Positions 1-64,000 of a stretch of DNA of 64,000 bases are shown here, one piece after another. A model generated the notes under the pieces. It had not been told where the DNA came from. It saw nothing but the letters and a program-made list of their open reading frames with translations, and did not search any database. Both the position numbers and the translations under genes were made by a program. Within the stretch, counting starts at the first letter, position 1, and each line of letters begins with the position of its first letter. This DNA comes from Nitrospirota bacterium (GTDB lineage Bacteria > Nitrospirota > Thermodesulfovibrionia > Thermodesulfovibrionales > UBA9159), in NCBI GenBank assembly GCA_023475105.1, contig JAMCWJ010000010.1, positions 1-64,000 on the forward strand, in the 5' to 3' direction.

Positions 1-66
1 GTCTACGTGCCCAATCGTCCCTACATTGCAATGGGGCTTCGTCCTCTCATATTTCGCCTTTGCCAT
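1..66 (-). CDS. tuf: Elongation factor Tu, N-terminal 22 codons (cut by window edge)
   Basis: EF-Tu is the GTPase that delivers aminoacyl-tRNA to the ribosome. The reverse strand from 66 reads MAKAKYERTKPHCNVGTIGH..., the standard EF-Tu N-terminus up to just before the G1 loop. The start ATG is preceded by GGAGG with a four-base spacer (67-75). It is the last gene seen of the upstream four-tRNA operon and continues outside the window. One residue is unusual: Cys13 where Val/Leu/Ile is common. Identification is firm although only 22 codons are visible. Confidence 0.93.
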   Translation of the reverse strand, partial: MAKAKYERTKPHCNVGTIGHVD

Positions 67-140
67 CTTTCCTCCTTCCTAAAACCCTTCGCGTTCTTTT
101 CGCGTATCGCTCGTCATAACCGCATTCTATCATCCGTGCG

Positions 141-216
141 TGGAGCCCATGACCGGAATCGAACCGGTGACCTCATCCTTACCAAGGATGTGCTCTGCCG
201 ACTGAGCTACATGGGC
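141..216 (-). tRNA. thrT: tRNA-Thr (anticodon GGT)
   Basis: A complete cloverleaf with a 7-bp acceptor stem (GCCCATG paired with CATGGGC), anticodon loop CTTGGTAAG, T-loop GGTTCGATTCC and an encoded 3' CCA. It is the last tRNA before tuf, 74 nt upstream of the tuf start. Confidence 0.96.
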
Positions 217-316
217 TGCCCGGTCATGAGTCTCGATTCGGGTCCGGAACCGGAGGCCAAGGATCTCCCCCAACACAAGCTCCGAACTTCGAACTCGCAA
301 CTCCAACCTTTCATTC

Positions 317-391
317 TGGAGCGGGAAACGGGATTCGAACCCGCGACCCTCAGCTTGGAAGGCTGACGCTCTACCACTGAGCTACTCCCGC
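317..391 (-). tRNA. glyT: tRNA-Gly (anticodon TCC)
   Basis: Acceptor stem GCGGGAG, anticodon loop CTTCCAA giving TCC, T-loop GGTTCGAATCC and encoded CCA. It lies two nt after tRNA-Tyr and 100 nt before tRNA-Thr(GGT). Confidence 0.96.
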
Positions 392-393
392 GC

Positions 394-478
394 TGGTGGA
401 GAGGGGAGGATTCGAACCTCCGAAGGCAGCGCCGGCAGATTTACAGTCTGCTCCCTTTGGCCGCTCGGGAACCTCTCC
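394..478 (-). tRNA. tyrU: tRNA-Tyr (anticodon GTA)
   Basis: An 85-nt class II tRNA with the long variable arm typical of bacterial tRNA-Tyr; the anticodon loop is CTGTAAA, acceptor GGAGAGG, CCA encoded. It sits between tRNA-Thr(TGT) and tRNA-Gly with spacers of only one and two nt, so all are processed from one transcript. Confidence 0.96.
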
Positions 479-479
479 T

Positions 480-555
480 TGGAGCCACCGAAGGGAATTG
501 AACCCCCGACCCGCTGATTACAAATCAGCTGCTCTGCCAGCTGAGCTACGGTGGC
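480..555 (-). tRNA. thrU: tRNA-Thr (anticodon TGT)
   Basis: Acceptor stem GCCACCG, anticodon loop TTTGTAA giving TGT, encoded CCA. It is the first gene of the tRNA-tuf operon; a consensus sigma70 promoter lies about 60 nt upstream. Confidence 0.96.
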
Positions 556-614
556 TTCAAGAGGCAACAGTTCACCTCTGTATCTTTTAGTCAAGAGTAT
601 AATTTAGAAAACTT

Positions 615-644
615 ATTATACAATCGTCAATGTCGAATTTGCAA
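615..644 (-). promoter_or_regulatory. Sigma70 promoter of the tRNA-tuf operon
   Basis: On the minus strand TTGCAA (639-644) is followed after 18 nt by a perfect TATAAT (615-620). The predicted start near 607 leaves about 50 nt before tRNA-Thr(TGT). Confidence 0.75.
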
Positions 645-672
645 GGAAAAACGTCCTCTATCTGCCTCATTC

Positions 673-1446
673 TCAGAAACCCTTGCTCTTAGTAGTTCTT
701 TGCCTTAAAATCTCGAAAAGCAATATCCCTGCAGCGACCGAAGCGTTCAGGGAATTGACATTTCCCTTCACCGGTATGGTTACCATGCCGTCGCAGTTTT
801 CACGCACCGTTTTTCTCGCCCCTCTGCCTTCGGAACCGATAACCAGAGAGAGAGGTCCGGAGAGATCGACGTCCCAAGCGGCGGGATAATTCCCCGCCTC
901 GGCGCCGATGACCGTTATCCCGCCCGCCCGCATGTCTCTCATCGCATGTTTGATGTTCGGCACCATCGCTACAGGCACATATTCGGCCGCTCCTGCTGAG
1001 GATTTTGCGACCTCGGGGCCGAAGCCCGCCGACCTGTGCGACTGTATGACAACCCCGTGGACGCCCGCTGCTTCAGCCGACCTGAGGATCGCTCCGAAAT
1101 TCCTCGGGTCCTCAACACCGTCGAGGATGACGAACAGGGGCGTTTCGTTCTTTTTCGAAGGAATCATGAGGAGTTCATCCAGGGTGATATATGCCTTCCG
1201 AAGGACACGGGCCGCTACGCCCTGATGGCCCTTGGGAAACCGGCCGTCAAAGAAGCTCTGCGCGGCGACTTCAACAGAAACGCCCCTCGCCTCCGCCTCT
1301 TTCCTGATCTCCTCCACTTTTTCTTGTCTACCTTCGGAAACTAGGACGGTCTTTATGGTCCTGCCTGCCTTCAGGGCCTCAAGAACGGGGTTCAGGCCGT
1401 AAATCCATTCTTCAGTGCGCACACTTGGTTTCCTGCTGCGGAACAA
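673..1446 (-). CDS. rlmB: 23S rRNA (guanosine-2'-O-)-methyltransferase RlmB, SpoU family
   Basis: A SpoU/TrmH (SPOUT) methyltransferase expected to 2'-O-methylate a guanosine of 23S rRNA (G2251 in E. coli). The N-terminal part (residues 10-75) is the small substrate-binding domain (IYGLNPVLEAL); the SPOUT domain follows with motif 1 LDGVEDPRNFGAILRSAEA, motif 2 VIGSEGRGARK and motif 3 NSLNASVAAGILLFE. 257 aa is normal. The frame opens with TTG at 1446; a GTG eight codons later (1422), with AGGA upstream, would give the more usual N-terminus, so the start is uncertain. Transcribed toward the tRNA operon from its own promoter. Confidence 0.9.
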   Translation of the reverse strand: MFRSRKPSVRTEEWIYGLNPVLEALKAGRTIKTVLVSEGRQEKVEEIRKEAEARGVSVEVAAQSFFDGRFPKGHQGVAARVLRKAYITLDELLMIPSKKNETPLFVILDGVEDPRNFGAILRSAEAAGVHGVVIQSHRSAGFGPEVAKSSAGAAEYVPVAMVPNIKHAMRDMRAGGITVIGAEAGNYPAAWDVDLSGPLSLVIGSEGRGARKTVRENCDGMVTIPVKGNVNSLNASVAAGILLFEILRQRTTKSKGF

Positions 1447-1479
1447 TAGACGGTTCAGTCTCCCTCCGGATGATATAAA

Positions 1480-1508
1480 AGCTTATCAAATAAAGAAAAA
1501 CTTGTCAA
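1480..1508 (-). promoter_or_regulatory. Sigma70 promoter of rlmB
   Basis: Minus strand: consensus TTGACA (1503-1508), 17-nt AT-rich spacer, TAAGCT (1480-1485). It lies 34 nt upstream of the TTG start. Confidence 0.65.
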
Positions 1509-1663
1509 CATGCAACGAGGGACTCTCTTGAGTGTCCCTGCTGAATTCAGGGCTCGTCATGCCTTTCAGGAAAGCCTTTTTTTACCGGGAACAGGTTTCC
1601 GCACACCGCATTTAAGAAATTTCTTCCTGACGCGGAGACCGGCAGTACTGCTTCATTTTCCTA

Positions 1664-1693
1664 TTTACATAATTCTTCCCTGAAGGCTATACT
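1664..1693 (+). promoter_or_regulatory. Sigma70 promoter of the bamA-lpx operon
   Basis: TTTACA (1664-1669), 18-nt spacer, TATACT (1688-1693). Predicted start near 1700, about 69 nt before the bamA ATG. The rest of 1447-1768 holds only this promoter and that of rlmB; no gene is seen there. Confidence 0.7.
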
Positions 1694-1768
1694 AACACGC
1701 TGTTTTTTGTATTGCTCGGCAAATGCCGGTTGGATCGCGGTCTCCGGACCGGCAAAACGGGAGGAGTA

Positions 1769-4018
1769 ATGGTACGATTGCGCGGTATGATTCTGATTGT
1801 ACTCGGAGTTCTTTTCCTCACAAGCGCGAGCCTTTTTGCCCAGGAGCAGCTCCCTATTGTGAACTCTATCGAAGTAAAAGGACTGAAGAGAATCGAAGAA
1901 GGAGCGGTAAAGGCAAAGATCTCACAGAAGGCCGGGGAACCCCTGAACAACGAGAAGATTTCCGAGGATATCAAGAACATCTTCAAGATGGGATACTTCG
2001 AAGATGTAAAAACAGAGATAGAACCCCTCGAAGGCGGCGTGAAGCTGATTTATGTGGTAAAAGAGAAACCGACCGTCATCAGGGTCGAATTTCAGGGGAA
2101 CAAAGAGCTGTCGGACGACAAACTGAAAGAAAAGACGACGATAACGGTCGGTTCGATCGCGGATACCACGCTCATCCAGGACAATGCCACCAAACTCAAG
2201 CTCTACTATGAAGAAGAGGGCTACTGGCTGGCGAAAGTCGTTCCGGTCATAAACAAGGTGAGCGAAAACGAGGTCTATCTTACGTTCCAGATCGATGAAG
2301 GACCGAAGATCAAGGTCAGACAGATCGTCATTACCGGGAACAGGGCGATGTCGGCGAAAAAAATAAAAGGGGCCATGAAAACGAGTCCGTGGAAAATCTA
2401 CTCATTTATCTTCTCTTCGGGATACTACAAAAAGGAGACGATGAGTCAGGACATCGAAGCGATAAGGGACCTTTACTACAATAACGGCTACATCAAGGTT
2501 ATGGTGTCGGATCCGGAAGTGAAGCTCACCCCCGATAAGAAGGGCATGATCATAACCATCCACATATCTGAAGGCGAACAGTACAGAATCGCATCGATAG
2601 CGCTTGCCGGCTATAAGGCCTTCCCCGAGGCCCAGCTTCAGAAACTGATATCGTCCGCGCCCGGCAACGTGTTCAGCAAAGCAGTATTAAAGAAGGATGT
2701 GACCGCCATAACGGACCTGTATACACAGCACGGCTACGCCATGGCAAATGTCTTCCCCGACATCACCCCCGAGGAGGCGAAGAAAGAAGTCGCCGTGACG
2801 TACAAGGTCGAAGAGGGCGATATCTACAGGATAGGAAAGATAGAGATATCGGGCAACACGAAAACGAGGGACAAGGTGATAAGGCGCGAAATGCGTCTCG
2901 ACGAAGGCGACCTCTTCAACAGCAAACTTCTGAAGAGGAGCTACGAGAGAATCAACAACCTGAACTTCTTCGAGACCGTCGACCTGGCGCCGAAGCCGAG
3001 GTATGAAGAAAAGCTGCTCGACATAGATGTCAAGGTGAAGGAGAGGGCGACCGGCTTCCTAAGTGTCGGCGGCGGCTACAGTTCCGTGGACAAGCTCATC
3101 GGCATGGTGGATGTCACCCAGGGCAACCTCTTCGGGAGAGGCCAGTACGTGAAGCTGACAGGGGAACTCGGCGGGAAATCGTCCCTGTACCAGTTATCTT
3201 TCAGAGACCCCTGGTTCCTGGATAAACCCATTGCCTTTTCGGCCGACATATACAGGACCGACCGGGAATATATCGATTACAACAGGAGGGCGATAGGCCT
3301 TAGCTTCGGCTTCGGAAAAGAGCTGAGAGAATTCTGGACCGCAAATATATCCTATAACCTCGAAAGGGCGACCATCTATTACGTTACAGCCGGCGCATCC
3401 AGCATTATCACGGACCAGATAGGCACGCGCGTAACGAGCAGCATCACGCCTTCCCTGACGCGCGACACCAGGGACAACTACCTCGACCCGTCGAGGGGTT
3501 CGCGCAACTCCGTCTATGTAACGTTTGCCGGTCTCGGCGGCGATAACAAGTTTGTGAAGGGGCTGATCGATTCGGCATGGTTCTTCCCGGTCGGCAGCAG
3601 CACCATAGCGCTGAGAGGACGCCTCGGATATGCCGTAGGGTTATTCGGTCAGCAGCTCCCGCTTTATGAAAGGTTCTACGTGGGAGGTATCTATACGGTA
3701 AGGGGTCTCGGCTTCGGCCAGGCAGGCCCGAAGGACGACACGGGAGAGTATATCGGCGGAACAAAGGAACTGATATTCAATGCCGAGTATATTTTCCCCA
3801 TCCTCTCCGAGCTGAAAGTCAAGGGGGTCGTCTTCGCCGACGCAGGCAACTCCTATGACTCGAATGAGCCGATCGGGAAGCTGAGATACACGACAGGCAC
3901 GGGTCTCAGGTGGGTATCTCCCTTCGGCCCCTTACGGATCGAATGGGGTTATAATATCCAGAAAAGGCCCGGGGAAAGCTCGAGCAAGATAGAATTCGCC
4001 TTCGGTAGTTTCTTCTGA
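1769..4018 (+). CDS. bamA: Outer membrane protein assembly factor BamA
   Basis: Core of the BAM complex that inserts beta-barrel proteins into the outer membrane. After a signal peptide (residues 1-24, ending SLFA) come five POTRA domains to about residue 400, then a 16-strand Omp85 barrel. The L6 lid motif is present as TVRGLGFG, and the protein ends in Phe-Phe, the C-terminal aromatic signature of BAM substrates. I chose ATG 1769 (GGAGGAG eight nt upstream) over an in-frame TTG at 1712 because the signal peptide starts here; this gives 749 aa. It heads the operon bamA-skp-lpxD-fabZ-lpxA-lpxI, a common order in diderm bacteria. Confidence 0.96.
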   Translation: MVRLRGMILIVLGVLFLTSASLFAQEQLPIVNSIEVKGLKRIEEGAVKAKISQKAGEPLNNEKISEDIKNIFKMGYFEDVKTEIEPLEGGVKLIYVVKEKPTVIRVEFQGNKELSDDKLKEKTTITVGSIADTTLIQDNATKLKLYYEEEGYWLAKVVPVINKVSENEVYLTFQIDEGPKIKVRQIVITGNRAMSAKKIKGAMKTSPWKIYSFIFSSGYYKKETMSQDIEAIRDLYYNNGYIKVMVSDPEVKLTPDKKGMIITIHISEGEQYRIASIALAGYKAFPEAQLQKLISSAPGNVFSKAVLKKDVTAITDLYTQHGYAMANVFPDITPEEAKKEVAVTYKVEEGDIYRIGKIEISGNTKTRDKVIRREMRLDEGDLFNSKLLKRSYERINNLNFFETVDLAPKPRYEEKLLDIDVKVKERATGFLSVGGGYSSVDKLIGMVDVTQGNLFGRGQYVKLTGELGGKSSLYQLSFRDPWFLDKPIAFSADIYRTDREYIDYNRRAIGLSFGFGKELREFWTANISYNLERATIYYVTAGASSIITDQIGTRVTSSITPSLTRDTRDNYLDPSRGSRNSVYVTFAGLGGDNKFVKGLIDSAWFFPVGSSTIALRGRLGYAVGLFGQQLPLYERFYVGGIYTVRGLGFGQAGPKDDTGEYIGGTKELIFNAEYIFPILSELKVKGVVFADAGNSYDSNEPIGKLRYTTGTGLRWVSPFGPLRIEWGYNIQKRPGESSSKIEFAFGSFF

Positions 4019-4113
4019 GAAAGTCCCAAGCCGCCGAAGTGAGGCCGAACGTAAAAAGTCCGACAATCCGTTAAAATAGAAGGATTTCGAGAAACACCTT
4101 AAGGAGGAGCAAG

Positions 4114-4668
4114 ATGAACAAAAAAACAGGCATGGCACGCACGTGTGTGCTGCTTTTCGCCGCAGTCCTTTGCCTTTCGTACGTCCGCATTGCCGCGGCG
4201 GCGGAAGCGGGAAAGATAGGGTATGTCGATCTCAGGGTCGCACTGAACGAATCCGAAGCGGGGAAAAAGGCGAAAATCGAACTGGAATCGCTGATAAAGA
4301 CGAAACAGTCCTCGATCGACGAAAAGGGCAAGGCAATAGACAAGATGAAGGGAGACCTCGAAAAGCAAGCCTCCGTGCTGTCTGCGGAAGCGCGAAAATC
4401 AAAGGAAGACGAAGTCGAGCGGCAGGTGCGGGACTATCAGAGACTAGTGCAGGACTCGCAGAATGAAGTGAAGAAAAAGGAGACCGAATACACGGCATCG
4501 ATCGTAAAGGAACTGCGGGGTATCGTCGAAAAGATCGGCCAGCAGGAAGGCTACTCTCTCATCCTGGAGAATGTGGAAGGTATCATCCTTTACTCAAAAA
4601 AGGACCTCGATATTACCGGCAAAGTGATCAAGGCCTTCAACGAGTCCAGGGCCAAGCAGAAAAAGTAG
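4114..4668 (+). CDS. skp: Periplasmic chaperone Skp/OmpH family
   Basis: Skp holds unfolded outer-membrane proteins in the periplasm and hands them to BamA. Signal peptide residues 1-30 (cleavage after IAAAAEA), then [15 protein letters not shown], the conserved OmpH start, followed by long charged alpha-helical coiled coil (residues 55-140) and a short C-terminal strand region. 184 aa is slightly longer than E. coli Skp (161). AAGGAGG precedes the ATG by seven nt. It lies 95 nt after bamA and before lpxD, as in most Gram-negative bacteria. Confidence 0.92.
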
Positions 4669-4775
4669 TATCGGCCGGTGAAGGAAGAAATGCGCATGCC
4701 CGGTCCCCTGCAACCCCGCCGTCGGCCCCTTGCCGGAGAGGGGAGAGGGAGGCTTGCCCTGTCCGGTGCTCTCCC

Positions 4776-5795
4776 ATGAAAGTGAAGGACCTCGCGGCGC
4801 TGCTCGGCGGCGAAGCGGCCGGAGACCCCGAAACAGAGGTGCACGGCGCTTCGGGCATCCACGAAGTGCGGGAAGGAGAGGTCACGTTCCTGTCCGATCC
4901 GAGGCTTCTGGGCGAGTGCGCAGAGAGCAAGGCATCCTGTGTGATCGTGAAGGAGTTCATTCTCTCCCTCCAAAAACCGCAGATCGCGGTAAAAAACCCT
5001 CTCTATGCCTTTGCCAGGGCGCTGGAGCACTTTTCCCCTCCTCTTTCTGAACCATGCGGGATCAGCAGCGCAGCCGTTGTCTCCCCGGAGGCGAAAATCG
5101 GCAGCAACGTCTCGATTCACGCACTCGCATATATTGCGGACGACGCCGAAATAGGCGACGAGACGATCATTTTCCCGGGGGTCTTCGTCGGGCGTCACAC
5201 AGTCATAGGCACGCGCTGTGTCATATACCCCAACGTGACGATACGGGAAAAAGTGAAGATCGGGGACAGGGTGATCATTCATCCGGGTTCTGTTGTCGGC
5301 TCGGACGGTTTCGGATATGTATTTGAAGGGGGCAGGCACCACAAGATACCCCAGGTCGGAGGCGTCATCATCGAGGACGACGTCGAGATAGGCGCCAATG
5401 TCACCATCGACAGGGCGACGACGGGGAACACAGTCGTCGGCAAAGGGTCCAAAATAGACAATCTCGTTCAGATCGCCCACAACGTGAAAATCGGCGAAGG
5501 TTCCCTTATCGCAGCGCAAACCGGGATTGCGGGAAGTACGGAAGTCGGAAAGTTTGTCATGATGGGCGGCCAGGTCGGCGTCGCCGACCACACGCGCATC
5601 GATGAGGGCTGCATGATCGGAGCGATGACAGGGGTCTTCGGTCATCTCACCAAAGGCGTCTATTCCGGGTGTCCCCCCATCCCTCACAGAAACTGGCTCA
5701 AATCCTCGGCGCTGTTCGCCAGACTTCCCGAACTGAACAAGAAAATCAAGGAGCTCGAAGAGATGATTAAAGCTTTGGAAAGGAGGCTTCCATGA
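4776..5795 (+). CDS. lpxD: UDP-3-O-(3-hydroxyacyl)glucosamine N-acyltransferase LpxD
   Basis: Third step of lipid A synthesis: transfer of a 3-hydroxyacyl group from ACP to the 2-amino group of UDP-3-O-acylglucosamine. An N-terminal uridine-binding domain (residues 1-95, [15 protein letters not shown]) is followed by left-handed beta-helix hexapeptide repeats (100-300) containing the catalytic His in [11 protein letters not shown], and a C-terminal helix [17 protein letters not shown]. 339 aa is normal. The ribosome site is weak. Its TGA overlaps the fabZ ATG (ATGA). Confidence 0.96.
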
Positions 5796-6223
5796 TGGAT
5801 ATCAAAGATATACAAAGTATCCTCCCTCACAGGTACCCCTTTCTTCTCGTCGACAGGATAGTCGATCTGGAGCCGGGGGTGAAGGCGGTCGGCGTGAAAA
5901 ACGTCTCGATCAACGAGCCTTTCTTCATGGGACACTTTCCCGGCAATCCTATAATGCCGGGGGTTCTGATCATCGAGGCGATGGCCCAGGTTGCCGGGAT
6001 CATGGCGTTCCGCTCGGGTGTTCAGGGAGATACGGTGTATTTCATGAGCATAGAAAAGGCAAAATTCAGGAGGCCCGTTGTGCCCGGCGACCAGCTGAGA
6101 CTCGATATCACCACCCTCCAGCAACGGGGAAACGTCTGGAAGTTTTCGGGCAACGCCACGGTAGATACGAAACTCGTGTCGGAGGCTGAGTTTACCGCCA
6201 TGGTCCTGAAGAAGGAGTCGTGA
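5792..6223 (+). CDS. fabZ: (3R)-hydroxyacyl-ACP dehydratase FabZ
   Basis: Hot-dog fold dehydratase of fatty acid elongation. [10 protein letters not shown] near the N-terminus and the active-site stretch [20 protein letters not shown] (His and Glu) are intact; 143 aa is the usual size. AGGAGG sits six nt before the ATG. It overlaps lpxD by four nt and lpxA by one, so fatty acid supply and lipid A acylation are translated together. Confidence 0.96.
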
Positions 6224-7002
6224 TGGCGACCGAGATACATCCCACGGCGGTCATAGACAAACAGGCATTCATCGACGAGGACGTATTCATAGGTCCCTTC
6301 TGCCTCGTCGGCGCCGGAGCAAAGATCGGGAAAGGGACGCGACTTCTCTCGAATGTCATTATCGAAGGCAAGACGGAGATCGGGGAAGAATGCACCGTCC
6401 ATCCCTTCACGAGCATCGGCTTTCCCCCTCAGGACATCAAGTACAAGGGTGAGGAGACGGGGGTGAAGATAGGCAGTCGCAACACGATACGGGAATACGT
6501 GACCATCCACAGGGCCTCGGTAGGCGGTGACGGGGTGACCGCGATCGGAAATAACAACTTCCTGCTTGCCTATGTGCATATCGCGCATGACTGCAAGATA
6601 GGGAACAATGTCGTCATGGTAAATCTGGCGACGCTGGCCGGGCATGTGGTAATCGAGGATTATGCGTATATCGGAGGCCTCGTTGCGGTCCATCAGTTTA
6701 CGCGGATCGGCGCCTACTCCATGGTGGGCGGGTTCAGCGGGATAGGCCAGGATATTCCTCCCTACATGATGGCATCGGGCGCCAGGGCGAAACTCTTCGG
6801 CCTGAACACAGTGGGACTGAAACGACATGGCTTTCCGGATGCGACCATCGCAGACCTGAAAAAAGCGTACAAAATACTTTTCAGGGAAAAACGGACCTTG
6901 AGGGACGCCATCAAGAAAGTGCAGGCCGATCTACCGTACACCGACGAGATACGGCATCTCATCGGGTTTATCGAGAAGAACAAGAGGGGCATCTGCAGAT
7001 AG
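6223..7002 (+). CDS. lpxA: UDP-N-acetylglucosamine acyltransferase LpxA
   Basis: First enzyme of lipid A synthesis. Hexapeptide-repeat beta-helix from residue 5 (IHPTAVIDKQAFIDEDVFIGPF), catalytic His in YVHIAHDCKIGNN near residue 122, then the C-terminal helical domain (NTVGLKRHGF...). I take ATG 6223, which gives TGATG coupling with fabZ and a good AAGGAG; a GTG one codon earlier is also open. 259 aa matches the family. Confidence 0.96.
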   Translation: MATEIHPTAVIDKQAFIDEDVFIGPFCLVGAGAKIGKGTRLLSNVIIEGKTEIGEECTVHPFTSIGFPPQDIKYKGEETGVKIGSRNTIREYVTIHRASVGGDGVTAIGNNNFLLAYVHIAHDCKIGNNVVMVNLATLAGHVVIEDYAYIGGLVAVHQFTRIGAYSMVGGFSGIGQDIPPYMMASGARAKLFGLNTVGLKRHGFPDATIADLKKAYKILFREKRTLRDAIKKVQADLPYTDEIRHLIGFIEKNKRGICR

Positions 7003-7019
7003 AAAGCCGCAACAGTGCT

Positions 7020-7838
7020 ATGAAGAGAATCGGTCTTATCGCAGGAAGGGGCGAACTCCCGAAGGCAATCGCCGAAGAGGCAAAGGCAAGGGGGTATCAC
7101 GTCTTCGCGGTCGGACTCGAGCAGCTTGCGGACAGGGCTCTCGCATCGTGCGTTGATGAGATCATGTGGGTAAACGTCGGAAAGCTCGGGACGATCATAG
7201 ACTCCCTCAGGAATGCGGGTGCGGCGCAGGCGGTCATGGCGGGAAAGGTGCCGAAGTCGCTTCTGTACAAAGGCAATATCACTCCTGACCTGAGGGCGGT
7301 GAAGCTTCTTTTTACACTGAAGGACAGGAGCGATGACTCCATACTTCTCGGCATCACAAAGGAACTTCAGAGGGACGGCATCACCCTGCTGAATACGACT
7401 GAGTTCTGTGCAGGAATGCTCACGCCGGAAGGCATCCTGACGAAGGGAGGGATTACGAAGGCGGAGTGGGACGATATCAGGTTCGGATGGAAGATCGCCA
7501 GGGAGATCGGAAGGCTCGACATAGGCCAGACGGTCGTGGTGAAAGACAAGGCGGTCATGGCCGTCGAAGCGATAGAAGGGACCGACGAGGCGATACAGCG
7601 CGGCGGGCTGTATGCGGGGGAAGGCGCTGTAGTAGTGAAGACCAGCAAGCCGGGACAGGACATGAGGTTCGACGTTCCGGTTGTGGGAGTCGATACCCTG
7701 AAAGCGATGGTCGCCTCGAAGGCAAGGGTACTCGCCGTCGAGGCGGGAAAAAGCATCCTGCTCCGGAAAGAGCATTTTCTGAAAGAGGCGGAGGGTGCGG
7801 GGATCTCCGTAGTGGGGTTCAGGGGTGACCCTGCATGA
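7020..7838 (+). CDS. lpxI: UDP-2,3-diacylglucosamine pyrophosphatase LpxI
   Basis: Hydrolyses UDP-2,3-diacylglucosamine to lipid X; the alternative to LpxH in many non-gamma bacteria (former DUF1009). The start MKRIGLIAGRGELPKAIAEE and the later DIGQTVVVKDKAVMAVEAIEGTDEAI are typical. 272 aa, full length. It is 17 nt after lpxA and closes the lipid A block; lpxB and lpxC are not in this window. Confidence 0.93.
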   Translation: MKRIGLIAGRGELPKAIAEEAKARGYHVFAVGLEQLADRALASCVDEIMWVNVGKLGTIIDSLRNAGAAQAVMAGKVPKSLLYKGNITPDLRAVKLLFTLKDRSDDSILLGITKELQRDGITLLNTTEFCAGMLTPEGILTKGGITKAEWDDIRFGWKIAREIGRLDIGQTVVVKDKAVMAVEAIEGTDEAIQRGGLYAGEGAVVVKTSKPGQDMRFDVPVVGVDTLKAMVASKARVLAVEAGKSILLRKEHFLKEAEGAGISVVGFRGDPA

Positions 7839-7900
7839 GCCTCTTGCCCGCGTTCTACGAGTGTGACTTTGCCGGCGTGGCGTGTCGTGTTTCCGTTCTC

Positions 7901-7930
7901 TTGATTAAATCCAAAATAATCATTTAAAAT
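7901..7930 (+). promoter_or_regulatory. Sigma70 promoter of the yajC-secDF operon
   Basis: TTGATT (7901-7906), 18-nt AT-rich spacer, TAAAAT (7925-7930), 27 nt before the yajC ATG. Confidence 0.65.
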
Positions 7931-7957
7931 AGCGGACTAAATCTCTGGAGGTGGCAA

Positions 7958-8293
7958 ATGTTTACAGGTATCGCTTATGCAATGGGACCGGCGCCTCAGG
8001 CTGGACAGGGAGGAGGCGCGGGCTCGATGCTCACAAGCCTTCTTCCCCTGATCCTGATATTCGTTATTTTCTATTTTCTCCTTATACGCCCGCAGCAGAA
8101 AAGAGCAAAAGAGCACCGGCAGCTGCTCGAGAACCTGAAAAAAGGCGACAAGGTGGTCACCCAGGGCGGTATCTACGGCGTGGTAGAGAGCGTGGGAGGG
8201 AATACGGTCGTTGTGAAGATATCCGAGAATGTGAAAGTGAAATTCGGGAAGGGGTACATTGCGGCGGTCAGGCCTCCCTCGGAAGAGGAATAA
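7958..8293 (+). CDS. yajC: Preprotein translocase subunit YajC
   Basis: Small membrane partner of SecDF in the holotranslocon. One transmembrane segment (residues 24-45) ending in the family hallmark RPQQKRAKEH, then the cytoplasmic domain LKKGDKVVTQGGIYGVV. 111 aa, GGAGG seven nt upstream. First gene of yajC-HD-secD-secF. Confidence 0.95.
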   Translation: MFTGIAYAMGPAPQAGQGGGAGSMLTSLLPLILIFVIFYFLLIRPQQKRAKEHRQLLENLKKGDKVVTQGGIYGVVESVGGNTVVVKISENVKVKFGKGYIAAVRPPSEEE

Positions 8294-8957
8294 CGCAAAA
8301 CCTGATATCGGGAGGGTCCGCAAGAACAGAAAGGCGCTCACCTATATCGAGTTCGCAGACAGGTACCTCGAGGCAATAGGGTATACGGAGCACGGTTTCA
8401 GGCACTGCGATATTGTTTCCAATACCGCATACCGGATATTGAAGGAACTGCGATACGACGAGGCCGTGGCGGGGCTCGCAGCCGCGGCAGGCTTTCTTCA
8501 CGACATCGGCAACATGCTGGGGAGGGGCGACCACCACCGGGTAGGCGCGCTTCTCGCAAAGGAGATACTGGAAGAAGAGGGATATGACCTCCGGGGAATC
8601 ATAAAGATCATGCGCGCTGTCGTCGTTCATGAAGAGGATGAAGGGGTCGTCCCCGACGAAGTTGCCGCGGCGTTGCTCATTGCAGACAAAGCCGATGTGC
8701 ACAGGTCGAGGGTGAGAAACCCCTCCATGGTGAAAGAAGATATCCATGACAGGGTGAATTACGCGGCCAGGGAGTCCGTACTTTCCGTCGGGCCGGAGAA
8801 GAGGACCATCACCCTTGAACTTACGATCGATACCGGGATATCACAGGTCATGGAGTATTTTGAGATATTTCTCGCAAGAATGACGGCCTGCAGAAAGGCG
8901 GCAAGGGCCCTCGACTGTGAATTCAATCTTTTCATAAACACTATACGAATGGCTTAG
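8259..8957 (+). CDS. HD-domain phosphohydrolase
   Basis: Metal-dependent hydrolase of the HD superfamily (PF01966), substrate unknown. Metal ligands are visible in order: His in HCDIV (about residue 48), the HD pair in GFLHDIGNM, His-His in GDHHRVGA, His in VVVHEEDEG and Asp in LIADKADVHRSR. The C-terminal part carries an ACT-like beta stretch. The frame opens at TTG 8259 inside yajC; no ATG occurs before residue 50 of the open frame and GGAGGG lies at 8309-8314, so the true start is unclear. It sits between yajC and secD, a position often held by an HD protein in related genomes. Confidence 0.82.
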   Translation: MRRSGLPRKRNNAKPDIGRVRKNRKALTYIEFADRYLEAIGYTEHGFRHCDIVSNTAYRILKELRYDEAVAGLAAAAGFLHDIGNMLGRGDHHRVGALLAKEILEEEGYDLRGIIKIMRAVVVHEEDEGVVPDEVAAALLIADKADVHRSRVRNPSMVKEDIHDRVNYAARESVLSVGPEKRTITLELTIDTGISQVMEYFEIFLARMTACRKAARALDCEFNLFINTIRMA

Positions 8958-8974
8958 GAGGTTATGGCTGAGAA

Positions 8975-10597
8975 ATGAAGAAGAATATTCTCTGGAGATT
9001 CGTCCTCATAGGGACCACTGTCATCCTTGCGATCGTTTTCTTTCTCCCCAATACTCCGCTCTTCCGGTACATGCCCGAATGGTGGAAGAACAACATGCCG
9101 AACAAGGGAATAACCCTCGGTCTCGACCTGCAGGGCGGCGTCCACCTGGTGTTCGAGGTTGAGGGAGACAAGGCGGTCGAGATCACAACGGAAAGGATCG
9201 CAGAATCGCTACGAGACATCGCGGCGAAAAAGAAGATAACCGCGGAGATAACCAGGAGCGGTTTGTTGCTGTCGGTCACCCCGAATTCGCAGGAGGCGAG
9301 AAAGGCGATCGAGGACAGTTACCCCATCCTCACCCCGGTCGAAACAGGGACGAAGCTCGTCTACAGGCTTTCGGACAAGGAAGCGCAGAGGATAAGAGAC
9401 AATTCGGTGACCCAGGCCGTCGAGACGATCCGCAACAGGATCGACCAGTTCGGTGTAGCGGAGCCGACGATCATCCGCCAGGGGACGAATGAAATCGTCG
9501 TCCAGCTCCCGGGCATAAAAGACCCAAAAAGGGCCATCGACATAATTGGAAAGACGGCACAGCTTGAATTCAAGCTCGTCGACGACTCCTCTCCCGTTGC
9601 CGCCGAACTTCCCGGAACGATCAGGCCCGGTGAAGAAGAGACGCTCCTCGCCAAGTTTGCCGGGAAGATACCCCCTGATGATGAAATACTCTTCGAAAAA
9701 GCCGCAAACCGCGAGACGGGAGAAGTCCTGAAAAGACCGGTCCTCGTGAAAAAACAGACCCTCATGACGGGGGACCTTCTCACCGAAGCGAAGGTGAATA
9801 TCGACCAGAGGTTCAACGAGCCTTATGTGTCGTTGACGTTCAATGCGGCGGGAGCAAAGCTCTTCGAGGAAATCACCGCCGCCAACGTAAAAAAGAGGCT
9901 GGCGATAATCCTTGACGGCACCGTATATTCCGCGCCTGTCATTCAGGAAAGGATAGGAGGCGGGAGTGCCCAGATCACCGGGAGATTCTCGATGGACGAG
10001 GCAAAGGACCTTACCATCGTGCTGAGGGCGGGTGCCCTGCCGGCTCCGGTGAAGATGCTCGAGAATGTGACGGTCGGCCCTTCCCTCGGAACGGATTCGA
10101 TCGAGGCGGGCAAACGCGCGGGGATTATCGGCACGCTCCTGGTGATCCTGTTTATGATCGTCTATTACAAACTCTCGGGGGTGATCGCCGATTTCGCCCT
10201 TATCCTGAACATCGTCCTGCTTCTCGGCGCAATGGCGTTCCTGAACGCTACCCTGACGATGCCCGGCATCGCGGGAATCATCCTCGCCATAGGTATGGCG
10301 GTCGACTCCAACGTCCTGATGTTCGAAAGGATGAGGGACGAGATGAAGTTGGGGAAGACGCCCAGGGCGGCAGTCGATTCGGGATACGACAAGGCCTTCT
10401 GGACCATATTCGATTCCCACGTCACCACGCTGATTACGGCCGCTGTCCTCTTCCAGTTCGGCACGGGGCCGATAAAGGGCTTCGCGGTAACGCTGAGTCT
10501 GGGCGTCGCCATCAACCTTTTCACCGCGCTGATAGGCACAAAATCCATATTCGACCTCATCAACAGCAGGAAAGAGGTCAAGAGATTGAGCATATAA
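8975..10597 (+). CDS. secD: Protein translocase subunit SecD
   Basis: RND-type membrane protein that uses the proton motive force to pull exported proteins through SecYEG. TM1 residues 7-25, large periplasmic domain with [14 protein letters not shown] at its start, then five TM helices after residue 370 with [15 protein letters not shown] and [17 protein letters not shown]. 540 aa, normal. GGAGG lies 13 nt before the ATG, with a four-codon ORF (ATG 8964, Met-Ala-Glu-Lys, TGA) in between whose stop overlaps the secD ATG. Confidence 0.96.
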
Positions 10598-10680
10598 GTG
10601 CGGGGTCGTGAGTGCAGATCGAAAGGCGAAAGCCGACTCGTAAATCATAGAGACAAATCATACACAGCTCAGGAGGCAGG

Positions 10681-11592
10681 ATGTTGGAACTGATCAGGAA
10701 TACAAGAATCGATTTTCTCGGGAAGCAGGACGATGCCTTTTTCTTCTCAGGCATTCTTGCGCTTGTAGGAATTTTCACAATTGTGCAGATCGCCAACGGC
10801 AGGGCGAACCTGGGTATAGACTTTGCCGGGGGAACGGCCATCCAGCTCAAGTTCGAAAAGCCGGTGAGCATCCACGAGTTGAGGAAAACCCTCGAGGAAT
10901 CCGGCGTGAAGGATTTCGACCTCCAGGAACTCCCGGCGGTGCAGAAGATACTCATACGGGCAAAGAACGAACAGCAGATCGGGAAGATCTCGGATACGAT
11001 AAAACAGATCATCAGCCAGAAATTCCCCGATAACAAGTTCGTGGTCGATTCGACCACCGAGATAGGACCGAAGGTCGGCGCGCGGCTCAGGGGCGACTCG
11101 GCGAAGGCCATCGCCTTTGCAACGCTCGGGATACTTATCTATATCGCGATCCGTTTCAAATTCGATTTCGCAGTCGGCGCGACGGTGGCGACGTTCCATG
11201 ACGTTCTCGGCGTGCTTGCCGTATTCTTTTTCCTTGGGAAAGAGATCAACCTCATCCTCGTTACGGCCCTTCTCACGATCGCGGGATACTCTCTCACCGA
11301 CACGGTCGTCGTATTCGACAGGATACGGGAAAATCTCAGGACAAAGATAAAGGAACCCGTCGAGGCGGTGATGAACCTGAGCATAAACGAGGTCCTTTCG
11401 AGGACGATCGTCACCTCCTTCACGGTGCTCATCACCTCTCTCGCCCTGTTTTTCTTCGGGGGAGAAGTGATCCATGATTTCAGTCTGGCCATGATCCTCG
11501 GGGTGTTGATCGGCACGTACTCGTCGATCTTTGTCGCAAGTCCGATAGCGCTCTTCTGGGAAAAAAGAGGGTTCCTGAAAAGACGCAGATGA
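10681..11592 (+). CDS. secF: Protein translocase subunit SecF
   Basis: Partner of SecD. TM1 residues 20-38, short periplasmic domain starting LGIDFAGGTAIQLKF, then five TM helices with GYSLTDTVVVFDRIREN. 303 aa. AGGAGG six nt before the ATG, 83 nt after secD. Confidence 0.96.
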   Translation: MLELIRNTRIDFLGKQDDAFFFSGILALVGIFTIVQIANGRANLGIDFAGGTAIQLKFEKPVSIHELRKTLEESGVKDFDLQELPAVQKILIRAKNEQQIGKISDTIKQIISQKFPDNKFVVDSTTEIGPKVGARLRGDSAKAIAFATLGILIYIAIRFKFDFAVGATVATFHDVLGVLAVFFFLGKEINLILVTALLTIAGYSLTDTVVVFDRIRENLRTKIKEPVEAVMNLSINEVLSRTIVTSFTVLITSLALFFFGGEVIHDFSLAMILGVLIGTYSSIFVASPIALFWEKRGFLKRRR

Positions 11593-11619
11593 GCGCCCGG
11601 AAATGAAATCCAGGGAATC

Positions 11620-11656
11620 TGAGATGAGAAGGCTTCTGTTTTCGACATCTCATTTT
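11620..11656 (+). terminator. Possible terminator after secF
   Basis: TGAGATG (11620-11626) pairs with CATCTCA (11646-11652), followed by TTTT. The loop is long (19 nt) and the tail short, so it is a moderate candidate separating secF from recJ. Confidence 0.4.
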
Positions 11657-11673
11657 CCCCTTGCCTGCCGGTC

Positions 11674-13401
11674 ATGAACCGGCGGTGGCTCATAAGCAGA
11701 AAGAACCCTGAATACATACGCCACCTTTCCGGGGCCGCATCGATATCCCCGGTTCTCGCCCATGTTCTTATCAACAGGGGCATAAAGACCCCCTCCGACG
11801 TGAAGGATTTTCTTCTCCAGGGAGTGACGGACCTTTCCGATCCCTTCGATCTTCCGGCCATGGCCTCCGCTCTGGAAAGGATAAAAGCGGCGGTGAAGCG
11901 CAGCGAGAGGGTCCTCGTCCACGGGGACTACGACACGGACGGCCTGACCGCCACCGCCATAATGGTGCAGGCCCTCACGAAGATCGGCCTCGACGTCCAT
12001 TCCCACATCCCGAACAGGCTGACCCACGGGTACGGCTTTAATCCGCCATCGATCGAGAGGGCAAAAGAACTCGGCGTCTCCCTCATCATTACCGTAGACT
12101 GCGGCATAACCTCCTTTGACGCGGCTGCGGCGGCGAGGCAGCGGGGGATCGACGTCATCATCACCGATCACCACGAGCCCGCTGAAGACAGCTCGCGGGT
12201 GAACGGACCGGGAGGTTTCCTGCTTCCCGATGCTGTTGCCGTGGTCAATCCCAAACTCGGCGCCGTAGCCTCGAAACTTCGGACCCTTTCCGGAGCGGGC
12301 GTCGCCTTCAAGGTGGTTCAGGCCATGGCCACGGACGGCGCGTTCGCCATCGATTCCGACGATTCCCTCTCTCTGCTCGATCTTGCCGCCGTTGGGACGC
12401 TGGCAGATGTGGTTCCCCTGCTCGGTGAAAACAGGATCATTATGAAAGAAGGGCTCCGATACATCCGCGAAGCCTGCAGACCGGGCATACGTTCACTGAT
12501 GGAGGTCTCAGGGCTCCGTGAAAAGGAGCTGAGGGCGGGCCTGCTTTCCTTCACCCTCGTGCCGAGAATCAATGCCTCGGGCAGAATGGGCGATGCCGGC
12601 GAGGTCGTCAGCCTGTTCCTTTCCGGATCGTACGAGGAGACCCTCCCGATCGCCGAAAAGCTGGACAGGATGAATTCCGAAAGACAAAGGATAGAGGAAG
12701 AGACCTACCAGGAGGCCCTCTCTCTTCTCAGACAGAGGGGATACGATGCCGCCATCGTCCTGTGCAGGGAGGCCTGGCACACGGGGGTGATAGGGATAGT
12801 TGCATCAAGGCTCGCGGAAGACTTCTGCAGGCCGGCCTTTGTCTTCACGCAGGAGGGCGATACCGCGAAGGGTTCCGTGAGGAGCATCCCCGCGTTCGAC
12901 GTCTACACCGGCCTGTCGGCATGCAGCGATGTCCTCCTTTCCTTCGGAGGACACCGGCAGGCGGCGGGGGTCCGACTCAGGGTCGCGGACCTCCCGCTAT
13001 TCGAAGCGCGGATGAATGAGCTCGTCAGGAATTCCCTCCGGGCCGAAGACTTCGTCCGTACCGTCGAAATCGATTCGGAGCTGACGCTCCGGGAGGTGAA
13101 CACGGGACTCGTGAGGGAACTGTCCCTGCTTGAGCCCGTCGGGGCCGGGAACCCTGAACCCTTGTTCGGCGCAAGGGGACTCGATATGCTGAATCCGAAA
13201 ATCGTGGGGAAAAACCACCTCAAGATGAGGTTGAAACAGAAATCCCTTGCCATCGATGCCATAGGCTTCGACATGGGGAGTTTTCTCGATCATCTCGCCG
13301 CATCCCGGTTTGTGGATGCCGTATTCACTCCGAAGATCAATGAGTGGAACGGCAACAAGTATCTCCAGTTGAACCTCAGGGCCTGCAGACCGGGCAGCTG
13401 A
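11674..13401 (+). CDS. recJ: Single-stranded-DNA-specific exonuclease RecJ
   Basis: 5'-3' ssDNA exonuclease of the DHH family, used in recombination and mismatch repair. DHH motifs in order: GDYDTDGLTATAI (about 88), VDCGI, ITDHHEP (about 165) and LAAVGTLADVVPL; the DHHA1 domain has SFGGHRQAAGV (about 425) and an OB-like C-terminus follows. 575 aa is normal. No strong ribosome site. It begins 81 nt after secF. Confidence 0.96.
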   Translation: MNRRWLISRKNPEYIRHLSGAASISPVLAHVLINRGIKTPSDVKDFLLQGVTDLSDPFDLPAMASALERIKAAVKRSERVLVHGDYDTDGLTATAIMVQALTKIGLDVHSHIPNRLTHGYGFNPPSIERAKELGVSLIITVDCGITSFDAAAAARQRGIDVIITDHHEPAEDSSRVNGPGGFLLPDAVAVVNPKLGAVASKLRTLSGAGVAFKVVQAMATDGAFAIDSDDSLSLLDLAAVGTLADVVPLLGENRIIMKEGLRYIREACRPGIRSLMEVSGLREKELRAGLLSFTLVPRINASGRMGDAGEVVSLFLSGSYEETLPIAEKLDRMNSERQRIEEETYQEALSLLRQRGYDAAIVLCREAWHTGVIGIVASRLAEDFCRPAFVFTQEGDTAKGSVRSIPAFDVYTGLSACSDVLLSFGGHRQAAGVRLRVADLPLFEARMNELVRNSLRAEDFVRTVEIDSELTLREVNTGLVRELSLLEPVGAGNPEPLFGARGLDMLNPKIVGKNHLKMRLKQKSLAIDAIGFDMGSFLDHLAASRFVDAVFTPKINEWNGNKYLQLNLRACRPGS

Positions 13402-13477
13402 GACCCCCCGGAAGCGTTGTTGAATTGACGGCACAAGGATTCCGTGATGCCATGCGAGATGCGTAAGGAGGCAGACG

Positions 13478-14455
13478 ATGGAAAAAACCCGCAGGATTTT
13501 CGTGCCTGCCGCTGCGGCAGGCCTCGGACAGGGAGCAAAAAGAAGGGTCTCCGGGGATGAAATGCCGAAGGGGATGACCTTTGCGACGATCCGCAGGGGG
13601 GGCTCATTCAGCCTCGGTGTGAAGAGCGACAAGGGCATCCTCGACGTGAAGGCCGCAGCCCGCCTGTTCGGCAAGAGAGTACCTGTCACGATCGCCGAAG
13701 TGATCCGGCGCGGTGACCACGGCCTTTCCGCTCTTGTGAGCCGGGCCGTCGCAAGCCACGGGACAAAGGGTCTGTTCCGCGATGAAAGCAACACGGAGTT
13801 CGGCCCCTGCGTGACAAACCCTGAAAAGATCCTGATGACGGGCTTCAATTATCGAAGGCACGCGGCCGAGACAAAGACGCCCGTACCGGCTTCGCCGGTG
13901 TTGTTCACCAAATGCAACAACGCGCTCACCGGCCATAAGAGCATAATCAACCTGCCCACCCACGTGGCATCCAAGTTCGACTACGAGGTCGAGCTAGTGG
14001 CGGTCATCGGCAAGTCCGCCTACCGGGTAAGCGAGGCGGAAGCGCTGTCCGTTGTTTTCGGCTACTGCACAGGAAATGATGTGAGCGCCCGGGACCTCCA
14101 GTTCAAAACGAGCCAGTACCTGCTCGGCAAAACCTGCGACGGTTTTGCCCCGATCGGCCCCTACCTGGTCACGGCAGATCAGATTCCCGATCCCAATAAC
14201 CTCACGATCGAGTGCTACGTGAACGGCGAGCGACGCCAGTCCAGCAACACCAGCGATATGATCTTCAGCGTCGCCGCCATTATCAGCTATGCCTCGCAGC
14301 ACTTCACATTGAAACCCGGGGACATCGTCTTCACCGGCACTCCGGAAGGCGTGATCATGGGCTATCCTCCGGAAAGACAGGTTTGGCTCAGGGCAGGCGA
14401 CAAGATTTCGAGCGCAGTCGAAAAACTCGGGACCCTGGAGTTCACCCTCGCCTGA
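13478..14455 (+). CDS. Fumarylacetoacetate hydrolase (FAH) family protein
   Basis: FAH-fold enzyme; relatives split or hydrate 2-oxo-acids in aromatic or amino acid breakdown (2-hydroxyhepta-2,4-diene-1,7-dioate isomerase, acylpyruvase). The FAH domain begins near residue 110 with EKILMTGFNYRRHA; the metal-binding part shows FDYEVELVAVIG (Glu pair), TGNDVSARDLQ and LKPGDIVFTGTPEGV. 325 aa, AAGGAGG seven nt upstream. Neighbouring livKHMGF and mmsA on the opposite strand suggest a role in organic or amino acid degradation; the substrate cannot be told from sequence. Confidence 0.88.
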   Translation: MEKTRRIFVPAAAAGLGQGAKRRVSGDEMPKGMTFATIRRGGSFSLGVKSDKGILDVKAAARLFGKRVPVTIAEVIRRGDHGLSALVSRAVASHGTKGLFRDESNTEFGPCVTNPEKILMTGFNYRRHAAETKTPVPASPVLFTKCNNALTGHKSIINLPTHVASKFDYEVELVAVIGKSAYRVSEAEALSVVFGYCTGNDVSARDLQFKTSQYLLGKTCDGFAPIGPYLVTADQIPDPNNLTIECYVNGERRQSSNTSDMIFSVAAIISYASQHFTLKPGDIVFTGTPEGVIMGYPPERQVWLRAGDKISSAVEKLGTLEFTLA

Positions 14456-14468
14456 ACCAGGCAGGAGG

Positions 14469-14502
14469 GCCGAATCGCGGCAGGCGCCTGCCGCGATTCG
14501 GC
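14469..14502. repeat. Perfect 34-nt palindrome between convergent genes
   Basis: 17 bases pair perfectly with the next 17 (core GGCAGGCGCCTGCC) with no spacer. It lies 13 nt after the FAH stop and four nt before the livF stop, so it probably folds as a bidirectional terminator-like hairpin; there is no T-tract on either side. Confidence 0.75.
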
Positions 14503-14506
14503 TGCA

Positions 14507-15211
14507 CTACAGGCCGAGATAGGCTTCCCGCACCTTCTCGTTGGCGAGCAGTTCCTTTCCGGTTCCCTCGAGCACGACGCGGCCGGACTCCAGGACATAG
14601 CCCCGATGAGCGAGCTCGAGCGCGTTTTCCGTATTCTGTTCGACCAGGAGAATCGTCACGCCGCGCTGGTTTATCTCGCGTACGACGCGGAACATCTCTT
14701 CCACCATGATCGGCGCAAGGCCGAGTGAAGGTTCATCCAGCATAAGGATTCTCGGGCCGGCCATGAGACCACGGCCGATTGCTGCCATCTGTTGCTCACC
14801 GCCCGAGAGTGTGCCGGCGATCTGGCCCTGCCGCTCGCGCAGCGCCGGAAAGATCTCAAAGACGTGCTCCAGCCGTTTCGAACGTTCGGCCCGTGCTGCG
14901 CGCGTGTAGCCCCCGAGCAGGAGGTTCTCGCGCAGCGTCATATGAGGGAAGAGTTTGCGGCCCTCCGGTACCTGGATCACGCCGAATTCGACCACCTTTA
15001 CCGGGGTACAGCAATCGAGTCGCTGTTCGTCGAGCAGGATGGCCCCTGCCGAGGGTCTGAGCAGTGCGGAAACGGTCTTGAGCGTCGTGGTCTTGCCCGC
15101 ACCGTTCGCGCCTACGAGGGCGACGATTTCGCCGTCGCGCACCTCGAAGCTCACACCCCAGAGGGCCTGGATTTTGCCGTAAGCCACCTCGATATTGTCG
15201 ACGCGCAGCAT
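14507..15211 (-). CDS. livF: Branched-chain amino acid ABC transporter ATPase LivF
   Basis: One of the two ATPases of a HAAT-type importer. Walker A GANGAGKTTTL (about 34), signature LSGGEQQ, Walker B ILMLDEPSLGL, H-loop in LLVEQN. 234 aa. Last gene of livK-livH-livM-livG-livF, two nt after livG. Confidence 0.95.
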   Translation of the reverse strand: MLRVDNIEVAYGKIQALWGVSFEVRDGEIVALVGANGAGKTTTLKTVSALLRPSAGAILLDEQRLDCCTPVKVVEFGVIQVPEGRKLFPHMTLRENLLLGGYTRAARAERSKRLEHVFEIFPALRERQGQIAGTLSGGEQQMAAIGRGLMAGPRILMLDEPSLGLAPIMVEEMFRVVREINQRGVTILLVEQNTENALELAHRGYVLESGRVVLEGTGKELLANEKVREAYLGL

Positions 15212-15213
15212 GA

Positions 15214-15933
15214 CTACCTCGCTCTCTTGCCGAAATATGCCGTAATGACGGCGGGGTCGGCCACTACCTCGGATGGCGGACCGTCAGCGATCTTTTCGCC
15301 CTGGCAGATCACGACCACGCGATGCGAGATGCGCATGATCGCCTTCATCACATGCTCGACCAACACCACGGTGACCCCTCCCGCACGGATTGCCTGGACG
15401 AGTTGGCAGGCATCTTCCGTCTCACGCGGGTTAAGGCCGGCCAGGGGTTCATCGAGCAAAAGAAGTTTTGGATGCGTGGCAAGTGCGCGCGCGATCTCCA
15501 TACGTTTCTGATCGCTCAGGGTCAGGTCCGACGCCGGGATATCGAGTTTGTCGCCGAGTCCCACCTGTTTCAGTGCACGCTCCGCATCGGCTTCGGCTTC
15601 GGCGCGCACTCCGAGACGAACCAGGGCCGCGAGCGCAACGTTCTCGCAGACGGAAAGATTCGGAAAGGGCTTCACGATCTGGAACGTACGCGCGATACCG
15701 CACCGCACGACGGCGTGAGGCTTAAGACCGGCAATCCGGAGCCCATCGAGACGGATGTCGCCCGAGGTCGGACGCAGGAAACCGGTGATGAGATTGAACA
15801 CTGTGGTCTTTCCGGCGCCGTTGGGCCCTATGAGACCCAGGATTTCCCCTGCCCCGACCTGAAAGGACAGGCCCGAGACGGCGCGCAGACCGCCGAAGTC
15901 GCGTGTAAGACCGGAGACCTCGAGCAGTGCCAT
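15214..15933 (-). CDS. livG: Branched-chain amino acid ABC transporter ATPase LivG
   Basis: Second ATPase of the importer. Walker A GPNGAGKTTVFNLI (about 35), a variant signature LTLSDQKRMEIARAL, Walker B LLLLDEPLAGLNPRE, and VLVEHVMKAIM. 239 aa, shorter than E. coli LivG (255). Nine nt after livM. Confidence 0.95.
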   Translation of the reverse strand: MALLEVSGLTRDFGGLRAVSGLSFQVGAGEILGLIGPNGAGKTTVFNLITGFLRPTSGDIRLDGLRIAGLKPHAVVRCGIARTFQIVKPFPNLSVCENVALAALVRLGVRAEAEADAERALKQVGLGDKLDIPASDLTLSDQKRMEIARALATHPKLLLLDEPLAGLNPRETEDACQLVQAIRAGGVTVVLVEHVMKAIMRISHRVVVICQGEKIADGPPSEVVADPAVITAYFGKRAR

Positions 15934-15942
15934 ACCGGCCCT

Positions 15943-16887
15943 TCAGCGCCTCCCGGTGAGAATACGGAGCGCACGGCCCCAAATCCCCTCCGGGAGAAAA
16001 CGGATTACGAGCATCATGAAGAGTCCGTAAAAGATGAGATGCCCTACCATGAAACGCTCACGAAAGAGTTCTGCAATCGTGGTGAGGAAGATCGCTCCCA
16101 CCACGGGTCCCGCAATAGTGCGCAGTCCTCCGACGACGGCGATGAAAACCATCTCGACTGAAAGAGAGATCAGAAACACTGCGTCCGGGTCTACGTAGCG
16201 GAAGTACAGGCCATAGAAACCGCCGGCGAGGCCGGTAAGGAAAGCGGACAAGGCAAGCACGGTCACCTTGGAGCGTGTGGTGTCGATGCCGATCGCTTCG
16301 GCGGCGTCTTCGTCCTCACGGATGGCGGTGAGATAGCTTCCGAGCCGCGACCGCGTGAACAGGTATGCGGCGAGCATTGCGCAGAGGGCAAGCACCGCGA
16401 CGATCACGAAGAACGGTTCTTTGCGCTCCCAGTTGATCGCCGCGCCAAAAACGGTCACCTGCGGCAGCGACGTGATAAGCAGTCCTACGGGTCCGTTGGT
16501 GAGTGATTCCCAGTTGAGCGCCACCAGCCGGATGATCTCGGCCACGGCGAGCGTGGCGAGCGAAAAGTACGGCCCGCGCAGCCGGAAGCAGATGAGCCCG
16601 ATCGGCAGGGAAAAGAGCGCCCCCAGGACGCCGCCCAGCGCCATCCCGTACCAGGGAGCAAGCCTGAAGCTCAAATAGAGGATCATGGTGGTGTACGCAC
16701 CGATACCGAAAAAGGTCGCGTGTCCGAACGATACCTGGCCGGCATAGCCGCCCAGGAGGTTCCAGGCCAGACCCAAAATGGTCCACATCAGCACGGTTAT
16801 CCCGAGGTGCAACAGAAACTGGTTCGATACACCGAGCGGGATCGCCAGCAAGAGCAGGGCCGCAATGACGGGCAGAACGCGCTTCAT
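15943..16887 (-). CDS. livM: Branched-chain amino acid ABC transporter permease LivM
   Basis: Membrane permease with 8-10 TM helices; family marks GLAWNLLGGYAGQVSFGHA (about 50) and the cytoplasmic EAA-like loop AIREDEDAAEAIGIDT. ATG 16887 gives 314 aa and an ATGA overlap with the end of livH; the frame stays open upstream but that is out-of-frame livH sequence. Confidence 0.94.
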   Translation of the reverse strand: MKRVLPVIAALLLLAIPLGVSNQFLLHLGITVLMWTILGLAWNLLGGYAGQVSFGHATFFGIGAYTTMILYLSFRLAPWYGMALGGVLGALFSLPIGLICFRLRGPYFSLATLAVAEIIRLVALNWESLTNGPVGLLITSLPQVTVFGAAINWERKEPFFVIVAVLALCAMLAAYLFTRSRLGSYLTAIREDEDAAEAIGIDTTRSKVTVLALSAFLTGLAGGFYGLYFRYVDPDAVFLISLSVEMVFIAVVGGLRTIAGPVVGAIFLTTIAELFRERFMVGHLIFYGLFMMLVIRFLPEGIWGRALRILTGRR

Positions 16888-17750
16888 GACCGCGCCGCCC
16901 CAAAAAGGCCCTGAGGACGAAACAGCAGCACCAGCAGGAACATGATGAAACCGATCGTGTCTTTGTACGCCACCGACACGTACACCGCGCCGAACGATTC
17001 GATGACCCCAAGAAGGATGCCGCCGGCAATCGCTCCGGGGATGGAACCCAAGCCCCCGAGTACCACGATTACGAAACACTTGACGACCAGGATCTCGCCT
17101 ACCGTAGGGTAGAGGTAAAGCGATGGTACCAGCAGCACCCCTGCGGCAGCCGCGAGGGCGGTGCCGAGGCCGAAGGTGATCATCGCGATCCGCTCGACAT
17201 TGATGCCCATAAGCGCTGCCGCCTCCGGATTCTGACTGGTCGCGCGTACCGCACGCCCGGTATCTGTGCGCGCCAGAAAAACATAAAGCGCCGCCGTGAT
17301 GAGCGCTGCGAGGCCAAAGGCGATCGCCAGCGGCACCGGCACGGCAATCCCGAAGGGATGGAGGGGTTCGACCGCATACGGCAGATTCAGAGTGCGGTAA
17401 TCACCCGTCCAGGCAAACAACGCCACATTGGCGATGAGAAGCGACATGCCGGCGGTGTAAAGCAGGGTGTTCAGCTCTCCGCCCGGCATGATGGCCCTGA
17501 CGAGATAGCGATACGCCAGCATGCCGGCGAGGAAGAAGAGCGGCACCCACACTATCGCGGAGAGAAAGGAGTCGATCTTCCACAAGGTATAGGACCAGTA
17601 GGCGCTGAACATGCCGAGCATCACCATCTCGCCGTGGGCGAGGTTGATGATGCGCATTACGCCGAAGATCACGGTGAGCCCTACGCCGATCATGGCGTAG
17701 AGTGACCCGGTCAGAACTCCGTTGACAAGACTCTGGATAAGGGTTTCCAT
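16884..17750 (-). CDS. livH: Branched-chain amino acid ABC transporter permease LivH
   Basis: Permease with about eight TM helices; N-terminus LVNGVLTGSLYAMIGVGLTV and FGVMRIINLAHGEMVMLG are diagnostic. I take ATG 17750 (288 aa) from family alignment; an in-frame ATG nine codons upstream (17777) exists and neither has a clear ribosome site. Overlaps livM by four nt. Confidence 0.93.
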   Translation of the reverse strand: METLIQSLVNGVLTGSLYAMIGVGLTVIFGVMRIINLAHGEMVMLGMFSAYWSYTLWKIDSFLSAIVWVPLFFLAGMLAYRYLVRAIMPGGELNTLLYTAGMSLLIANVALFAWTGDYRTLNLPYAVEPLHPFGIAVPVPLAIAFGLAALITAALYVFLARTDTGRAVRATSQNPEAAALMGINVERIAMITFGLGTALAAAAGVLLVPSLYLYPTVGEILVVKCFVIVVLGGLGSIPGAIAGGILLGVIESFGAVYVSVAYKDTIGFIMFLLVLLFRPQGLFGAARS

Positions 17751-17806
17751 GGCCGCGGTCACCGGGCGCTCCGGCATCCACTAGGGAAACCGGGGCGCCG
17801 CGGTCC

Positions 17807-19039
17807 CTATTTCGTCGAGGGCTCCGGAAAGACGTAGTTCGTCTCGGCATTCGCCTTCGGCCATACGTTCAGCAGCTTGCCCCCGCGCCACTGGGCGAGC
17901 ACCGAGTGGTCGGGCGAAAATATGTTCTGGTTGGTGTACTTGTCCCCAAGGGGGCCGGCCCAGTCGCCGAACTTGACCTTGCCGAATACCGTGGTCATAT
18001 CGGTCTTGAGCAGCGCCTGACGTATCGCTTCGCGATCAGCCGCAAGATTACCCGTCGGCTTGGCGCGCTTCATCGCGTCTGCGATAATGTATATCCCGGC
18101 ATAGCCTTCCACTTCGTGCTCCTTGGGATGGATACCGTATTTCTTGTAGAACGTCGCGTAGAACTTCTTCACCGTTGGGTCGTTCGGATTGCCGGACCAT
18201 GCAGCTGAGGAGAAGACATTTTCGCTCAGGCCGCCGAGCTGCTTCGCGAAGTCCTCCACGCCGAAGCCGCCGCCGAAGCCGACGAAAGCGCGCGGTCTCA
18301 GGCCCATTTCCTTGGCGTGGCGCGTCAGCAGGATCGCGTCGGTCGTGCTGACCGCGACCATGAGAACGAAATCGGGGTTGTTCGCCTTGACCTTCGTCAT
18401 GATCGGCTTGAAGTCGAGTGTGTTCACCGCATAGGCTTCGTCATTCACGATCTTGACGTTCCTGGATTTCAGGAATGTCATGGCCGAATTGGCGATGGAC
18501 TTGCCGAATACCGTGTTGTCGTAGAGAACCGCCGCGGACTTCGGCATCGCGCCCGGCACCTCGCTGATGAACTTGTTGAAGGCCTGGGGATAGATCGAAC
18601 CTGTGGGGTTATTGCGGAAGACCCACTCGAAGCCTTTTGCAGTGATGATGTCGGCAGAGGGATGGTCTACGAGGTACGGTGTCTTGAGGCGCTGCGCTAC
18701 TGAGGCGATCTCGACGGCCTGGCCCGAGGCGCGGCCTCCCGTGAGGATTAGTACCTTCTCCTGGGTAATGAGTTTTTCCGCTACCGTAGCGGCGAGCGCG
18801 TTCTTCGCCTGGTGGTCTTCGATGATCACCTCGATCTTCCTGCCGTTCACGCCGCCTGCGGCGTTGATCTCCTCAACGGCAAGCGAATAGGCCTTCTTGA
18901 ATTTGTCCCCGAAGGGTGCGTCGGGGCCTGTCATCGGCTGCGGGGCGCCGATTTTCAGGGTCCCCTCTGCGGCGAAGACCGGAGCGGACACCACAAGGGA
19001 AAGACAGAACACGAGCGACACAAAAAGCAGTTTACGCAT
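17807..19039 (-). CDS. livK: Branched-chain amino acid (HAAT) ABC transporter substrate-binding protein
   Basis: Periplasmic type I binding protein. Signal peptide residues 1-24 (ends APVFA), then LKIGAPQPMTGPDAPFG, GVNGRKIEVIIEDHQAKN and the LivK-like ligand cleft. ATG 19039 (410 aa) is supported by GCAGGAGG seven nt upstream. The ligand may be a branched-chain amino acid or another small organic acid or amide; sequence alone does not decide. First gene of the liv operon. Confidence 0.92.
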   Translation of the reverse strand: MRKLLFVSLVFCLSLVVSAPVFAAEGTLKIGAPQPMTGPDAPFGDKFKKAYSLAVEEINAAGGVNGRKIEVIIEDHQAKNALAATVAEKLITQEKVLILTGGRASGQAVEIASVAQRLKTPYLVDHPSADIITAKGFEWVFRNNPTGSIYPQAFNKFISEVPGAMPKSAAVLYDNTVFGKSIANSAMTFLKSRNVKIVNDEAYAVNTLDFKPIMTKVKANNPDFVLMVAVSTTDAILLTRHAKEMGLRPRAFVGFGGGFGVEDFAKQLGGLSENVFSSAAWSGNPNDPTVKKFYATFYKKYGIHPKEHEVEGYAGIYIIADAMKRAKPTGNLAADREAIRQALLKTDMTTVFGKVKFGDWAGPLGDKYTNQNIFSPDHSVLAQWRGGKLLNVWPKANAETNYVFPEPSTK

Positions 19040-19174
19040 GGCATGACCTCCTGCGATATTCACGTAAGGTTAATAAAAGGCCGGTATGCTTCTCCGTAAG
19101 AACTCTCTCCACGTCCCCGGACCTGACACGCGAATTACACCCCCTTTCGCAAGTGTCTGATTCAATTATCTATC

Positions 19175-19203
19175 ACGATAGTCGCAAAAATGGATTTTGT
19201 CAA
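19175..19203 (-). promoter_or_regulatory. Sigma70 promoter of livKHMGF
   Basis: Minus strand: perfect TTGACA (19198-19203), 17-nt spacer, TATCGT (19175-19180). The leader to livK is about 130 nt; no operator was recognised in it. Confidence 0.75.
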
Positions 19204-19294
19204 TCTTGGGTGATGCGGACGATTCGCGGTGAACTTTGCGCAAAGCGGCACAATACTTACTCCGGGTGCTCTTTCTCCCTGCTGCGCGGGGGAA

Positions 19295-20818
19295 TCAGCA
19301 GGTCCGTGCGATCGTGCCCTCCCACGTGCTGATCCTGCACTCCGTCTTGTCCTCTTCGCCGAACCACCGGGAGGTGACGCACTTGGCCTCCGTGTAGAAG
19401 GCCACCCCGTCCCTGCCCATCACGTGCAGGTCTCCGAAAAAGGAATTCTTGTGCCCCGCGAAGGGAAATACCGATACCGGCACCGGAATGCCGACGTTGA
19501 TGCCGACCATGCCGGCATGGCTCCTCCGCGCAAATTCCCTCGCATAATACCCGTCCCGGGTGAAGATGCACGAGCCGTTCGCAAAAGGGCTCGCGTTCGC
19601 CACCGCAAGGCCTTCCTCGAAGTCCTTCACCCTCTTGATGCAGGCCACCGGCCCGAAGATCTCCCTGTTCCCTATGCTCATCTCGGGCGTGACGCGGTCG
19701 AATATCGTCGGACCTATGAAATAGCCTCCTTCAAAGCCCGGCACAACGATGCCCCGTCCGTCAAGAACAAGATCCGCGCCTTCCTCCACCCCTTTGTCGA
19801 TCCACCCTATGACGGACTGCTTGTGCTCTGCTGAAACGACCGGCCCAAGCTCTGTCTCGGGATGATAGGCGCATCCGACTTTCCTCTGCTTCGCAAACTT
19901 CACCAGACTGGCTACAAACTCATCCGCGATTGCCTCCTCCACACAGAGCACCGGCAGCGCCATGCAGCGCATCCCTGCACAGCCAAAGGCGGAGTTGATG
20001 ATGCCGAGGGCGGAACGTTCGAGCACCGCGTCCCTCAGCACAAGTCCGTGGTTTTTCGCCTCGCACAGGGCCTGTACCCGTTTGCCATGGGCGGCGGCCG
20101 TGCTATAGATGTGCCTGCCGACTGCCATGGAGCCGACATAGGAGATGCCCGCGATATCAGGATGGCTCAGAAGCAGTTCGGCTTCGTTCCTGCTGCAGGT
20201 GACCAGGTTCACCACCCCTTCGGGAAGCCCGGCCTCGATCAGCAGCTCAAGCAGTCTCACGGCTGTCTGCGGAACCAAACTCGCCGCCTTCAGCACAAAG
20301 GTGTTGCCGGTAGTGATGCACAGTGGAAGCATCCACCCGAAAGGAATCATCCCCGGAAAATTGAAGGGCACAATCCCGGCAAAAACTCCCACGGGTTCAC
20401 GGTACATCACCGTGTCATGACCCCTCGACACGTTCATCAGCGCATCCCCCTGCATCAGCACAGGCGCTGCGCAGGCGAGTTCAACAACCTCCAATACCTT
20501 GATGATCTCCCCCTTGGCCTCATCCAGTGTCTTGCCCAGTTCCATCGACACCGACAGGGTAAGCTCATCGAGATGCGCGTCAAGAATCGCCCTGAAACGA
20601 AACATGAGGTCCGTCCTCTTGCCTACAGGAGTCGAGGACCAGCGCGGAAACGCCGCCTTCGCCGCAGCCACCGCTTCATTCACCTCATCCACGGTGCAGC
20701 ACGGGGCCTCCGCCATAAGCTCGCCGGTGCTGGAGTTCGTGACGGGCATGTACTTCTTTGTCGCAGATTCCTTCCACTTGCCATCAGCGAAGTATTTAAG
20801 CCTCTTTCCTTGCGGCAT
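19295..20818 (-). CDS. mmsA: CoA-acylating methylmalonate-semialdehyde dehydrogenase
   Basis: Aldehyde dehydrogenase family 6 (IolA/MmsA): oxidises methylmalonate or malonate semialdehyde to propionyl- or acetyl-CoA, the last part of valine or inositol breakdown. ALDH domain with VPFNFPGMIPFGWMLPLCI (about 150), SYVGSMAVGRHIY, catalytic Cys in GCAGMRCMALPV (about 285) and EIFGPVA; the C-terminus FFGDLHVMGRDGVAFYTEAK is family-specific. ATG 20818 (GGAGGG upstream) gives 507 aa. Lying just upstream of livKHMGF on the same strand, it fits uptake and oxidation of valine-type substrates. Confidence 0.92.
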   Translation of the reverse strand: MPQGKRLKYFADGKWKESATKKYMPVTNSSTGELMAEAPCCTVDEVNEAVAAAKAAFPRWSSTPVGKRTDLMFRFRAILDAHLDELTLSVSMELGKTLDEAKGEIIKVLEVVELACAAPVLMQGDALMNVSRGHDTVMYREPVGVFAGIVPFNFPGMIPFGWMLPLCITTGNTFVLKAASLVPQTAVRLLELLIEAGLPEGVVNLVTCSRNEAELLLSHPDIAGISYVGSMAVGRHIYSTAAAHGKRVQALCEAKNHGLVLRDAVLERSALGIINSAFGCAGMRCMALPVLCVEEAIADEFVASLVKFAKQRKVGCAYHPETELGPVVSAEHKQSVIGWIDKGVEEGADLVLDGRGIVVPGFEGGYFIGPTIFDRVTPEMSIGNREIFGPVACIKRVKDFEEGLAVANASPFANGSCIFTRDGYYAREFARRSHAGMVGINVGIPVPVSVFPFAGHKNSFFGDLHVMGRDGVAFYTEAKCVTSRWFGEEDKTECRISTWEGTIARTC

Positions 20819-21013
20819 ACTTCCCTCCTTTATCAAGCTCCATAAGAAGACCGGCATAATTCCGATACCGGAACATCGTATCTTTTATCAGTATAGCATC
20901 TTTGTTTTCCGTTGGAATGACCCGATAAGGGAATGCAGGCCCCAATCGATCAGGGGGCTTACCGCTTCGGCGCTCACGCCGATACGGCAGGCCGGGAGAT
21001 TTTCGGAAATGTT

Positions 21014-21022
21014 TGATATAAT
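21014..21022 (+). promoter_or_regulatory. Extended -10 promoter of the MshEN gene
   Basis: TGA followed by perfect TATAAT (21017-21022), no good -35. Transcription near 21030 would leave only about 10 nt before the GTG at 21041. Confidence 0.55.
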
Positions 21023-21040
21023 AGGCCCTGAGACAAAACA

Positions 21041-21721
21041 GTGACGGAAGACAAAGGCAGAATCGGGGAGATGCTCATCGAGGCCGGGCTTATCAACAGA
21101 ACGCAGTTGGGCGTGGCACTCGGTGAGCAAAGGCAGTGGGGTGACAGGTTGTGCTCAATAATCGTGAAGATGGGGTTCGCCGACGAGGAATCCATCGCAT
21201 CCGTCCTCGAGAGACAGCTCGGGCAGAAATGCGTTTCACTCGACGACAGGGAGATCCCGGCCGAGACGCTGAAAAGGGTCAAGCTTGACCTGGCGCGCAA
21301 GTACAATATAATCCCTCTGGATTTTGAAAAGGGAGCTCTCACGATAGCTATGTCTGATCCCTCGGACCTGAAGACAATCGACGAATTGAGCTTCGTGCTC
21401 GGGACAAGGGTCAGGCCCGTTCTGGCCCTCGAATCCGCCATACGGGAGGCCATAGACCGGCTCTACGAAGGCAAGGAAAGACGATATAGGGCAAAGGTTA
21501 TCTGCACCCCTGAAGGTCTTGATGGCATGAAGGCCGATCCCGATCCGTCACCGCCGAGTCCTTCCCGGGAGAGGCCGCCGGCGGGGGCTCCTGCACGAGA
21601 CGAGAAGGTCAGCCTCGGGATGATAGTCGAAGCCCTCACGATGACCCTCATCGAAAAGGGACTGATCACAAGAGAAGAGCTGATGAAAAAGATAAAGGGG
21701 AAAAAGGACCGCGGTACTTAG
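21041..21721 (+). CDS. Stand-alone MshEN (GspE/PilB N-terminal) domain protein
   Basis: Residues 5-150 match the N-terminal domain of type II secretion and type IV pilus ATPases: GRIGEMLIEAGLINRTQL, ILERQLGQKCVSLDD-like helix and IPLDFEKGALTIAMSDPSDL. In MshE this fold binds c-di-GMP; I did not find a clearly complete binding motif. There is no ATPase domain: after a Pro-rich linker (165-185) the protein ends with a second short helical unit IVEALTMTLIEKGLITREEL, itself resembling the first helices of the domain. GTG start. It may regulate pili or secretion, but that is inference. Confidence 0.78.
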   Translation: MTEDKGRIGEMLIEAGLINRTQLGVALGEQRQWGDRLCSIIVKMGFADEESIASVLERQLGQKCVSLDDREIPAETLKRVKLDLARKYNIIPLDFEKGALTIAMSDPSDLKTIDELSFVLGTRVRPVLALESAIREAIDRLYEGKERRYRAKVICTPEGLDGMKADPDPSPPSPSRERPPAGAPARDEKVSLGMIVEALTMTLIEKGLITREELMKKIKGKKDRGT

Positions 21722-21841
21722 AAAACTGCCTCAAGATAGTATTCACCGACAATTGTCCAGTCTCCGGAAGAGGACGGGCAGCAAGACAAGAAACAGGAGA
21801 AAGAGCGCCGGCGAAATGGGTAAGAACAGCATCGCCCTACC

Positions 21842-22195
21842 TCACTTGAATGTTTCCAGAATATAGTTCGCGATCTTCAGCGCATCATCATCCGAAATAG
21901 CCTTTTCGTCAAACATCCTCATGCCCGCCCAATCCTGCGGGTGTGTCGGGTCGGGACCGGGGTTCCTCATTTTCTTTACGATGTCCCGGGGAGTCTTGAT
22001 ATTGTTCGCTTCTAGGTCCTTACCGTGAAGCGTTTTTCGCGGGTTCAGGATGTTGCCGCCGTCGGGATGACACCCTGAACAGTTTTGCGCAAACAAGTCC
22101 TTCCCGGACTTTTCTCCCCCGGGCTTTCCATAAAGAACACAGGCAGACAAGAACAGTAAGGCTGCAAGCATTCCCGTCAATACAAGCTTTTGCAT
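21842..22195 (-). CDS. c-type cytochrome lipoprotein, one haem
   Basis: Lipobox LFLSAC puts the lipid Cys at 19; one haem site CSGCH (about residue 41) and a likely axial Met in GMRMFDEKAI. 117 aa, small class I cytochrome fold (QNCSGCH...ILETFK). Exported and membrane-anchored; redox partner unknown. GGAGG lies 12 nt before the ATG. 21722-21841 holds no gene. Confidence 0.88.
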   Translation of the reverse strand: MQKLVLTGMLAALLFLSACVLYGKPGGEKSGKDLFAQNCSGCHPDGGNILNPRKTLHGKDLEANNIKTPRDIVKKMRNPGPDPTHPQDWAGMRMFDEKAISDDDALKIANYILETFK

Positions 22196-22376
22196 CTTCT
22201 TCTTTCACCTCCTCACGCCCGTTGTTTTCATGGTACAGTCTTTTGAGAAGAAATCAACCGGGCGGGTCCGACAAGATCCGCCATCGACTCAGCGTGGGGA
22301 TGCATTCGAACGGTTTCAGCGGGCCGTATTGCCTCCGGCGCCTCGGAGCGAAGCGAGATGAGTGAGAATGCCGTCC

Positions 22377-23321
22377 TCACGCAGTATCAGTCTTTCTTGA
22401 TGGGGGCTTCAGGTCCTGCAAGACCGCCCTTTCCTTTGCCTCCATCATTTCCCTCAGGCGCATCGCATTCTTCATCGAGTAACCAAGGTGGCAGTTATTG
22501 AACATTACAAAGGTGTTCGCGGCCCTTTGAGATACCCGGAGGACAGGGGTGATAAACTCTTTCAGTTCTTCGTCGGAATACAGGTAATCGTAGCGCAACG
22601 AAGTCTCGATACCCTTCTTGAACCAGTTCTGCCTGTTCCGGCCATGGAGTCTGAAGTACGCGACATCGGTGGTGACTTCGGGGACGAAGGGCGCTGTCGA
22701 GAGGTTGCCGTATTGCGGCTCATCGGCAGCGATGTAAGTTATTTCGTATTTTCTCAGGAAAGAGAAGACCTGTTCCCTGCGCTCAGGCGTCAGCCAGCTC
22801 CCGTGCCTGAACTCAACGCCAATGCGAAATCCGCTCATCATCTCCCCGCAAAAGAGGAGGTAATCGAGGTTCCCCGGCTTGAAGACGAAAAAAGGCGGAT
22901 ACTGAAACACGACGATCCCTGCCTTTTTCGCTTCCGCGAGGGGGTTGAAGGCTTCTTTAAAGAGTCTGAAGGCAAGCTCCAGCGGTTCTTTTCCTCTCAG
23001 CGAAATGCGGTTCGCTTTCAGCTGCTCCTCTGAAAGCACCTCTCTCACCCCGGGGGGAATGGCGCGCAGGTCGGCACTATGACCCGTCAAAAGGGCGTAC
23101 GCCTTGATATGGAAGGTAAAACCGTCGGGGGTTCTCTCCGCCCAGTTGCGCACCGTGGTTTCGGAGGGTAATGCATAATAGCTCGAATCTATCTCGACTG
23201 CGTCGAATATGCCGGCGTAATATCTGAGCCGCTTCTCCGCGGTGTTCACCCCTTTCGGATAGAATTCTCCGCTCCGGACAAGGGTCTTTTCGGCCCATGA
23301 ACACGACCCATACTGTATCAT
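22377..23321 (-). CDS. DUF72 family protein (YecE-like)
   Basis: TIM-barrel family of unknown function. Typical start IQYGSCSWAEKTLVRSGEFYPKG, conserved FDAVEIDSSYYALPSETTVRNWAERTPDGFTFHIKA, then GVEFRHGSW and TDVAYFRLHGRN with the C-terminal YVMFNNCH-like motif (FVMFNNCHLGYS). ATG 23321 gives 314 aa and the usual N-terminus; the frame opens 12 codons earlier. No specific function can be given. Confidence 0.88.
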   Translation of the reverse strand: MIQYGSCSWAEKTLVRSGEFYPKGVNTAEKRLRYYAGIFDAVEIDSSYYALPSETTVRNWAERTPDGFTFHIKAYALLTGHSADLRAIPPGVREVLSEEQLKANRISLRGKEPLELAFRLFKEAFNPLAEAKKAGIVVFQYPPFFVFKPGNLDYLLFCGEMMSGFRIGVEFRHGSWLTPERREQVFSFLRKYEITYIAADEPQYGNLSTAPFVPEVTTDVAYFRLHGRNRQNWFKKGIETSLRYDYLYSDEELKEFITPVLRVSQRAANTFVMFNNCHLGYSMKNAMRLREMMEAKERAVLQDLKPPSRKTDTA

Positions 23322-23410
23322 CGCTTTCGCGCCGCGATCTCTTTCGTCCTGTCTCAATCCCCTGCTTCATTATCGCACAAAAAGCCTCTCCATTTTTTTC
23401 TCGGCTCCGA

Positions 23411-23439
23411 TTGACTGATGGCTGCCTGCATGCTATCCT
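23411..23439 (+). promoter_or_regulatory. Sigma70 promoter of pdhAB, probably giving a leaderless mRNA
   Basis: TTGACT (23411-23416), 17-nt spacer, TATCCT (23434-23439). Only eight nt separate the -10 box from the ATG at 23448, so transcription should begin at or within a few nt of the start codon; no Shine-Dalgarno is present. Confidence 0.65.
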
Positions 23440-23447
23440 TTTACCAT

Positions 23448-24503
23448 ATGCCGGAAGAAACAATAGCATCATTTAGTGTGCGGCGTCTCGCCGTCCTCGA
23501 TGAAAAGGGGAACATCGACGAGTCCCTTATGCCTCCTTTGTCCGACGGGGAGATAAAGAGACTCTATGAGACGATGGTTCTGGCGCGCACGTTCGACCAG
23601 CGCGCCCTGAGTCTCCAGAGGGAGGGAAGGATAGGCACCTACGCCCCGATCGCAGGGCAGGAGGCGACGCAAGTCGGGAGCGCCCTCGCTCTCGAAAAAT
23701 CGGACTGGGTCTTCCCGACATTCAGGGAAAACGGAGTCTATATCGCAGTAGGTCATCCCCCACACATGATCCTCCAGTACTGGGGGGGCGATGAACGCGG
23801 CCTCAAGATTGCGGAGGATCTGCATATATTCCCCGTCTCGATACCTGTCGGCACGCATATCCCTCACGCCGTCGGGGCCGCCATGGCGGCAAAATACCGG
23901 GGGGACAAGATCGGCGTCATCGCATATTTCGGCGACGGCGGGACCTCTGAGGGCGACTTCCACGAAGCGCTCAATTTCGCCGGGGTGTTCAAGGCGCCCG
24001 TCGTGTTCATCTGCGAAAACAACCAGTGGGCGATCTCGGTCCCGCGAGAGAAGCAGACAGCGGCCAAAACCATCGCCCAAAAAGCGGTTGCCTACGGTTT
24101 TGAAGGCATCCAGATAGACGGCAATGACATCTTTGCGGTATACAAGGCCACAAAGGACGCGCTGGCTAAAGCAAAGCGCGGGGATGGCCCCACCCTCATC
24201 GAATCTTACACCTATAGGATGTCGGATCATACAACGGCGGATGATGCCTCGCGTTACAGGACAAAGGAAGAGGTCGAAGCGTGGCTGCCGAAGGACCCGA
24301 TCCTGAGAGTGAAGCTGTTCATGGAGAAAAAAGGTCTCTGGTCGGACGAGTATCAGAAAGACCTCGAGGCGAAGACGAAAGCTGCCGTCGATGAGGCGGA
24401 AAGAAAGGCCGAAGCCGTGGAGCATGCCGGTCCGCGCGACATGTTTGCCTACACCTACGGGAAGATTACCGGGCGGCAGCGGAAAGAGCTGGAGGATTTC
24501 TGA
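23448..24503 (+). CDS. pdhA: Pyruvate dehydrogenase E1 component, alpha subunit
   Basis: Thiamine-diphosphate-dependent decarboxylase half of E1. YETMVLARTFDQRALSLQREG at the N-terminus, TDP motif GDGGTSEGDFHEALN ending in ENNQWAIS (GDG...NN), then the phosphorylation-loop region SYRM-like TYRMSDHTTADDASRYR. 351 aa. The start is the ATG at 23448 next to the promoter; the longer open frame upstream overlaps the -10 box. Followed after one nt by pdhB. Confidence 0.93.
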   Translation: MPEETIASFSVRRLAVLDEKGNIDESLMPPLSDGEIKRLYETMVLARTFDQRALSLQREGRIGTYAPIAGQEATQVGSALALEKSDWVFPTFRENGVYIAVGHPPHMILQYWGGDERGLKIAEDLHIFPVSIPVGTHIPHAVGAAMAAKYRGDKIGVIAYFGDGGTSEGDFHEALNFAGVFKAPVVFICENNQWAISVPREKQTAAKTIAQKAVAYGFEGIQIDGNDIFAVYKATKDALAKAKRGDGPTLIESYTYRMSDHTTADDASRYRTKEEVEAWLPKDPILRVKLFMEKKGLWSDEYQKDLEAKTKAAVDEAERKAEAVEHAGPRDMFAYTYGKITGRQRKELEDF

Positions 24504-24504
24504 T

Positions 24505-25467
24505 ATGCCGCAGCTGAACATGGTACAGGCAATAAACCTCGCCCTCAGAGAAGAGATGGAGCGCGACGGGGACGTGGTGGTCCTCGGCGAAGACGTAGGA
24601 AAAAACGGCGGGGTGTTCAGGATTACCGAGGGTCTCCAGACACAGTTCGGGCCGGAGAGGGTCATGGATACGCCCCTTGCGGAATCGGGCATCGTCGGCG
24701 CTTCCATCGGCATGGCAGCGTACGGACTGAAGCCGGTCGCCGAGATACAGTTTCTCGGTTTCATCTACCCCGCCGTGGACCAGATCAGCAACCACGCGGC
24801 ACGGCTCCGCTCCCGCTCGCGGGGGAGATATACCTGCCCCCTCGTCATACGGACGCCTTACGGCGCCGGCATCAGGGCGCCTGAACACCACTCCGAAAGC
24901 TGCGAGGCGATCTTCTGTCACATGCCCGGTATAAAGGTCGTGATGCCTTCTTCTCCTTACTATGCAAAGGGACTCCTCCTCTCCTCGATACGGGACCCCG
25001 ACCCGGTGATCTTCCTCGAATCGACGCGCCTCTACCGGCTCATGAAGGAGGACGTGCCTGAGGGAGAGTACGTAGTACCGCTCGAACAGGCACGGGTTGT
25101 TCAGGAGGGCAAGGACGTGACGGTCATTTCCTGGGGGTTCATGCTCCACAGGACGCTCCAGGCTGTGGAGGGCTTCGATGCCGAGGTGATAGACCTCATG
25201 ACCCTGAACCCTTTCGATGAAGAGACCGTTTACAAGTCCGTGAGAAAGACCGGGAGGGTCGTGATCGTGTGCGAAGCCCCGAAAACGGGAAGCTTCGCCT
25301 CAGAACTTTCGGCGTCCCTGGCGGAAGAGATGATGCTGCATCTCAAGGCGCCGATCGCGAGGGTCGCGAGCTACGACGTAGTCCTGCCGCTTCCAAAGCT
25401 CGAAGACTACTACATGCCCGGAACAGAGAGAATACGGAAGGCGCTTGCCGAAGCAATGAAGTATTGA
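24505..25467 (+). CDS. pdhB: Pyruvate dehydrogenase E1 component, beta subunit
   Basis: Transketolase-like beta subunit. MVQAINLALREEMERDGDVVVLGEDVG, GGVFRITEGLQTQFG, ADFIYPAV-like FLGFIYPAVDQISNHAAR, and C-terminal VIDLMTLNPFDEETV. ATG 24505 (GGAGG nine nt upstream) gives 320 aa. E2 lies 2.2 kb downstream on the same strand; no E3 (lpd) is in the window. Confidence 0.93.
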   Translation: MPQLNMVQAINLALREEMERDGDVVVLGEDVGKNGGVFRITEGLQTQFGPERVMDTPLAESGIVGASIGMAAYGLKPVAEIQFLGFIYPAVDQISNHAARLRSRSRGRYTCPLVIRTPYGAGIRAPEHHSESCEAIFCHMPGIKVVMPSSPYYAKGLLLSSIRDPDPVIFLESTRLYRLMKEDVPEGEYVVPLEQARVVQEGKDVTVISWGFMLHRTLQAVEGFDAEVIDLMTLNPFDEETVYKSVRKTGRVVIVCEAPKTGSFASELSASLAEEMMLHLKAPIARVASYDVVLPLPKLEDYYMPGTERIRKALAEAMKY

Positions 25468-25548
25468 TACTCGCCCCTCCGGTATTCGGAACGCCGTGTT
25501 GCAAAGAATTCTCTTGAAAAAATTCTCGCTCTATAGTTCAATGTCTAG

Positions 25549-25992
25549 ATGTCAGAAACCGAAGCCGAACGACTTTTTGCAGGCGGCATGCGCGCTCTGG
25601 CCCGCGGCGACACCCTTTCCGCCCTCTCTTTCTTCGAAAAAGCGGGCCGGGCCGACGACAAACCGGCATATCATTCGTACCTCGCCCTCTGCATCGCGAA
25701 GGAGAGGGGGCAGTTTCAGCTCGCGGTCACGGTCTGCGAGAAAGCGACGGCGAGGGAACCGCACAACCCTGTCCACTATCTGAATCTCGGAAGAATCTAC
25801 CTGCTTGCGGGAAAGAAGGCCGACGCGATACGCGCCTTCAGGGAAGGGCTGAGCCACGAAAGGGACCAGGAAATCATAGAGGAACTCGACAGGCTCGGGA
25901 CAAGGAAAAGGCCTCTCCTCCCCTTTCTCGGGAGGAGCAATCCGATCAATAAGCTCCTCGGCCTGGCCCTCAAGAAGTTCGGCTGGAGATAG
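25549..25992 (+). CDS. TPR-repeat protein
   Basis: 147 aa with three tetratricopeptide units (residues 3-35, 40-75, 77-110: YLNLGRIYLLAGKKADAIRAFREGL) and a basic C-terminal tail KLLGLALKKFGW. No signal peptide. Function not identifiable; likely protein-protein contacts. A TATAGT at 25532-25537 may be its -10 box. Confidence 0.8.
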   Translation: MSETEAERLFAGGMRALARGDTLSALSFFEKAGRADDKPAYHSYLALCIAKERGQFQLAVTVCEKATAREPHNPVHYLNLGRIYLLAGKKADAIRAFREGLSHERDQEIIEELDRLGTRKRPLLPFLGRSNPINKLLGLALKKFGWR

Positions 25993-26099
25993 ACAGTCCC
26001 GCTCATGAGCAACTTCCGTTACTTCGATTTTACCCTTCGTATCGTGTCCCTCGCCTCCGCTTCGAGCCTTTCCTCACACGCTGCCCTGCGCGCGGTGCG

Positions 26100-27017
26100 T
26101 TACCATTGTTCGACGGAGTATCCTCTCTTCTTCAGAAGTCCCGGGATTCCTCCTTTCCCCACGAGATGCCCGGTCCCTACGACCACAAAGTACGTCCCGC
26201 CCTCTCTCAAGAACCCTTCGATCTTCGAGGCCATAGCCTCATTCCGGTCCTGAAAGAGTTTCTTGTACATCGGTCTCAGTTGAGGATTCTCCCGCACTCC
26301 TTCAAGCGCGAGAGACTCCATCGACTTCGCATCGCCGCGCATCCATGCCCCTATCAGGGCGTCCGTTTCCCTGCCGGAGGCATCGAGATCCTGCAGGGTG
26401 TAAAGGAGAAAGGATTCCTGCTCTGCATCGGACATCGTAGTGAAAAGCCTGAGTTGAAAATCGATGCTCTCCAGCTCGACTATTCGTTTTCTGCCTTTCG
26501 CCTCCCCCAGGAAATGCTTGTCTATACCGTATTCCGGGTCAAGGCCCGACTTCTGCATCTCGAGGGCCGCAAGCATCAGGGCAAGCAGCCAGGGCTTGGT
26601 TCTTTGAAAGAGCTGCACAGGGATCCCGGACTCGGAAAGTTTTGCCTTGGCCCGCTCATAGGCCTCATTCGAAAGGTGGTCCTCGATTGTCTCATTGCCC
26701 GGGTATACAGCCCCTTCCAGCGCCGTCATAAGCCCCTCGACGTTCACGTCGTTTATGTCGGCCTCAACCGCGAGCGTGTCGGATTCATCAAAGGCCTCCT
26801 CTATCCGAGCGGGCAGAGGGTAGTGCTCTTTCTTCAGGGCGTGGATCGATCCGAGGAGATAGACGGCGCCGGACCCGGACCGGACTTTCCAGAGCAGGCC
26901 CTTCCGCTGAACCTGGGCATTGTCCCGGGCATATGCGGATGACAGCAGGGAAAAGCAGAAAACAAAGAAGAGCAAAAGGAAGAACTTCTTTTTCATGATC
27001 CGTTTCTGCATTGTCAT
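26100..27017 (-). CDS. TraB/GumN family protein, exported
   Basis: TIKI/TraB fold possible metalloprotease-like protein. Signal peptide (residues 8-31, FFLLLFFVFCFSLLSSAYA). Family marks: LLGSIHALKKEHYPLP (first GX2H), central helical insert with FQRTKPWLLALMLA, second motif VVVGTGHLVGKGGIPGLLKKRGY. 305 aa. ATG 27017 or 26996 are both possible starts. Substrate unknown. Confidence 0.87.
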   Translation of the reverse strand: MTMQKRIMKKKFFLLLFFVFCFSLLSSAYARDNAQVQRKGLLWKVRSGSGAVYLLGSIHALKKEHYPLPARIEEAFDESDTLAVEADINDVNVEGLMTALEGAVYPGNETIEDHLSNEAYERAKAKLSESGIPVQLFQRTKPWLLALMLAALEMQKSGLDPEYGIDKHFLGEAKGRKRIVELESIDFQLRLFTTMSDAEQESFLLYTLQDLDASGRETDALIGAWMRGDAKSMESLALEGVRENPQLRPMYKKLFQDRNEAMASKIEGFLREGGTYFVVVGTGHLVGKGGIPGLLKKRGYSVEQW

Positions 27018-27072
27018 AGGGACGTCGCTCCAGTCCCGCCTATTATACTCCGTCCTCCTGGCGATAGCGAGT

Positions 27073-27429
27073 TCACCCCGTATGCCTTTCCCGATCCCTG
27101 ACGGTCCTGTCGATCTCGAAAAGCGGCTCCTCGATCGTTTCGCCTTTGCAGACCGGGCACCTGCCGGGTTTCTTCAATCTCCCGCGCTTCCTGAACATAA
27201 AGCCGCACTTCTTGCACACCGCCGGAACAATTGAAAACCGGTACGCTTTCGTGTCCACCGTCTTCTGGATATGGTCGAGGTGCCCGTACACCTCTTTGAC
27301 GGACACACCGGCATTGCCGGATATCTCCTTCGCCGAGAGAGCGTGTCCGTCGATCAGCTCGATGATCAGCTGACGCAGGGTTTCGCTCCTTTCAGGGGGA
27401 ACAGCCGGCTCTTTTGGTTTGCCTTTCAT
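27073..27429 (-). CDS. HTH plus zinc-ribbon predicted transcriptional regulator (COG3357-like)
   Basis: 118 aa. A winged-helix segment (residues 15-60: LRQLIIELIDGHALSAKEISGNAGVSVKEVYGHLDHI) is followed by a zinc ribbon with two Cys pairs, CKKCGFMF and CPVCKGE. ATG 27429 has GGGAGAACGAGG just upstream; the open frame before it is not conserved in character. Target genes unknown; it is divergent from the E2 gene, 193 nt away. Confidence 0.82.
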   Translation of the reverse strand: MKGKPKEPAVPPERSETLRQLIIELIDGHALSAKEISGNAGVSVKEVYGHLDHIQKTVDTKAYRFSIVPAVCKKCGFMFRKRGRLKKPGRCPVCKGETIEEPLFEIDRTVRDRERHTG

Positions 27430-27622
27430 CCTCGTTCTCCCCGGGTCCCGAGATGACACCATTATACCATTGCAAGGCACAAAACCCATCTGTAGACCCA
27501 GGACCAACCGGCAAAATACACCGAAATAAACCGATACGCGTCGATTGACGACGACCCTCCGGCATGATATCCTGTAGCTGAAAGTTGCAGCCTCATACAG
27601 AATCCTTTTGAGGAGGTCCACC

Positions 27623-28876
27623 ATGCCGTTTGCATTCGTATTGCCGGATTTGGGCGAAGGAACAACAGAAGGGGAAATACGAAAATGGGTCGTAAAGGAA
27701 GGTGATGACGTCGAAGCGCATCAGACTGTCCTCGAAATGGAAACGGATAAGGCGGTCGTCGAAGTGCCCTCCCCCAAGAAAGGAAAGGTGCTGAAGATCA
27801 ATAAACAGGAGGGCGAGATCGTCAAGGTGGGCGAAGTCCTGATGACTCTCACCCTGGAGGGTGAGGTCGCCCCTGAGGTGAAGCCGAAGGCCGAAGAAAA
27901 ACCGAAACCTGAAGAGAAACCCGAGTCCCGTGAGGAGATCAGGCCGGAGACGAAAGAAAAGCCCGCGGAAGAGGCGAGACCGAAATCCGTCTCTGTTGTC
28001 GGTGTCCTGCCGGAAGAAGAAGAGGCGGTTCTCGCAACGCCGGCGATCAGGGCGCTTGCGAAGGAGCAGGGCGTCGAACTCGACGCCGTCAAAGGCACAG
28101 GTCCGGGCGGCAGCATCACGAAAGAGGACGTGATGAAGGTCTCCAAAGAGAAGAAGCCGGAAGACCTCTACGGTCCCACGGAAAGGATACCTTTGAGGGG
28201 ACTGAGGAGGACCATCGCAAAAAATATGGTGCTGTCACAAAAGACGACCGCCTTTGTCACGGGCATGGAGGAGGCGGACATCACCGACCTGTGGAATCTC
28301 AGGGAGCAGGAGAAGAAAGGGCTTCGCGAAAAGGGCGTCCATCTGACCTTCCTGCCCTTTTTCATCAAGGCCGTGTACCACGCGCTTACAGAGTATCCGA
28401 TGATGAACGCCTCGCTCGACGACGAGAGGGAGGAGATCGTGATCAAGAAGTATTATACGATCGCCGTTGCCGTCGACACCCCCGAGGGGTTGATGGTGCC
28501 CGTCATAAAAGACGCGGTGCAAAAGACGATCCATGAACTTTCCCTGGAGCTTCAGGATCTGAGCCAGAAGGCGCGTGACAGGAAGATCAAGCTCGAAGAG
28601 ATGAGAGGGAGCAGTTTCACCATTACAAACTACGGGCATTTCGGAGGCATCTTCGCCACGCCCATCATCAACCATCCCGATGTGGCGATACTCGGCACCG
28701 GGAGGATAGTGGAGAGGCCATGGGTCAAGGGCGGGAAGATCGTCATCAGAAAAATCCTCCCCCTCTCGCTCACCTTCGACCACCGGGTGACCGACGGGGT
28801 GTACGCGTCGCAGTTTTTGATGAAGGTCGTCTCCTATCTCGAAGACCCTGCGCTGCTATTCATAGAAAGCGCATGA
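27623..28876 (+). CDS. pdhC: Dihydrolipoamide acetyltransferase, E2 of pyruvate dehydrogenase
   Basis: Single lipoyl domain (residues 1-80, lipoyl-Lys in EMETDKAVVEVPSP), a Glu/Lys/Pro-rich linker (85-130), peripheral subunit-binding domain (ATPAIRALAKEQGVELDAVKG, 140-175) and the catalytic domain ending FDHRVTDGVYASQFL with active-site His and Asp. ATG 27623 with GGAGG eight nt upstream gives 417 aa. Its TGA overlaps the next ATG, so it is translated with the acyl-CoA synthetase alpha subunit. Confidence 0.93.
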   Translation: MPFAFVLPDLGEGTTEGEIRKWVVKEGDDVEAHQTVLEMETDKAVVEVPSPKKGKVLKINKQEGEIVKVGEVLMTLTLEGEVAPEVKPKAEEKPKPEEKPESREEIRPETKEKPAEEARPKSVSVVGVLPEEEEAVLATPAIRALAKEQGVELDAVKGTGPGGSITKEDVMKVSKEKKPEDLYGPTERIPLRGLRRTIAKNMVLSQKTTAFVTGMEEADITDLWNLREQEKKGLREKGVHLTFLPFFIKAVYHALTEYPMMNASLDDEREEIVIKKYYTIAVAVDTPEGLMVPVIKDAVQKTIHELSLELQDLSQKARDRKIKLEEMRGSSFTITNYGHFGGIFATPIINHPDVAILGTGRIVERPWVKGGKIVIRKILPLSLTFDHRVTDGVYASQFLMKVVSYLEDPALLFIESA

Positions 28877-30267
28877 GTTCTCTCGATTCTCTCTTCAACC
28901 CCCGGTCCGTCATTCTCATAGGTGCGGCCCATACGGAGATAAAGCTGGGGGGCATCGTCCTCAAGAATCTGCTCAAATTCGGAGGGAAGGTCTATCCCGT
29001 GAATCCCAAGTATGAGGAACTTATGGGGGTAAAGGCATACCGCTCCGTGGCAGAGATACCCGGGGCCGCAGACCTTGCGATCATCATGAGGCCCGCACCC
29101 GAAGTGCCCGGCATCCTCGGGGAACTGAAGGGAAAAACGAACGCTGCGATTGTCGTGAGTTCGGGCTTTGCCGAGGTAGGCGAGACCGAACTCCAGAGCG
29201 CGGTGAAAGAGAAGGGCAGGGAATTCGGGATACGCCTGCTCGGACCGAACTGCATGGGTCTCTTCAACCCCGGGAGGAAGCTCGATACGTTCTTCATCTC
29301 TCATGAGAGGATGAAAAGGCCCCAGAGAGGCAATGTGGCGATTCTGTCGCAGAGCGGCGCGATCATGGCGTCGCTCTTCGAGGCGGTCAGGGCTTCCCAT
29401 ATCGGCATATCGAAGGCGGTGGGTTACGGAAACGCCGTCGACATCGACGAGTCCGACCTATTCGAATACTTCCTCGGCGACAGAGAGACCGATGTCGTCG
29501 TCTCCTATATCGAATCCCTCGGTGACGGCAGAAAATTCGTCGAGAAGGCACAGGCCCTGTCGGAAAGGAAATCCCTTGTCATCCTGAAAGCGGGCAAGGG
29601 GACGAGCGGGTCCGCCGCCGCATTCTCCCATACGGGAAGACTTGCGGGCCGCTATGAGGTCTTCCGTTCGATCTTGAAGCAGTTCCGGCTGAGCGAGGCA
29701 AGGGACTTCGACGAATTGATGGATGCGACAAAGGCACTGTCCTATCAGGGGGCTTCCCGGAAATCCCGGACTCCGCGCCGTGCGCCCGCGGTCGGAGGAA
29801 ACACCGGGAACCGTGTCTGCATCATAACGAACGGCGGCGGTTCAGGGGTGCTTGCTGCGGACGAATGCATGAGGCAGGGGCTTGATGTGGTGCGGCTGTC
29901 CGCGGAAAGACTCGATCACCTCAGGGGCGTCTTTCCGAACTTCTACGTGCTGAACAACCCCCTTGACCTTACCGCCCAGGTAAAGGACGAGGACTATTCC
30001 CTTGTACTCAATGAACTCAGGGACGACTATGACGGTTTCGTCGTGATCGCCTTGCCGAATATCCCGGGGATCACCGAAAAGCTCGGCGCACTGATGAGGG
30101 CCGTGAAGGCAGATCTGGACAAGCTGATGGTCTTCCACATCCCTACGGACGGCGTATCGAAAAAGATTATCTCACTTCTCGAAAGGTCCCGCATTCCTGT
30201 CTATCCTTCGCCGGAACGGGCGGTGAAAGGACTCGCGGCCCTCTTACAGCGCCGGCAAAACAGGTGA
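28873..30267 (+). CDS. ADP-forming acetate/acyl-CoA synthetase, alpha subunit
   Basis: Converts acetyl-CoA (or other acyl-CoA) plus ADP and Pi to the acid, CoA and ATP, together with a beta subunit. Rossmann CoA-binding domain (SLFNPRSVILIGA), succinyl-CoA-synthetase-like part with GPNCMGLFNPG, SQSGAIMASLFEA and the phospho-His loop AFSHTGRLAG (about 255). 464 aa matches archaeal alpha subunits (about 460). The start overlaps the E2 stop (ATGA), coupling it to pyruvate oxidation. The beta subunit is at 39814-40488. Confidence 0.88.
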   Translation: MSSLDSLFNPRSVILIGAAHTEIKLGGIVLKNLLKFGGKVYPVNPKYEELMGVKAYRSVAEIPGAADLAIIMRPAPEVPGILGELKGKTNAAIVVSSGFAEVGETELQSAVKEKGREFGIRLLGPNCMGLFNPGRKLDTFFISHERMKRPQRGNVAILSQSGAIMASLFEAVRASHIGISKAVGYGNAVDIDESDLFEYFLGDRETDVVVSYIESLGDGRKFVEKAQALSERKSLVILKAGKGTSGSAAAFSHTGRLAGRYEVFRSILKQFRLSEARDFDELMDATKALSYQGASRKSRTPRRAPAVGGNTGNRVCIITNGGGSGVLAADECMRQGLDVVRLSAERLDHLRGVFPNFYVLNNPLDLTAQVKDEDYSLVLNELRDDYDGFVVIALPNIPGITEKLGALMRAVKADLDKLMVFHIPTDGVSKKIISLLERSRIPVYPSPERAVKGLAALLQRRQNR

Positions 30268-30280
30268 GTCGGCAGAAGGA

Positions 30281-30430
30281 TTGAACGTTCGCGACAGCTC
30301 CCCGTATTGGCGGGAGCTTACCGTCTCGTTCCTCAGGGACCTTGAGGGAGCCTCGGAAAAATGGGCCCGGCTTCAGGATGGAACCGGCAGAAGGTACGAT
30401 CGGCGTGCTTCTCGCCTCTGCGGGATATGA
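30281..30430 (+). CDS. Possible 49-aa small protein
   Basis: A TTG-initiated open frame in the 316-nt gap before glgA, with AGAAGGA directly upstream. The product is charged and helical-looking (YWRELTVSFLRDLEGASEKW). A hairpin AGCTCCC/GGGAGCT (30296-30318) lies inside it. No family recognised; it may be chance in GC-rich sequence. Confidence 0.25.
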   Translation: MNVRDSSPYWRELTVSFLRDLEGASEKWARLQDGTGRRYDRRASRLCGI

Positions 30431-30456
30431 CATTTCCTCATAAAGCATGGTACACT
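30427..30456 (+). promoter_or_regulatory. Probable promoter of glgA
   Basis: ATGACA (30427-30432), 18-nt spacer ending in TGG (extended -10), TACACT (30451-30456). Confidence 0.5.
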
Positions 30457-30541
30457 TTTTTATGCTTTCACTGTCCTGCCCTTACATCCCGAAAATGCTT
30501 CCCGGAGCTTCGAACCGGGTAATTGCGAGCGGGAGGACCAC

Positions 30542-30580
30542 ATGACGCCGGCCTCTGCACCTGACGCGGACAAGGGCTGA
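30542..30580 (+). CDS. 12-aa leader ORF upstream of glgA
   Basis: ATG with a strong GGGAGG six nt upstream, 12 sense codons (MTPASAPDADKG), TGA three nt before the GTG of glgA. glgA itself has no good ribosome site, so ribosomes terminating here probably reinitiate at glgA. Inference from spacing only. Confidence 0.4.
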   Translation: MTPASAPDADKG

Positions 30581-30583
30581 CCC

Positions 30584-32056
30584 GTGTTTATCGTCATGAT
30601 CGCATCCGAATGTGCGCCGGTCGCAAAAGTCGGCGGACTCGCAGACGTCGTGTACGGTTTATGTCATGAGCTCGAGATACGGGGTCATGACGTCGAGATC
30701 ATCCTGCCCAAATACGACTGCATGCGCTATGACCAGGTATACGGTTTTTGGAAGGTCTTCGACGACCTCTGGGTCCCGTTTTACAACCAGTCGGTCCATT
30801 GCTCCGTCTTTTTCGGGTTTGTTCACGGACGGAAATGTTTCTTCATCGAGCCCCACTCCGAAAGGCACTTCTTCAATCGCGGCATCTTTTACGGACACCA
30901 CGACGACCCTGAGCGGTTCGCCTTTTTCTGCAGGGCCGCCCTCGAATTCATGCTCAGAGCGAACAAGCATCCCGATATCATCCACTGCCACGATTGGCAG
31001 ACCGGAATCGTTCCCGTCCTCCTCTTCGATATCTACAAGCACCTCGGGATGACCCATCCCCGGGTCTGCTACACCTTGCACAACCTGAAGCATCAGGGTG
31101 TGACCGGAGAGTTCATCCTCCGCGAAACGGGTCTGAACAGGCCGGACTACTATTTTCATCCCGACCGTCTGCAGGACAACTTCAATCGCTCGGCCATAAA
31201 CCTGATGAAGGGAGGGATCGTCTATTCCAATTTTGTGACGACCGTGTCGCCCACCTATGCCTGGGAGATCATGCACACCGATCTCTCGTACGGCCTCGGC
31301 CGCACACTGCAGGTGCACCACCGGAAGGTCGGGGGAATCCTGAACGGCATCGACTACGACGTCTGGAACCCGGAGACGGACAGTCATATCCCTCAGCGCT
31401 ACGGCATCGCTTCTCCGGAGGGCAAGTACGCAAACAAGGAAGCGCTCAGACACAGGCTGCTTCTCAGACAAGACTACAAGCCGGTCGTCGCCTATGTCGG
31501 CAGGCTGGACCACCAGAAGGGGGTCGACCTGATCAGGGACGGGATCTTTTATTCCCTTGCAAACGGCTGCCAGTTCGTGCTCCTGGGGTCAAGCACCGAG
31601 GCCGGAATCAACCATTACTTCTGGCACCTCAAGAACCAGCTGAATGACAATCCGGGCTGCCATCTCGAAATAGGGTATAACGAGGAACTGGCGCATCTCA
31701 TTTACGCCGGTTCCGACATGATGCTCGTACCGAGTCTGTTTGAACCGTGCGGCCTCACACAGATGATCGCGCTGAAATACGGGACTGTTCCGGTCGTACG
31801 CGCGACGGGAGGACTCAAGGACACCGTCTTCGATGCGGATTATTCGCACAAACCGCCGCAAGAGCGCAACGGGTACGTGTTTCACGATTTCAATTACCGG
31901 GGACTCGAATCAGCGATGCGGCGGGCCGTCGGCAGGTGGTATTCCTATCCCCATCTGTTCAGGGAGCTGATGATCAACGGGATGCGCTGCGACTATTCGT
32001 GGAACCACCCGGGACAGCACTATCTGAATATCTACGAATATATCAGGGACAGATAG
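30584..32056 (+). CDS. glgA: Glycogen (starch) synthase GlgA, GT5 family
   Basis: Adds glucose from ADP-(or UDP-)glucose to alpha-1,4-glucan. The substrate-binding motif KVGGLADVV (15-23) is intact, followed by HCHDWQTGIVP (about 138), LNGIDYDVWNPETD, the GT-B C-terminal start YVGRLDHQKGVDLI and the E-X7-E region SLFEPCGLTQMIALKYG. 490 aa, normal. GTG start. No other glycogen gene is nearby. Confidence 0.93.
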   Translation: MFIVMIASECAPVAKVGGLADVVYGLCHELEIRGHDVEIILPKYDCMRYDQVYGFWKVFDDLWVPFYNQSVHCSVFFGFVHGRKCFFIEPHSERHFFNRGIFYGHHDDPERFAFFCRAALEFMLRANKHPDIIHCHDWQTGIVPVLLFDIYKHLGMTHPRVCYTLHNLKHQGVTGEFILRETGLNRPDYYFHPDRLQDNFNRSAINLMKGGIVYSNFVTTVSPTYAWEIMHTDLSYGLGRTLQVHHRKVGGILNGIDYDVWNPETDSHIPQRYGIASPEGKYANKEALRHRLLLRQDYKPVVAYVGRLDHQKGVDLIRDGIFYSLANGCQFVLLGSSTEAGINHYFWHLKNQLNDNPGCHLEIGYNEELAHLIYAGSDMMLVPSLFEPCGLTQMIALKYGTVPVVRATGGLKDTVFDADYSHKPPQERNGYVFHDFNYRGLESAMRRAVGRWYSYPHLFRELMINGMRCDYSWNHPGQHYLNIYEYIRDR

Positions 32057-32105
32057 GCAAGGCCGGAGAAGACATAGTAAAATAAGAGCGGACGGTCCCT
32101 GCAGA

Positions 32106-32483
32106 ATGATGAAACCATCCGGATATGTGGCGGTTCTCCTTCTCGGCGCGCTTGCATACGGTTGTGCGACGACGCGGAGCAACCTTATCGATACCTCCGC
32201 CAGGCAGGCCAAGCCGGAGGACTATCATATCCGGATTTACAACGCCGCAAGCATACAGCGTCCCTATAAGGTGATAGGGGTGGTGATAGCAAGCACGGGA
32301 TTGCGGTATGACTTTCAGGACGCAGTCGCACATTTGCAGGCCGAGGCGAGAAAGATGGGCGGAGACGCATTGACCGATCTCGCCCGGGGTCTGCCGGAAG
32401 GCGCGGCAATGCCGACAGGAGGATGGTTCATTTTCGGGAGCGCCGGCAATATCTGGAGCGCAAAGGTTATCGTATGGGAATAG
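32106..32483 (+). CDS. Small predicted lipoprotein
   Basis: 125 aa with a lipobox LAYGC (lipid Cys at 20). The mature part (KVIGVVIAST...AEARKMGGDALTDL...) resembles YbjQ/RcsF-like small alpha-beta lipoproteins that often carry the KMGGDAL motif. Ribosome site weak. Located between glgA and gspA; function unknown. Confidence 0.75.
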   Translation: MMKPSGYVAVLLLGALAYGCATTRSNLIDTSARQAKPEDYHIRIYNAASIQRPYKVIGVVIASTGLRYDFQDAVAHLQAEARKMGGDALTDLARGLPEGAAMPTGGWFIFGSAGNIWSAKVIVWE

Positions 32484-32500
32484 GCGGCAGCAATAAGCGG

Positions 32501-32531
32501 TTGCATTCTTTCGTCCGAAATCGGTTATAAT
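32501..32531 (+). promoter_or_regulatory. Possible promoter of gspAB
   Basis: TTGCAT (32501-32506), 19-nt spacer, perfect TATAAT (32526-32531), about 93 nt before the gspA ATG. The spacer is longer than optimal. Confidence 0.45.
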
Positions 32532-32623
32532 TGAGAGAATATTTTCTCCGGCCGGCTGGCCGCGGCATTGTGAAGTTTCGGACATGAATATCGCAGGGAA
32601 CCAGGGAACGCACCTTCTTGCCT

Positions 32624-34234
32624 ATGTATAAGGAATACTTCGGCCTGAAAGAACTGCCCTTTTCTATCGTACCGGACCCCCGTTATCTCTATATGAGTGA
32701 AAAGCACCGCGAGGCCCTCGCTCATCTGATCTATGGAATCAAGAGCGACGGAGCCTTTGTTCTTCTCACCGGCGAGGTCGGCACAGGGAAAACGACGGTC
32801 TGCCGATGCATGCTCGAGAAGTTGCCGCCGGACACGGATGTCGCCTTCATCCTGAATCCGAAGATGACCGTTGAGGAATTGCTCGCTGCATTTTGCGACG
32901 AACTGCATATCCGCTACCCCGAAAACAATACAAGCATCAAGGTCTTTGTGGACCGGATCAATGCCTATCTGCTCGATTCCCATGCACAGGGAAGGAAGAC
33001 CGTGCTTATTGTCGAGGAAGCGCAAAACCTCACGATGGATGTGCTCGAGCAGCTGAGGTTGTTGACGAACCTCGAAACGAATCAGCATAAACTTCTCCGG
33101 ATCGTACTCGTCGGACAGCCTGAACTTCAGGACAAACTGGGCAGGCAGGAAATGCGGCAGCTTGCGCAGAGGATCACCGCCCGTTACCACCTCGGTCCCC
33201 TTTCGAAAAAGGAGCTGACCGAATACGTGACCCATCGTCTGGCCGTTGCCGGTGTGCAGACGAAGTTGTTTCCCTCCCCGCCTATGGATGCGCTCTTTCG
33301 GTTGAGCGGAGGAGTCCCCAGGTTGATCAATGTGATCTGCGACCGGGCCCTCCTCGGCGCATACGTTCAGGCCGAGGACCGCGTAAGCAAGGCGACCCTC
33401 GCCAGGGCCGCGCGCGAAGTCTTCGGGGAATGCGACGGCCGCAGACCCCGGAAAAAGGCCCTGGGATGGGCGCTTGCGGCTTTTTTACTCGTGGCCGCCG
33501 CTGCCCTGACAGCGACGCTTTACCACCGGAACCTTTCCGCCGTACCCGCGAAATCCGCAGCGCTTATCCGGCAGGTGGCGGCTCCGGCGCCCGAGCCTGA
33601 AAAGCTGGACACGCTCGAATGGCCAGCCGACCAGCCCATGGATCAGAGCAAAGACCTGGCTTTCGAGACACTCTTCGGCGTATGGGGCATTCCGTATCAG
33701 GCGCAGGGGCATACCTCTCCCTGCCGGCAAGCCAGGCCCCGCGGTCTAGGATGCCTGGAGGCACGCTCTAGTTTAAGCAGTCTCCTCGTATTGAACAGGC
33801 CGGCCGTTTTGAAGCTTTTTGACAATCAGGGCCGGGAGTTTTATGCCACCATTATGTCTTCGGACGAAAAGACGGCACTCCTGGCAGTGGGGGCTGGTAT
33901 GAAGAAGATCGCCCTCAAGGAGATCGGCCGGCACTGGCTGGGCGATTATCTACTGCTCTGGCGCATGCCGAAAGAGTACACAACGGAAATCCGTCCCGGG
34001 GAAAAAGGCCCTGAAGTGTATTGGATCGAGCAACGCCTCGCACTCGCGGAGGGACGGGAAGCGCCGGGAGAGAAGAGGCCCGTATTTGACGGCGAGCTCA
34101 CCAAACAGGTGAAACAGTTTCAGCTCGTGAGGGGTCTCACTCCGGACGGAGTCGTCGGCCCTCAGACCATTATCCTCATGAATAATGCGATCGGCACGAA
34201 TGAGCCGTCGCTGACCGGCAAAAAGGGGGGATAA
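32624..34234 (+). CDS. gspA: GspA/ExeA-like AAA ATPase with peptidoglycan-binding domain
   Basis: ExeA-type ATPase, which with ExeB remodels peptidoglycan to assemble the type II secretin. YKEYFGLKELPFSIVPDPRY at the start, Walker A GEVGTGKTTVC (about 46), Walker B VLIVEEAQN (about 125), one TM segment (residues 285-305), a degenerate C39-peptidase-like domain (340-440) and a peptidoglycan-binding domain at the end (LTKQVKQFQLVRGLTPDGVVGPQTI). 536 aa from ATG 32624. Six nt upstream of gspB. No other secretion gene is here. Confidence 0.88.
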   Translation: MYKEYFGLKELPFSIVPDPRYLYMSEKHREALAHLIYGIKSDGAFVLLTGEVGTGKTTVCRCMLEKLPPDTDVAFILNPKMTVEELLAAFCDELHIRYPENNTSIKVFVDRINAYLLDSHAQGRKTVLIVEEAQNLTMDVLEQLRLLTNLETNQHKLLRIVLVGQPELQDKLGRQEMRQLAQRITARYHLGPLSKKELTEYVTHRLAVAGVQTKLFPSPPMDALFRLSGGVPRLINVICDRALLGAYVQAEDRVSKATLARAAREVFGECDGRRPRKKALGWALAAFLLVAAAALTATLYHRNLSAVPAKSAALIRQVAAPAPEPEKLDTLEWPADQPMDQSKDLAFETLFGVWGIPYQAQGHTSPCRQARPRGLGCLEARSSLSSLLVLNRPAVLKLFDNQGREFYATIMSSDEKTALLAVGAGMKKIALKEIGRHWLGDYLLLWRMPKEYTTEIRPGEKGPEVYWIEQRLALAEGREAPGEKRPVFDGELTKQVKQFQLVRGLTPDGVVGPQTIILMNNAIGTNEPSLTGKKGG

Positions 34235-34240
34235 ACAACG

Positions 34241-35089
34241 ATGTCTTATATTCTTGACGCCCTGAAAAAATCCGAAAAAGAGAGGCAGCGCGGCACTGTG
34301 CCCGACCTGCATGCAACGCAGGATGTCGTGGTGCAGACCCGGAAGAAGCATTATCTCTTGCTGTATCTTATTGTCGGTGCCCTGTTGCTGAACGCGGGAC
34401 TCGGAACATGGTGGCTTGCGCGACACCCGAAAGGTCCGGCCGCGGCCGCACCACCCACCCCCACCCCATCCCTCGCTGCATCATCCGCCCCTGTACCGCC
34501 CGCACCCGCATCATCCGCATTCGCGCCGTCCATCCCGGCACAAAAGTCTTCCGGCGGCCGCTCCGACCGCGCGCTTCCCGATGAACAGACGGCGACCCTC
34601 AATCCGCCGGCCGCTCCGGTCCGGCAAGAGCCTTCAGTACGCGAAGGGGTTCTCCCCCGTTCCGACCTGAAGGGGAATACCCGAGGGCAAGGAAGGGCAT
34701 CTTCGAAAGAAAACGCGGGGAGGGGAGCGGCAGAAACAACCCCGAAGGGCACGGAAGTAAAGCGGGAGAGCTCATCCGCGGGGTCACAGCCTCCTTCCGC
34801 TATGAGCGGGCCGGGGTCCGGGCCGCCTCAGAAGCCCGCAGTCGTCCCTTCGAAGAACAGGTTATACGGCCTGAGTGAACTGCCTCCCTCGGTATTGCAG
34901 GACCTGCCGGGTTTTACGATATCGACACACCTTTTTGCTGCTGATCCTGCCTCGCGGATGGTGAGGATAAACGGTCAGACGATGCACGAAGGGGAGTCGC
35001 TTTCCGCCGGGCTGAAACTGGAGCAGATCACTCCGGACGGCGTGGTCTTCAGCTACCAGGGCTTCCGTTTCCGTGTAGGGCTGAACTGA
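34241..35089 (+). CDS. gspB: GspB/ExeB-like general secretion pathway protein
   Basis: Partner of GspA. N-terminal MSYILDALKKSEKERQRG is diagnostic; one TM segment (residues 44-62), a long Pro/Ala/Ser-rich periplasmic linker (70-205), and a C-terminal GspB domain (LPPSVLQDLPGFTISTHLFA ... VVFSYQGFRFRVGL). 282 aa. Together with GspA it spans the inner membrane to reach the cell wall. Confidence 0.88.
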   Translation: MSYILDALKKSEKERQRGTVPDLHATQDVVVQTRKKHYLLLYLIVGALLLNAGLGTWWLARHPKGPAAAAPPTPTPSLAASSAPVPPAPASSAFAPSIPAQKSSGGRSDRALPDEQTATLNPPAAPVRQEPSVREGVLPRSDLKGNTRGQGRASSKENAGRGAAETTPKGTEVKRESSSAGSQPPSAMSGPGSGPPQKPAVVPSKNRLYGLSELPPSVLQDLPGFTISTHLFAADPASRMVRINGQTMHEGESLSAGLKLEQITPDGVVFSYQGFRFRVGLN

Positions 35090-35137
35090 TGCCGCACACT
35101 CTTTCATCCATATACAGGAAATTCTCTCTTCGCCCCT

Positions 35138-35154
35138 CCCCTTTGCAAAAGGGG
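35138..35154 (+). terminator. Hairpin after gspB
   Basis: CCCCTTT, three-base loop, AAAGGGG: a 7-bp stem with a very tight loop and no T-tract. It is the only structure seen in the 148-nt gap between gspB and the LOG gene. Confidence 0.3.
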
Positions 35155-35237
35155 AATCAGGAATTGTCTTCCCGATAAATTCGTCCCACCTTCCGGCATC
35201 TTCAGCAGCTTGAATAACAAAACCGCCTGTTGTTAGA

Positions 35238-36296
35238 ATGAACCATGAAGAGGTCCGTACGGTGAAACTTCGCTTCAAGGGAAGCAATAAACCCGTAGAC
35301 GAGGCCATTGACAGACTTATCGGGCTCGCCGGCGGTATCCACAGTCCCGACATCGTCCGGGAAATGATCCTTGCTGCGCTGAAAGCCGGCCAGGAAGAGA
35401 AGGAAGACAAGGCCGACCTGAAGCTCATGAATTCGACGCTGAAGGAAATGTGGTTCACCTCGAAGGTATTCGGTCCGTATGAGAAGGTGAGAAAGGTCAC
35501 GGTTTTCGGCTCTGCCAGGACCCGGCCGCTGGAACCTGTCTACAGGATGGCGCGCCTTCTCGGAAAAAAGCTTGCCGCTGCTGGGTACATGGTGATCACG
35601 GGAGGCGGCCCGGGTATCATGCAGGCGGTGAATGAAGGTGCGGGGCCCGGGCATTCCTTCGGGGTGAACATCCGCCTTCCCTTCGAACAGCAGGCGAATC
35701 CCGTCCTGAAAGGACAGCCCCGCCTCATCGTGTACAAGTATTTCTTCAACCGGAAGATAGCCTTTCTCAAGGAGGCCCACGCCGTCGTTCTTTTCCCCGG
35801 TGGGTTCGGCACCCTCGATGAGGCTATGGAGACCCTCACCCTTGTACAAACCGGAAAGCGTGATCCCATTCCGCTCGTCCTTGTCGATGAGCCCGGCGGC
35901 AGCTACTGGTCGGAGTGCATACGGTTTTTCAGGAAGAAACTCCTGGCCCGCGGCTACATAAGCGCTTCGGATTTTCACCTCTTCGAGCAGGTCGATTCCG
36001 TGGAGACCGTGCTTGAGAAGATCGGACACTTTTACCGCCGTTACCACAGTCTCCGGTATGTCGACGGGAGGCTCGTAATCCGTCTCACGTCCCCTCCGGA
36101 CAACGCATTCGTGAAAGACCTGAAAAAGACCTTTTCCGACATCCTGAGGACGGGGGGAGAGATGTTCCTCTCAGGACCGCTGCCCGCGGAAGCGGATGAG
36201 CCGGCCCTTGCGGACCTGCCGAGACTCATCGTCGACTTTGACAGGAGGAGCCTGGGGAGACTGAGAAGCCTCATCGATGCGATAAACAATGCCTGA
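35238..36296 (+). CDS. LOG-family protein (nucleoside 5'-monophosphate phosphoribohydrolase-like)
   Basis: Lysine-decarboxylase-like LOG fold. Core residues 75-260: VTVFGSARTRP, GYMVITGGGPGIMQAVNEGA and the catalytic PGGFGTLDEAMETLTLVQTGK motif are intact, so nucleotide base-ribose hydrolysis is plausible. 352 aa is longer than classical LOG (about 190): extra N-terminal 70 and C-terminal 90 residues occur in a subset of the family. The start is unsure: ATG 35238 overlaps a TAGAAT -10-like box, and GTG 35262 is an alternative. Confidence 0.85.
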   Translation: MNHEEVRTVKLRFKGSNKPVDEAIDRLIGLAGGIHSPDIVREMILAALKAGQEEKEDKADLKLMNSTLKEMWFTSKVFGPYEKVRKVTVFGSARTRPLEPVYRMARLLGKKLAAAGYMVITGGGPGIMQAVNEGAGPGHSFGVNIRLPFEQQANPVLKGQPRLIVYKYFFNRKIAFLKEAHAVVLFPGGFGTLDEAMETLTLVQTGKRDPIPLVLVDEPGGSYWSECIRFFRKKLLARGYISASDFHLFEQVDSVETVLEKIGHFYRRYHSLRYVDGRLVIRLTSPPDNAFVKDLKKTFSDILRTGGEMFLSGPLPAEADEPALADLPRLIVDFDRRSLGRLRSLIDAINNA

Positions 36297-36363
36297 GGAA
36301 GAATGAGGAAAGACCCGGGCGGCCGCCTTTCTTCCACAAGCTGTTCCAATGGGTTTCGTCGCC

Positions 36364-36720
36364 ATGGTTTATCAAGTGCTTGCAGATATCGTTGTCTTCG
36401 TCCATTTCTTGTGGATACTCTTTTTAATATTCGGCGCATTTTGGGGAGTGAGAAACAAGAAAGTAAAGCTTGTTCATATTTCCGGATTGGTCTTTGCTGT
36501 AACCATCCAGGTATTCAGTTGGTACTGCCCTTTAACCCATCTTGAAGCCTGGCTTAGATCAAAGCAAGATGCAACCTCGTCGTATACGGGTTCCTTCATT
36601 GCCCACTATGCAGAGAAGATTGTGTATATTGAGCTTCCGTCCTCCCTCATCTTCATCTTGACTGTTTTTTTGATCGGAATCACTTCATGGCTGTATCTGA
36701 AAAGAAGGCCGCAGAGGTGA
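36364..36720 (+). CDS. DUF2784 family membrane protein
   Basis: 118 aa from ATG 36364 with three or four TM helices; starts MVYQVLADIVVFVHFLWILF like other DUF2784 members and keeps WYCPLTHLEAWLR and the late YIELPSSLIFILT. Function unknown. The frame opens five codons earlier. Confidence 0.83.
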   Translation: MVYQVLADIVVFVHFLWILFLIFGAFWGVRNKKVKLVHISGLVFAVTIQVFSWYCPLTHLEAWLRSKQDATSSYTGSFIAHYAEKIVYIELPSSLIFILTVFLIGITSWLYLKRRPQR

Positions 36721-36824
36721 TCCTTCCTCTTCTTTCATAACGTGCGATATCGTTCGCACAATTAAGATCACGGTGAGTCAGACACCTATGGGATCTACCA
36801 TGGGACCATGTCCGAAGAATGCGG

Positions 36825-37208
36825 CTACGTCGTATTCAGAAACGCGATGATATCCAGGATATCGTCGTCGGAAAGCTCCTGAATTGCCGGCATCTCGTAA
36901 AAGGGATGCCGTATCTGTCTTGCGATATTCGCAGGGGTGGCCGGTTTTTGGCTCACAGGAAGGACTGCCCTCTTGAGTATCCCCTTCAGCCCCGGACCAA
37001 AGACACGGTCGGTGCTGTAGGGATCGTGACAGCGACTGCATTTCAATGCAAACAGCAGCCTCCCTGTTTCAATACTCCGTTCGTCGGTCCGCACAACAAA
37101 CTTCGATTCCTTGTCCGGAAGGCCTTGCTGCAGGGTCATACTCCTGCATCCGGACAACAGCGCCGCGCACAGGAAAAAGAAAACTGCGATACGCTTGCGG
37201 TCGACCAC
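36825..37208 (-). CDS. c-type cytochrome lipoprotein, one haem
   Basis: 127 aa; lipobox LLSGC (Cys at 21), haem site CSRCHD (about residue 57) and likely axial Met in YEMPAIQELSDDDILDIIAFL. Different from the cytochrome at 21.8 kb. Periplasmic electron carrier anchored by lipid; partner unknown. Confidence 0.88.
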   Translation of the reverse strand: MVDRKRIAVFFFLCAALLSGCRSMTLQQGLPDKESKFVVRTDERSIETGRLLFALKCSRCHDPYSTDRVFGPGLKGILKRAVLPVSQKPATPANIARQIRHPFYEMPAIQELSDDDILDIIAFLNTT

Positions 37209-37379
37209 GGTACCCCTCTTTATTTGGAATTAATCTTGTTCAATTTTATCAAAAAAGGACAACAATGCAAATTCTTCCCGTTCCGGGGGGGGTCTGAATC
37301 TCCCTTTGAGCATCAAGCTATGGGCAGTTCATTCGGGAATGAAGGGCCGAGCTTAAGGAAGAAGCCGGAGGAATCGAAA

Positions 37380-37673
37380 TTATCTCAACCTGCTCCGGCA
37401 CTTCCTGCAGACGCGTCTGCTCATATCATTACCCAGGTACTTATTACATGACGGACATCTCCAGTTAACACTGCTGAAACCGATAAACGCAGCGATAACG
37501 AGAAGCTGCGCGCCAAAGATAGTATTTCCGGAGAAATCTCCCAGTACCGTCGGACCCTTGTAGAGCGCGGCAAGAAACAACACAAGAAACAGCGCCGCTC
37601 CTATGGCAAGGAGTTGACGTCTCCGACGCACTCCGAAATCCTGCATTATCTGTCTGCCGTCCTTTTTCGACAT
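37380..37673 (-). CDS. Small membrane protein with C-terminal zinc ribbon
   Basis: 97 aa: two TM helices (residues 20-40 and 52-70) then WRCPSCNKYLGNDMSRRVCRKCRSRL, two CxxC knuckles for one zinc. ATG 37673 has GAGG just upstream. Function unknown. Convergent-side gap 37209-37379 holds no gene. Confidence 0.75.
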   Translation of the reverse strand: MSKKDGRQIMQDFGVRRRRQLLAIGAALFLVLFLAALYKGPTVLGDFSGNTIFGAQLLVIAAFIGFSSVNWRCPSCNKYLGNDMSRRVCRKCRSRLR

Positions 37674-37721
37674 GGCTACCCTCTTTAACATGAAAGAGAT
37701 CAGCTATTATACCGCCGCCGG

Positions 37722-37871
37722 CTATTCAATGTCTTTCAGTTGCATGCGAATTTCCTTGAGCTTTGACCGATACGAGTCGGCATCGCCGTAATCGAAAATA
37801 TCGGAATAATTCAACGCGGCTTTGTATGCCTTTCGCTGCATTGAGAATAATAAACCTTCTCTTATTGCCAA
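37722..37871 (-). CDS. Possible 49-aa TPR-tail protein or gene remnant
   Basis: Open frame from TTG 37871 (or ATG 37841) ending LKEIRMQLKDIE. The product reads like the last helix pair of a TPR protein (KAYKAALNYSDIFDYGDADSYR). No ribosome site at either start, and an in-frame TAA lies just upstream, so it is more likely the stub of a lost gene than a live one. Confidence 0.4.
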   Translation of the reverse strand: MAIREGLLFSMQRKAYKAALNYSDIFDYGDADSYRSKLKEIRMQLKDIE

Positions 37872-37875
37872 AACG

Positions 37876-37884
37876 TGTTACACT
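37876..37884 (+). promoter_or_regulatory. Extended -10 promoter of infC
   Basis: TGT followed by TACACT (37879-37884); no clear -35. Predicted leader about 74 nt. Confidence 0.4.
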
Positions 37885-37964
37885 AATAAAAATTGCGGTT
37901 GTTGTGCACGGGATGTGCAGGACGGAAACCGGCAAAGACTACGGACAAAAAGGAGGATCACACC

Positions 37965-38510
37965 ATAGTTAATCGAAGACGAGCATTGCCAGGGCGGGTC
38001 GTCGACAAGACCCGCGTAAACAACCAGATACGCCTGCTTAACGGGAAAGAGATACGAGTTGTCGACGATGAAGGGCAAATCGGCATAATGGATCTTGCTT
38101 CGGCTTTGAAACTCGCCGGAGAACGGGAGTTGGACCTTGTGGAAATCAGCCCCGAGGCTGAGCCGCCGGTATGCAAGATCATGGACTACCGGAAATTCAA
38201 GTTCGAACAGGGCAAAAAACTTCGGAAAGCCAAGAAACAGCAAACGACTCTCGCACTCAAAGAAATCAGGATGCGCCCCATGATCGATACTCACGATTAT
38301 GAGTTCAAGAAGCGTAATGCGCGGAAGTTCCTCGATCACGGGGACAAGGTTAAAGTGACCATTCGGTTCAGAGGACGAGAATTTAGCCGCCAGGATCTGG
38401 GTGCGAGCGTTCTGAACAGGTTCGCGATGGAACTGGAGGATGTCGCAAAAGTGGAATCCCAGCCGAAGATGGACGGCAGGCAGATGGTAATGATTCTCAG
38501 GGCTTCGTAA
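37965..38510 (+). CDS. infC: Translation initiation factor IF-3, AUA start codon
   Basis: Binds the 30S subunit and checks start codons. N-domain with VNNQIRLLNGKEIRVVDDEGQIGIM, linker helix KKLRKAKKQQT, C-domain KEIRMRPMIDTHDYEFKKRNARKFL and VTIRFRGREFSRQDLG. The only codon at proper distance (eight nt) from the strong AGGAGG (37951-37956) and at the conserved N-terminus is ATA 37965, giving 181 aa. Rare start codons in infC are known to let IF-3 repress its own synthesis (AUU in E. coli). Unusually, rpmI and rplT do not follow. Confidence 0.92.
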   Translation: MVNRRRALPGRVVDKTRVNNQIRLLNGKEIRVVDDEGQIGIMDLASALKLAGERELDLVEISPEAEPPVCKIMDYRKFKFEQGKKLRKAKKQQTTLALKEIRMRPMIDTHDYEFKKRNARKFLDHGDKVKVTIRFRGREFSRQDLGASVLNRFAMELEDVAKVESQPKMDGRQMVMILRAS

Positions 38511-38571
38511 CACTCCTGAGCAGACTTCGGGAGCGCAGCGACGTCCCGAGGAAAAGTGGTTATGATTCTCC

Positions 38572-38601
38572 TTGCATAATTAGGCTGAGGCGTGCTATTC
38601 T
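38572..38601 (+). promoter_or_regulatory. Probable promoter of the first cold-shock gene
   Basis: TTGCAT (38572-38577), 18-nt spacer, TATTCT (38596-38601). Transcription would start near 38608, upstream of the hairpin at 38636, giving a leader of about 109 nt, the length class of cold-shock mRNA leaders. Confidence 0.5.
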
Positions 38602-38635
38602 AACTAAGAATTTTAGAAGTTTTTGCCGTTTATGA

Positions 38636-38669
38636 GGCCACAAAGACTTTTGACTTTGTGGCCTTTTTT
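38636..38669 (+). terminator. Strong intrinsic terminator between infC and csp1
   Basis: GGCCACAAAG, 8-nt loop, CTTTGTGGCC: a perfect 10-bp stem directly followed by six T. It ends infC transcription, but also lies 28 nt downstream of the predicted csp1 start, so it may act as an attenuator there. Confidence 0.85.
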
Positions 38670-38716
38670 GTTGGGACCTTCTGAGATTTGAGTCTATAGA
38701 TAAGGAGGTAAAAGAA

Positions 38717-38917
38717 ATGGAACAAGGAACTGTGAAGTGGTTTAGCGACAGCAAAGGTTTTGGATTCATTACAAATGAAGACGGAAGCGAAGCTTTTGTC
38801 CACCATACGTCCATCCTGGGCAACGGCTTTAAGAGTCTTGCCGAGGGTGACAAGGTCAGCTTCGATACCGAAAAAGGCCCGAAAGGTCCCAAGGCGATCA
38901 ATGTCGTCAGACTGTAA
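38717..38917 (+). CDS. Cold-shock protein, CspA family (copy 1)
   Basis: 66-aa OB-fold RNA chaperone. RNP1 KGFGFI and RNP2 FVHH are intact; [20 protein letters not shown] is typical. AAGGAGG eight nt upstream. Tandem with copy 2 (about 70% alike by eye); each gene is followed by its own hairpin. Confidence 0.95.
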
Positions 38918-38924
38918 TTAGAGT

Positions 38925-38956
38925 GAGAAGACCCCTCCGCTGGAAGGGGTCTTCTC
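38925..38956 (+). terminator. Hairpin after csp1
   Basis: A perfect 12-bp stem GAGAAGACCCCT / AGGGGTCTTCTC with an 8-nt loop, starting eight nt after the stop; no T-tract. May protect the 3' end or attenuate read-through into csp2. Confidence 0.6.
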
Positions 38957-39043
38957 ATGAGAGGGAAGATGAACAACAGTGCCCCGATGGCTGAAATCTG
39001 AGTGCGCGCCGGGATTTCACTTAACAGGAAAGGAGTTACCGCA

Positions 39044-39244
39044 ATGACCAAAGGAAAAGTAAAGTGGTTCAACGATTCCAAAGGCTTCGGCTTTATTACG
39101 AGAGATGACGGGTCCGACGTCTTTGTCCACCATGATTCGATCCAGAGCAACGGGTCAAAGACCCTTGTCGAAGGCGATATGGTGAGCTTTGAGGTTGAAA
39201 AGGGCCCGAAGGGTCCAAAGGCAATCAACGTCGTCAAACTGTAG
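39044..39244 (+). CDS. Cold-shock protein, CspA family (copy 2)
   Basis: 66 aa, [20 protein letters not shown] with RNP1 KGFGFI and RNP2 VFVHH. ATG 39044 is preceded by AAAGGAG at eight nt; the frame opens 14 codons earlier without support. A ten-codon ORF (38969-39001) sits in its leader. Conditions of expression of the two copies may differ. Confidence 0.95.
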
Positions 39245-39253
39245 CCGACCTGA

Positions 39254-39282
39254 GAAGTCCCTCTGTGGCGCAGGGGGGCTTC
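39254..39282 (+). terminator. Hairpin after csp2
   Basis: GAAG(T)CCCTCTG, 5-nt loop, CAGGGGG(G)CTTC: stem with small mismatches, no long T-tract; lies between csp2 and the next ORF, 17 nt before its ATG. Confidence 0.4.
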
Positions 39283-39298
39283 ATCTGAAAGGTGAACG

Positions 39299-39676
39299 AT
39301 GACATACCGTGAAAAGTGCGATGCAAGAATCGAAAGAATGCAGAAAAAGCATGACGCAGGTCTTATCTCCAAGCGTTTTCCTGAAGTCTCGAGTATAGTT
39401 GTCGATATGGAACACCACAGGAAGGGAATAAGCCCGATTCTTCTGTTGCGGACTCTCATTTTCTCGTCCGGCAGTCACGCGTATTTTCACGTTGAATGTC
39501 TGAACAGCGATTGCAAAGATTGTACTGAGGGGTTTGATTTGGATCAAGTCGTTGCTGCGATGATCAGAGGTCATGCATCATCGAGGGAGGGGCAGTTGGA
39601 TTGCGAGGGGAATGGTCTCACTTCCAGCTATGTGAACATCAGCTATAAAGTTACGATACAGTACACCGAAAATTAA
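39299..39676 (+). CDS. Conserved-looking hypothetical protein downstream of cold-shock genes
   Basis: 125 aa, no signal peptide or TM segment. N-terminal basic coiled helix (REKCDARIERMQKKHDAGL), then alternating strands and a Cys cluster ECLNSDCKDC that could bind a metal. AAGGTG lies near the ATG. Directly downstream of two csp genes on the same strand, it may be co-expressed with them. I do not recognise a family. Confidence 0.7.
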   Translation: MTYREKCDARIERMQKKHDAGLISKRFPEVSSIVVDMEHHRKGISPILLLRTLIFSSGSHAYFHVECLNSDCKDCTEGFDLDQVVAAMIRGHASSREGQLDCEGNGLTSSYVNISYKVTIQYTEN

Positions 39677-39777
39677 GGAAATGCACGAAGTTTCCGGCGA
39701 CGTTCTCATCGATCTTCTTCGGTTCTATCAGAAACGGACGACAAGGCAAATTCTCTCTGTTCCGGAGCCGCCCCACC

Positions 39778-39806
39778 TTTGAGCTCCGGCCTTTTGATGC
39801 TATACT
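39778..39806 (+). promoter_or_regulatory. Promoter of acyl-CoA synthetase beta, probably leaderless
   Basis: TTTGAG (39778-39783), 17-nt spacer ending TGC (extended -10), TATACT (39801-39806). The ATG begins eight nt after the box's last base, at the expected transcription start; no Shine-Dalgarno. Confidence 0.65.
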
Positions 39807-39813
39807 TGCTTGT

Positions 39814-40488
39814 ATGAGAGAAGCCGAGATCATCCGGGACTGCATCGGGAGGGACAGAGGGAGGAAGGTCTTCCTCGAACACGAAGTGAAAGGACTCCTT
39901 GCGGAGATGGGACTTCCTGTTCCGAGGGGAACCTTTCTCAGAAAGGGTGAGACGCTGTCCGGAAAGCCGGACCTTGCCTATCCGCTCGCCGTGAAAGTCT
40001 CATCCGAAAAGATCGCTTCAAAGACCGATGTGGGAGGGGTGAAGATCGGGATAGGGAGCGAGGAGGAGCTGAGACTGGCGGTGCAGGAGTTGTCCCGTAT
40101 CGAGCATGCGGAAGGCGTCCTCGTCGAAGAGATGGCGCCTCCGGGCCTCGAAGTGATCATAGGGGGAATCACCGACAGTCAATTCGGACCCGTCGTCATG
40201 TTCGGTCTGGGAGGGGTTTTCGTCGAGGTCTTTAAGGACGTGTCTTTCGGCCTCGCGCCTCTTACCCCGGACGACGCACGCTGGGTCATCAGCCAGATCA
40301 AAGGGCATGTGCTTCTCGGCGGATACAGGGGAGGGCCTCCCCTCGATAAAGACCGTCTCACGGAGATGATCGTCTCTGTTTCCGAGGTGATGGCGACAGG
40401 CCTCGTCGGGGAGATCGACCTGAACCCCGTGGCCCTTTACGCCGACGGCGCCATGATTCTCGACGCGAAAATGCAGACACGTGCCTGA
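39814..40488 (+). CDS. ADP-forming acetate/acyl-CoA synthetase, beta subunit (ATP-grasp)
   Basis: ATP-grasp_5 domain subunit that phosphorylates ADP from the phospho-His of alpha. LAYPLAVKVSSEKIASKTDVGGVKIG, VLVEEMAPPGLEVIIGG, FGPVVMFGLGGVFVEVFKDVSFGLAPL and EIDLNPV are the family blocks. 224 aa, like archaeal beta subunits (about 230). Its alpha partner is 9.5 kb upstream next to E2, so the two are transcribed separately. Confidence 0.9.
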   Translation: MREAEIIRDCIGRDRGRKVFLEHEVKGLLAEMGLPVPRGTFLRKGETLSGKPDLAYPLAVKVSSEKIASKTDVGGVKIGIGSEEELRLAVQELSRIEHAEGVLVEEMAPPGLEVIIGGITDSQFGPVVMFGLGGVFVEVFKDVSFGLAPLTPDDARWVISQIKGHVLLGGYRGGPPLDKDRLTEMIVSVSEVMATGLVGEIDLNPVALYADGAMILDAKMQTRA

Positions 40489-40532
40489 AGAGCCCTCCTC
40501 CCGATACCGCTGATTGAGAAAACTAAAAGTTG

Positions 40533-40538
40533 TATAAT
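40533..40538 (+). promoter_or_regulatory. -10 box of rel, probably leaderless
   Basis: Perfect TATAAT five nt before the ATG at 40544; the upstream -35 is weak. No ribosome site exists. Confidence 0.5.
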
Positions 40539-40543
40539 AGTGT

Positions 40544-42673
40544 ATGGCGGAAGAAGAGGTAACTATTGATTCTCTCACCACAAAAGTCCGCTCGTACAGT
40601 CCGGAAGCAGATGTCGAACTCCTGAGAAAGGCTTACATTTTTTCGAGGGAGGCGCACTGCAGCCAGAAGAGGATAGAGGGCACCCCCTACATCAACCATC
40701 CTCTCTCAGTTGCCGACATCCTCGCCGACATGGAAATGGATGTGGCGACCATCGCCGCGGGCCTCCTGCACGACACCATCGAAGACACCGGCACAACTGC
40801 CAAGGATATAAAGGAAATCTTCGGAGAAGAGATCGCCTTTCTCGTGGAATCGCTCACTAAACTGAGCAAGATAGAGTTCAAGACGAAGGAAGAGGCCCAG
40901 GCAGAAAACTTCAGGAAAATGCTCCTCGCCATGTCTGAAGATATCAGGGTCATCCTCATAAAATTCGCCGACAGGCTCCACAATATGCGGACACTCCAGT
41001 TTCTTCCCGAAAACAAGCGGCGCAGGATCGCCACGGAGACGCTCGAGATCTACGCCCCGCTCGCGAACAGGCTCGGTATCGGATGGCTCAAGATCGAGTT
41101 CGAGGACCTGAGTTTCAAGATCCTGATGCCGGAACTGTACGACGAACTGGTGCGGAAAGTCGCAAAGAGAACGGAAGAGCAGGAAGGATACCTCAAGGAA
41201 GTCGGCGCGACGATTGAGGAGAAACTGAGAGAAGAGGGCCTCCACGGAAGGGTATCCGGAAGGGTCAAGCACTACTACGGCATTTACCAGAAGATGCAGC
41301 GGCAGAGGATAACCTTTGACCAAGTGAACGACGTCCTCGGCCTGAGGATCATTACGGATACGAACGCCAACTGTTATACGATCATGGGCATCATTCACTC
41401 TCTCTGGACGCCGATTCCGGGAAGGTTCAAGGACTATATCGCGATGCCCAAATCGAACATGTACCAATCTTTGCACACGTCAGTCATAGGGCCGAAGGGC
41501 GAGCGGGTGGAGTTCCAGATACGGACGGAAGAGATGCACAAGATTGCGGAAGAGGGCATCGCCTCCCACTGGAGGTATAAGGAAAAGGACTCCGTCGGGG
41601 ACAGGGACAGCAGGTATATCTCATGGCTCAGGGAGCTGATACAGTCCCAGAAGGAGCTGCGCGATGCCCGCGAGTTTCTTGAAGAGGTCAAAGGAGAGGT
41701 CATACCCGAAGTCGTATACGTCTTCACTCCCACAGGCGAGATAAAAGAGCTTCCCGTCGGCTCTACACCGGTGGACTTCGCTTACAGCATCCATACGCAG
41801 GTGGGACACAAGTGCGTCGGCGCAAAGGTGAACGGCAGGATTGTTCCCCTGAGATACCAGATGAGGAACGGCGATACCGTCGAGATCATCACCTCGCCGA
41901 CCCACGGGCCGAGCAGGGACTGGCTCAAGTTCGTCGTTACGCAGCGTGCGAAAAACAGGATAAAACAGTGGATCAAGTCCGAGGAAACGAAGCAGAGCAT
42001 CGAGCTCGGATTGAAACTCCTCGAGGTCGAGATCAGACGGCATCACCTCAAACCTTCGATACTCAAGACACCGGAGATGCAGGCCGTTGCAAAAGAGTTC
42101 AGCATGCAGTCTTTCGACGACCTCCTCGTTTCAGTGGGATACGGGAAAGTTTCTCCCCATCAGGTGATTAACCGCTTCCTGCCCGAGAAAATGCCCGAGG
42201 AGGCCGTCCACAGGGAAGCAAGACCCGGGAAGGAACAGAAGGGCATCAGTATCAAAGGCATCGACCACATCCTGTACCACACCGCAAAGTGCTGCTTCCC
42301 CATACCGGGCGACGCACTCGTCGGTTTTGTCACACGGGGAAGGGGCGTGACGATTCACAGAAGGGACTGCCCCAACCTCGAGCAGCTCGCGATCGATGAT
42401 GCAAGGATCGTCGGAGTGGACTGGAAGCCCGGGAACGAAACGACTTCGACAGCGCGGCTCGTCGTCGATGCCGTCGACAGACCCGGCGTGATTGCGGACC
42501 TGAGTGCGCTGATCTCGTCGGTGAATGTGAATATCAGTCATATCGAGGCGAACACCACCCAGGACAAGAAAGCGCACATCAACTTCAACCTCGAGGTGAA
42601 AGACAAAATGCAGCTCGCGGGCCTTATGCAGAAAATCGCGCAGACGGAGGGTATCGTAAGAGTGAAGAGATAA
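40544..42673 (+). CDS. rel: Bifunctional (p)ppGpp synthetase/hydrolase, RelA/SpoT family
   Basis: Makes and degrades the stringent-response alarmone. N-terminal HD hydrolase domain with NHPLSVADILADMEMD and GLLHDTIEDT (HD at about 75), synthetase domain with RVKHYYGIYQKMQ, RFKDYIAMPKSNMYQSLHTS (RxKD motif of bifunctional enzymes), TGS domain (VYVFTPTGEIKELPVG...), helical/zinc-finger region with KCCFPIPGD, and C-terminal ACT domain (DRPGVIADLSALISS). 709 aa. Hydrolase and synthetase motifs both look intact, so I expect both activities. Confidence 0.95.
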   Translation: MAEEEVTIDSLTTKVRSYSPEADVELLRKAYIFSREAHCSQKRIEGTPYINHPLSVADILADMEMDVATIAAGLLHDTIEDTGTTAKDIKEIFGEEIAFLVESLTKLSKIEFKTKEEAQAENFRKMLLAMSEDIRVILIKFADRLHNMRTLQFLPENKRRRIATETLEIYAPLANRLGIGWLKIEFEDLSFKILMPELYDELVRKVAKRTEEQEGYLKEVGATIEEKLREEGLHGRVSGRVKHYYGIYQKMQRQRITFDQVNDVLGLRIITDTNANCYTIMGIIHSLWTPIPGRFKDYIAMPKSNMYQSLHTSVIGPKGERVEFQIRTEEMHKIAEEGIASHWRYKEKDSVGDRDSRYISWLRELIQSQKELRDAREFLEEVKGEVIPEVVYVFTPTGEIKELPVGSTPVDFAYSIHTQVGHKCVGAKVNGRIVPLRYQMRNGDTVEIITSPTHGPSRDWLKFVVTQRAKNRIKQWIKSEETKQSIELGLKLLEVEIRRHHLKPSILKTPEMQAVAKEFSMQSFDDLLVSVGYGKVSPHQVINRFLPEKMPEEAVHREARPGKEQKGISIKGIDHILYHTAKCCFPIPGDALVGFVTRGRGVTIHRRDCPNLEQLAIDDARIVGVDWKPGNETTSTARLVVDAVDRPGVIADLSALISSVNVNISHIEANTTQDKKAHINFNLEVKDKMQLAGLMQKIAQTEGIVRVKR

Positions 42674-42676
42674 GCA

Positions 42677-42696
42677 GTTCCTCTTCGGAAAGGAAC
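42677..42696 (+). terminator. Hairpin after rel
   Basis: GTTCC/GGAAC stem extended by TC/GA around a UUCG tetraloop, four nt after the rel stop; no T-tract. Lies between convergent rel and a small minus-strand ORF. Confidence 0.35.
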
Positions 42697-42706
42697 GGGG
42701 GAAGAT

Positions 42707-42874
42707 TTACCGGTCGTCCTTCCTTCCCGGACCCTCCTTCTGAAAAGAGCCGGCTTTGCTTCCTTTTTCCGGCTTCAGTCTTATTCCCAGTACAAGCAGG
42801 GCGAGCGCACCCACGCCGATACCTGCCCTCATCAACGGCCCCAATGCGGAAAGCCCCTTTCTGAGAATCCTCAT
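42707..42874 (-). CDS. 55-aa small single-TM protein
   Basis: Short for automatic callers but well formed: ATG 42874 with AGGGGAAGGGA upstream, basic N-terminus (MRILRKGLSALGPLMR), one TM helix (residues 17-31, AGIGVGALALLVLGI) and a charged tail rich in Lys/Gly. It starts 88 nt after the pseudo-receiver/PilZ gene on the same strand and is likely co-transcribed. Inner-membrane protein, N-in; function unknown. Confidence 0.55.
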   Translation of the reverse strand: MRILRKGLSALGPLMRAGIGVGALALLVLGIRLKPEKGSKAGSFQKEGPGRKDDR

Positions 42875-42962
42875 TCCCTTCCCCTATGGCCCCGGGCAGC
42901 AGGGCAGCCCATGCGGACCTGCGGGGAACCGCGCGGGTGCGTGAACGGAGCTGCCGGACGGA

Positions 42963-43649
42963 TCAGGCGTGCTCGCCTCCTTGTGCGACCAGGGACTTGA
43001 CGGCTGCAGCCGCTTTCGCACTGAGGCCGGTAAACCGGACGCCGTAATGGTTGTCGTCGCGTGCATTCTTCTTCCCGACCGCCCTCATGATTTCGGCCCT
43101 CGCAGCTATCTTTCCGCCTCCCGGGGGAGTGAAGGAACAGGTTATGGAATCGCCTTCGAAGAGAAGGGCAGAAGTGCGGAACATCATGCCCGAAGCGCTG
43201 ATATTCTCCGTGCGACCGGTAAACGGGAGGGTCTTCGCCTTTCCGTAGATTCGTATGCTGACCGGAATCCTGCAGGACATCCTCGGAGCGACGCGGAGGA
43301 GCCTATATGCCTCCTGGAGCAGCAGGTCACGGTCGATCGGCCGGGAAATGAAGGCATTCGCCCGACACCGCACGCACCGTTCAAGGTCGACCTCCGTTCC
43401 CGAGCAGATAAGGATGACAGAGACATTCCTGAGCTGCTCCTCCTCGCGTATGCGGTTGCACAGCACCTCTCCGTTTATGTCCGGTGTCGCAAGTTTGGCG
43501 ATGATGAGGTCCGCCCTCATTGCCTTGTGAAGGGCAAGCGCCTTCTCGTTCGTCGCCGCAGTGACTATTCTGACGCCTGACCTGTCGAGGAAGCTCTTCT
43601 CCCTCTCAAGGATTGCCTTGATATCTTTTGCAACGATCACTTTCTTCAT
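42963..43649 (-). CDS. Degenerate receiver plus PilZ (c-di-GMP-binding) protein
   Basis: Residues 1-120 fold like a response-regulator receiver, but the phospho-acceptor Asp is replaced by Lys (ADLIIAKLATPDINGE), so phosphorylation is unlikely. Residues 125-220 form a PilZ domain with both binding motifs: RMSCR (RxxxR) and NISASGM ((D/N)xSxxG). It should therefore sense c-di-GMP. ATG 43649 gives 228 aa; no ribosome site and a near -10 box suggest a very short leader. Confidence 0.85.
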   Translation of the reverse strand: MKKVIVAKDIKAILEREKSFLDRSGVRIVTAATNEKALALHKAMRADLIIAKLATPDINGEVLCNRIREEEQLRNVSVILICSGTEVDLERCVRCRANAFISRPIDRDLLLQEAYRLLRVAPRMSCRIPVSIRIYGKAKTLPFTGRTENISASGMMFRTSALLFEGDSITCSFTPPGGGKIAARAEIMRAVGKKNARDDNHYGVRFTGLSAKAAAAVKSLVAQGGEHA

Positions 43650-43663
43650 GGGCAAGCGCAATC

Positions 43664-43669
43664 ATTATA
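43664..43669 (-). promoter_or_regulatory. -10 box of the pseudo-receiver/PilZ gene
   Basis: Minus strand TATAAT, 14 nt before the ATG, predicting a leader of about eight nt without ribosome site. Confidence 0.45.
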
Positions 43670-43719
43670 TAAATATCATGAATTGCCTGTAAAGGTCCGG
43701 TGACGGACGGGACTTCTGC

Positions 43720-43941
43720 ATGCTCGTATGCAGGAAAAGAGAGAACAGTTCGGCGTACTTCGGCTCCCTCCTATACATGGATCAGAACACGGGGACTTTT
43801 ACCTTACGGCACTTTGCGGATGAGGCCGCCGAGGAAGAAATTGTCCGCAACGCGGAGGAATTCATCCGAAGCTCCCTTTTCACGCCGTTCACCCGATTCG
43901 GTCCCAGACAGTCGGCCGGCATTCCTGCTGGCGCCGCATAG
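43720..43941 (+). CDS. Possible 73-aa hypothetical protein
   Basis: An open frame divergent from the PilZ gene. Its middle (DQNTGTFTLRHFADEAAEEEIV) has a protein-like composition, but there is no ribosome site at 43720 or at the inner ATG 43777, and GC-rich sequence keeps other frames open too. Uncertain. Confidence 0.3.
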   Translation: MLVCRKRENSSAYFGSLLYMDQNTGTFTLRHFADEAAEEEIVRNAEEFIRSSLFTPFTRFGPRQSAGIPAGAA

Positions 43942-43949
43942 AGCTCGGT

Positions 43950-44383
43950 TCAGGCGCGCGCCTTCGCAGACTGCACGACCGCGTCGTCAAAACGGATGAG
44001 CACCTTGACGGTCTCCTTTCTTCTCACCGCCTCGAAACTCCGCCATTACGCCATCCCGGCCGAAAATCCCGATCGCCTTTCGCGCCGGGCAGTGGTTCTT
44101 CAGCCCCTTCAGGCAGTATTCGCATGCTCCACAACCGCAATTGATCTCACCGACGACCCTCTTGCCCGGCAGGTCCTGACCGGCATCGCGCACTCTCTCG
44201 ACCACTCCGACGAATTCATGGCCGGGTACTCCCTTGAAACCCTTGTATCCTTTTATGACCTCGATATCGGTCCCGCAGATTCCCGCAATGACTCACGCGT
44301 ATCAATGCCTCGCCGCCTCCGGGTTCGGGAAGGGGATAGTCCTCGACAAATTTCAACTTGCGGTCAAAAACTATGGCTTTCAT
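43950..44383 (-). pseudogene. Zinc-type alcohol dehydrogenase (MDR family), frameshifted and internally deleted
   Basis: From ATG 44383 the minus strand encodes an MDR N-terminus (MKAIVFDRKLKFVEDYPLPE ... ALIRVSHCG); one extra A near 44290 shifts the frame, after which CGTDIEVIKGYKGFKGVPGHEFVG and the structural-zinc segment NCGCGACEYCLKGLKNHC follow. At about 44035 the reading jumps, in another frame, to a family-like C-terminus (EAVRRKETVKVLIRF), stop 43950. Roughly 200 central residues, including the NAD-binding fold, are gone. It lies 55 nt after arsM and was probably part of that operon. Confidence 0.85.
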
Positions 44384-44437
44384 GAACAATCGGAAGGCCG
44401 CTCGTTTTCCCGTCGGATCCGCCCGGCGGAGCGGCGC

Positions 44438-45235
44438 TCAGGGCTTGCGCGCTGCAATATACGCAGAAAAGACCATCTTCTCCACACCCGCCCCGAAATT
44501 CCAGCTTTTGATAATCTCGTCGCTGTTGTCCTTGTCCGCGACATGGACATCTGCAAAACCGGCCTTTGAGAGGATTGCTTTCAGTTCCTCCACGGGAACC
44601 GAACCGGTGATTCAGCCGCTGTAGGCGCTCTCGTTCTCTTTGATCTCCGCAGAGAATTCCCCCTTTTTCAGCACATCGGAAATCGCAAGCCTTCCCCCGG
44701 GCTTCAGGACCCTGAAGGCCTCGTGGAATACGGCCTGTTTGTCCGGGGAAAGATTGATCACGCAGTTTGATATGATTACATCCACCGAGGAATCTCCGAG
44801 GGGAAGCCGCTCTATTTCGCCTAGCCTGAATTCAACGTTTTTCATCCCGAGCTTCTCCGCATTCTCCTTCGCCCTCGCGACCATCCCCGGGGTCATATCG
44901 ACGCCGAACACATATCCCGTTCCCCCGACCTTCATCGCGGAAAGGAAGGCGTCAAACCCGGCGCCGCTCCCGAGATCGAGAACGGTTTCACCCTCTTTGA
45001 GCTCGGCGATTGCGTGGGGATTCCCGCATCCGAGCCCGAGGTTCGCCTCCCCAAGCCCGAGTTTGAGTTCTTCATCGGAATACCCGAGCCGCCTCCCCGT
45101 TTCAAGGAGGCTCACTGCCGGCGTTCCCGGAGCGCAGCAGCTTGAAGCGGGAAAACACAAGGATGAATCGCCGGAGGCCACCGCTCCATAGCTCCTTAAA
45201 ACCAGATGCTTCAGTTCCGTCTCATCCTTTTTCAT
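44438..45235 (-). CDS. arsM: Arsenite S-adenosylmethyltransferase ArsM, predicted selenoprotein (Sec at TGA 44612-44614)
   Basis: Methylates As(III) with SAM. From ATG 45235: a Cys pair ASSCCAPG (about 31), NLGLGCGNPHAIAELK, SAM motif VLDLGSGAGFD, GVDMTPGMVARA and SNCVINLSPDK with the first As-binding Cys. At codon 208 an in-frame TGA stands where relatives have the second As-binding Cys (CmArsM Cys224, in YGECLGG). After it homology continues without break (ITGSVPVEELKAILSKAGF ... AAYIAARKP-like end SAYIAARKP) to the TGA at 44438. Total 265 aa including Sec, a normal length, whereas stopping at the internal TGA would remove 58 residues. Last intact gene of the ROK-lepA-lepB-rib operon, 30 nt after ribBA. 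Confidence 0.85.
44580..44611 (-). promoter_or_regulatory. Bacterial SECIS-like hairpin downstream of the arsM UGA
   Basis: Read on the minus strand after the TGA: eight nt, then TTCGGTTCC paired with GGAACTGAA (9 bp, one G-U), loop CGTGGA. The loop begins 17 nt after the UGA, the same distance as in E. coli fdhF, and has six bases including GG as the fdhF loop does. Confidence 0.75.
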
Positions 45236-45265
45236 TTTTCCGACCCCGCGAGACACCCGAAACGG

Positions 45266-46480
45266 TCACTCCACGTTGTCGAGCATATGCCCGAGCTTCT
45301 TCTTTTTTGTCCTGAGATAAATGATGTTCTTGTCATGGGGCCTGCTCTCGATCGGCACGCGCTCGACGACGTTGAGTCCGTATCCCTCGAGTCCGACGAT
45401 CTTTTTCGGGTTGTTCGTCAAGAGCCGCATCTTCCTCACCCCGAGGTCCACGAGGATCTGCGCACCAATACCGTAGTCCCTTAGGTCGGGCTTGAACCCG
45501 AGCTTCAGGTTCGCCTCGACGGTGTCAAGGCCCTTGTCCTGAAGTTCATAGGCCCTGAGTTTATTTGCGAGACCGATGCCCCTTCCCTCCTGCCTCATAT
45601 AGAGGATGACCCCTTTGCCGTTTTCGTTCACCATCTTCATCGCCTTATGAAGCTGTTCCCCGCAATCACACCTCTTCGAGCCGAAGACGTCGCCCGTGAG
45701 ACATTCGGAATGGACGCGCACGAGAACGGGTTCATCGGACCTTATCTCCCCTTTCACAAGGGCAATATGGATCTTGCTGTCCATGTCATTTGTGTAGGCG
45801 ATCGCCCTGAACTCTCCGTAATCGGTCGGAAGCTTCACGTCCGAAATCCTCTTGACGAAACGCTCCGTGCGTATCCGGTAGTGGATAAGGTCTTTCACCG
45901 TCACGATCTTCAGGTTGTGCCTTTTGGCGAACTCCGTGAGTTCGGGCACCCTCGCCATCGTCCCGTCCTCGCTCATTATCTCGCATATGACGCCTGCGGG
46001 GGAGAGACCGGCGAGCCTGGCGAGGTCGACGGAGCCCTCTGTCTGGCCGGCCCTCTGGAGCACCCCGCCCGGCCTTGCGCGAAGGGGAAAAACGTGGCCC
46101 GGTCTTGCAAGGTCATCGGGGCCTGTCTTCGGATCTATCGCAGTGAGGATAGTCGTCGCCCTGTCAGCGGCAGAAATGCCCGTAGTGACGCCCTTTTTCG
46201 CCTCTACCGAGACCGTGAAGGCCGTTCCGAACTGAGAGGTGTTTTCATCGGTCATCATCGGAAGCTCGAGCTCTTCCACCCTCTGGGGGGTGAGGGAAAG
46301 GCAGATAAGGCCCCTGCCGTACTTCGCCATGAAATTGATTGCGGAAGCGGTGATCTTCACTGCCGCCATGCAGAGGTCCCCTTCGTTTTCCCTGTCTTCG
46401 TCATCCACGAGAATGACCATCTTGCCTCCGGCAATATCCGCGATCGCTTCATCTATCGTGTTGAACCTGTGTTTGAGCAT
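45266..46480 (-). CDS. ribBA: Bifunctional DHBP synthase / GTP cyclohydrolase II RibBA
   Basis: Makes both riboflavin precursors. N-terminal RibB domain ([38 protein letters not shown]) and C-terminal GTP cyclohydrolase II ([23 protein letters not shown] with three zinc Cys, [37 protein letters not shown]). 404 aa, both active sites intact. Starts three nt after ribE. Confidence 0.96.
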
Positions 46481-46482
46481 CC

Positions 46483-47145
46483 CTATTCCTCCTGGATATA
46501 CCCGGCCTGCCTGAGAGACTGCATCAGCCGCCCGCTGCCGCCGGAGTTTCCCGCACCCTCTTTCTTCACAAACCTTGCCACGTATTTCCCTATGATATCG
46601 GCTTCGAGATTGACGGTCTCCCCCGGCGCTTTGAAACCGAGGGAAGTGACACCGGCGGTATGGGGGATAATGACCACGAAAAATCGGTCTTTCGCAACGT
46701 CGACCACGGTGAGGCTTATCCCGTCGACCGCAACGGAGCCTTTTTCGACGAGAAGGTCAGTCACTTTCTCCGGGGCCTCGATCACGACCTCAAGGGCATC
46801 CCCCAGGACCTTCTTCGATCCGATCGTCCCGACCGCATCTACGTGTCCCGTCACGAAATGGCCTCCGAGCTTCCCGTCCGGCCTCAGAGAGGGCTCGAGG
46901 TTTACCCTGTCCCCGGAGACGAGCCGGCCGAGATTCGTAGACCGCAATGTCTCATCGGAAAGGTCGAAGCAGAGCACGGCGCCCTGACGCTTCACAACGG
47001 TAAGGCAGACTCCGTTAACGGCGATGCTGTCGCCGAGGGACGCCTCCTTCGCAACGGCATCGGATGAGACGGCGAGGGAAGCGCCTGCCGGCTTCCGGCC
47101 GAATGCCGCCACCCTTCCCATTTCGACAATAATGCCGGTGAACAC
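46483..47145 (-). CDS. ribE: Riboflavin synthase alpha subunit
   Basis: Dismutates two 6,7-dimethyl-8-ribityllumazine to riboflavin. Two lumazine-binding repeats: [12 protein letters not shown] ... [12 protein letters not shown] and [13 protein letters not shown] ... [12 protein letters not shown]. 220 aa. One nt after the DUF4845 gene. Lumazine synthase (ribH) and ribD are not in the window. Confidence 0.95.
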
Positions 47146-47146
47146 G

Positions 47147-47494
47147 CTAGTCCTCTATGTCAACGGTAAAATCGAGGGTCTTCTGATACAGGCCGAGGAG
47201 GTCTATGGTCGTCGACCACGAGGTCTGGACGCGTACGGTATGCTCGAGCTTCGTCACAATGATGTCGTCCTCCTCAAGCGGCAGATTGAAACTCTTGGCG
47301 GACTGATAGACCTCGGCCCTGACCTTTCCGGCATCGCCCAGCCCGAGGAGCGCTATCTCCTTCACTTCGCTCTTAAACGCCGAATATTTGTAGTAGGGCA
47401 TTGCAAACTGGTACCCTGCATATCCCACTGCGATTAGTACCGCAATCGTCAGCAGAGGCTTGATAAAGCCGTCTTTGTTGCGGAGATGTCTCAA
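47147..47494 (-). CDS. DUF4845-like small membrane protein
   Basis: 115 aa; N-terminal TM helix (residues 10-30, FIKPLLTIAVLIAVGYAGYQF) and a periplasmic alpha-beta domain. DUF4845 proteins often lie next to lepB, as here (4-nt overlap, ATGA). Function unknown, perhaps linked to signal peptidase. Confidence 0.78.
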   Translation of the reverse strand: MRHLRNKDGFIKPLLTIAVLIAVGYAGYQFAMPYYKYSAFKSEVKEIALLGLGDAGKVRAEVYQSAKSFNLPLEEDDIIVTKLEHTVRVQTSWSTTIDLLGLYQKTLDFTVDIED

Positions 47495-48105
47495 TTTACG
47501 AGTTCCCCTATCCGGTTAAGTCTCGGCAGATGTGTCTTGCTGTCCCACGACCAGTAGATGACGAGCGATTTGCCCCTGATCTCCTTTATGTCCACGTACC
47601 CCCAGTATCTGCTGTCGTAACTCTGGTCGCGGTTATCCCCCATCATAAAATACTTGCCCTTCGGGACGATATAGGGCCCGAAATTGTCTCTCGGTTCGAG
47701 TCCTCCCGGTTTGACAGAATTATCCGTGTGCTGTACGAACGGTTCCTTAGCGGCCTTCCCGTTCACATAGATCACCTTGTTCTTCGACTCGATCACATCT
47801 CCTTCCACGGCGACGACCCTCTTTATGAAATCCCTGCTCGGGTCTTCGGGATATTTGAACACTATTATATCACCCTTCTCGGGTTTTCTGAGCACAAGAA
47901 TCCTCTTATCGGAAAAAGGTATCTTCGTCCCGTAAATGAACTTGTTCACGAGAATATGATCACCGATCAGGAGCGTGGGGATCATCGAGCCCGAAGGGAT
48001 CTTGAAGGCCTGAACAAAATATGCCCGTATGAACAACGCGAGTATTAAGGCGGTCACAATCGCCTTGGTGTACTCCCAGAGAATCTCTTTCTTCGTCTTT
48101 TTCAC
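47491..48105 (-). CDS. lepB: Signal peptidase I LepB
   Basis: Removes signal peptides of exported proteins. One N-terminal TM helix (residues 12-30), catalytic Ser in PSGSMIPTLLIGD (about 38) and catalytic Lys in RDFIKRVVAVEGD (about 90), box E GDNRDQSYDSRYWG. 204 aa. 33 nt after lepA, an order shared with E. coli. Confidence 0.95.
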   Translation of the reverse strand: MKKTKKEILWEYTKAIVTALILALFIRAYFVQAFKIPSGSMIPTLLIGDHILVNKFIYGTKIPFSDKRILVLRKPEKGDIIVFKYPEDPSRDFIKRVVAVEGDVIESKNKVIYVNGKAAKEPFVQHTDNSVKPGGLEPRDNFGPYIVPKGKYFMMGDNRDQSYDSRYWGYVDIKEIRGKSLVIYWSWDSKTHLPRLNRIGELVN

Positions 48106-48138
48106 TCTTTGCGTTTCCTCCTTTATGCTCCCGCCCTC

Positions 48139-49926
48139 TCACTTCACCTTGAGAACCGACAGAAAGGCCTCCTGGGGAACCTCGATCCTCCCCACCTGCT
48201 TCATCCTCTTCTTGCCTTCTTTCTGTTTCTCGAGAAGTTTTCTTTTCCTGGTGATATCACCGCCGTAGCACTTTGCGAGAACGTCCTTTCTCAGCGCCCT
48301 GACGCTCTCCCTGGCGATGACCTTGTTGCCTATCGCCGCCTGGATCACGACTTCGTAAAGTTGTCTCGGGATGACCTCCCTCAGTTTCTCGGCAATTTGT
48401 CTCCCCTTATAATACGCCTTGTCCCTGTGAACTATCAAGGAAAGGGCGTCGACGGACTCGCCGTTCAGCAGGACGTCGAGCCTGATGAGGTCCGATTCGT
48501 TGTACCCGGTAAACTCGTAATCCATCGAGGCATACCCCTTCGAGATCGACTTCAGCCTGTCATAAAAATCCCAGAGGATTTCGTTGAGGGGGAGCTCATA
48601 GACGACGAGGATCCTGTCCTTCCCGATATACGTAAACTCTTTCTGGCTTCCCCTTTTTTCCTGGCAGAGGTCGAGGACGGAGCCGATGTACGTTTGCGGC
48701 ACGAATATCGTCACTTTGACAAAGGGCTCTTCGATCATCAAGAACCTCTCGGGCAGCAGTGTAGGGTTGTCCACAAAAATGATCTCCCCCCTCTCGTCCG
48801 TCACCCTGTACACGACGGTCGGCGCGGTGCTGATAAGGGAGAGACCGAACTCGCGTTCCAGCCTTTCCTTTATGATCTCCATATGGAGCAGTCCGAGGAA
48901 ACCGCAGCGGAAGCCGAAGCCGAGCGCCGAGGACGTCTCCGGTTCATAGGAGAAGGAAGCATCGTTGAGCCTCAGCTTTTCGAGGGCGTCCTTCAGGCCT
49001 TCGTACTGATGGGTCTCCGTCGGGTAGAGTCCGCTGAAGACCATCGGCTTGATCTCCTTGTAACCGGGACAGGGTTCGGTCGCGGGCCGCTGCGCATCGG
49101 TGATCGTATCGCCGATCTTGGTCTCGCTCACGCTCTTTATTCCCGCGATGATGTATCCCACCTCCCCGGCGGAGAGCGCTGCCATGGTCTGAGTCTTTGG
49201 GGTGAAGACCCCTACCTCGGAGACCTCGAAGTCCTTGCCCGAGCTCATGAGGCGAATCTTCGTCCCTGCCCGGACCGTCCCCTCGAAAATCCTGACGAGG
49301 ACGATCACCCCCTGATAGTTATCGAACCAGGAGTCGAAGAGCAGGGCCTTGAGTGCGCTGCGGGCATCTCCTTTTGGGGGGGGGATTTTTCTCACGATCG
49401 CCTCGAGGATCTCCCTCGTCCCAATCCCCTCCTTCGCACTGGCGAGGATAGCCCCCGAACTCTCGATGCCGACAATGTCCTCTATCTGCTCTTTCACCCG
49501 CTCGGGTTCCGAAGCGGGAAGGTCTATCTTGTTTATCACGGGGATGATCTCGAGGTTATGCTCGATGGCGAGATAGGTGTTTGCGACGGTCTGGGCTTCA
49601 ACTCCCTGTGTCGCGTCCACCACGAGCAACGCCCCCTCGCAGGAGGCGAGGCTCCTCGAAACCTCGTAGGAAAAATCGACATGTCCGGGCGTATCGATAA
49701 GGTTCAGTACGTACTCCTCCCCGTCGTCCGCCCTGTAGTTGAGACGCACCGCATGGGCCTTGATCGTGATGCCCCTCTCGCGCTCGAGGTCCATCGAGTC
49801 CAGGACCTGCTCTATCATCTCCCTCGAGCTGAGGGCGCCGGTATACTCCAGAAGCCGGTCAGCGAGGGTTGATTTGCCGTGGTCTATATGGGCGATAATC
49901 GAAAAATTTCTTATGTGCTTCGGCAT
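48139..49926 (-). CDS. lepA: Elongation factor 4 (LepA)
   Basis: Ribosome-associated GTPase. G1 [15 protein letters not shown]2 GITIKAH, G3 DTPGHVDF, G4 NKIDLP; domains II, III, V and the LepA-specific C-terminal domain ([22 protein letters not shown]). 595 aa. Its start lies inside the last codons of the ROK gene (16-nt overlap). Confidence 0.97.
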
Positions 49927-50837
49927 AAAAAGACAAGATACGAGGAGCCCAGAACGCCGGCATCGTCTCCGAGCGAAGAGGGAAGGATCTTCACCCTCTC
50001 GAACAATTCCTTGAAGGCGCGTCTCGATGCCTCCTTTATTGCTTCCTGGACATAGATGTTCCAGGCCCCGACAAGTCCGCCCGACAGCAGTATCGCCTCG
50101 GGACTGAATATGTTGATCACGCTCGCTATCCCCACGCCCAGATACCTCCCCGCTTCTCTCAGTATTTCCCGCGAGAAGGTGTCTCCGTCGAGGGCCGCAG
50201 CGTAGATGTCCCCGGGCGTCACTTTATAGATGTTGCCGTGGCAACATTCCTTCAGTATGCTCTCCGACCCGTGCTCCAACGCGGTCACCGCGCGGGAGAC
50301 CATCGCCTTGGCCGAGGCGTAGAGTTCGAGACATCCGTAACTGCCACAGGAGCATTTTTCTCCATTGGCGATGATGCTCATGTGGCCGAGTTCCGTCGCG
50401 GCGTCGAGCAGCGAGTCGTTATAGATGATGCCTCCACCGATCCCCGTCCCCAGGCTGATAAGGACGAAGTTCCGGAACGCCCTGCCCTCTCCCCTCCACT
50501 TTTCTCCCAGGGCCGCCGCCTTCGCGTTGTTTTCGACGAAGACGGGCACGCCGAATTTCTCCCGTATCGCGTCGAAAATGCCCGCGCCTTCAATGGCGGG
50601 AAGGTTCGGAGATTTTATTACCAAGCCCCTGTCCGTATCGATGAGACCGGCCGCGCCGCAGCCTATCCCGAGCACGCCGTCAGCGAACAGCTCGCCCACC
50701 GCCTTCATAAGGGCTTCTCCCGGTCCCTCCGCAGAAGGCGCTTTTATCCTTTTCAGGACCTCTCCCTCCTCAGAGACCAGAGCGGCCCTCAGGTTCGTGC
50801 TCCCGAGGTCTATTCCTATCGCATAGTGTTTTTTCAT
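49911..50837 (-). CDS. ROK-family sugar kinase (glucokinase-like)
   Basis: Phosphorylates a hexose, probably glucose. ATP-binding [14 protein letters not shown], sugar site [34 protein letters not shown] and the ROK zinc motif [13 protein letters not shown] 50837 gives 308 aa; the frame opens 28 codons earlier but that part lies over the promoter. No ribosome site. First gene of the long lepA-rib-arsM operon. Confidence 0.9.
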
Positions 50838-50866
50838 AGCATAATGAAGGAGTCGAGAAAAAGATT

Positions 50867-50876
50867 TATAATTATA
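50867..50876. promoter_or_regulatory. Overlapping divergent -10 boxes for nfo and the ROK-lepA operon
   Basis: The palindrome TATAATTATA gives TATAAT on the plus strand (50867-50872, toward nfo) and TATAAT on the minus strand (50871-50876, toward the ROK gene, with TGG before it as an extended -10). The two cannot be occupied together. Confidence 0.6.
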
Positions 50877-50890
50877 CCATAAAAGGAACG

Positions 50891-51754
50891 GTGCGCGTGA
50901 GGAGACTCGGGGTACACACATCTATTGCCGGCGGCATTCACCTCTCTCTGGGCAGGGCAGAGGCGCTGGGGTGCAACACCGTCCAGATCTTCTCCCACAA
51001 CCCGAGGTCGTGGTTCGTTCCTGTAATACCGGAAGAGGCCGTTTCACGGTTCAGGGAACTGAAGCGCAGGTACGACATAGCGCCGGTCTTCATCCACACC
51101 TCCTATCTCATAAACCTTGCCTCGCGAAGTCCCGAGATCATCCGGAAATCGGTCCGTCTCCTTATCTGTGAGATGGACATCGCCGATTCCCTGGACGCCG
51201 ACTTCGTCGTTCTCCACACAGGCAGCGCATCGCAGGATGATGAGCGTGCCGGCAGGAGACGGGCGATTGAGGTCCTGAGGGCCGTTTCGCAGGAGAAAGG
51301 CTGGAAATCGAGATTGCTCCTCGAAAACACCGCCGGCGAGAGAGGCGACGTTTCATCCCGCATAGGAAACCTTGCGGAAATGATCGGCAAGACCGGCAGT
51401 GCGTTGATCGGGGGGATATGTCTCGACACCTGCCACGCCTTTCAGGCCGGATACGAGATATCGAAAAAAGAGGGCCTGACGGCCATCGCGGAGGAGATCA
51501 GGGAACATATAGGGTTCGACAGGACGAAACTGATACATCTCAACGATTCGAAGAAACGCTTTCACTCCCGTGTCGACAGGCACGAGCACATCGGCAAGGG
51601 GAGCATCGGAGAGGCGGGATTGCGCCGGCTCGTCAACCATCCCTCCTTCAGAGGGATCCCCCTGATCCTCGAAACACCGAAAAAAAGCGAGGACGACGAC
51701 CCGAGGAACCTGAAGGCGGCAAGGCGCCTTTTCACCGGGCCGGGGCGAGACTGA
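50891..51754 (+). CDS. nfo: Endonuclease IV (AP endonuclease)
   Basis: Cuts DNA at abasic sites. TIM barrel with the three-zinc ligand set: LGVHTSIAGG, FIHTSYLINLA, VVLHTGSA, LLLENTAGE, CLDTCHAFQAGYE, HLNDSK, DRHEHIGKG and LILETP. 287 aa. GTG start at 50891; a second GTG two codons on is possible. GGAAC precedes it. Confidence 0.95.
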   Translation: MRVRRLGVHTSIAGGIHLSLGRAEALGCNTVQIFSHNPRSWFVPVIPEEAVSRFRELKRRYDIAPVFIHTSYLINLASRSPEIIRKSVRLLICEMDIADSLDADFVVLHTGSASQDDERAGRRRAIEVLRAVSQEKGWKSRLLLENTAGERGDVSSRIGNLAEMIGKTGSALIGGICLDTCHAFQAGYEISKKEGLTAIAEEIREHIGFDRTKLIHLNDSKKRFHSRVDRHEHIGKGSIGEAGLRRLVNHPSFRGIPLILETPKKSEDDDPRNLKAARRLFTGPGRD

Positions 51755-51804
51755 GAGCCCTCGCAAAAGTCCGCGACGCCGAAGCGGTCCCGCTTCCGCC
51801 GACT

Positions 51805-54012
51805 TTATTCACCGCGGGCTTCTGCCGCCGTACCTTTTGAGATCGCGACCCGCATTCTTTCCTTCAGCAAGGTATACCGCTTCTGAGGCCTGTTATTCTT
51901 TACCGCTATCGCAACAGCCTTCGTCGTCCCGACCAACACGACTAATCGTTTGCCCCTTGTTATCCCTGTGTATAGCAAATTCCTCTGTAACAGCAGATAG
52001 TGCTGGGTAAGGACCGGCATAATCACAACGGGATACTCACTTCCCTGCGATTTGTGAACCGATACAGCATAAGCCAGGACAATTTCATCGAGGTCGGGAT
52101 ACTCGTAGGCGACAGACCTCCCCTCAAAATTAACCGTCACTTCCTGTTCTTCCCGGTCTATCCTGACTATTCTTCCGATATCCCCGTTGAAGACCTCTTT
52201 GTCATAGTTATTTCGGATCTGCATGACCTTGTCCCCTGCCTTCAAGACCCTACCGCCCCGTTCGAGCTCGTCTGTTGAGCTGTTCAGACACTTCTGCAGC
52301 TCCGTATTGAGGTTTGCAGTGCCCACGATTCCCCTGTGCATCGGGGTCAGGACCTGGATATCATCAATAGGATTGAAGCCGAACTTTCGCGGTATCTTCT
52401 CTTTGCAAAGCTCGATGATCTTTTCCAATACCTTTTCGGGTTCTTCCCTCTGAAAGAAATAGAAGTCCTGGGGACCGTCCCCGTGATGCAATGTCGGCAT
52501 TTCACCGCTGTTAACCCTGTGGGCATTCACGATGATAAGGCTCTCCTTTGCCTGCCTGAATATCTCGGTGAGCCTCACCGTTGGTACGGCTGCCGAATCA
52601 ATGACGTCCTTAAGGACATTCCCAGCTCCCACGGAGGGAAGCTGGTCTACGTCCCCCACCAGAATCAGGGCTGCATCATCCGGAACTGCTTTGAGGAAAT
52701 GATGCATCAGGATGGTGTCGACCATGGAGGCCTCATCAATCACTATGAGGTCGGCTTCCAGCGGGTTGTGGTCATCCCTCTTAAATCCACCATCTTTGGG
52801 ACTGTACTCGAGGAGACGGTGAATGGTCTTCGCCTCATGATCTGTGGCCTCCGACATCCTCTTGGAGGCCCTTCCGGTGGGCGCCGAAAGGAGAACTCTC
52901 TGATTGAGCCTCTTGTATATCCTGATGATTGAGTTGATGAGGGTCGTTTTGCCTGTCCCCGGACCTCCGGTGACTACCATGACTTTGTTGTCGATGGCCT
53001 CCCTGACGGCCCTTTTCTGGCCCTCTGCAAAGTCTATCTTCAACTCTCTTTGAGCCCATCCGACAGCCTCGTCCCGGTCAAAATCCCTCAGCTTCCCGGG
53101 GGACCGCAAAAGGGCTTTCATTCGACCGGCTATGCCGGCTTCTGAAACGTAGAACTTGGCCAGGTAGACTGCTTTGTCGTTCTCTTTTCTCTGTCCCCGG
53201 CTCAAGTCCTCCATGACTATCTTCTTCTCAATCGCTGTCTTCCCCAATGCCTTGACGATCGTCTCCCTGTCGGTACCCAAGATTTTCAGGCATTCCCCGA
53301 TCAAGGACTCATAAGGATAATAGACGTGCCCCTCATCGGACAGCTGCGCGAGCACGTAAAGGATTCCCGCCTCTGCCCTTTTCGGCGACTCCCTTGCTAT
53401 TCCCAGCTTCTCTGCAATCTTGTCTGCGGTAACGAACCCTATGCCGAAAATGTCTGCGGCGAGCCTGTAAGGGTTCCCCCGAACGACGTTGAGGGCATCC
53501 TTACCATATTGCCTGTAAATCTTGGCGCCGTAAGTCGGGCTGACATCATGCCCTTGAAGGAACACCATGAGGTCCCTTATCTCCCTCTGGTCATCCCATG
53601 CCTTCCGGATCATCCCGATTCTCTTGCCCCCTATGCCTTCCACCTCCTGCAGCCGCCGGATGTCACGTTCTATGATGTCCAGGGTCTCAACTCCGAATTT
53701 CGCTACAAGCCTCTTTGCCATGACCGGCCCTATCCCCTTAATGAGGCCCGAACCGAGGTATTTTTCTATGCCTGTGACCGTGGCAGGGATTGCCGATTCA
53801 TAGGACTCGATCTTGAATTGCTCCCCGAACTTTGGATGGTTCTCCCATAACCCCTTTAGCCTCAAAACCTCACCCGGGGATACAGAAAAGAGACTGCCGA
53901 CTACCGTGACAAGGTCATGCCTTCCCCCGACCTTTATTTTTGCAATGGTGTAGCCGTTCTCTTCGTTGTAGTAGGTGATGCTCTCTATTTGACCTTCGAT
54001 CTCTGTGAACAT
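51805..54012 (-). CDS. recD2: RecD2-type DNA helicase (SF1)
   Basis: 5'-3' helicase of the RecD2/TraA type found in bacteria without RecBC. N-terminal OB domain and helix-hairpin-helix repeats (LGSGLIKGIGPVMAKRLVAKFG, residues 85-200), Walker A VVTGGPGTGKTTLINS (about 345), LIVIDEASMVD, VGDVDQLPSVGAG, and C-terminal motif YAVSVHKSQGSEYP. 735 aa, full length. Confidence 0.95.
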   Translation of the reverse strand: MFTEIEGQIESITYYNEENGYTIAKIKVGGRHDLVTVVGSLFSVSPGEVLRLKGLWENHPKFGEQFKIESYESAIPATVTGIEKYLGSGLIKGIGPVMAKRLVAKFGVETLDIIERDIRRLQEVEGIGGKRIGMIRKAWDDQREIRDLMVFLQGHDVSPTYGAKIYRQYGKDALNVVRGNPYRLAADIFGIGFVTADKIAEKLGIARESPKRAEAGILYVLAQLSDEGHVYYPYESLIGECLKILGTDRETIVKALGKTAIEKKIVMEDLSRGQRKENDKAVYLAKFYVSEAGIAGRMKALLRSPGKLRDFDRDEAVGWAQRELKIDFAEGQKRAVREAIDNKVMVVTGGPGTGKTTLINSIIRIYKRLNQRVLLSAPTGRASKRMSEATDHEAKTIHRLLEYSPKDGGFKRDDHNPLEADLIVIDEASMVDTILMHHFLKAVPDDAALILVGDVDQLPSVGAGNVLKDVIDSAAVPTVRLTEIFRQAKESLIIVNAHRVNSGEMPTLHHGDGPQDFYFFQREEPEKVLEKIIELCKEKIPRKFGFNPIDDIQVLTPMHRGIVGTANLNTELQKCLNSSTDELERGGRVLKAGDKVMQIRNNYDKEVFNGDIGRIVRIDREEQEVTVNFEGRSVAYEYPDLDEIVLAYAVSVHKSQGSEYPVVIMPVLTQHYLLLQRNLLYTGITRGKRLVVLVGTTKAVAIAVKNNRPQKRYTLLKERMRVAISKGTAAEARGE

Positions 54013-54282
54013 GGGGAATCCTGTTTTTCTCCGTGCTTCCTATTGTACCGTGTAAGTATGGGAGATATCATTCGGTGATTTCAAGGAAGACGATTCCCGC
54101 CGGAAAAAAAGTGAACGGAGTTCTTCGACAACGGCAAAGAGGGCCTGAAGATACATTGGGTGGAAGAGATTGCACCTTTGGGAGGCTTCTTCTTCCTTTG
54201 CGCCTTGACCCCGCGTATATCAGTGCTTGCTGATGCCGTTTGTCCGTCATGGGATGGAGAAGACATTAACAGAATGCCGGCA
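54013..54282. other. Intergenic stretch without a convincing gene
   Basis: One plus-strand frame stays open from 54115 to 54309 with a protein-like reading (GLKIHWVEEIAPLGGFFFLC) but it begins right after a TGA and has no start codon with a ribosome site; it may be the tail of a lost gene. Confidence 0.4.
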
Positions 54283-54291
54283 TGCTATACT
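54283..54291 (+). promoter_or_regulatory. Extended -10 promoter of the leader ORF-MFS pair
   Basis: TGC followed by TATACT (54286-54291), no good -35; about 56 nt before the leader ORF start. Confidence 0.5.
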
Positions 54292-54353
54292 GAAAATAAA
54301 AGCAGCCAATAAATGGGGATAGCCCGGAGTTGACGGCTGAAGGAGATGCAAGG

Positions 54354-54440
54354 ATGAAATGGACTACTCGTAATAGTGAGGCAGAGCAAAGCCTGATGGT
54401 ATCTCTAAGCAGACTGTTCATCCTCTCACTGGTGCCTTGA
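54354..54440 (+). CDS. 28-aa leader ORF coupled to the MFS gene
   Basis: ATG preceded by AAGGAG; product MKWTTRNSEAEQSLMVSL..., ending in a hydrophobic LFILSLVP. Its TGA overlaps the TTG start of the transporter (TTGA). Probably drives translation of the MFS gene, which has no ribosome site of its own. Confidence 0.45.
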   Translation: MKWTTRNSEAEQSLMVSLSRLFILSLVP

Positions 54441-55705
54441 AGAGTCTCGGATTGCCCCGCGACGGCCGTCTCCTCTTTGCGACAAGAAGCTTCCGTCTCT
54501 TTGCCTACGGGTTTCTCTCCGTCATTCTTATGATCTATCTCGCGCAGATCGGCCTTAGCGAAACACAGATCGGCCTTTTATTCACTCTCACGCTCATAGG
54601 CGATACGATCATTTCCCTGTGGGTTTCCACGGCGGCCGACCGCGTCGGCAGACGACGCATGCTTATCTTTGGATCGATTCTTATGATTCTTGCCGGTGTC
54701 TTGTTCGCGGCGACAGACAATTTCGTGCTGCTTCTCGTTGCGGCGACGATCGGCATAATCAGCCCCAGCGGCTATGAAGTGGGGCCTTTCCTGCCGATCG
54801 AACAGGCAGCACTCTCCCACATCGTTCGGAACGAACAGCGTACCAGGATTTTTTCCTGGTATAACCTTCTCGGCTCTTTTGCCACGGCACTGGGCGCCTT
54901 GTGCGGCGGCGGACTGACACAGGCCTTACAGGACTCAGGGGTGAAACCACTGGGAAGTTACCGCGTGATCGTTATTGCATATGCTGTCGCCGGAATAATA
55001 CTCTGTTTCCTATTCACCCGTCTTTCGGGCACTGTAGAGGTCTCTCAGCCATCGCCCGCCCACGGCCCGGACCAAGAGTTAAAACGACTCTTGGGACTTC
55101 ACCGGTCCAGGCGCGTTGTTTTCAAGCTTTCCGCTCTTTTCTCGCTCGATGCGTTTGCCGGCGGATTTGTGCTGCAAAGTATTGTGGCCTACTGGTTTCA
55201 TGTTCGTTTCAACGTGCAGCCGGCTCTACTTGGGGGCATCTTCTTTGGGGCGAATGTTCTCGCGGGGATCTCCGCGCTGGCAGCGGCACGGATCGCATCC
55301 CGCATCGGCCTCGTGAGAACGATGGTATTTACCCACATCCCCTCGAACATATTGCTAATACTGGTGCCCTTCATGCCTACCTTGCCGCTTGCGATCACTA
55401 TGCTCCTTCTGCGTTTCAGCATATCGCAAATGGATGTACCCACCCGCCAGTCATATATCATGGCAGTGGTGAGTCCCGACGAACGCTCGGCAGCGGCCGG
55501 ACTGACCGGAATCGCGAGGACTACAGGCTCGTCGCTCTCGCCCATCATCACAGGGCCGCTTCTGGCCCAGGCTTCGCTTCTGAATGTGCCGTTTTTCATC
55601 TCCGGGGGGCTCAAAATCATATATGACCTGATGTTGTATCGCAGCTTTCGTGCTCTAAAACCGCCCGAAGAAAAAAGGAGGCCGGGATCCGACCCAAGAG
55701 CGTAA
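54437..55705 (+). CDS. Major facilitator superfamily transporter
   Basis: 422 aa, 12 predicted TM helices. Between TM2 and TM3 lies the MFS motif A variant STAADRVGRRRMLIFGS; the N-terminus FRLFAYGFLSVILMIYLAQIGLSETQIG is typical of a drug or sugar-phosphate-type exporter. TTG start chosen because it is the first codon of a frame coupled to the leader ORF. Substrate unknown. Convergent with pntB, four nt apart. Confidence 0.85.
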   Translation: MKSLGLPRDGRLLFATRSFRLFAYGFLSVILMIYLAQIGLSETQIGLLFTLTLIGDTIISLWVSTAADRVGRRRMLIFGSILMILAGVLFAATDNFVLLLVAATIGIISPSGYEVGPFLPIEQAALSHIVRNEQRTRIFSWYNLLGSFATALGALCGGGLTQALQDSGVKPLGSYRVIVIAYAVAGIILCFLFTRLSGTVEVSQPSPAHGPDQELKRLLGLHRSRRVVFKLSALFSLDAFAGGFVLQSIVAYWFHVRFNVQPALLGGIFFGANVLAGISALAAARIASRIGLVRTMVFTHIPSNILLILVPFMPTLPLAITMLLLRFSISQMDVPTRQSYIMAVVSPDERSAAAGLTGIARTTGSSLSPIITGPLLAQASLLNVPFFISGGLKIIYDLMLYRSFRALKPPEEKRRPGSDPRA

Positions 55706-55709
55706 TCGA

Positions 55710-57083
55710 TCAGGACATGAGTTCCTTCAAATCTTTTATCAGTTCGCCTACTACCGTCTGAGCGTTGCCGTAAAGCATGCGTGCATTTTCGGCGTAAAAG
55801 AGCGGGTTCTCGGTCCCGGAATAACCGGCACCCTTGCCGCGCTTGATCACAATTACATTTTGCGCGCGGTCGGCATTCAAGATCGGCATGCCGTAAATCG
55901 GGCTCGATTTGTCCGTACGCGCCGCGGGATTCACGACGTCATTGGCCCCGATCACAAGTGTCACGTCTGTTTGTGAAAACTCCTCATTGATCTCCTCCAG
56001 GTCGAAGATCTTCTCGTAGGGCACGTCCGCTTCCGCCAGAAGCACATTCATGTGCCCGGGCATGCGCCCCGCAACCGGATGGATGGCGAATTTGACTTCC
56101 ACCCCCACCTCCTCCAGGAGTTCGGTCATTTCCCTGATCTTGTGCTGAGCCTGTCCCACCGCCATGCCGTAACCGGGGACGATTATCACCTTCCGTGCAT
56201 AGCGCAGCATGGCCGCCGCATCGAGTGCGGAGATCTCCTTCATGGTCCCGGTTATCCCTGCGCCCCCCGCTCGGACCTCCCCGGTAATCGGTTTAAAGAG
56301 CACATTGAAGAGCGGCCGGTTCATCGCCTTGGCCATAAGGCGCGTAAGGAGCGAGCCTGCAGCGCCGACCACAACGCCGGCAATCATCATGGCCGGGTTG
56401 TTCAGCACGTAACCTTCGAAGCCCACGGCGAGACCCGTCAAGGCGTTTAGGAGCGAAATCACCACGGGCATATCGGCCCCCCCGATGGGAATAGTTATTA
56501 TCACACCGAGCAAGAGCGCGAAACCGAAGAAAACCGCCAGCCCTGCGGCAGTGCCGGAAACAATTGCATGGATCGCCGAAATAATCGTGAGCACTGCAAG
56601 AATGACATTCACTGCATTTTGTCCGGGCAGATGCATCGTCTTTCTTAAGATTCCTTGCAGCTTGGCAAAAGCGATGCAGCTGCCGGAGAAGGCTGTCGAG
56701 CCGATCAGGGCGCCCAGAGCGGCCAGAACCGTCACCGCCGTACCGTGTGTTTCGCCGCGCGCAAGTTCTATTGCCGCGATTGCTGCAGCCGAGCCTCCTC
56801 CCATACCGTTAAAGAGCGCGACCATCTGCGGCATATCCGTCATCCTGACCACTCTGCCGGACCACCATGAAATACCGCCCCCGAGGATCAGAGCAATTAT
56901 CATCAGGCCATAGTTGCCCATGCCGGGCCATGCAAAGGTAACCAGGGTCGCGAGCACCATTCCGGCTCCGGCCCAGGTAATCCCCCGCCGGGCGGTCACG
57001 GGAGACGACATGCCCTTGAGACCCAGGATAAACAAGAATGCTACGACAAAGTAGCTCGAATTGATAACGACTTCCCTGGTCAT
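55710..57083 (-). CDS. pntB: NAD(P) transhydrogenase beta subunit
   Basis: Proton-translocating transhydrogenase: membrane domain II (about nine TM helices, residues 1-260) and NADP-binding domain III with PGYGMAVGQAQHKIREM, HPVAGRMPGHMNVLLAEADVPY and GANDVVNPAART. 457 aa. Third gene of pntAA-pntAB-pntB. Confidence 0.96.
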   Translation of the reverse strand: MTREVVINSSYFVVAFLFILGLKGMSSPVTARRGITWAGAGMVLATLVTFAWPGMGNYGLMIIALILGGGISWWSGRVVRMTDMPQMVALFNGMGGGSAAAIAAIELARGETHGTAVTVLAALGALIGSTAFSGSCIAFAKLQGILRKTMHLPGQNAVNVILAVLTIISAIHAIVSGTAAGLAVFFGFALLLGVIITIPIGGADMPVVISLLNALTGLAVGFEGYVLNNPAMMIAGVVVGAAGSLLTRLMAKAMNRPLFNVLFKPITGEVRAGGAGITGTMKEISALDAAAMLRYARKVIIVPGYGMAVGQAQHKIREMTELLEEVGVEVKFAIHPVAGRMPGHMNVLLAEADVPYEKIFDLEEINEEFSQTDVTLVIGANDVVNPAARTDKSSPIYGMPILNADRAQNVIVIKRGKGAGYSGTENPLFYAENARMLYGNAQTVVGELIKDLKELMS

Positions 57084-57159
57084 AGGGTAACTTTCACTAT
57101 ACGGTTTCCATTCGTGTTTGAACGGGAACTTGCACCATGCGTATCGAAACTCACGCTAA

Positions 57160-57465
57160 TCATTGTCCTTTTTTTGCAGAAGTCCTATTCTTTTCACTCT
57201 TAAACATGGCGAGCATACGTTCTGTGACCACGTAGCCACCGACCGCATTGCCCGCTCCGAGCAAAACCGCCAAAAAGCCGATTGCCTGCTCAAAGGGCGT
57301 CTGCGCCTGTCCCAGAGCGACCATTGCACCGACCAGAACGACGCCATGCACGAAATTCGAGCCGGACATAAGGGGCGTGTGAAGGATTACGGGCACCCGC
57401 GAGATCACTGCATAGCCGGTGAACGCAGCCAGCATAATTATATAGAGTGCTACAAAGCCTTCCAT
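57160..57465 (-). CDS. pntAB: NAD(P) transhydrogenase alpha subunit part 2
   Basis: Membrane piece with three TM helices (VALYIIMLAAFTGYAVISRVP, MSGSNFVHGVVLVGAMV, AIGFLAVLLGAGNAVGGYVVTERML). 101 aa. AAGGAG before the ATG. The alpha chain is split in two as in alphaproteobacteria and many other bacteria. Confidence 0.93.
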   Translation of the reverse strand: MEGFVALYIIMLAAFTGYAVISRVPVILHTPLMSGSNFVHGVVLVGAMVALGQAQTPFEQAIGFLAVLLGAGNAVGGYVVTERMLAMFKSEKNRTSAKKGQ

Positions 57466-57553
57466 ACACGCTCCTTGTATCTTCTGTCGCCCCTCTTACG
57501 TTAAGAGGAGACGTTAATTGTCATACACGAGCGCTCTCTCACTTTCTGAACCT

Positions 57554-58678
57554 TTATAATCCCAATGCCCTTCTCACACTTTCATTACGGATCTCCCCCT
57601 CATGGGTAAAAACGCTTCCGGCGATGATCTCGTCGCTCCAGTCGATGCGGAGAGCGCCGTCCCTAATATGAGGGGACAAAAAATAAAAAAGGTTCCTGGA
57701 ATACATTCCCGAGGCATGGACCGGCATGCGTGAGGCCAAGTTGACAGGACCGAAGATGGTGATACCGCCGCTGACCACAGTCTCGCCTGGCCGCGTACCG
57801 GCGACATTGCCGCCCCCTTCCGCAGCCATATCCACGACGACAGCGCCCCATTTCATCCCGGCAAGCATCTCGCTGGTTACGATCAAGGGGCTTTTCTTGC
57901 CGGGCAAAGCCGCCGTGGTGATCAGTACGTCCGCTTGTGAAATGGCCTTGGCGAGCTTTTCCTTCTGGAGCTTTCTTTCTTCTTCCGTCAGTTCCCTCGC
58001 ATATCCGCCGGCGCCGATCGCGGACACACCGGTATCTATGAATCTCGCGCCGACTGATTCGACCTGTTCCCTCGTTTCAGGACGCACATCATAGGCTTCA
58101 ACAATTGCACCCAGGCGGTGGGCAGTCGCTATCGCCTGCAGCCCTGCAACACCCGCGCCGATTACCAGGACCCGGGCCGGCCGCAGGGTTCCCGCGGCGG
58201 ACGTTATCATCGGAAAAAATTTCGGGCATTTCCCGGCCGCCATAATGGCGCAGACATAACCGGCCGCCGTGGCCTGAGAAGTGAGCGCGTCCATGCTCTG
58301 GGCGCGGGAAATGCGCGGAATCAATTCGACGGCAAAGCTGGTGATATTCTTCTCACATAAAAGTTTTGCACGTTCCGGGTTCTCAAAGGGACGGAGGAAA
58401 GCGATCAATGTGCTGCCCTGCCGCATCGCACGGATTTCGTCAGGGGAAGGCGCCTGCACTTTCAGTATAAGCTGGGACTTGGCAAATACCCCGGCAGCAT
58501 CCGCCGCAATATCCGCTTCCCCGAATTCCTCATCGCGGAAACAGCTCCCCGCACCGGCGCCGCGTTCTAAACAGAGCTCCGCCCCCAAGGGCTTGAATTT
58601 CCTGGCCACTTCGGGCACAACGGAAACGCGATTCTCATCTGCTGCCGTCTCCTTCGGAACACCTATCACGAGGGCCAT
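57554..58678 (-). CDS. pntAA: NAD(P) transhydrogenase alpha subunit part 1
   Basis: Soluble NAD-binding domain I, related to alanine dehydrogenase: IGVPKETAADENRVSVVP, LTSQATAAGYVCAI, Rossmann motif VLVIGAGVAGLQAIATAHRLGA, VITTAALPGKKSP. 374 aa, full length. With PntAB and PntB it couples NADH/NADP hydride transfer to proton flow. Confidence 0.95.
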   Translation of the reverse strand: MALVIGVPKETAADENRVSVVPEVARKFKPLGAELCLERGAGAGSCFRDEEFGEADIAADAAGVFAKSQLILKVQAPSPDEIRAMRQGSTLIAFLRPFENPERAKLLCEKNITSFAVELIPRISRAQSMDALTSQATAAGYVCAIMAAGKCPKFFPMITSAAGTLRPARVLVIGAGVAGLQAIATAHRLGAIVEAYDVRPETREQVESVGARFIDTGVSAIGAGGYARELTEEERKLQKEKLAKAISQADVLITTAALPGKKSPLIVTSEMLAGMKWGAVVVDMAAEGGGNVAGTRPGETVVSGGITIFGPVNLASRMPVHASGMYSRNLFYFLSPHIRDGALRIDWSDEIIAGSVFTHEGEIRNESVRRALGL

Positions 58679-58772
58679 GAGAACCTCGCTTTTCCTCGTA
58701 CATCCGGTAGTCTATCCAAATAGCGCAGACGATATTGACTTACCAAAATGACGGCGCCTCTTCTTTCATTGC

Positions 58773-59009
58773 TTAAACTTTCTGTCTTTTCTTGACCTTG
58801 TAAACGAGAATATCTTTCTTGACTTTAATTTTCTCCAACTCACCCTTTGCAAGCATTAAATTCAGGACATCTTCCAATTCATCTATCGCATGTTTCCCCT
58901 TATCCGACTTCATCCACCAGTTCATTATCCCCTCCAAAGTATCCCCTTCTTCCGGCCGTGTTGTGAGGTAGGCCAAGATCTTCCCGCTGATCTCTGCATG
59001 CCTTGCCAT
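58773..59009 (-). CDS. 78-aa hypothetical protein, winged-helix-like
   Basis: Short basic protein: HAEISGKILAYLTTRPEEGDTLEGIMNWWM then a helix and a beta hairpin LEKIKVKKDILVYKVKK, a pattern like a small winged helix. AAAGGAGG before the ATG, so it is very likely expressed; 94 nt upstream of pntAA on the same strand. Family not recognised. Confidence 0.75.
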   Translation of the reverse strand: MARHAEISGKILAYLTTRPEEGDTLEGIMNWWMKSDKGKHAIDELEDVLNLMLAKGELEKIKVKKDILVYKVKKRQKV

Positions 59010-59071
59010 GCTAAACCTCCTTTATTCTAATGGTATAACAATTATCATCACCCGTCCATCAAAATGCAGTT

Positions 59072-59230
59072 TCAGAGGCCAAGCATTTCTTGGCAGATAT
59101 CGCAGAATCCCGGCCCTTTTTTATCTGTATCACTGATGCGATTGGAAAGATACATTATGCATTCAGGATCAGAACAATGGTCAAGATGCCTTGTGCCCCT
59201 GATACTCTTATATCACAGAAATACGCGACC
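59072..59230 (-). pseudogene. Archaemetzincin C-terminal remnant
   Basis: The minus-strand frame ending at 59072 encodes LDHCSDPECIMYLSNRISDT and then KKGPGFCDICQEML, fitting the archaemetzincin signature C-x4-C-x-M-x17-C-x2-C. The upstream HExxH zinc site is not readable: stop codons and frame changes appear from about 59200 on. Only the tail survives, so no protease is made. No intact copy is in the window. Confidence 0.75.
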
Positions 59231-59380
59231 ATCAATCAAAATAGGGGGAACGCCCTCTTTTCTTCTCTTTATGAGGACCCGACGGACATTTAGATCTCAT
59301 TACAAAAAAAGAAAAGACAAAAGGACAATTGTCAGTGAGGGGATTGTTACTAAGGGGAACATAAGTAGGATACCTTTGAA

Positions 59381-59440
59381 TGTCACTCCGGCTTGACCGG
59401 AGTCTCTCTTAAGAAGGATTCCCGACAAGCGGGAATGACA
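59381..59440. repeat. Inverted pair of short palindromic (REP-like) units
   Basis: Two units in opposite orientation, 14 nt apart: ACTCCGG-5nt-CCGGAGT (59385-59403) and ATTCCCG-5nt-CGGGAAT (59418-59436). Each has a 7-bp stem, 5-nt loop and a GACA flank. Intergenic. Confidence 0.7.
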
Positions 59441-59614
59441 TCCTACTAACGAACGTATTAGTAAATGCATGCCTTGACATAGGCGGTAATGATACTAGAC
59501 TGAGAGTAGATACTAATATTTCATGAAGTTACTAGGGAGGTCATAGGTAAAAGAGCACCATGTGTCATTCACGCAAGCGAAGCGCGTCGGGAACCTCTCT
59601 GAAAACAAAGAAAG

Positions 59615-59637
59615 ATTCCGGACATGCCGGAATGACG
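59615..59637. repeat. Third REP-like unit
   Basis: ATTCCGG-5nt-CCGGAAT (59615-59633) followed by GACG, same design and orientation as the unit at 59418. Confidence 0.65.
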
Positions 59638-59649
59638 GAATAGGAGGAG

Positions 59650-59790
59650 ATGTCGCTTTCTTTCGACCTCATTAGTGAGAGCAAGAAAGGAATCGTGCCC
59701 GCAAAAAAGGGGATCTCCGGGAAAAGGGCTGCGGCGAAAAGCAAAAAGGTCTTAAGAGAGGTAGACCCGCAATGTATAAATAAGAAATGA
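59650..59790 (+). CDS. 46-aa lysine-rich small protein
   Basis: ATG 59650 right behind TAGGAGG; the product has an acidic start (MSLSFDLISESKK) and a basic centre and end (KKGISGKRAAAKSKKVLRE...), 12 Lys of 46. Its TGA overlaps the next ATG (ATGA), so it is probably translated together with the PurM/HypE-like protein. No known family; may bind nucleic acid or only serve coupling. Confidence 0.55.
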   Translation: MSLSFDLISESKKGIVPAKKGISGKRAAAKSKKVLREVDPQCINKK

Positions 59791-60809
59791 ACCGGAAAGT
59801 CATGTTACTTCCGGCTGGAAAGCTGCCACTCAACATACTCGCCAGGATGATTAAGGCCTACACATCTTTAGATGAGAGGGTTAAGGTAGGTGCTGCGATC
59901 GGAGAGGATGCGGCTGCTGTCGACATGGGTGAGAAGTATCTCCTTCTAAAGACGGATCCGATTACATTTATAGCCGAAGATATAGGAACTTACACCGTAA
60001 GAATCAATGCAAATGACATAGCTACTATGGGTGGGAAACCCCTGTGGCTTCTTACTTCGATCCTTCTGCCTGAGAAGCACACAACAAATGAACTTGTGGA
60101 GGAAATATTTCGGCAGCTTTCATTTGCCTGCAAGGAGATCGGTGTTTCCTTATGCGGGGGACATACTGAAATTACTCCCGGCATTGACAGGGTCATTGTA
60201 GTAGGCGCAATGATCGGAGAGGTTAAGAAGGATCGCCTTATAACTACAAGTGGTGCGAAGACAGGAGATGATATACTCCTCACCAAGGCGATAGCTGTTG
60301 AGGGTACATCCGTTATCGCTCGCCGGAAGGGAAAAGATCTCGAAGCTGTCTTTGGCTCAGGTTTTGTTCAAGAGTGCAAGGACTTCATAGAACGCCCCGG
60401 AATCAGTATTCTCAAAGACGCGGAAATTGCAGGACGATATGCTGACGTTCACTCCATGCACGATCCAACCGAGGGCGGGCTGGCGACCGGTCTCTTCGAG
60501 GTTGCAAGTGCCGCAGACGTCGGACTGATTGTTGAAGAGAAATGTATTCCTGTTTTTCCGGAATGTCAAACCCTCTGCAGCCGCTACGGATTGGATCCCC
60601 TCGGTCTCATTGCATCAGGTTCATTGCTTATTACGGTCAATCCTCGTGACACCGAAAAGGTTTTGAAGGCGTTAAACAACAACGGCATACCTGCCACGAA
60701 GATCGGAAACATCTTGCCAAAAGAACATGGGCTGAAGATAAAGAGGCGTGGCGAGACTTTAGATCTGCCTGTTTTCGACAGGGATGAGATAACAAAGATA
60801 CTTGGTTGA
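59787..60809 (+). CDS. AIR synthase-related (PurM/HypE/ThiL-like) protein
   Basis: ATP-binding PurM fold: GAAIGEDAAAVDMGEKYLLL, NANDIATMGGKPLWLL (PurM N domain), CGGHTEITPGIDRV, then C domain with MHDPTEGGLATGLFEVASAADVG and GSLLITVNP. 340 aa. It lacks the C-terminal PRxC of HypE and the hyp genes are absent, and it does not carry SelD's N-terminal Cys/Sec loop, so the substrate is open. Start could also be the ATG at 59802. Confidence 0.82.
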   Translation: MNRKVMLLPAGKLPLNILARMIKAYTSLDERVKVGAAIGEDAAAVDMGEKYLLLKTDPITFIAEDIGTYTVRINANDIATMGGKPLWLLTSILLPEKHTTNELVEEIFRQLSFACKEIGVSLCGGHTEITPGIDRVIVVGAMIGEVKKDRLITTSGAKTGDDILLTKAIAVEGTSVIARRKGKDLEAVFGSGFVQECKDFIERPGISILKDAEIAGRYADVHSMHDPTEGGLATGLFEVASAADVGLIVEEKCIPVFPECQTLCSRYGLDPLGLIASGSLLITVNPRDTEKVLKALNNNGIPATKIGNILPKEHGLKIKRRGETLDLPVFDRDEITKILG

Positions 60810-60887
60810 TCTCACCGTATTCATAAGTTTCCCACTATAACCTGCGTGCTCACCGTTGAATTATTAGCAATGCTTGGTGTGAAATTG

Positions 60888-60915
60888 TTGACTTCTTATT
60901 AATTCAGATTAAAAT
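60888..60915 (+). promoter_or_regulatory. Sigma70 promoter of the GYD gene
   Basis: TTGACT (60888-60893), 16-nt spacer, TAAAAT (60910-60915); leader about 53 nt. Confidence 0.55.
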
Positions 60916-60974
60916 GACGTTAAGAGAACTGATAATTACAAATTTCCGTGTTTGTGAGAAGGAAGGAGGATGTT

Positions 60975-61259
60975 ATGCCGTATTATGTAATCTTGAGTAC
61001 TCTTACAGATGAAGGGCGCAAGACAATCAAACAGAACCCCGAGAGGATACTCGAGGTGGACAAGGAACTCGAGAAAATGGGGGTAAAGGTCCGTGAGCAG
61101 TATGCGGTTCTCGGACAGTATGATTTCGTGAATATTGTGGAAGCCCCTAATATCGAAACGATTATGAAGACGTCCGCTGATATAGGTGCACGGGGTTCGG
61201 TGCAGCTCACGACTCTCCCTGCATTGCCTATACGGGAATTCATTAAGAAGTTGAAGTGA
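60975..61259 (+). CDS. GYD domain protein
   Basis: 94-aa ferredoxin-like fold of the GYD family (PF08734): MPYYVILSTLTDEGRKTIKQNPERI, YAVLGQYDFVNIVEAPN (the GxYD element) and SVQLTTLPALP. AAGGAGG seven nt upstream; ATG 60975 chosen over the open frame before it. Function of the family is unknown. Confidence 0.88.
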   Translation: MPYYVILSTLTDEGRKTIKQNPERILEVDKELEKMGVKVREQYAVLGQYDFVNIVEAPNIETIMKTSADIGARGSVQLTTLPALPIREFIKKLK

Positions 61260-61512
61260 CTGGCCGAAGCGAAATTGAGATTGTCGAAAAGGTGCACTTC
61301 AGACTGCATTGGCTCGGCAGGTACCTGCAAAATTTGTCCGCTGATGCTGCATGCAGCCCGTATCAGCGGCACTTGTGGATGGTACCAGGGCGGCCGCCGT
61401 CAGATTCCGTTTCGACAACCACCTGAGCGATCTGTCCGGATATACAAGACGCTGATGAGAAACGCACTATTTCAACTAAGTAGTATCGCGAACTGAGCGG
61501 AAGGATAGACGA
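61260..61512. other. Intergenic stretch, nothing recognised
   Basis: 253 nt between the GYD gene and the convergent THUMP gene. A plus-strand frame without start reads VHFRLHWLGRYLQNL but cannot be assigned; no RNA gene or repeat seen. Confidence 0.4.
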
Positions 61513-62049
61513 TTATTTCACTTTGACAAAAGGATATCTCTCCTTTGTTTCCCCGGTCATGAGGCCGACGCCGGCGCGGTTTCCTACGGTCTCAATGATA
61601 ATCATTTTCTCAAACTCTTCAATGCTGACTGTGGCCCGCTTTCCTTTATTTTCAAGGGACTCCAAAATGAACTTATCGAGCTCTTTTTCCGTTTCCATGC
61701 CCGATATCTCGCCCTTATGTCCTCTCCTTACGACCCGGACAAAAAATCTACTGTTTTCCAACTGGTCGATATAAGGGAAGACAGCCTCTTTCGCCTTGTC
61801 CCTGAAATCCGCGACGTCAAACGAAAAATTCCTCTCCAGGGGCACGATCTGGCCCAAAGACCTCAGTTTTCCGGGAGCTTCCCGCAGGATGCTCTCCAGT
61901 GCCTCTAAGAAGGCGGGTACGTTCGCAACGTAGCCAAGGATAACGTCCCGATATCCGGAGCCTCTGAACTCTCCATAGTTATTCAAAAGCCGTAAGACAT
62001 ATCGTTCCTGTCTCTTCCGCGCAGTGGCAAGGATATTCCACTTTTCCAT
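61513..62049 (-). CDS. THUMP-domain protein (Tan1-like)
   Basis: 178 aa from ATG 62049 (AAAGGAG seven nt upstream). N-terminal WNILATARKRQERYVLRLL and the THUMP core FFVRVVRRGHKGEISGMETEKELDKFI ... YPFVKV match small THUMP proteins of the archaeal/eukaryal Tan1 type, which bind tRNA; there is no attached modification enzyme. Rare in bacteria in stand-alone form. Confidence 0.75.
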   Translation of the reverse strand: MEKWNILATARKRQERYVLRLLNNYGEFRGSGYRDVILGYVANVPAFLEALESILREAPGKLRSLGQIVPLERNFSFDVADFRDKAKEAVFPYIDQLENSRFFVRVVRRGHKGEISGMETEKELDKFILESLENKGKRATVSIEEFEKMIIIETVGNRAGVGLMTGETKERYPFVKVK

Positions 62050-62141
62050 AACTTCTCCTTTTACTATTGTATTTCGATTTTCGGCCATTTTCTATGGTTG
62101 CTCAACGTCCTCAAGAACGAGTTTTCATTACGGACTCAGGA

Positions 62142-62170
62142 TTAGCACATAATCCCTGAAATAGTAAAAT
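62142..62170 (+). promoter_or_regulatory. Promoter of the AmmeMemoRadiSam stub, probably leaderless
   Basis: TTAGCA (62142-62147), 17-nt spacer, TAAAAT (62165-62170), six nt before the ATG; no ribosome site. Confidence 0.45.
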
Positions 62171-62176
62171 AAAAAT

Positions 62177-62344
62177 ATGGAAAGAGAGGCATACTTATAC
62201 GAAAAACTGGACGGCAAAAAAGTGGGATGCCGCACCTGTCAACGGAGATGTGTTATACCTGAAGGCGAAAAGGGGTGGTGTGATACGAGGATAAACAGGG
62301 GCGGCAGACTCTATAGCGTCATTTATGCAGAAGTATCGCTCTGA
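62177..62344 (+). pseudogene. AmmeMemoRadiSam radical SAM protein, N-terminal stub
   Basis: 55 codons: MEREAYLYEKLDGKKVGCRT, CQRRCVIPEGEKGWC and RINRGGRLYSVIYAEVS match the start of the AmmeMemoRadiSam PflA-like protein (normally about 340 aa), including its N-terminal Cys cluster. After AEVS the homology stops and a TGA follows; the radical-SAM CxxxCxxC core is absent. Truncated by deletion. Confidence 0.7.
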
Positions 62345-62509
62345 CCTGAGGAATCCATGCATGATAAGCCACCGCACCTTCTCTTCTCTTTCCTCCCTCA
62401 ATTTTTCTTTGCCTTTTTCAGGCTTTTTCGGTGGCGGCACTACCCATCCCTGCATTGGCGTCTCCCGTAGGATCTTACTTAATCTGTACTTTTCAGGGGA
62501 ACAGTCCAA
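62345..62509 (-). pseudogene. Possible N-terminal stub of protein-L-isoaspartate methyltransferase (Pcm)
   Basis: Facing the AmmeMemoRadiSam stub, a minus-strand frame from ATG 62509 reads KEKLREEREEKVRWLIMHGF then LRSER, like the N-terminal helices of archaeal-type Pcm, and loses likeness at the same junction (about 62342). The SAM-binding part is missing. The assignment rests on a short helix and is tentative. Confidence 0.3.
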
Positions 62510-62591
62510 TCAATTCATCGGCCTCGAAGAGGCCTTGAATGTGATAAACAAATTGCCTCTGAGCGAAGACTACATGAAAACGTTTTGTAAG

Positions 62592-64000
62592 TTATAGTCC
62601 TGGCTTCCAGGGGAAATAAAGACTGAAAGTAGAACCTGCTCCTATCTTGCTGTCTATTTGAACAGCGCCCCCATGATCTTCAACAATTTTCTTTGTAATT
62701 GAAAGACCCAGCCCCGCCCCTTTCAAATCCAGCTTTGTAGTATAAAAAGGTTCAAAAATCTTGCTAAGATCTTCTTCCGGTATTCCTCCGCCGGTGTCTC
62801 CTATTTTCACCACCATGTATGCGACACCTTGCACTACTTCTCTATCGGCCGTAACAGTAAGTACTCCGCCACCCGGCATTGCGTCTATCGCATTGGATAC
62901 GAGATTTTCGATTGCCTGAAGAACTTGCTCTTTATCTACAGCTATGAGGGGAACATCTGCAAAGGCCTTATTTATGATTATCGCCCGTTCAGCGCATATT
63001 TCTCCATAAACGGATAACGCTTTCTCAATAGTCTCGATAATATTACACTCTTCCGCGTGAGGCCCTGCACGCCGTGAAAAAGACAGGACATTCCGTAAGA
63101 TGCCTTCTAATCTGATAACTTCCGTGAATATCAATCCGGTGTATTCTTTCTCTTTCGTGCCATTGGCAAATCTCTTGTGGAGTCTTCTTGTAAACCCGCC
63201 TATCGCTGAGAGCGGATTCCTGATTTCATGCGCCACATTAGCCGTGATTCTCCCGAGTGCGGAGAGTTTTTCGGATTCGGCGAGTTGTTCGATGAGCCGG
63301 TGCTTTTCCATGTCGGCCTGATGACGCTCGATGATACCATGGAGGGTAATCGCAATCGCCGTGAGGAAGTCCTCTTCTTCCGGGGTTCCCTTGTGTCCTT
63401 CCTTAACAAATATATTAATCAGGCCGAGTGTCTTCTCTCCGCACACGACGGGCACACAATAATGGCCATGGGGGACTTCACCTGCGTGTCGGATTTCATG
63501 ACGCTCATCGAGGCAGTCGGCAAATATGGCTGTACGGCTCGATGCCGCAAGGCCGCATAAGCATTTACCGAAAGGGACCTTCTCGCAGGGAGCCGGCTGT
63601 GAGGCGGAAACTCTGCGAACCACCTTTAAAACAAGCGTCTCGGGCTCATCCTCTACAAGATAGATGCATCCTTCAGACTGAAATGCCAAGCCCGGAATAG
63701 TAAGGATAAGATCAATGATACGATCCAGCTGCTCCTCAAGTGAAATGGGTTCCAGTGAGATCTTCAGGACAGCGCTGATCACCTTCTGGATGAAGTAGTT
63801 CTGCTGAATCTTACGCTCTGCCCGTCTTCGCTCCGTTATGTCTCTGATGGCCCCAATCGCGAGTGACACCCCATCGGTCTCCAAGTGACTCAAGCTGATG
63901 TCTGCCGTAAATTCCGTGCCGTCTTTTTTCAGACAAAAGAATTCTCGACCCGTTCCCATAGGACGAACACGGGGACAGGAAAAATACGTTAAAATCTTTT
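62592..64000 (-). CDS. PAS-GAF sensor histidine kinase (N-terminus outside window)
   Basis: The frame is open to the window edge. Visible part: end of a PAS domain (RPMGTGREFFCLKKDGTEFTAD, IRDITERRRAERK), GAF domain (about 60-230 of the visible chain; YCVPVVCGEKTLGLINIF), HisKA with phospho-His in NVAHEIRNPLSAIGG, HATPase with N-box ENLVSNAIDAMPGGG, G1 KIGDTGGGI, F-box FEPFYTTK, G2 GAGLGLSITKKI. Cytoplasmic sensing domains only in this part. The partner regulator is not in the window. Confidence 0.9.
   Translation of the reverse strand, partial: KILTYFSCPRVRPMGTGREFFCLKKDGTEFTADISLSHLETDGVSLAIGAIRDITERRRAERKIQQNYFIQKVISAVLKISLEPISLEEQLDRIIDLILTIPGLAFQSEGCIYLVEDEPETLVLKVVRRVSASQPAPCEKVPFGKCLCGLAASSRTAIFADCLDERHEIRHAGEVPHGHYCVPVVCGEKTLGLINIFVKEGHKGTPEEEDFLTAIAITLHGIIERHQADMEKHRLIEQLAESEKLSALGRITANVAHEIRNPLSAIGGFTRRLHKRFANGTKEKEYTGLIFTEVIRLEGILRNVLSFSRRAGPHAEECNIIETIEKALSVYGEICAERAIIINKAFADVPLIAVDKEQVLQAIENLVSNAIDAMPGGGVLTVTADREVVQGVAYMVVKIGDTGGGIPEEDLSKIFEPFYTTKLDLKGAGLGLSITKKIVEDHGGAVQIDSKIGAGSTFSLYFPWKPGL

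Follow-up and report, generated by a model that had tools for sequence, protein, structure and literature searches.

A conserved, terminator-bearing RNA leader probably lets Nitrospirota decide during transcription whether to finish cold-shock messages

The intrinsic-terminator hairpin upstream of csp1 is part of a conserved RNA leader that probably lets the cell decide, during transcription, whether to finish the message. We analyzed a window of 64,000 nt (the whole stretch of Nitrospirota DNA under study) and, with a probability of about 0.6, we read positions 38608-38716 as a cis-acting leader RNA from a Nitrospirota family that controls cold-shock genes by premature termination. Comparison between loci supports this reading through the leader's own promoter, a hairpin with its U-tract, a long-range helix (P1), and the company that the leader keeps with csp and RNA-remodelling genes. 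The elements follow one another in a shared order: an extended -10 promoter, a U-rich segment (S1), the terminator, a post-terminator segment (S4), and a Shine-Dalgarno sequence (Table 1).

Table 1. Positions of the leader elements and neighbouring genes in the window
Feature	Position	Strand	Basis
infC paralogue (IF3), upstream of the leader, start assumed	37965-38510	+	homology
-35-like hexamer TTGCAT	38572-38577	+	sequence; commonest family version is TTGACT
Extended -10, TGC TATTCT	38593-38601	+	sequence, family comparison
P1 5' strand GAATTTTAGAAG, first part of S1	38608-38619	+	fold, pair counts
Predicted antiterminator 5' strand (in S1)	38615-38625	+	core is the heptamer GTTTTTG
S1 heptamer GTTTTTG, proposed Csp site and core of the predicted antiterminator 5' strand	38619-38625	+	resemblance to Csp consensus GTCTTTG/C, alignment
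Terminator 5' arm GGCCACAAAG	38636-38645	+	perfect stem with CTTTGTGGCC
S2, predicted antiterminator 3' strand CAAAGACTTTT, upper terminator arm and loop	38641-38651	+	fold, alignment
S3, terminator 3' arm CTTTGTGGCC	38654-38663	+	8-nt loop between the arms
Terminator U-tract, six T	38664-38669	+	sequence; T-run kept in family copies
ACCTTC, possible alternative partner of the Shine-Dalgarno sequence	38676-38681	+	pairing
S4 CTTCTGAGATTT, 3' strand of P1	38678-38689	+	fold, pair counts
csp1 Shine-Dalgarno sequence AAGGAGG	38702-38708	+	sequence, alignment
csp1, 66-aa cold-shock domain protein, ATG at 38717	38717-38917	+	domain search

A sequence-only reading of this DNA had proposed a perfect 10-bp stem followed by six T in front of csp1, and we confirmed the hairpin and its coordinates. 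When both strands of the window were scanned, it was the sole perfect stem of 10 Watson-Crick pairs with a loop of 3-9 nt that ended in TTTTT, and the same definition returned none in 40 dinucleotide shuffles of the window (one strand scanned). Folded by itself, the hairpin reaches -18.9 kcal/mol (z -7.5); the scanner lists it with 12 pairs, counting the outer A-T and G-T pairs. Under a looser terminator definition, the scanner returned 3 candidates in the 4-kb region against 4.1 expected, with no enrichment of terminators there.

Upstream of the hairpin, TTGCAT, an 18-nt spacer, and TATTCT (38596-38601) were present where the same reading had put them, and we also observed an extended -10, TGCTATTCT, that it had overlooked. 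Taken alone, the window promoter is weak: it matches the consensus at 3/6 and 4/6 positions (7/12 in total), is not among the scanner's 7 promoter sites, and stands out from shuffles only by its TGn and its position. Leader copies elsewhere, 100 of 101 of which could be scored, averaged 8.65 of 12 promoter matches, compared with 7.15 in shuffled upstream sequences. A TGn was found in 82 of these 100 copies (about 7 in shuffles), and the -10 began exactly 9 nt upstream of the leader motif in 58 of them. From the sequence, transcription of csp1 is expected to start near 38608.

The hairpin lies about 125 nt past the infC stop codon and would also end infC transcripts, as it should if it were merely the infC terminator and csp1 transcription started downstream of it. 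We regard this reading as barely tenable because csp genes away from infC carry the same leader, in the source genome as well as in relatives. In the source genome (3.28 Mb in 114 contigs, with csp1 on contig C109), the leader was found at five of the seven csp genes over the Pfam cut-off, on five contigs (csp1 itself and copies on C6, C26, C29, and C87); it was absent before csp2 (39044) and before the csp gene on C66. Among 26 Nitrospirota infC loci (L009-L034), csp lies directly downstream of infC in L017, L018, and L022, the last of which is interrupted by N, with only the csp end present. In these three loci the sequence from S1 into the hairpin is near-identical to the window, and in L017 and L018 the near-identity extends through S4 to the Shine-Dalgarno sequence; the spacer after infC is, by eye, not near-identical in any of them. 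The same block precedes csp genes that do not directly follow infC in L011, L012, L013, and L027. A terminator was flagged in only 1 of the 23 infC homologues with no csp behind them (L030), a weak count in that the script missed L017. Occurring as it does at csp genes away from infC, the leader goes with csp, and the comparison with other csp loci led us to reject the hairpin as an infC terminator only. Placement of the terminator within the csp1 leader is thus well supported, and comparing leaders in relatives, as the sequence-only reading had suggested, showed that the block recurs before their csp genes.

Nitrospirota records contain homologues of the infC paralogue at 71-88% identity, and the source genome holds a second, partial infC match at a contig end (G000:C106:3-275). 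We took the infC start to be ATA at 37965, behind AAAGGAGG; the mechanical ORF begins at an upstream TTG. On the other side of csp1, the csp1-csp2 gap (38918-39043) contains, by eye, a strong hairpin without a T-run at about 38925-38956 and a possible hairpin, TGAAATC...GATTTCA, just before csp2.

We followed the leader across the phylum with a covariance model (R1) built from 13 leader copies, which matched 119 of 295 Nitrospirota genomes at an E value of 1e-3 or better, with at most seven matches per genome. A close look at the strongest matches (90 loci and others) yielded 104 sense matches of 57 bits or more; with weaker and antisense matches set aside, along with the window and L007 as duplicates of L121, we retained 101 distinct strong copies. 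A csp start lies 39-75 nt downstream in 96 of the 101, among them one csp with an internal deletion (L182). By reading of the frames, the other five precede members of the family of the ORF at 39299-39676 (L126, L180, and L017), rpsU (L199), and a DUF47-like gene (L188). This placement bears on the idea that the terminated RNA of ~60 nt is the functional product, a small and abundant RNA that would sponge Csp through S1 and the hairpin loop and so feed back on csp genes in trans. A promoter, a terminator, and a U-rich S1 in several copies per genome would suit such an RNA; however, the position of 96 of the 101 copies just ahead of a csp start, together with the fact that conservation continues past the terminator into S4 and P1, argues for action in cis, and we consider the sponge very improbable.

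Fourteen genomes were searched singly, with up to 150 candidates scored in each, and gave 57 matches at an E value of 1e-3 or better, one of them antisense. By comparison of coordinates, 46 of the 56 sense matches precede a CSD match over 80 bits, and 46 of the 62 such CSD matches in these genomes carry the leader. The remaining sense matches precede two broken csp genes, three members of the ORF 39299 family, two RRM genes (an S21-like frame comes after one of them), an rpsU with a DEAD-box helicase gene behind it, a short ORF ahead of a SWIB-domain gene, and, in one case, nothing recognisable; the RRM, S21, DEAD, and SWIB examples were assigned by Pfam. In distant genomes, csp stood at the match in 21 of the 28 loci read (30.6-60.2 bits), and the seven loci without csp include two before RRM genes (L244 and L247) and one before a csp without a start (L259). 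Four leaders without an intact csp were noted overall, L272 (G018:C4:25256-25327), L273 (G018:C8), G223:C109, and L259; one of the four has nothing recognisable behind it, and the others have an internally deleted, a stop-broken, and a start-less csp.

As a control we searched 200 genomes from Pseudomonadota, which we take to be the phylum of this set (that of a Pleionea genome). Eight matched, all weakly (at most 35.6 bits), and no csp was found near the matches in these eight loci. Among same-order Nitrospirota genomes listed without a match, csp was still present in 19 of 20. The genus g15 carries a shorter, different csp leader in 7 of 7 genomes (L209-L215), and one of these genomes, G035, gave a weak model match somewhere in its sequence. 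A search of viral contigs with one exact pattern did not return the leader, and neither did a blastn search of plasmids. Judged by these matches, the leader is common, not universal, in Nitrospirota.

To compare the helices, we aligned 95 of the 96 csp leaders, leaving out L001 for its long insertion. The terminator was paired in 98.8% of the alignment cells, with 6 of its 10 pairs changed on both sides, and at least five T were present in the next 8 nt after the hairpin in 96 of 100 scored copies. P1, formed by the first 12 leader bases with S4, was paired in 92.9% of cells. Its covariation score was 0.287, compared with 0.256 ± 0.007 in shuffles, and none of 500 shuffles scored as high; its doubly changed cells also exceeded all 500 shuffles, and its doubly changed pairs (three) showed no excess over them. 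Sliding P1 by +1 gave more doubly changed pairs (6 vs 3) and cells (47 vs 24), with only 67.9% of cells paired. RNAalifold predicted the terminator only, and not P1, on the 95-leader alignment. On distant leaders it predicted, unprompted, the terminator, a 7-pair core of P1, and a helix that joins S4 to the Shine-Dalgarno sequence; this set comprised 18 of 21 leaders, three having been dropped when the script found no terminator, and three were trimmed by hand. By these comparisons the terminator covaries, and the P1 helix is supported with the caveats given.

P1 is able to form only after read-through past the terminator. Its need for RNA beyond the terminator and its partial covariation support would also suit control of translation or stability only, in which the hairpin and P1 would give the csp mRNA a structured 5' end, in the manner of the E. 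coli cspA thermosensor, and the U-tract would be a Csp site, not a working terminator. Pairing between S4 and the Shine-Dalgarno sequence, possible in 85.4% of cells and predicted in the distant set, points the same way; however, this pairing showed no excess over shuffles, the Shine-Dalgarno sequence was not opened in folds at 10 °C (see below), and the hairpin has been kept together with its U-tract. We therefore consider control of translation or stability only unlikely, and return to premature termination.

We then folded the 96 leaders in transcription order. RNA up to S2 formed a predicted antiterminator between S1 and S2 in 94 of the 96, RNA with S3 added formed the terminator in 92, and the full leader formed P1 in 76; for the window, the successive folds were the antiterminator at -11.3, the terminator at -20.3, and P1 at -32.6 kcal/mol. 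S1:S2 was 97.7% paired and nearly invariant, and it showed no covariation (score 0.059, compared with 0.062 in shuffles). Each S1 paired with its own S2 not significantly better than with swapped ones (p 0.09, 19 typed variants), and many shuffles folded as well as the prefixes of three divergent copies (z -1.2, -0.3, and -1.4). The pairing was weak, at about -5 kcal/mol, in L255, L264, L265, and L267. In favour of S1:S2, most of S2 falls outside the terminator stem in L266 and L268 by reading, and S2 there nonetheless pairs with S1 at -12.1 kcal/mol. The competing antiterminator that the sequence-only reading had suggested seeking in the leader fold is thus structurally possible and widespread, but covariation gave it no support, and we treat S1:S2 as a predicted antiterminator.

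The heptamer in S1 was GTTTTTG in 86 of the 101 copies by script (89 counting three with a second G in front), and the others were GTTTTTA (6), GTTTTTT (4), GTCTTTT (1), and GTCTTTC (1). Among the 21 distant csp leaders, either GTTTTTG or GTCTTTG is retained in only 7 by reading (L239, L241, L242, L248, L256, L257, and L261). The preferred site of BsCspB is d(GTCTTTG/C), and crystals of the protein were obtained with GUCUUUA RNA (PMC7825780, in excerpt). This resemblance, together with published effects of Csp proteins on termination, makes Csp feedback on the leader possible. The B. subtilis proteins CspB and CspD favour termination at two of the intergenic regions examined, and their effect is reversed in the pyr operon (PMC8307031, in excerpt). 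The E. coli proteins CspA, CspC, CspE, and CspD reduce intrinsic termination (PMC9765468, in excerpt), and a second source reports that CspE prevents it (PMC7858274, in excerpt); on that precedent, Csp might melt the terminator or bind its loop and raise read-through in a positive feedback. We judge such antitermination quite unlikely here, given that Csp on the best Csp-like site, S1, would deprive the antiterminator, and not the terminator, of a strand. The sequence-only reading had taken Csp proteins for antiterminators, their role in E. coli. The position of the Csp-like site on S1 fits better with the opposite sign, as for B. subtilis CspB and CspD, and the leader may bear on these contrasting reports of Csp preventing or promoting termination.

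We favour autogenous attenuation in which Csp on S1 would promote termination. During transcription of the leader, S1 would pair with S2 as an antiterminator; as S3 emerges, the more stable terminator would displace it, and many transcripts would end near 38669. Csp bound to the U-rich S1 would remove the antiterminator, which could then not form, and the resulting increase in enforced termination would constitute negative feedback. On cooling, Csp would be drawn off to newly structured RNAs (Csp titration), and slow strand exchange in the cold may keep the antiterminator in place and allow read-through. Once read-through has occurred, P1 would form between S4 and S1 and give the 5' end of the RNA a shape that would matter for translation or stability.

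Equilibrium folds of the 96 leaders bear on the role of temperature. Three or more Shine-Dalgarno bases were paired in 38 leaders at 10 °C, compared with 24 at 37 °C, and P1 was less frequent at 10 °C than at 37 °C (69 vs 76 leaders). These folds lend no support to a simple cold-opening thermosensor, as the Shine-Dalgarno sequence is paired more, not less, at 10 °C, and we therefore claim no thermometer.

Genes other than csp were also observed behind the leader. The window ORF at 39299-39676 encodes a 125-aa protein with no Pfam or NCBIfam match; a homologue in L270 (38% identity) sits behind the same leader, and frames that resemble it by eye occur in L126, L180, L017, and L271. We regard this family as a candidate cold-shock gene family. 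RRM genes follow the leader in L266 (G000:C5:9731-9801) and L267, as confirmed by Pfam, and in two further loci as judged by eye, L244 and L247. Synechocystis has a similar RRM protein, Rbp1, that is needed for cold adaptability (PMC9333190, in excerpt). In L268 (G006:C8) it precedes rpsU and then a DEAD-box helicase gene, as assigned by Pfam, and this leader has a short terminator stem and long S1:S2 complementarity. One might extend the proposal to a phylum-wide cold-shock riboregulon, in which one attenuator family read by Csp would set termination in the leaders of csp, RRM, rpsU/DEAD-helicase, and the uncharacterised family, with cold sensed as a loss of free Csp and not as RNA melting. 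We offer this idea tentatively and with some doubt; its odds are lowered because distant leaders often lack the heptamer.

We also compared the leader with known RNA families. At gathering thresholds, Rfam identified only four tRNAs over the whole window, and searches with the leader only, from the window and from L001, brought no family near threshold. For RF01766 (cspA thermoregulator), csp1 with its leader scored 46.2 bits against a gathering score of 78, and csp2, without a leader, scored 47.9. The threshold was passed in 2 of 12 whole loci, L001 and L241; the L001 score came from the coding region, csp with 3 nt of leader reaching 99.2 bits and the whole locus 88.4. Membership of the leader in RF01766 was rejected on the score below gathering and on the leaders alone (window and L001), which were unmatched.

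Our literature search, with most subscription papers and all bioRxiv preprints outside its scope, returned no report of the Nitrospirota leader. To our knowledge, cold sensing in bacteria outside the usual models has been little studied. A leader that occurs up to seven times per genome would offer a testable mechanism in which Csp titration is read as transcription termination, and it could be used to mark the cold-shock regulon in a phylum represented among the records here mostly by metagenome assemblies.

Like the E. coli cspA 5'-UTR thermosensor (RF01766), the Nitrospirota leader is a structured 5' leader of a cold-shock gene; unlike it, the leader is shorter and carries an intrinsic terminator. 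The cold-shock boxes of Bacillus subtilis cspB and cspC are likewise conserved regions of csp 5'-UTRs, and a csp 5'-UTR mutation raised expression in a lacZ fusion; the excerpted text describes no terminator in these leaders, a description that sets them apart (PMC8307031). The rimP, rpsL, and greA/rnk leaders are similar in having a conserved 5'-leader terminator, several with antiterminators (PMC2965389, in excerpt), and a term search of the main text of that paper found no csp, cold shock, or infC. By sequence and comparison, the terminator described here sits between the promoter and the csp start codon, the arrangement of an attenuator leader. Attenuation generally works through an antiterminator that competes with a terminator, and TRAP is an example of a protein-dependent attenuator. 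In PyrR-type attenuators, similarly, an RNA-binding protein sets termination in or between transcribed regions (PMC8307031, in excerpt). What would set the Nitrospirota leader apart from PyrR and TRAP is its proposed ligand, a cold-shock protein, and its proposed signal, temperature.
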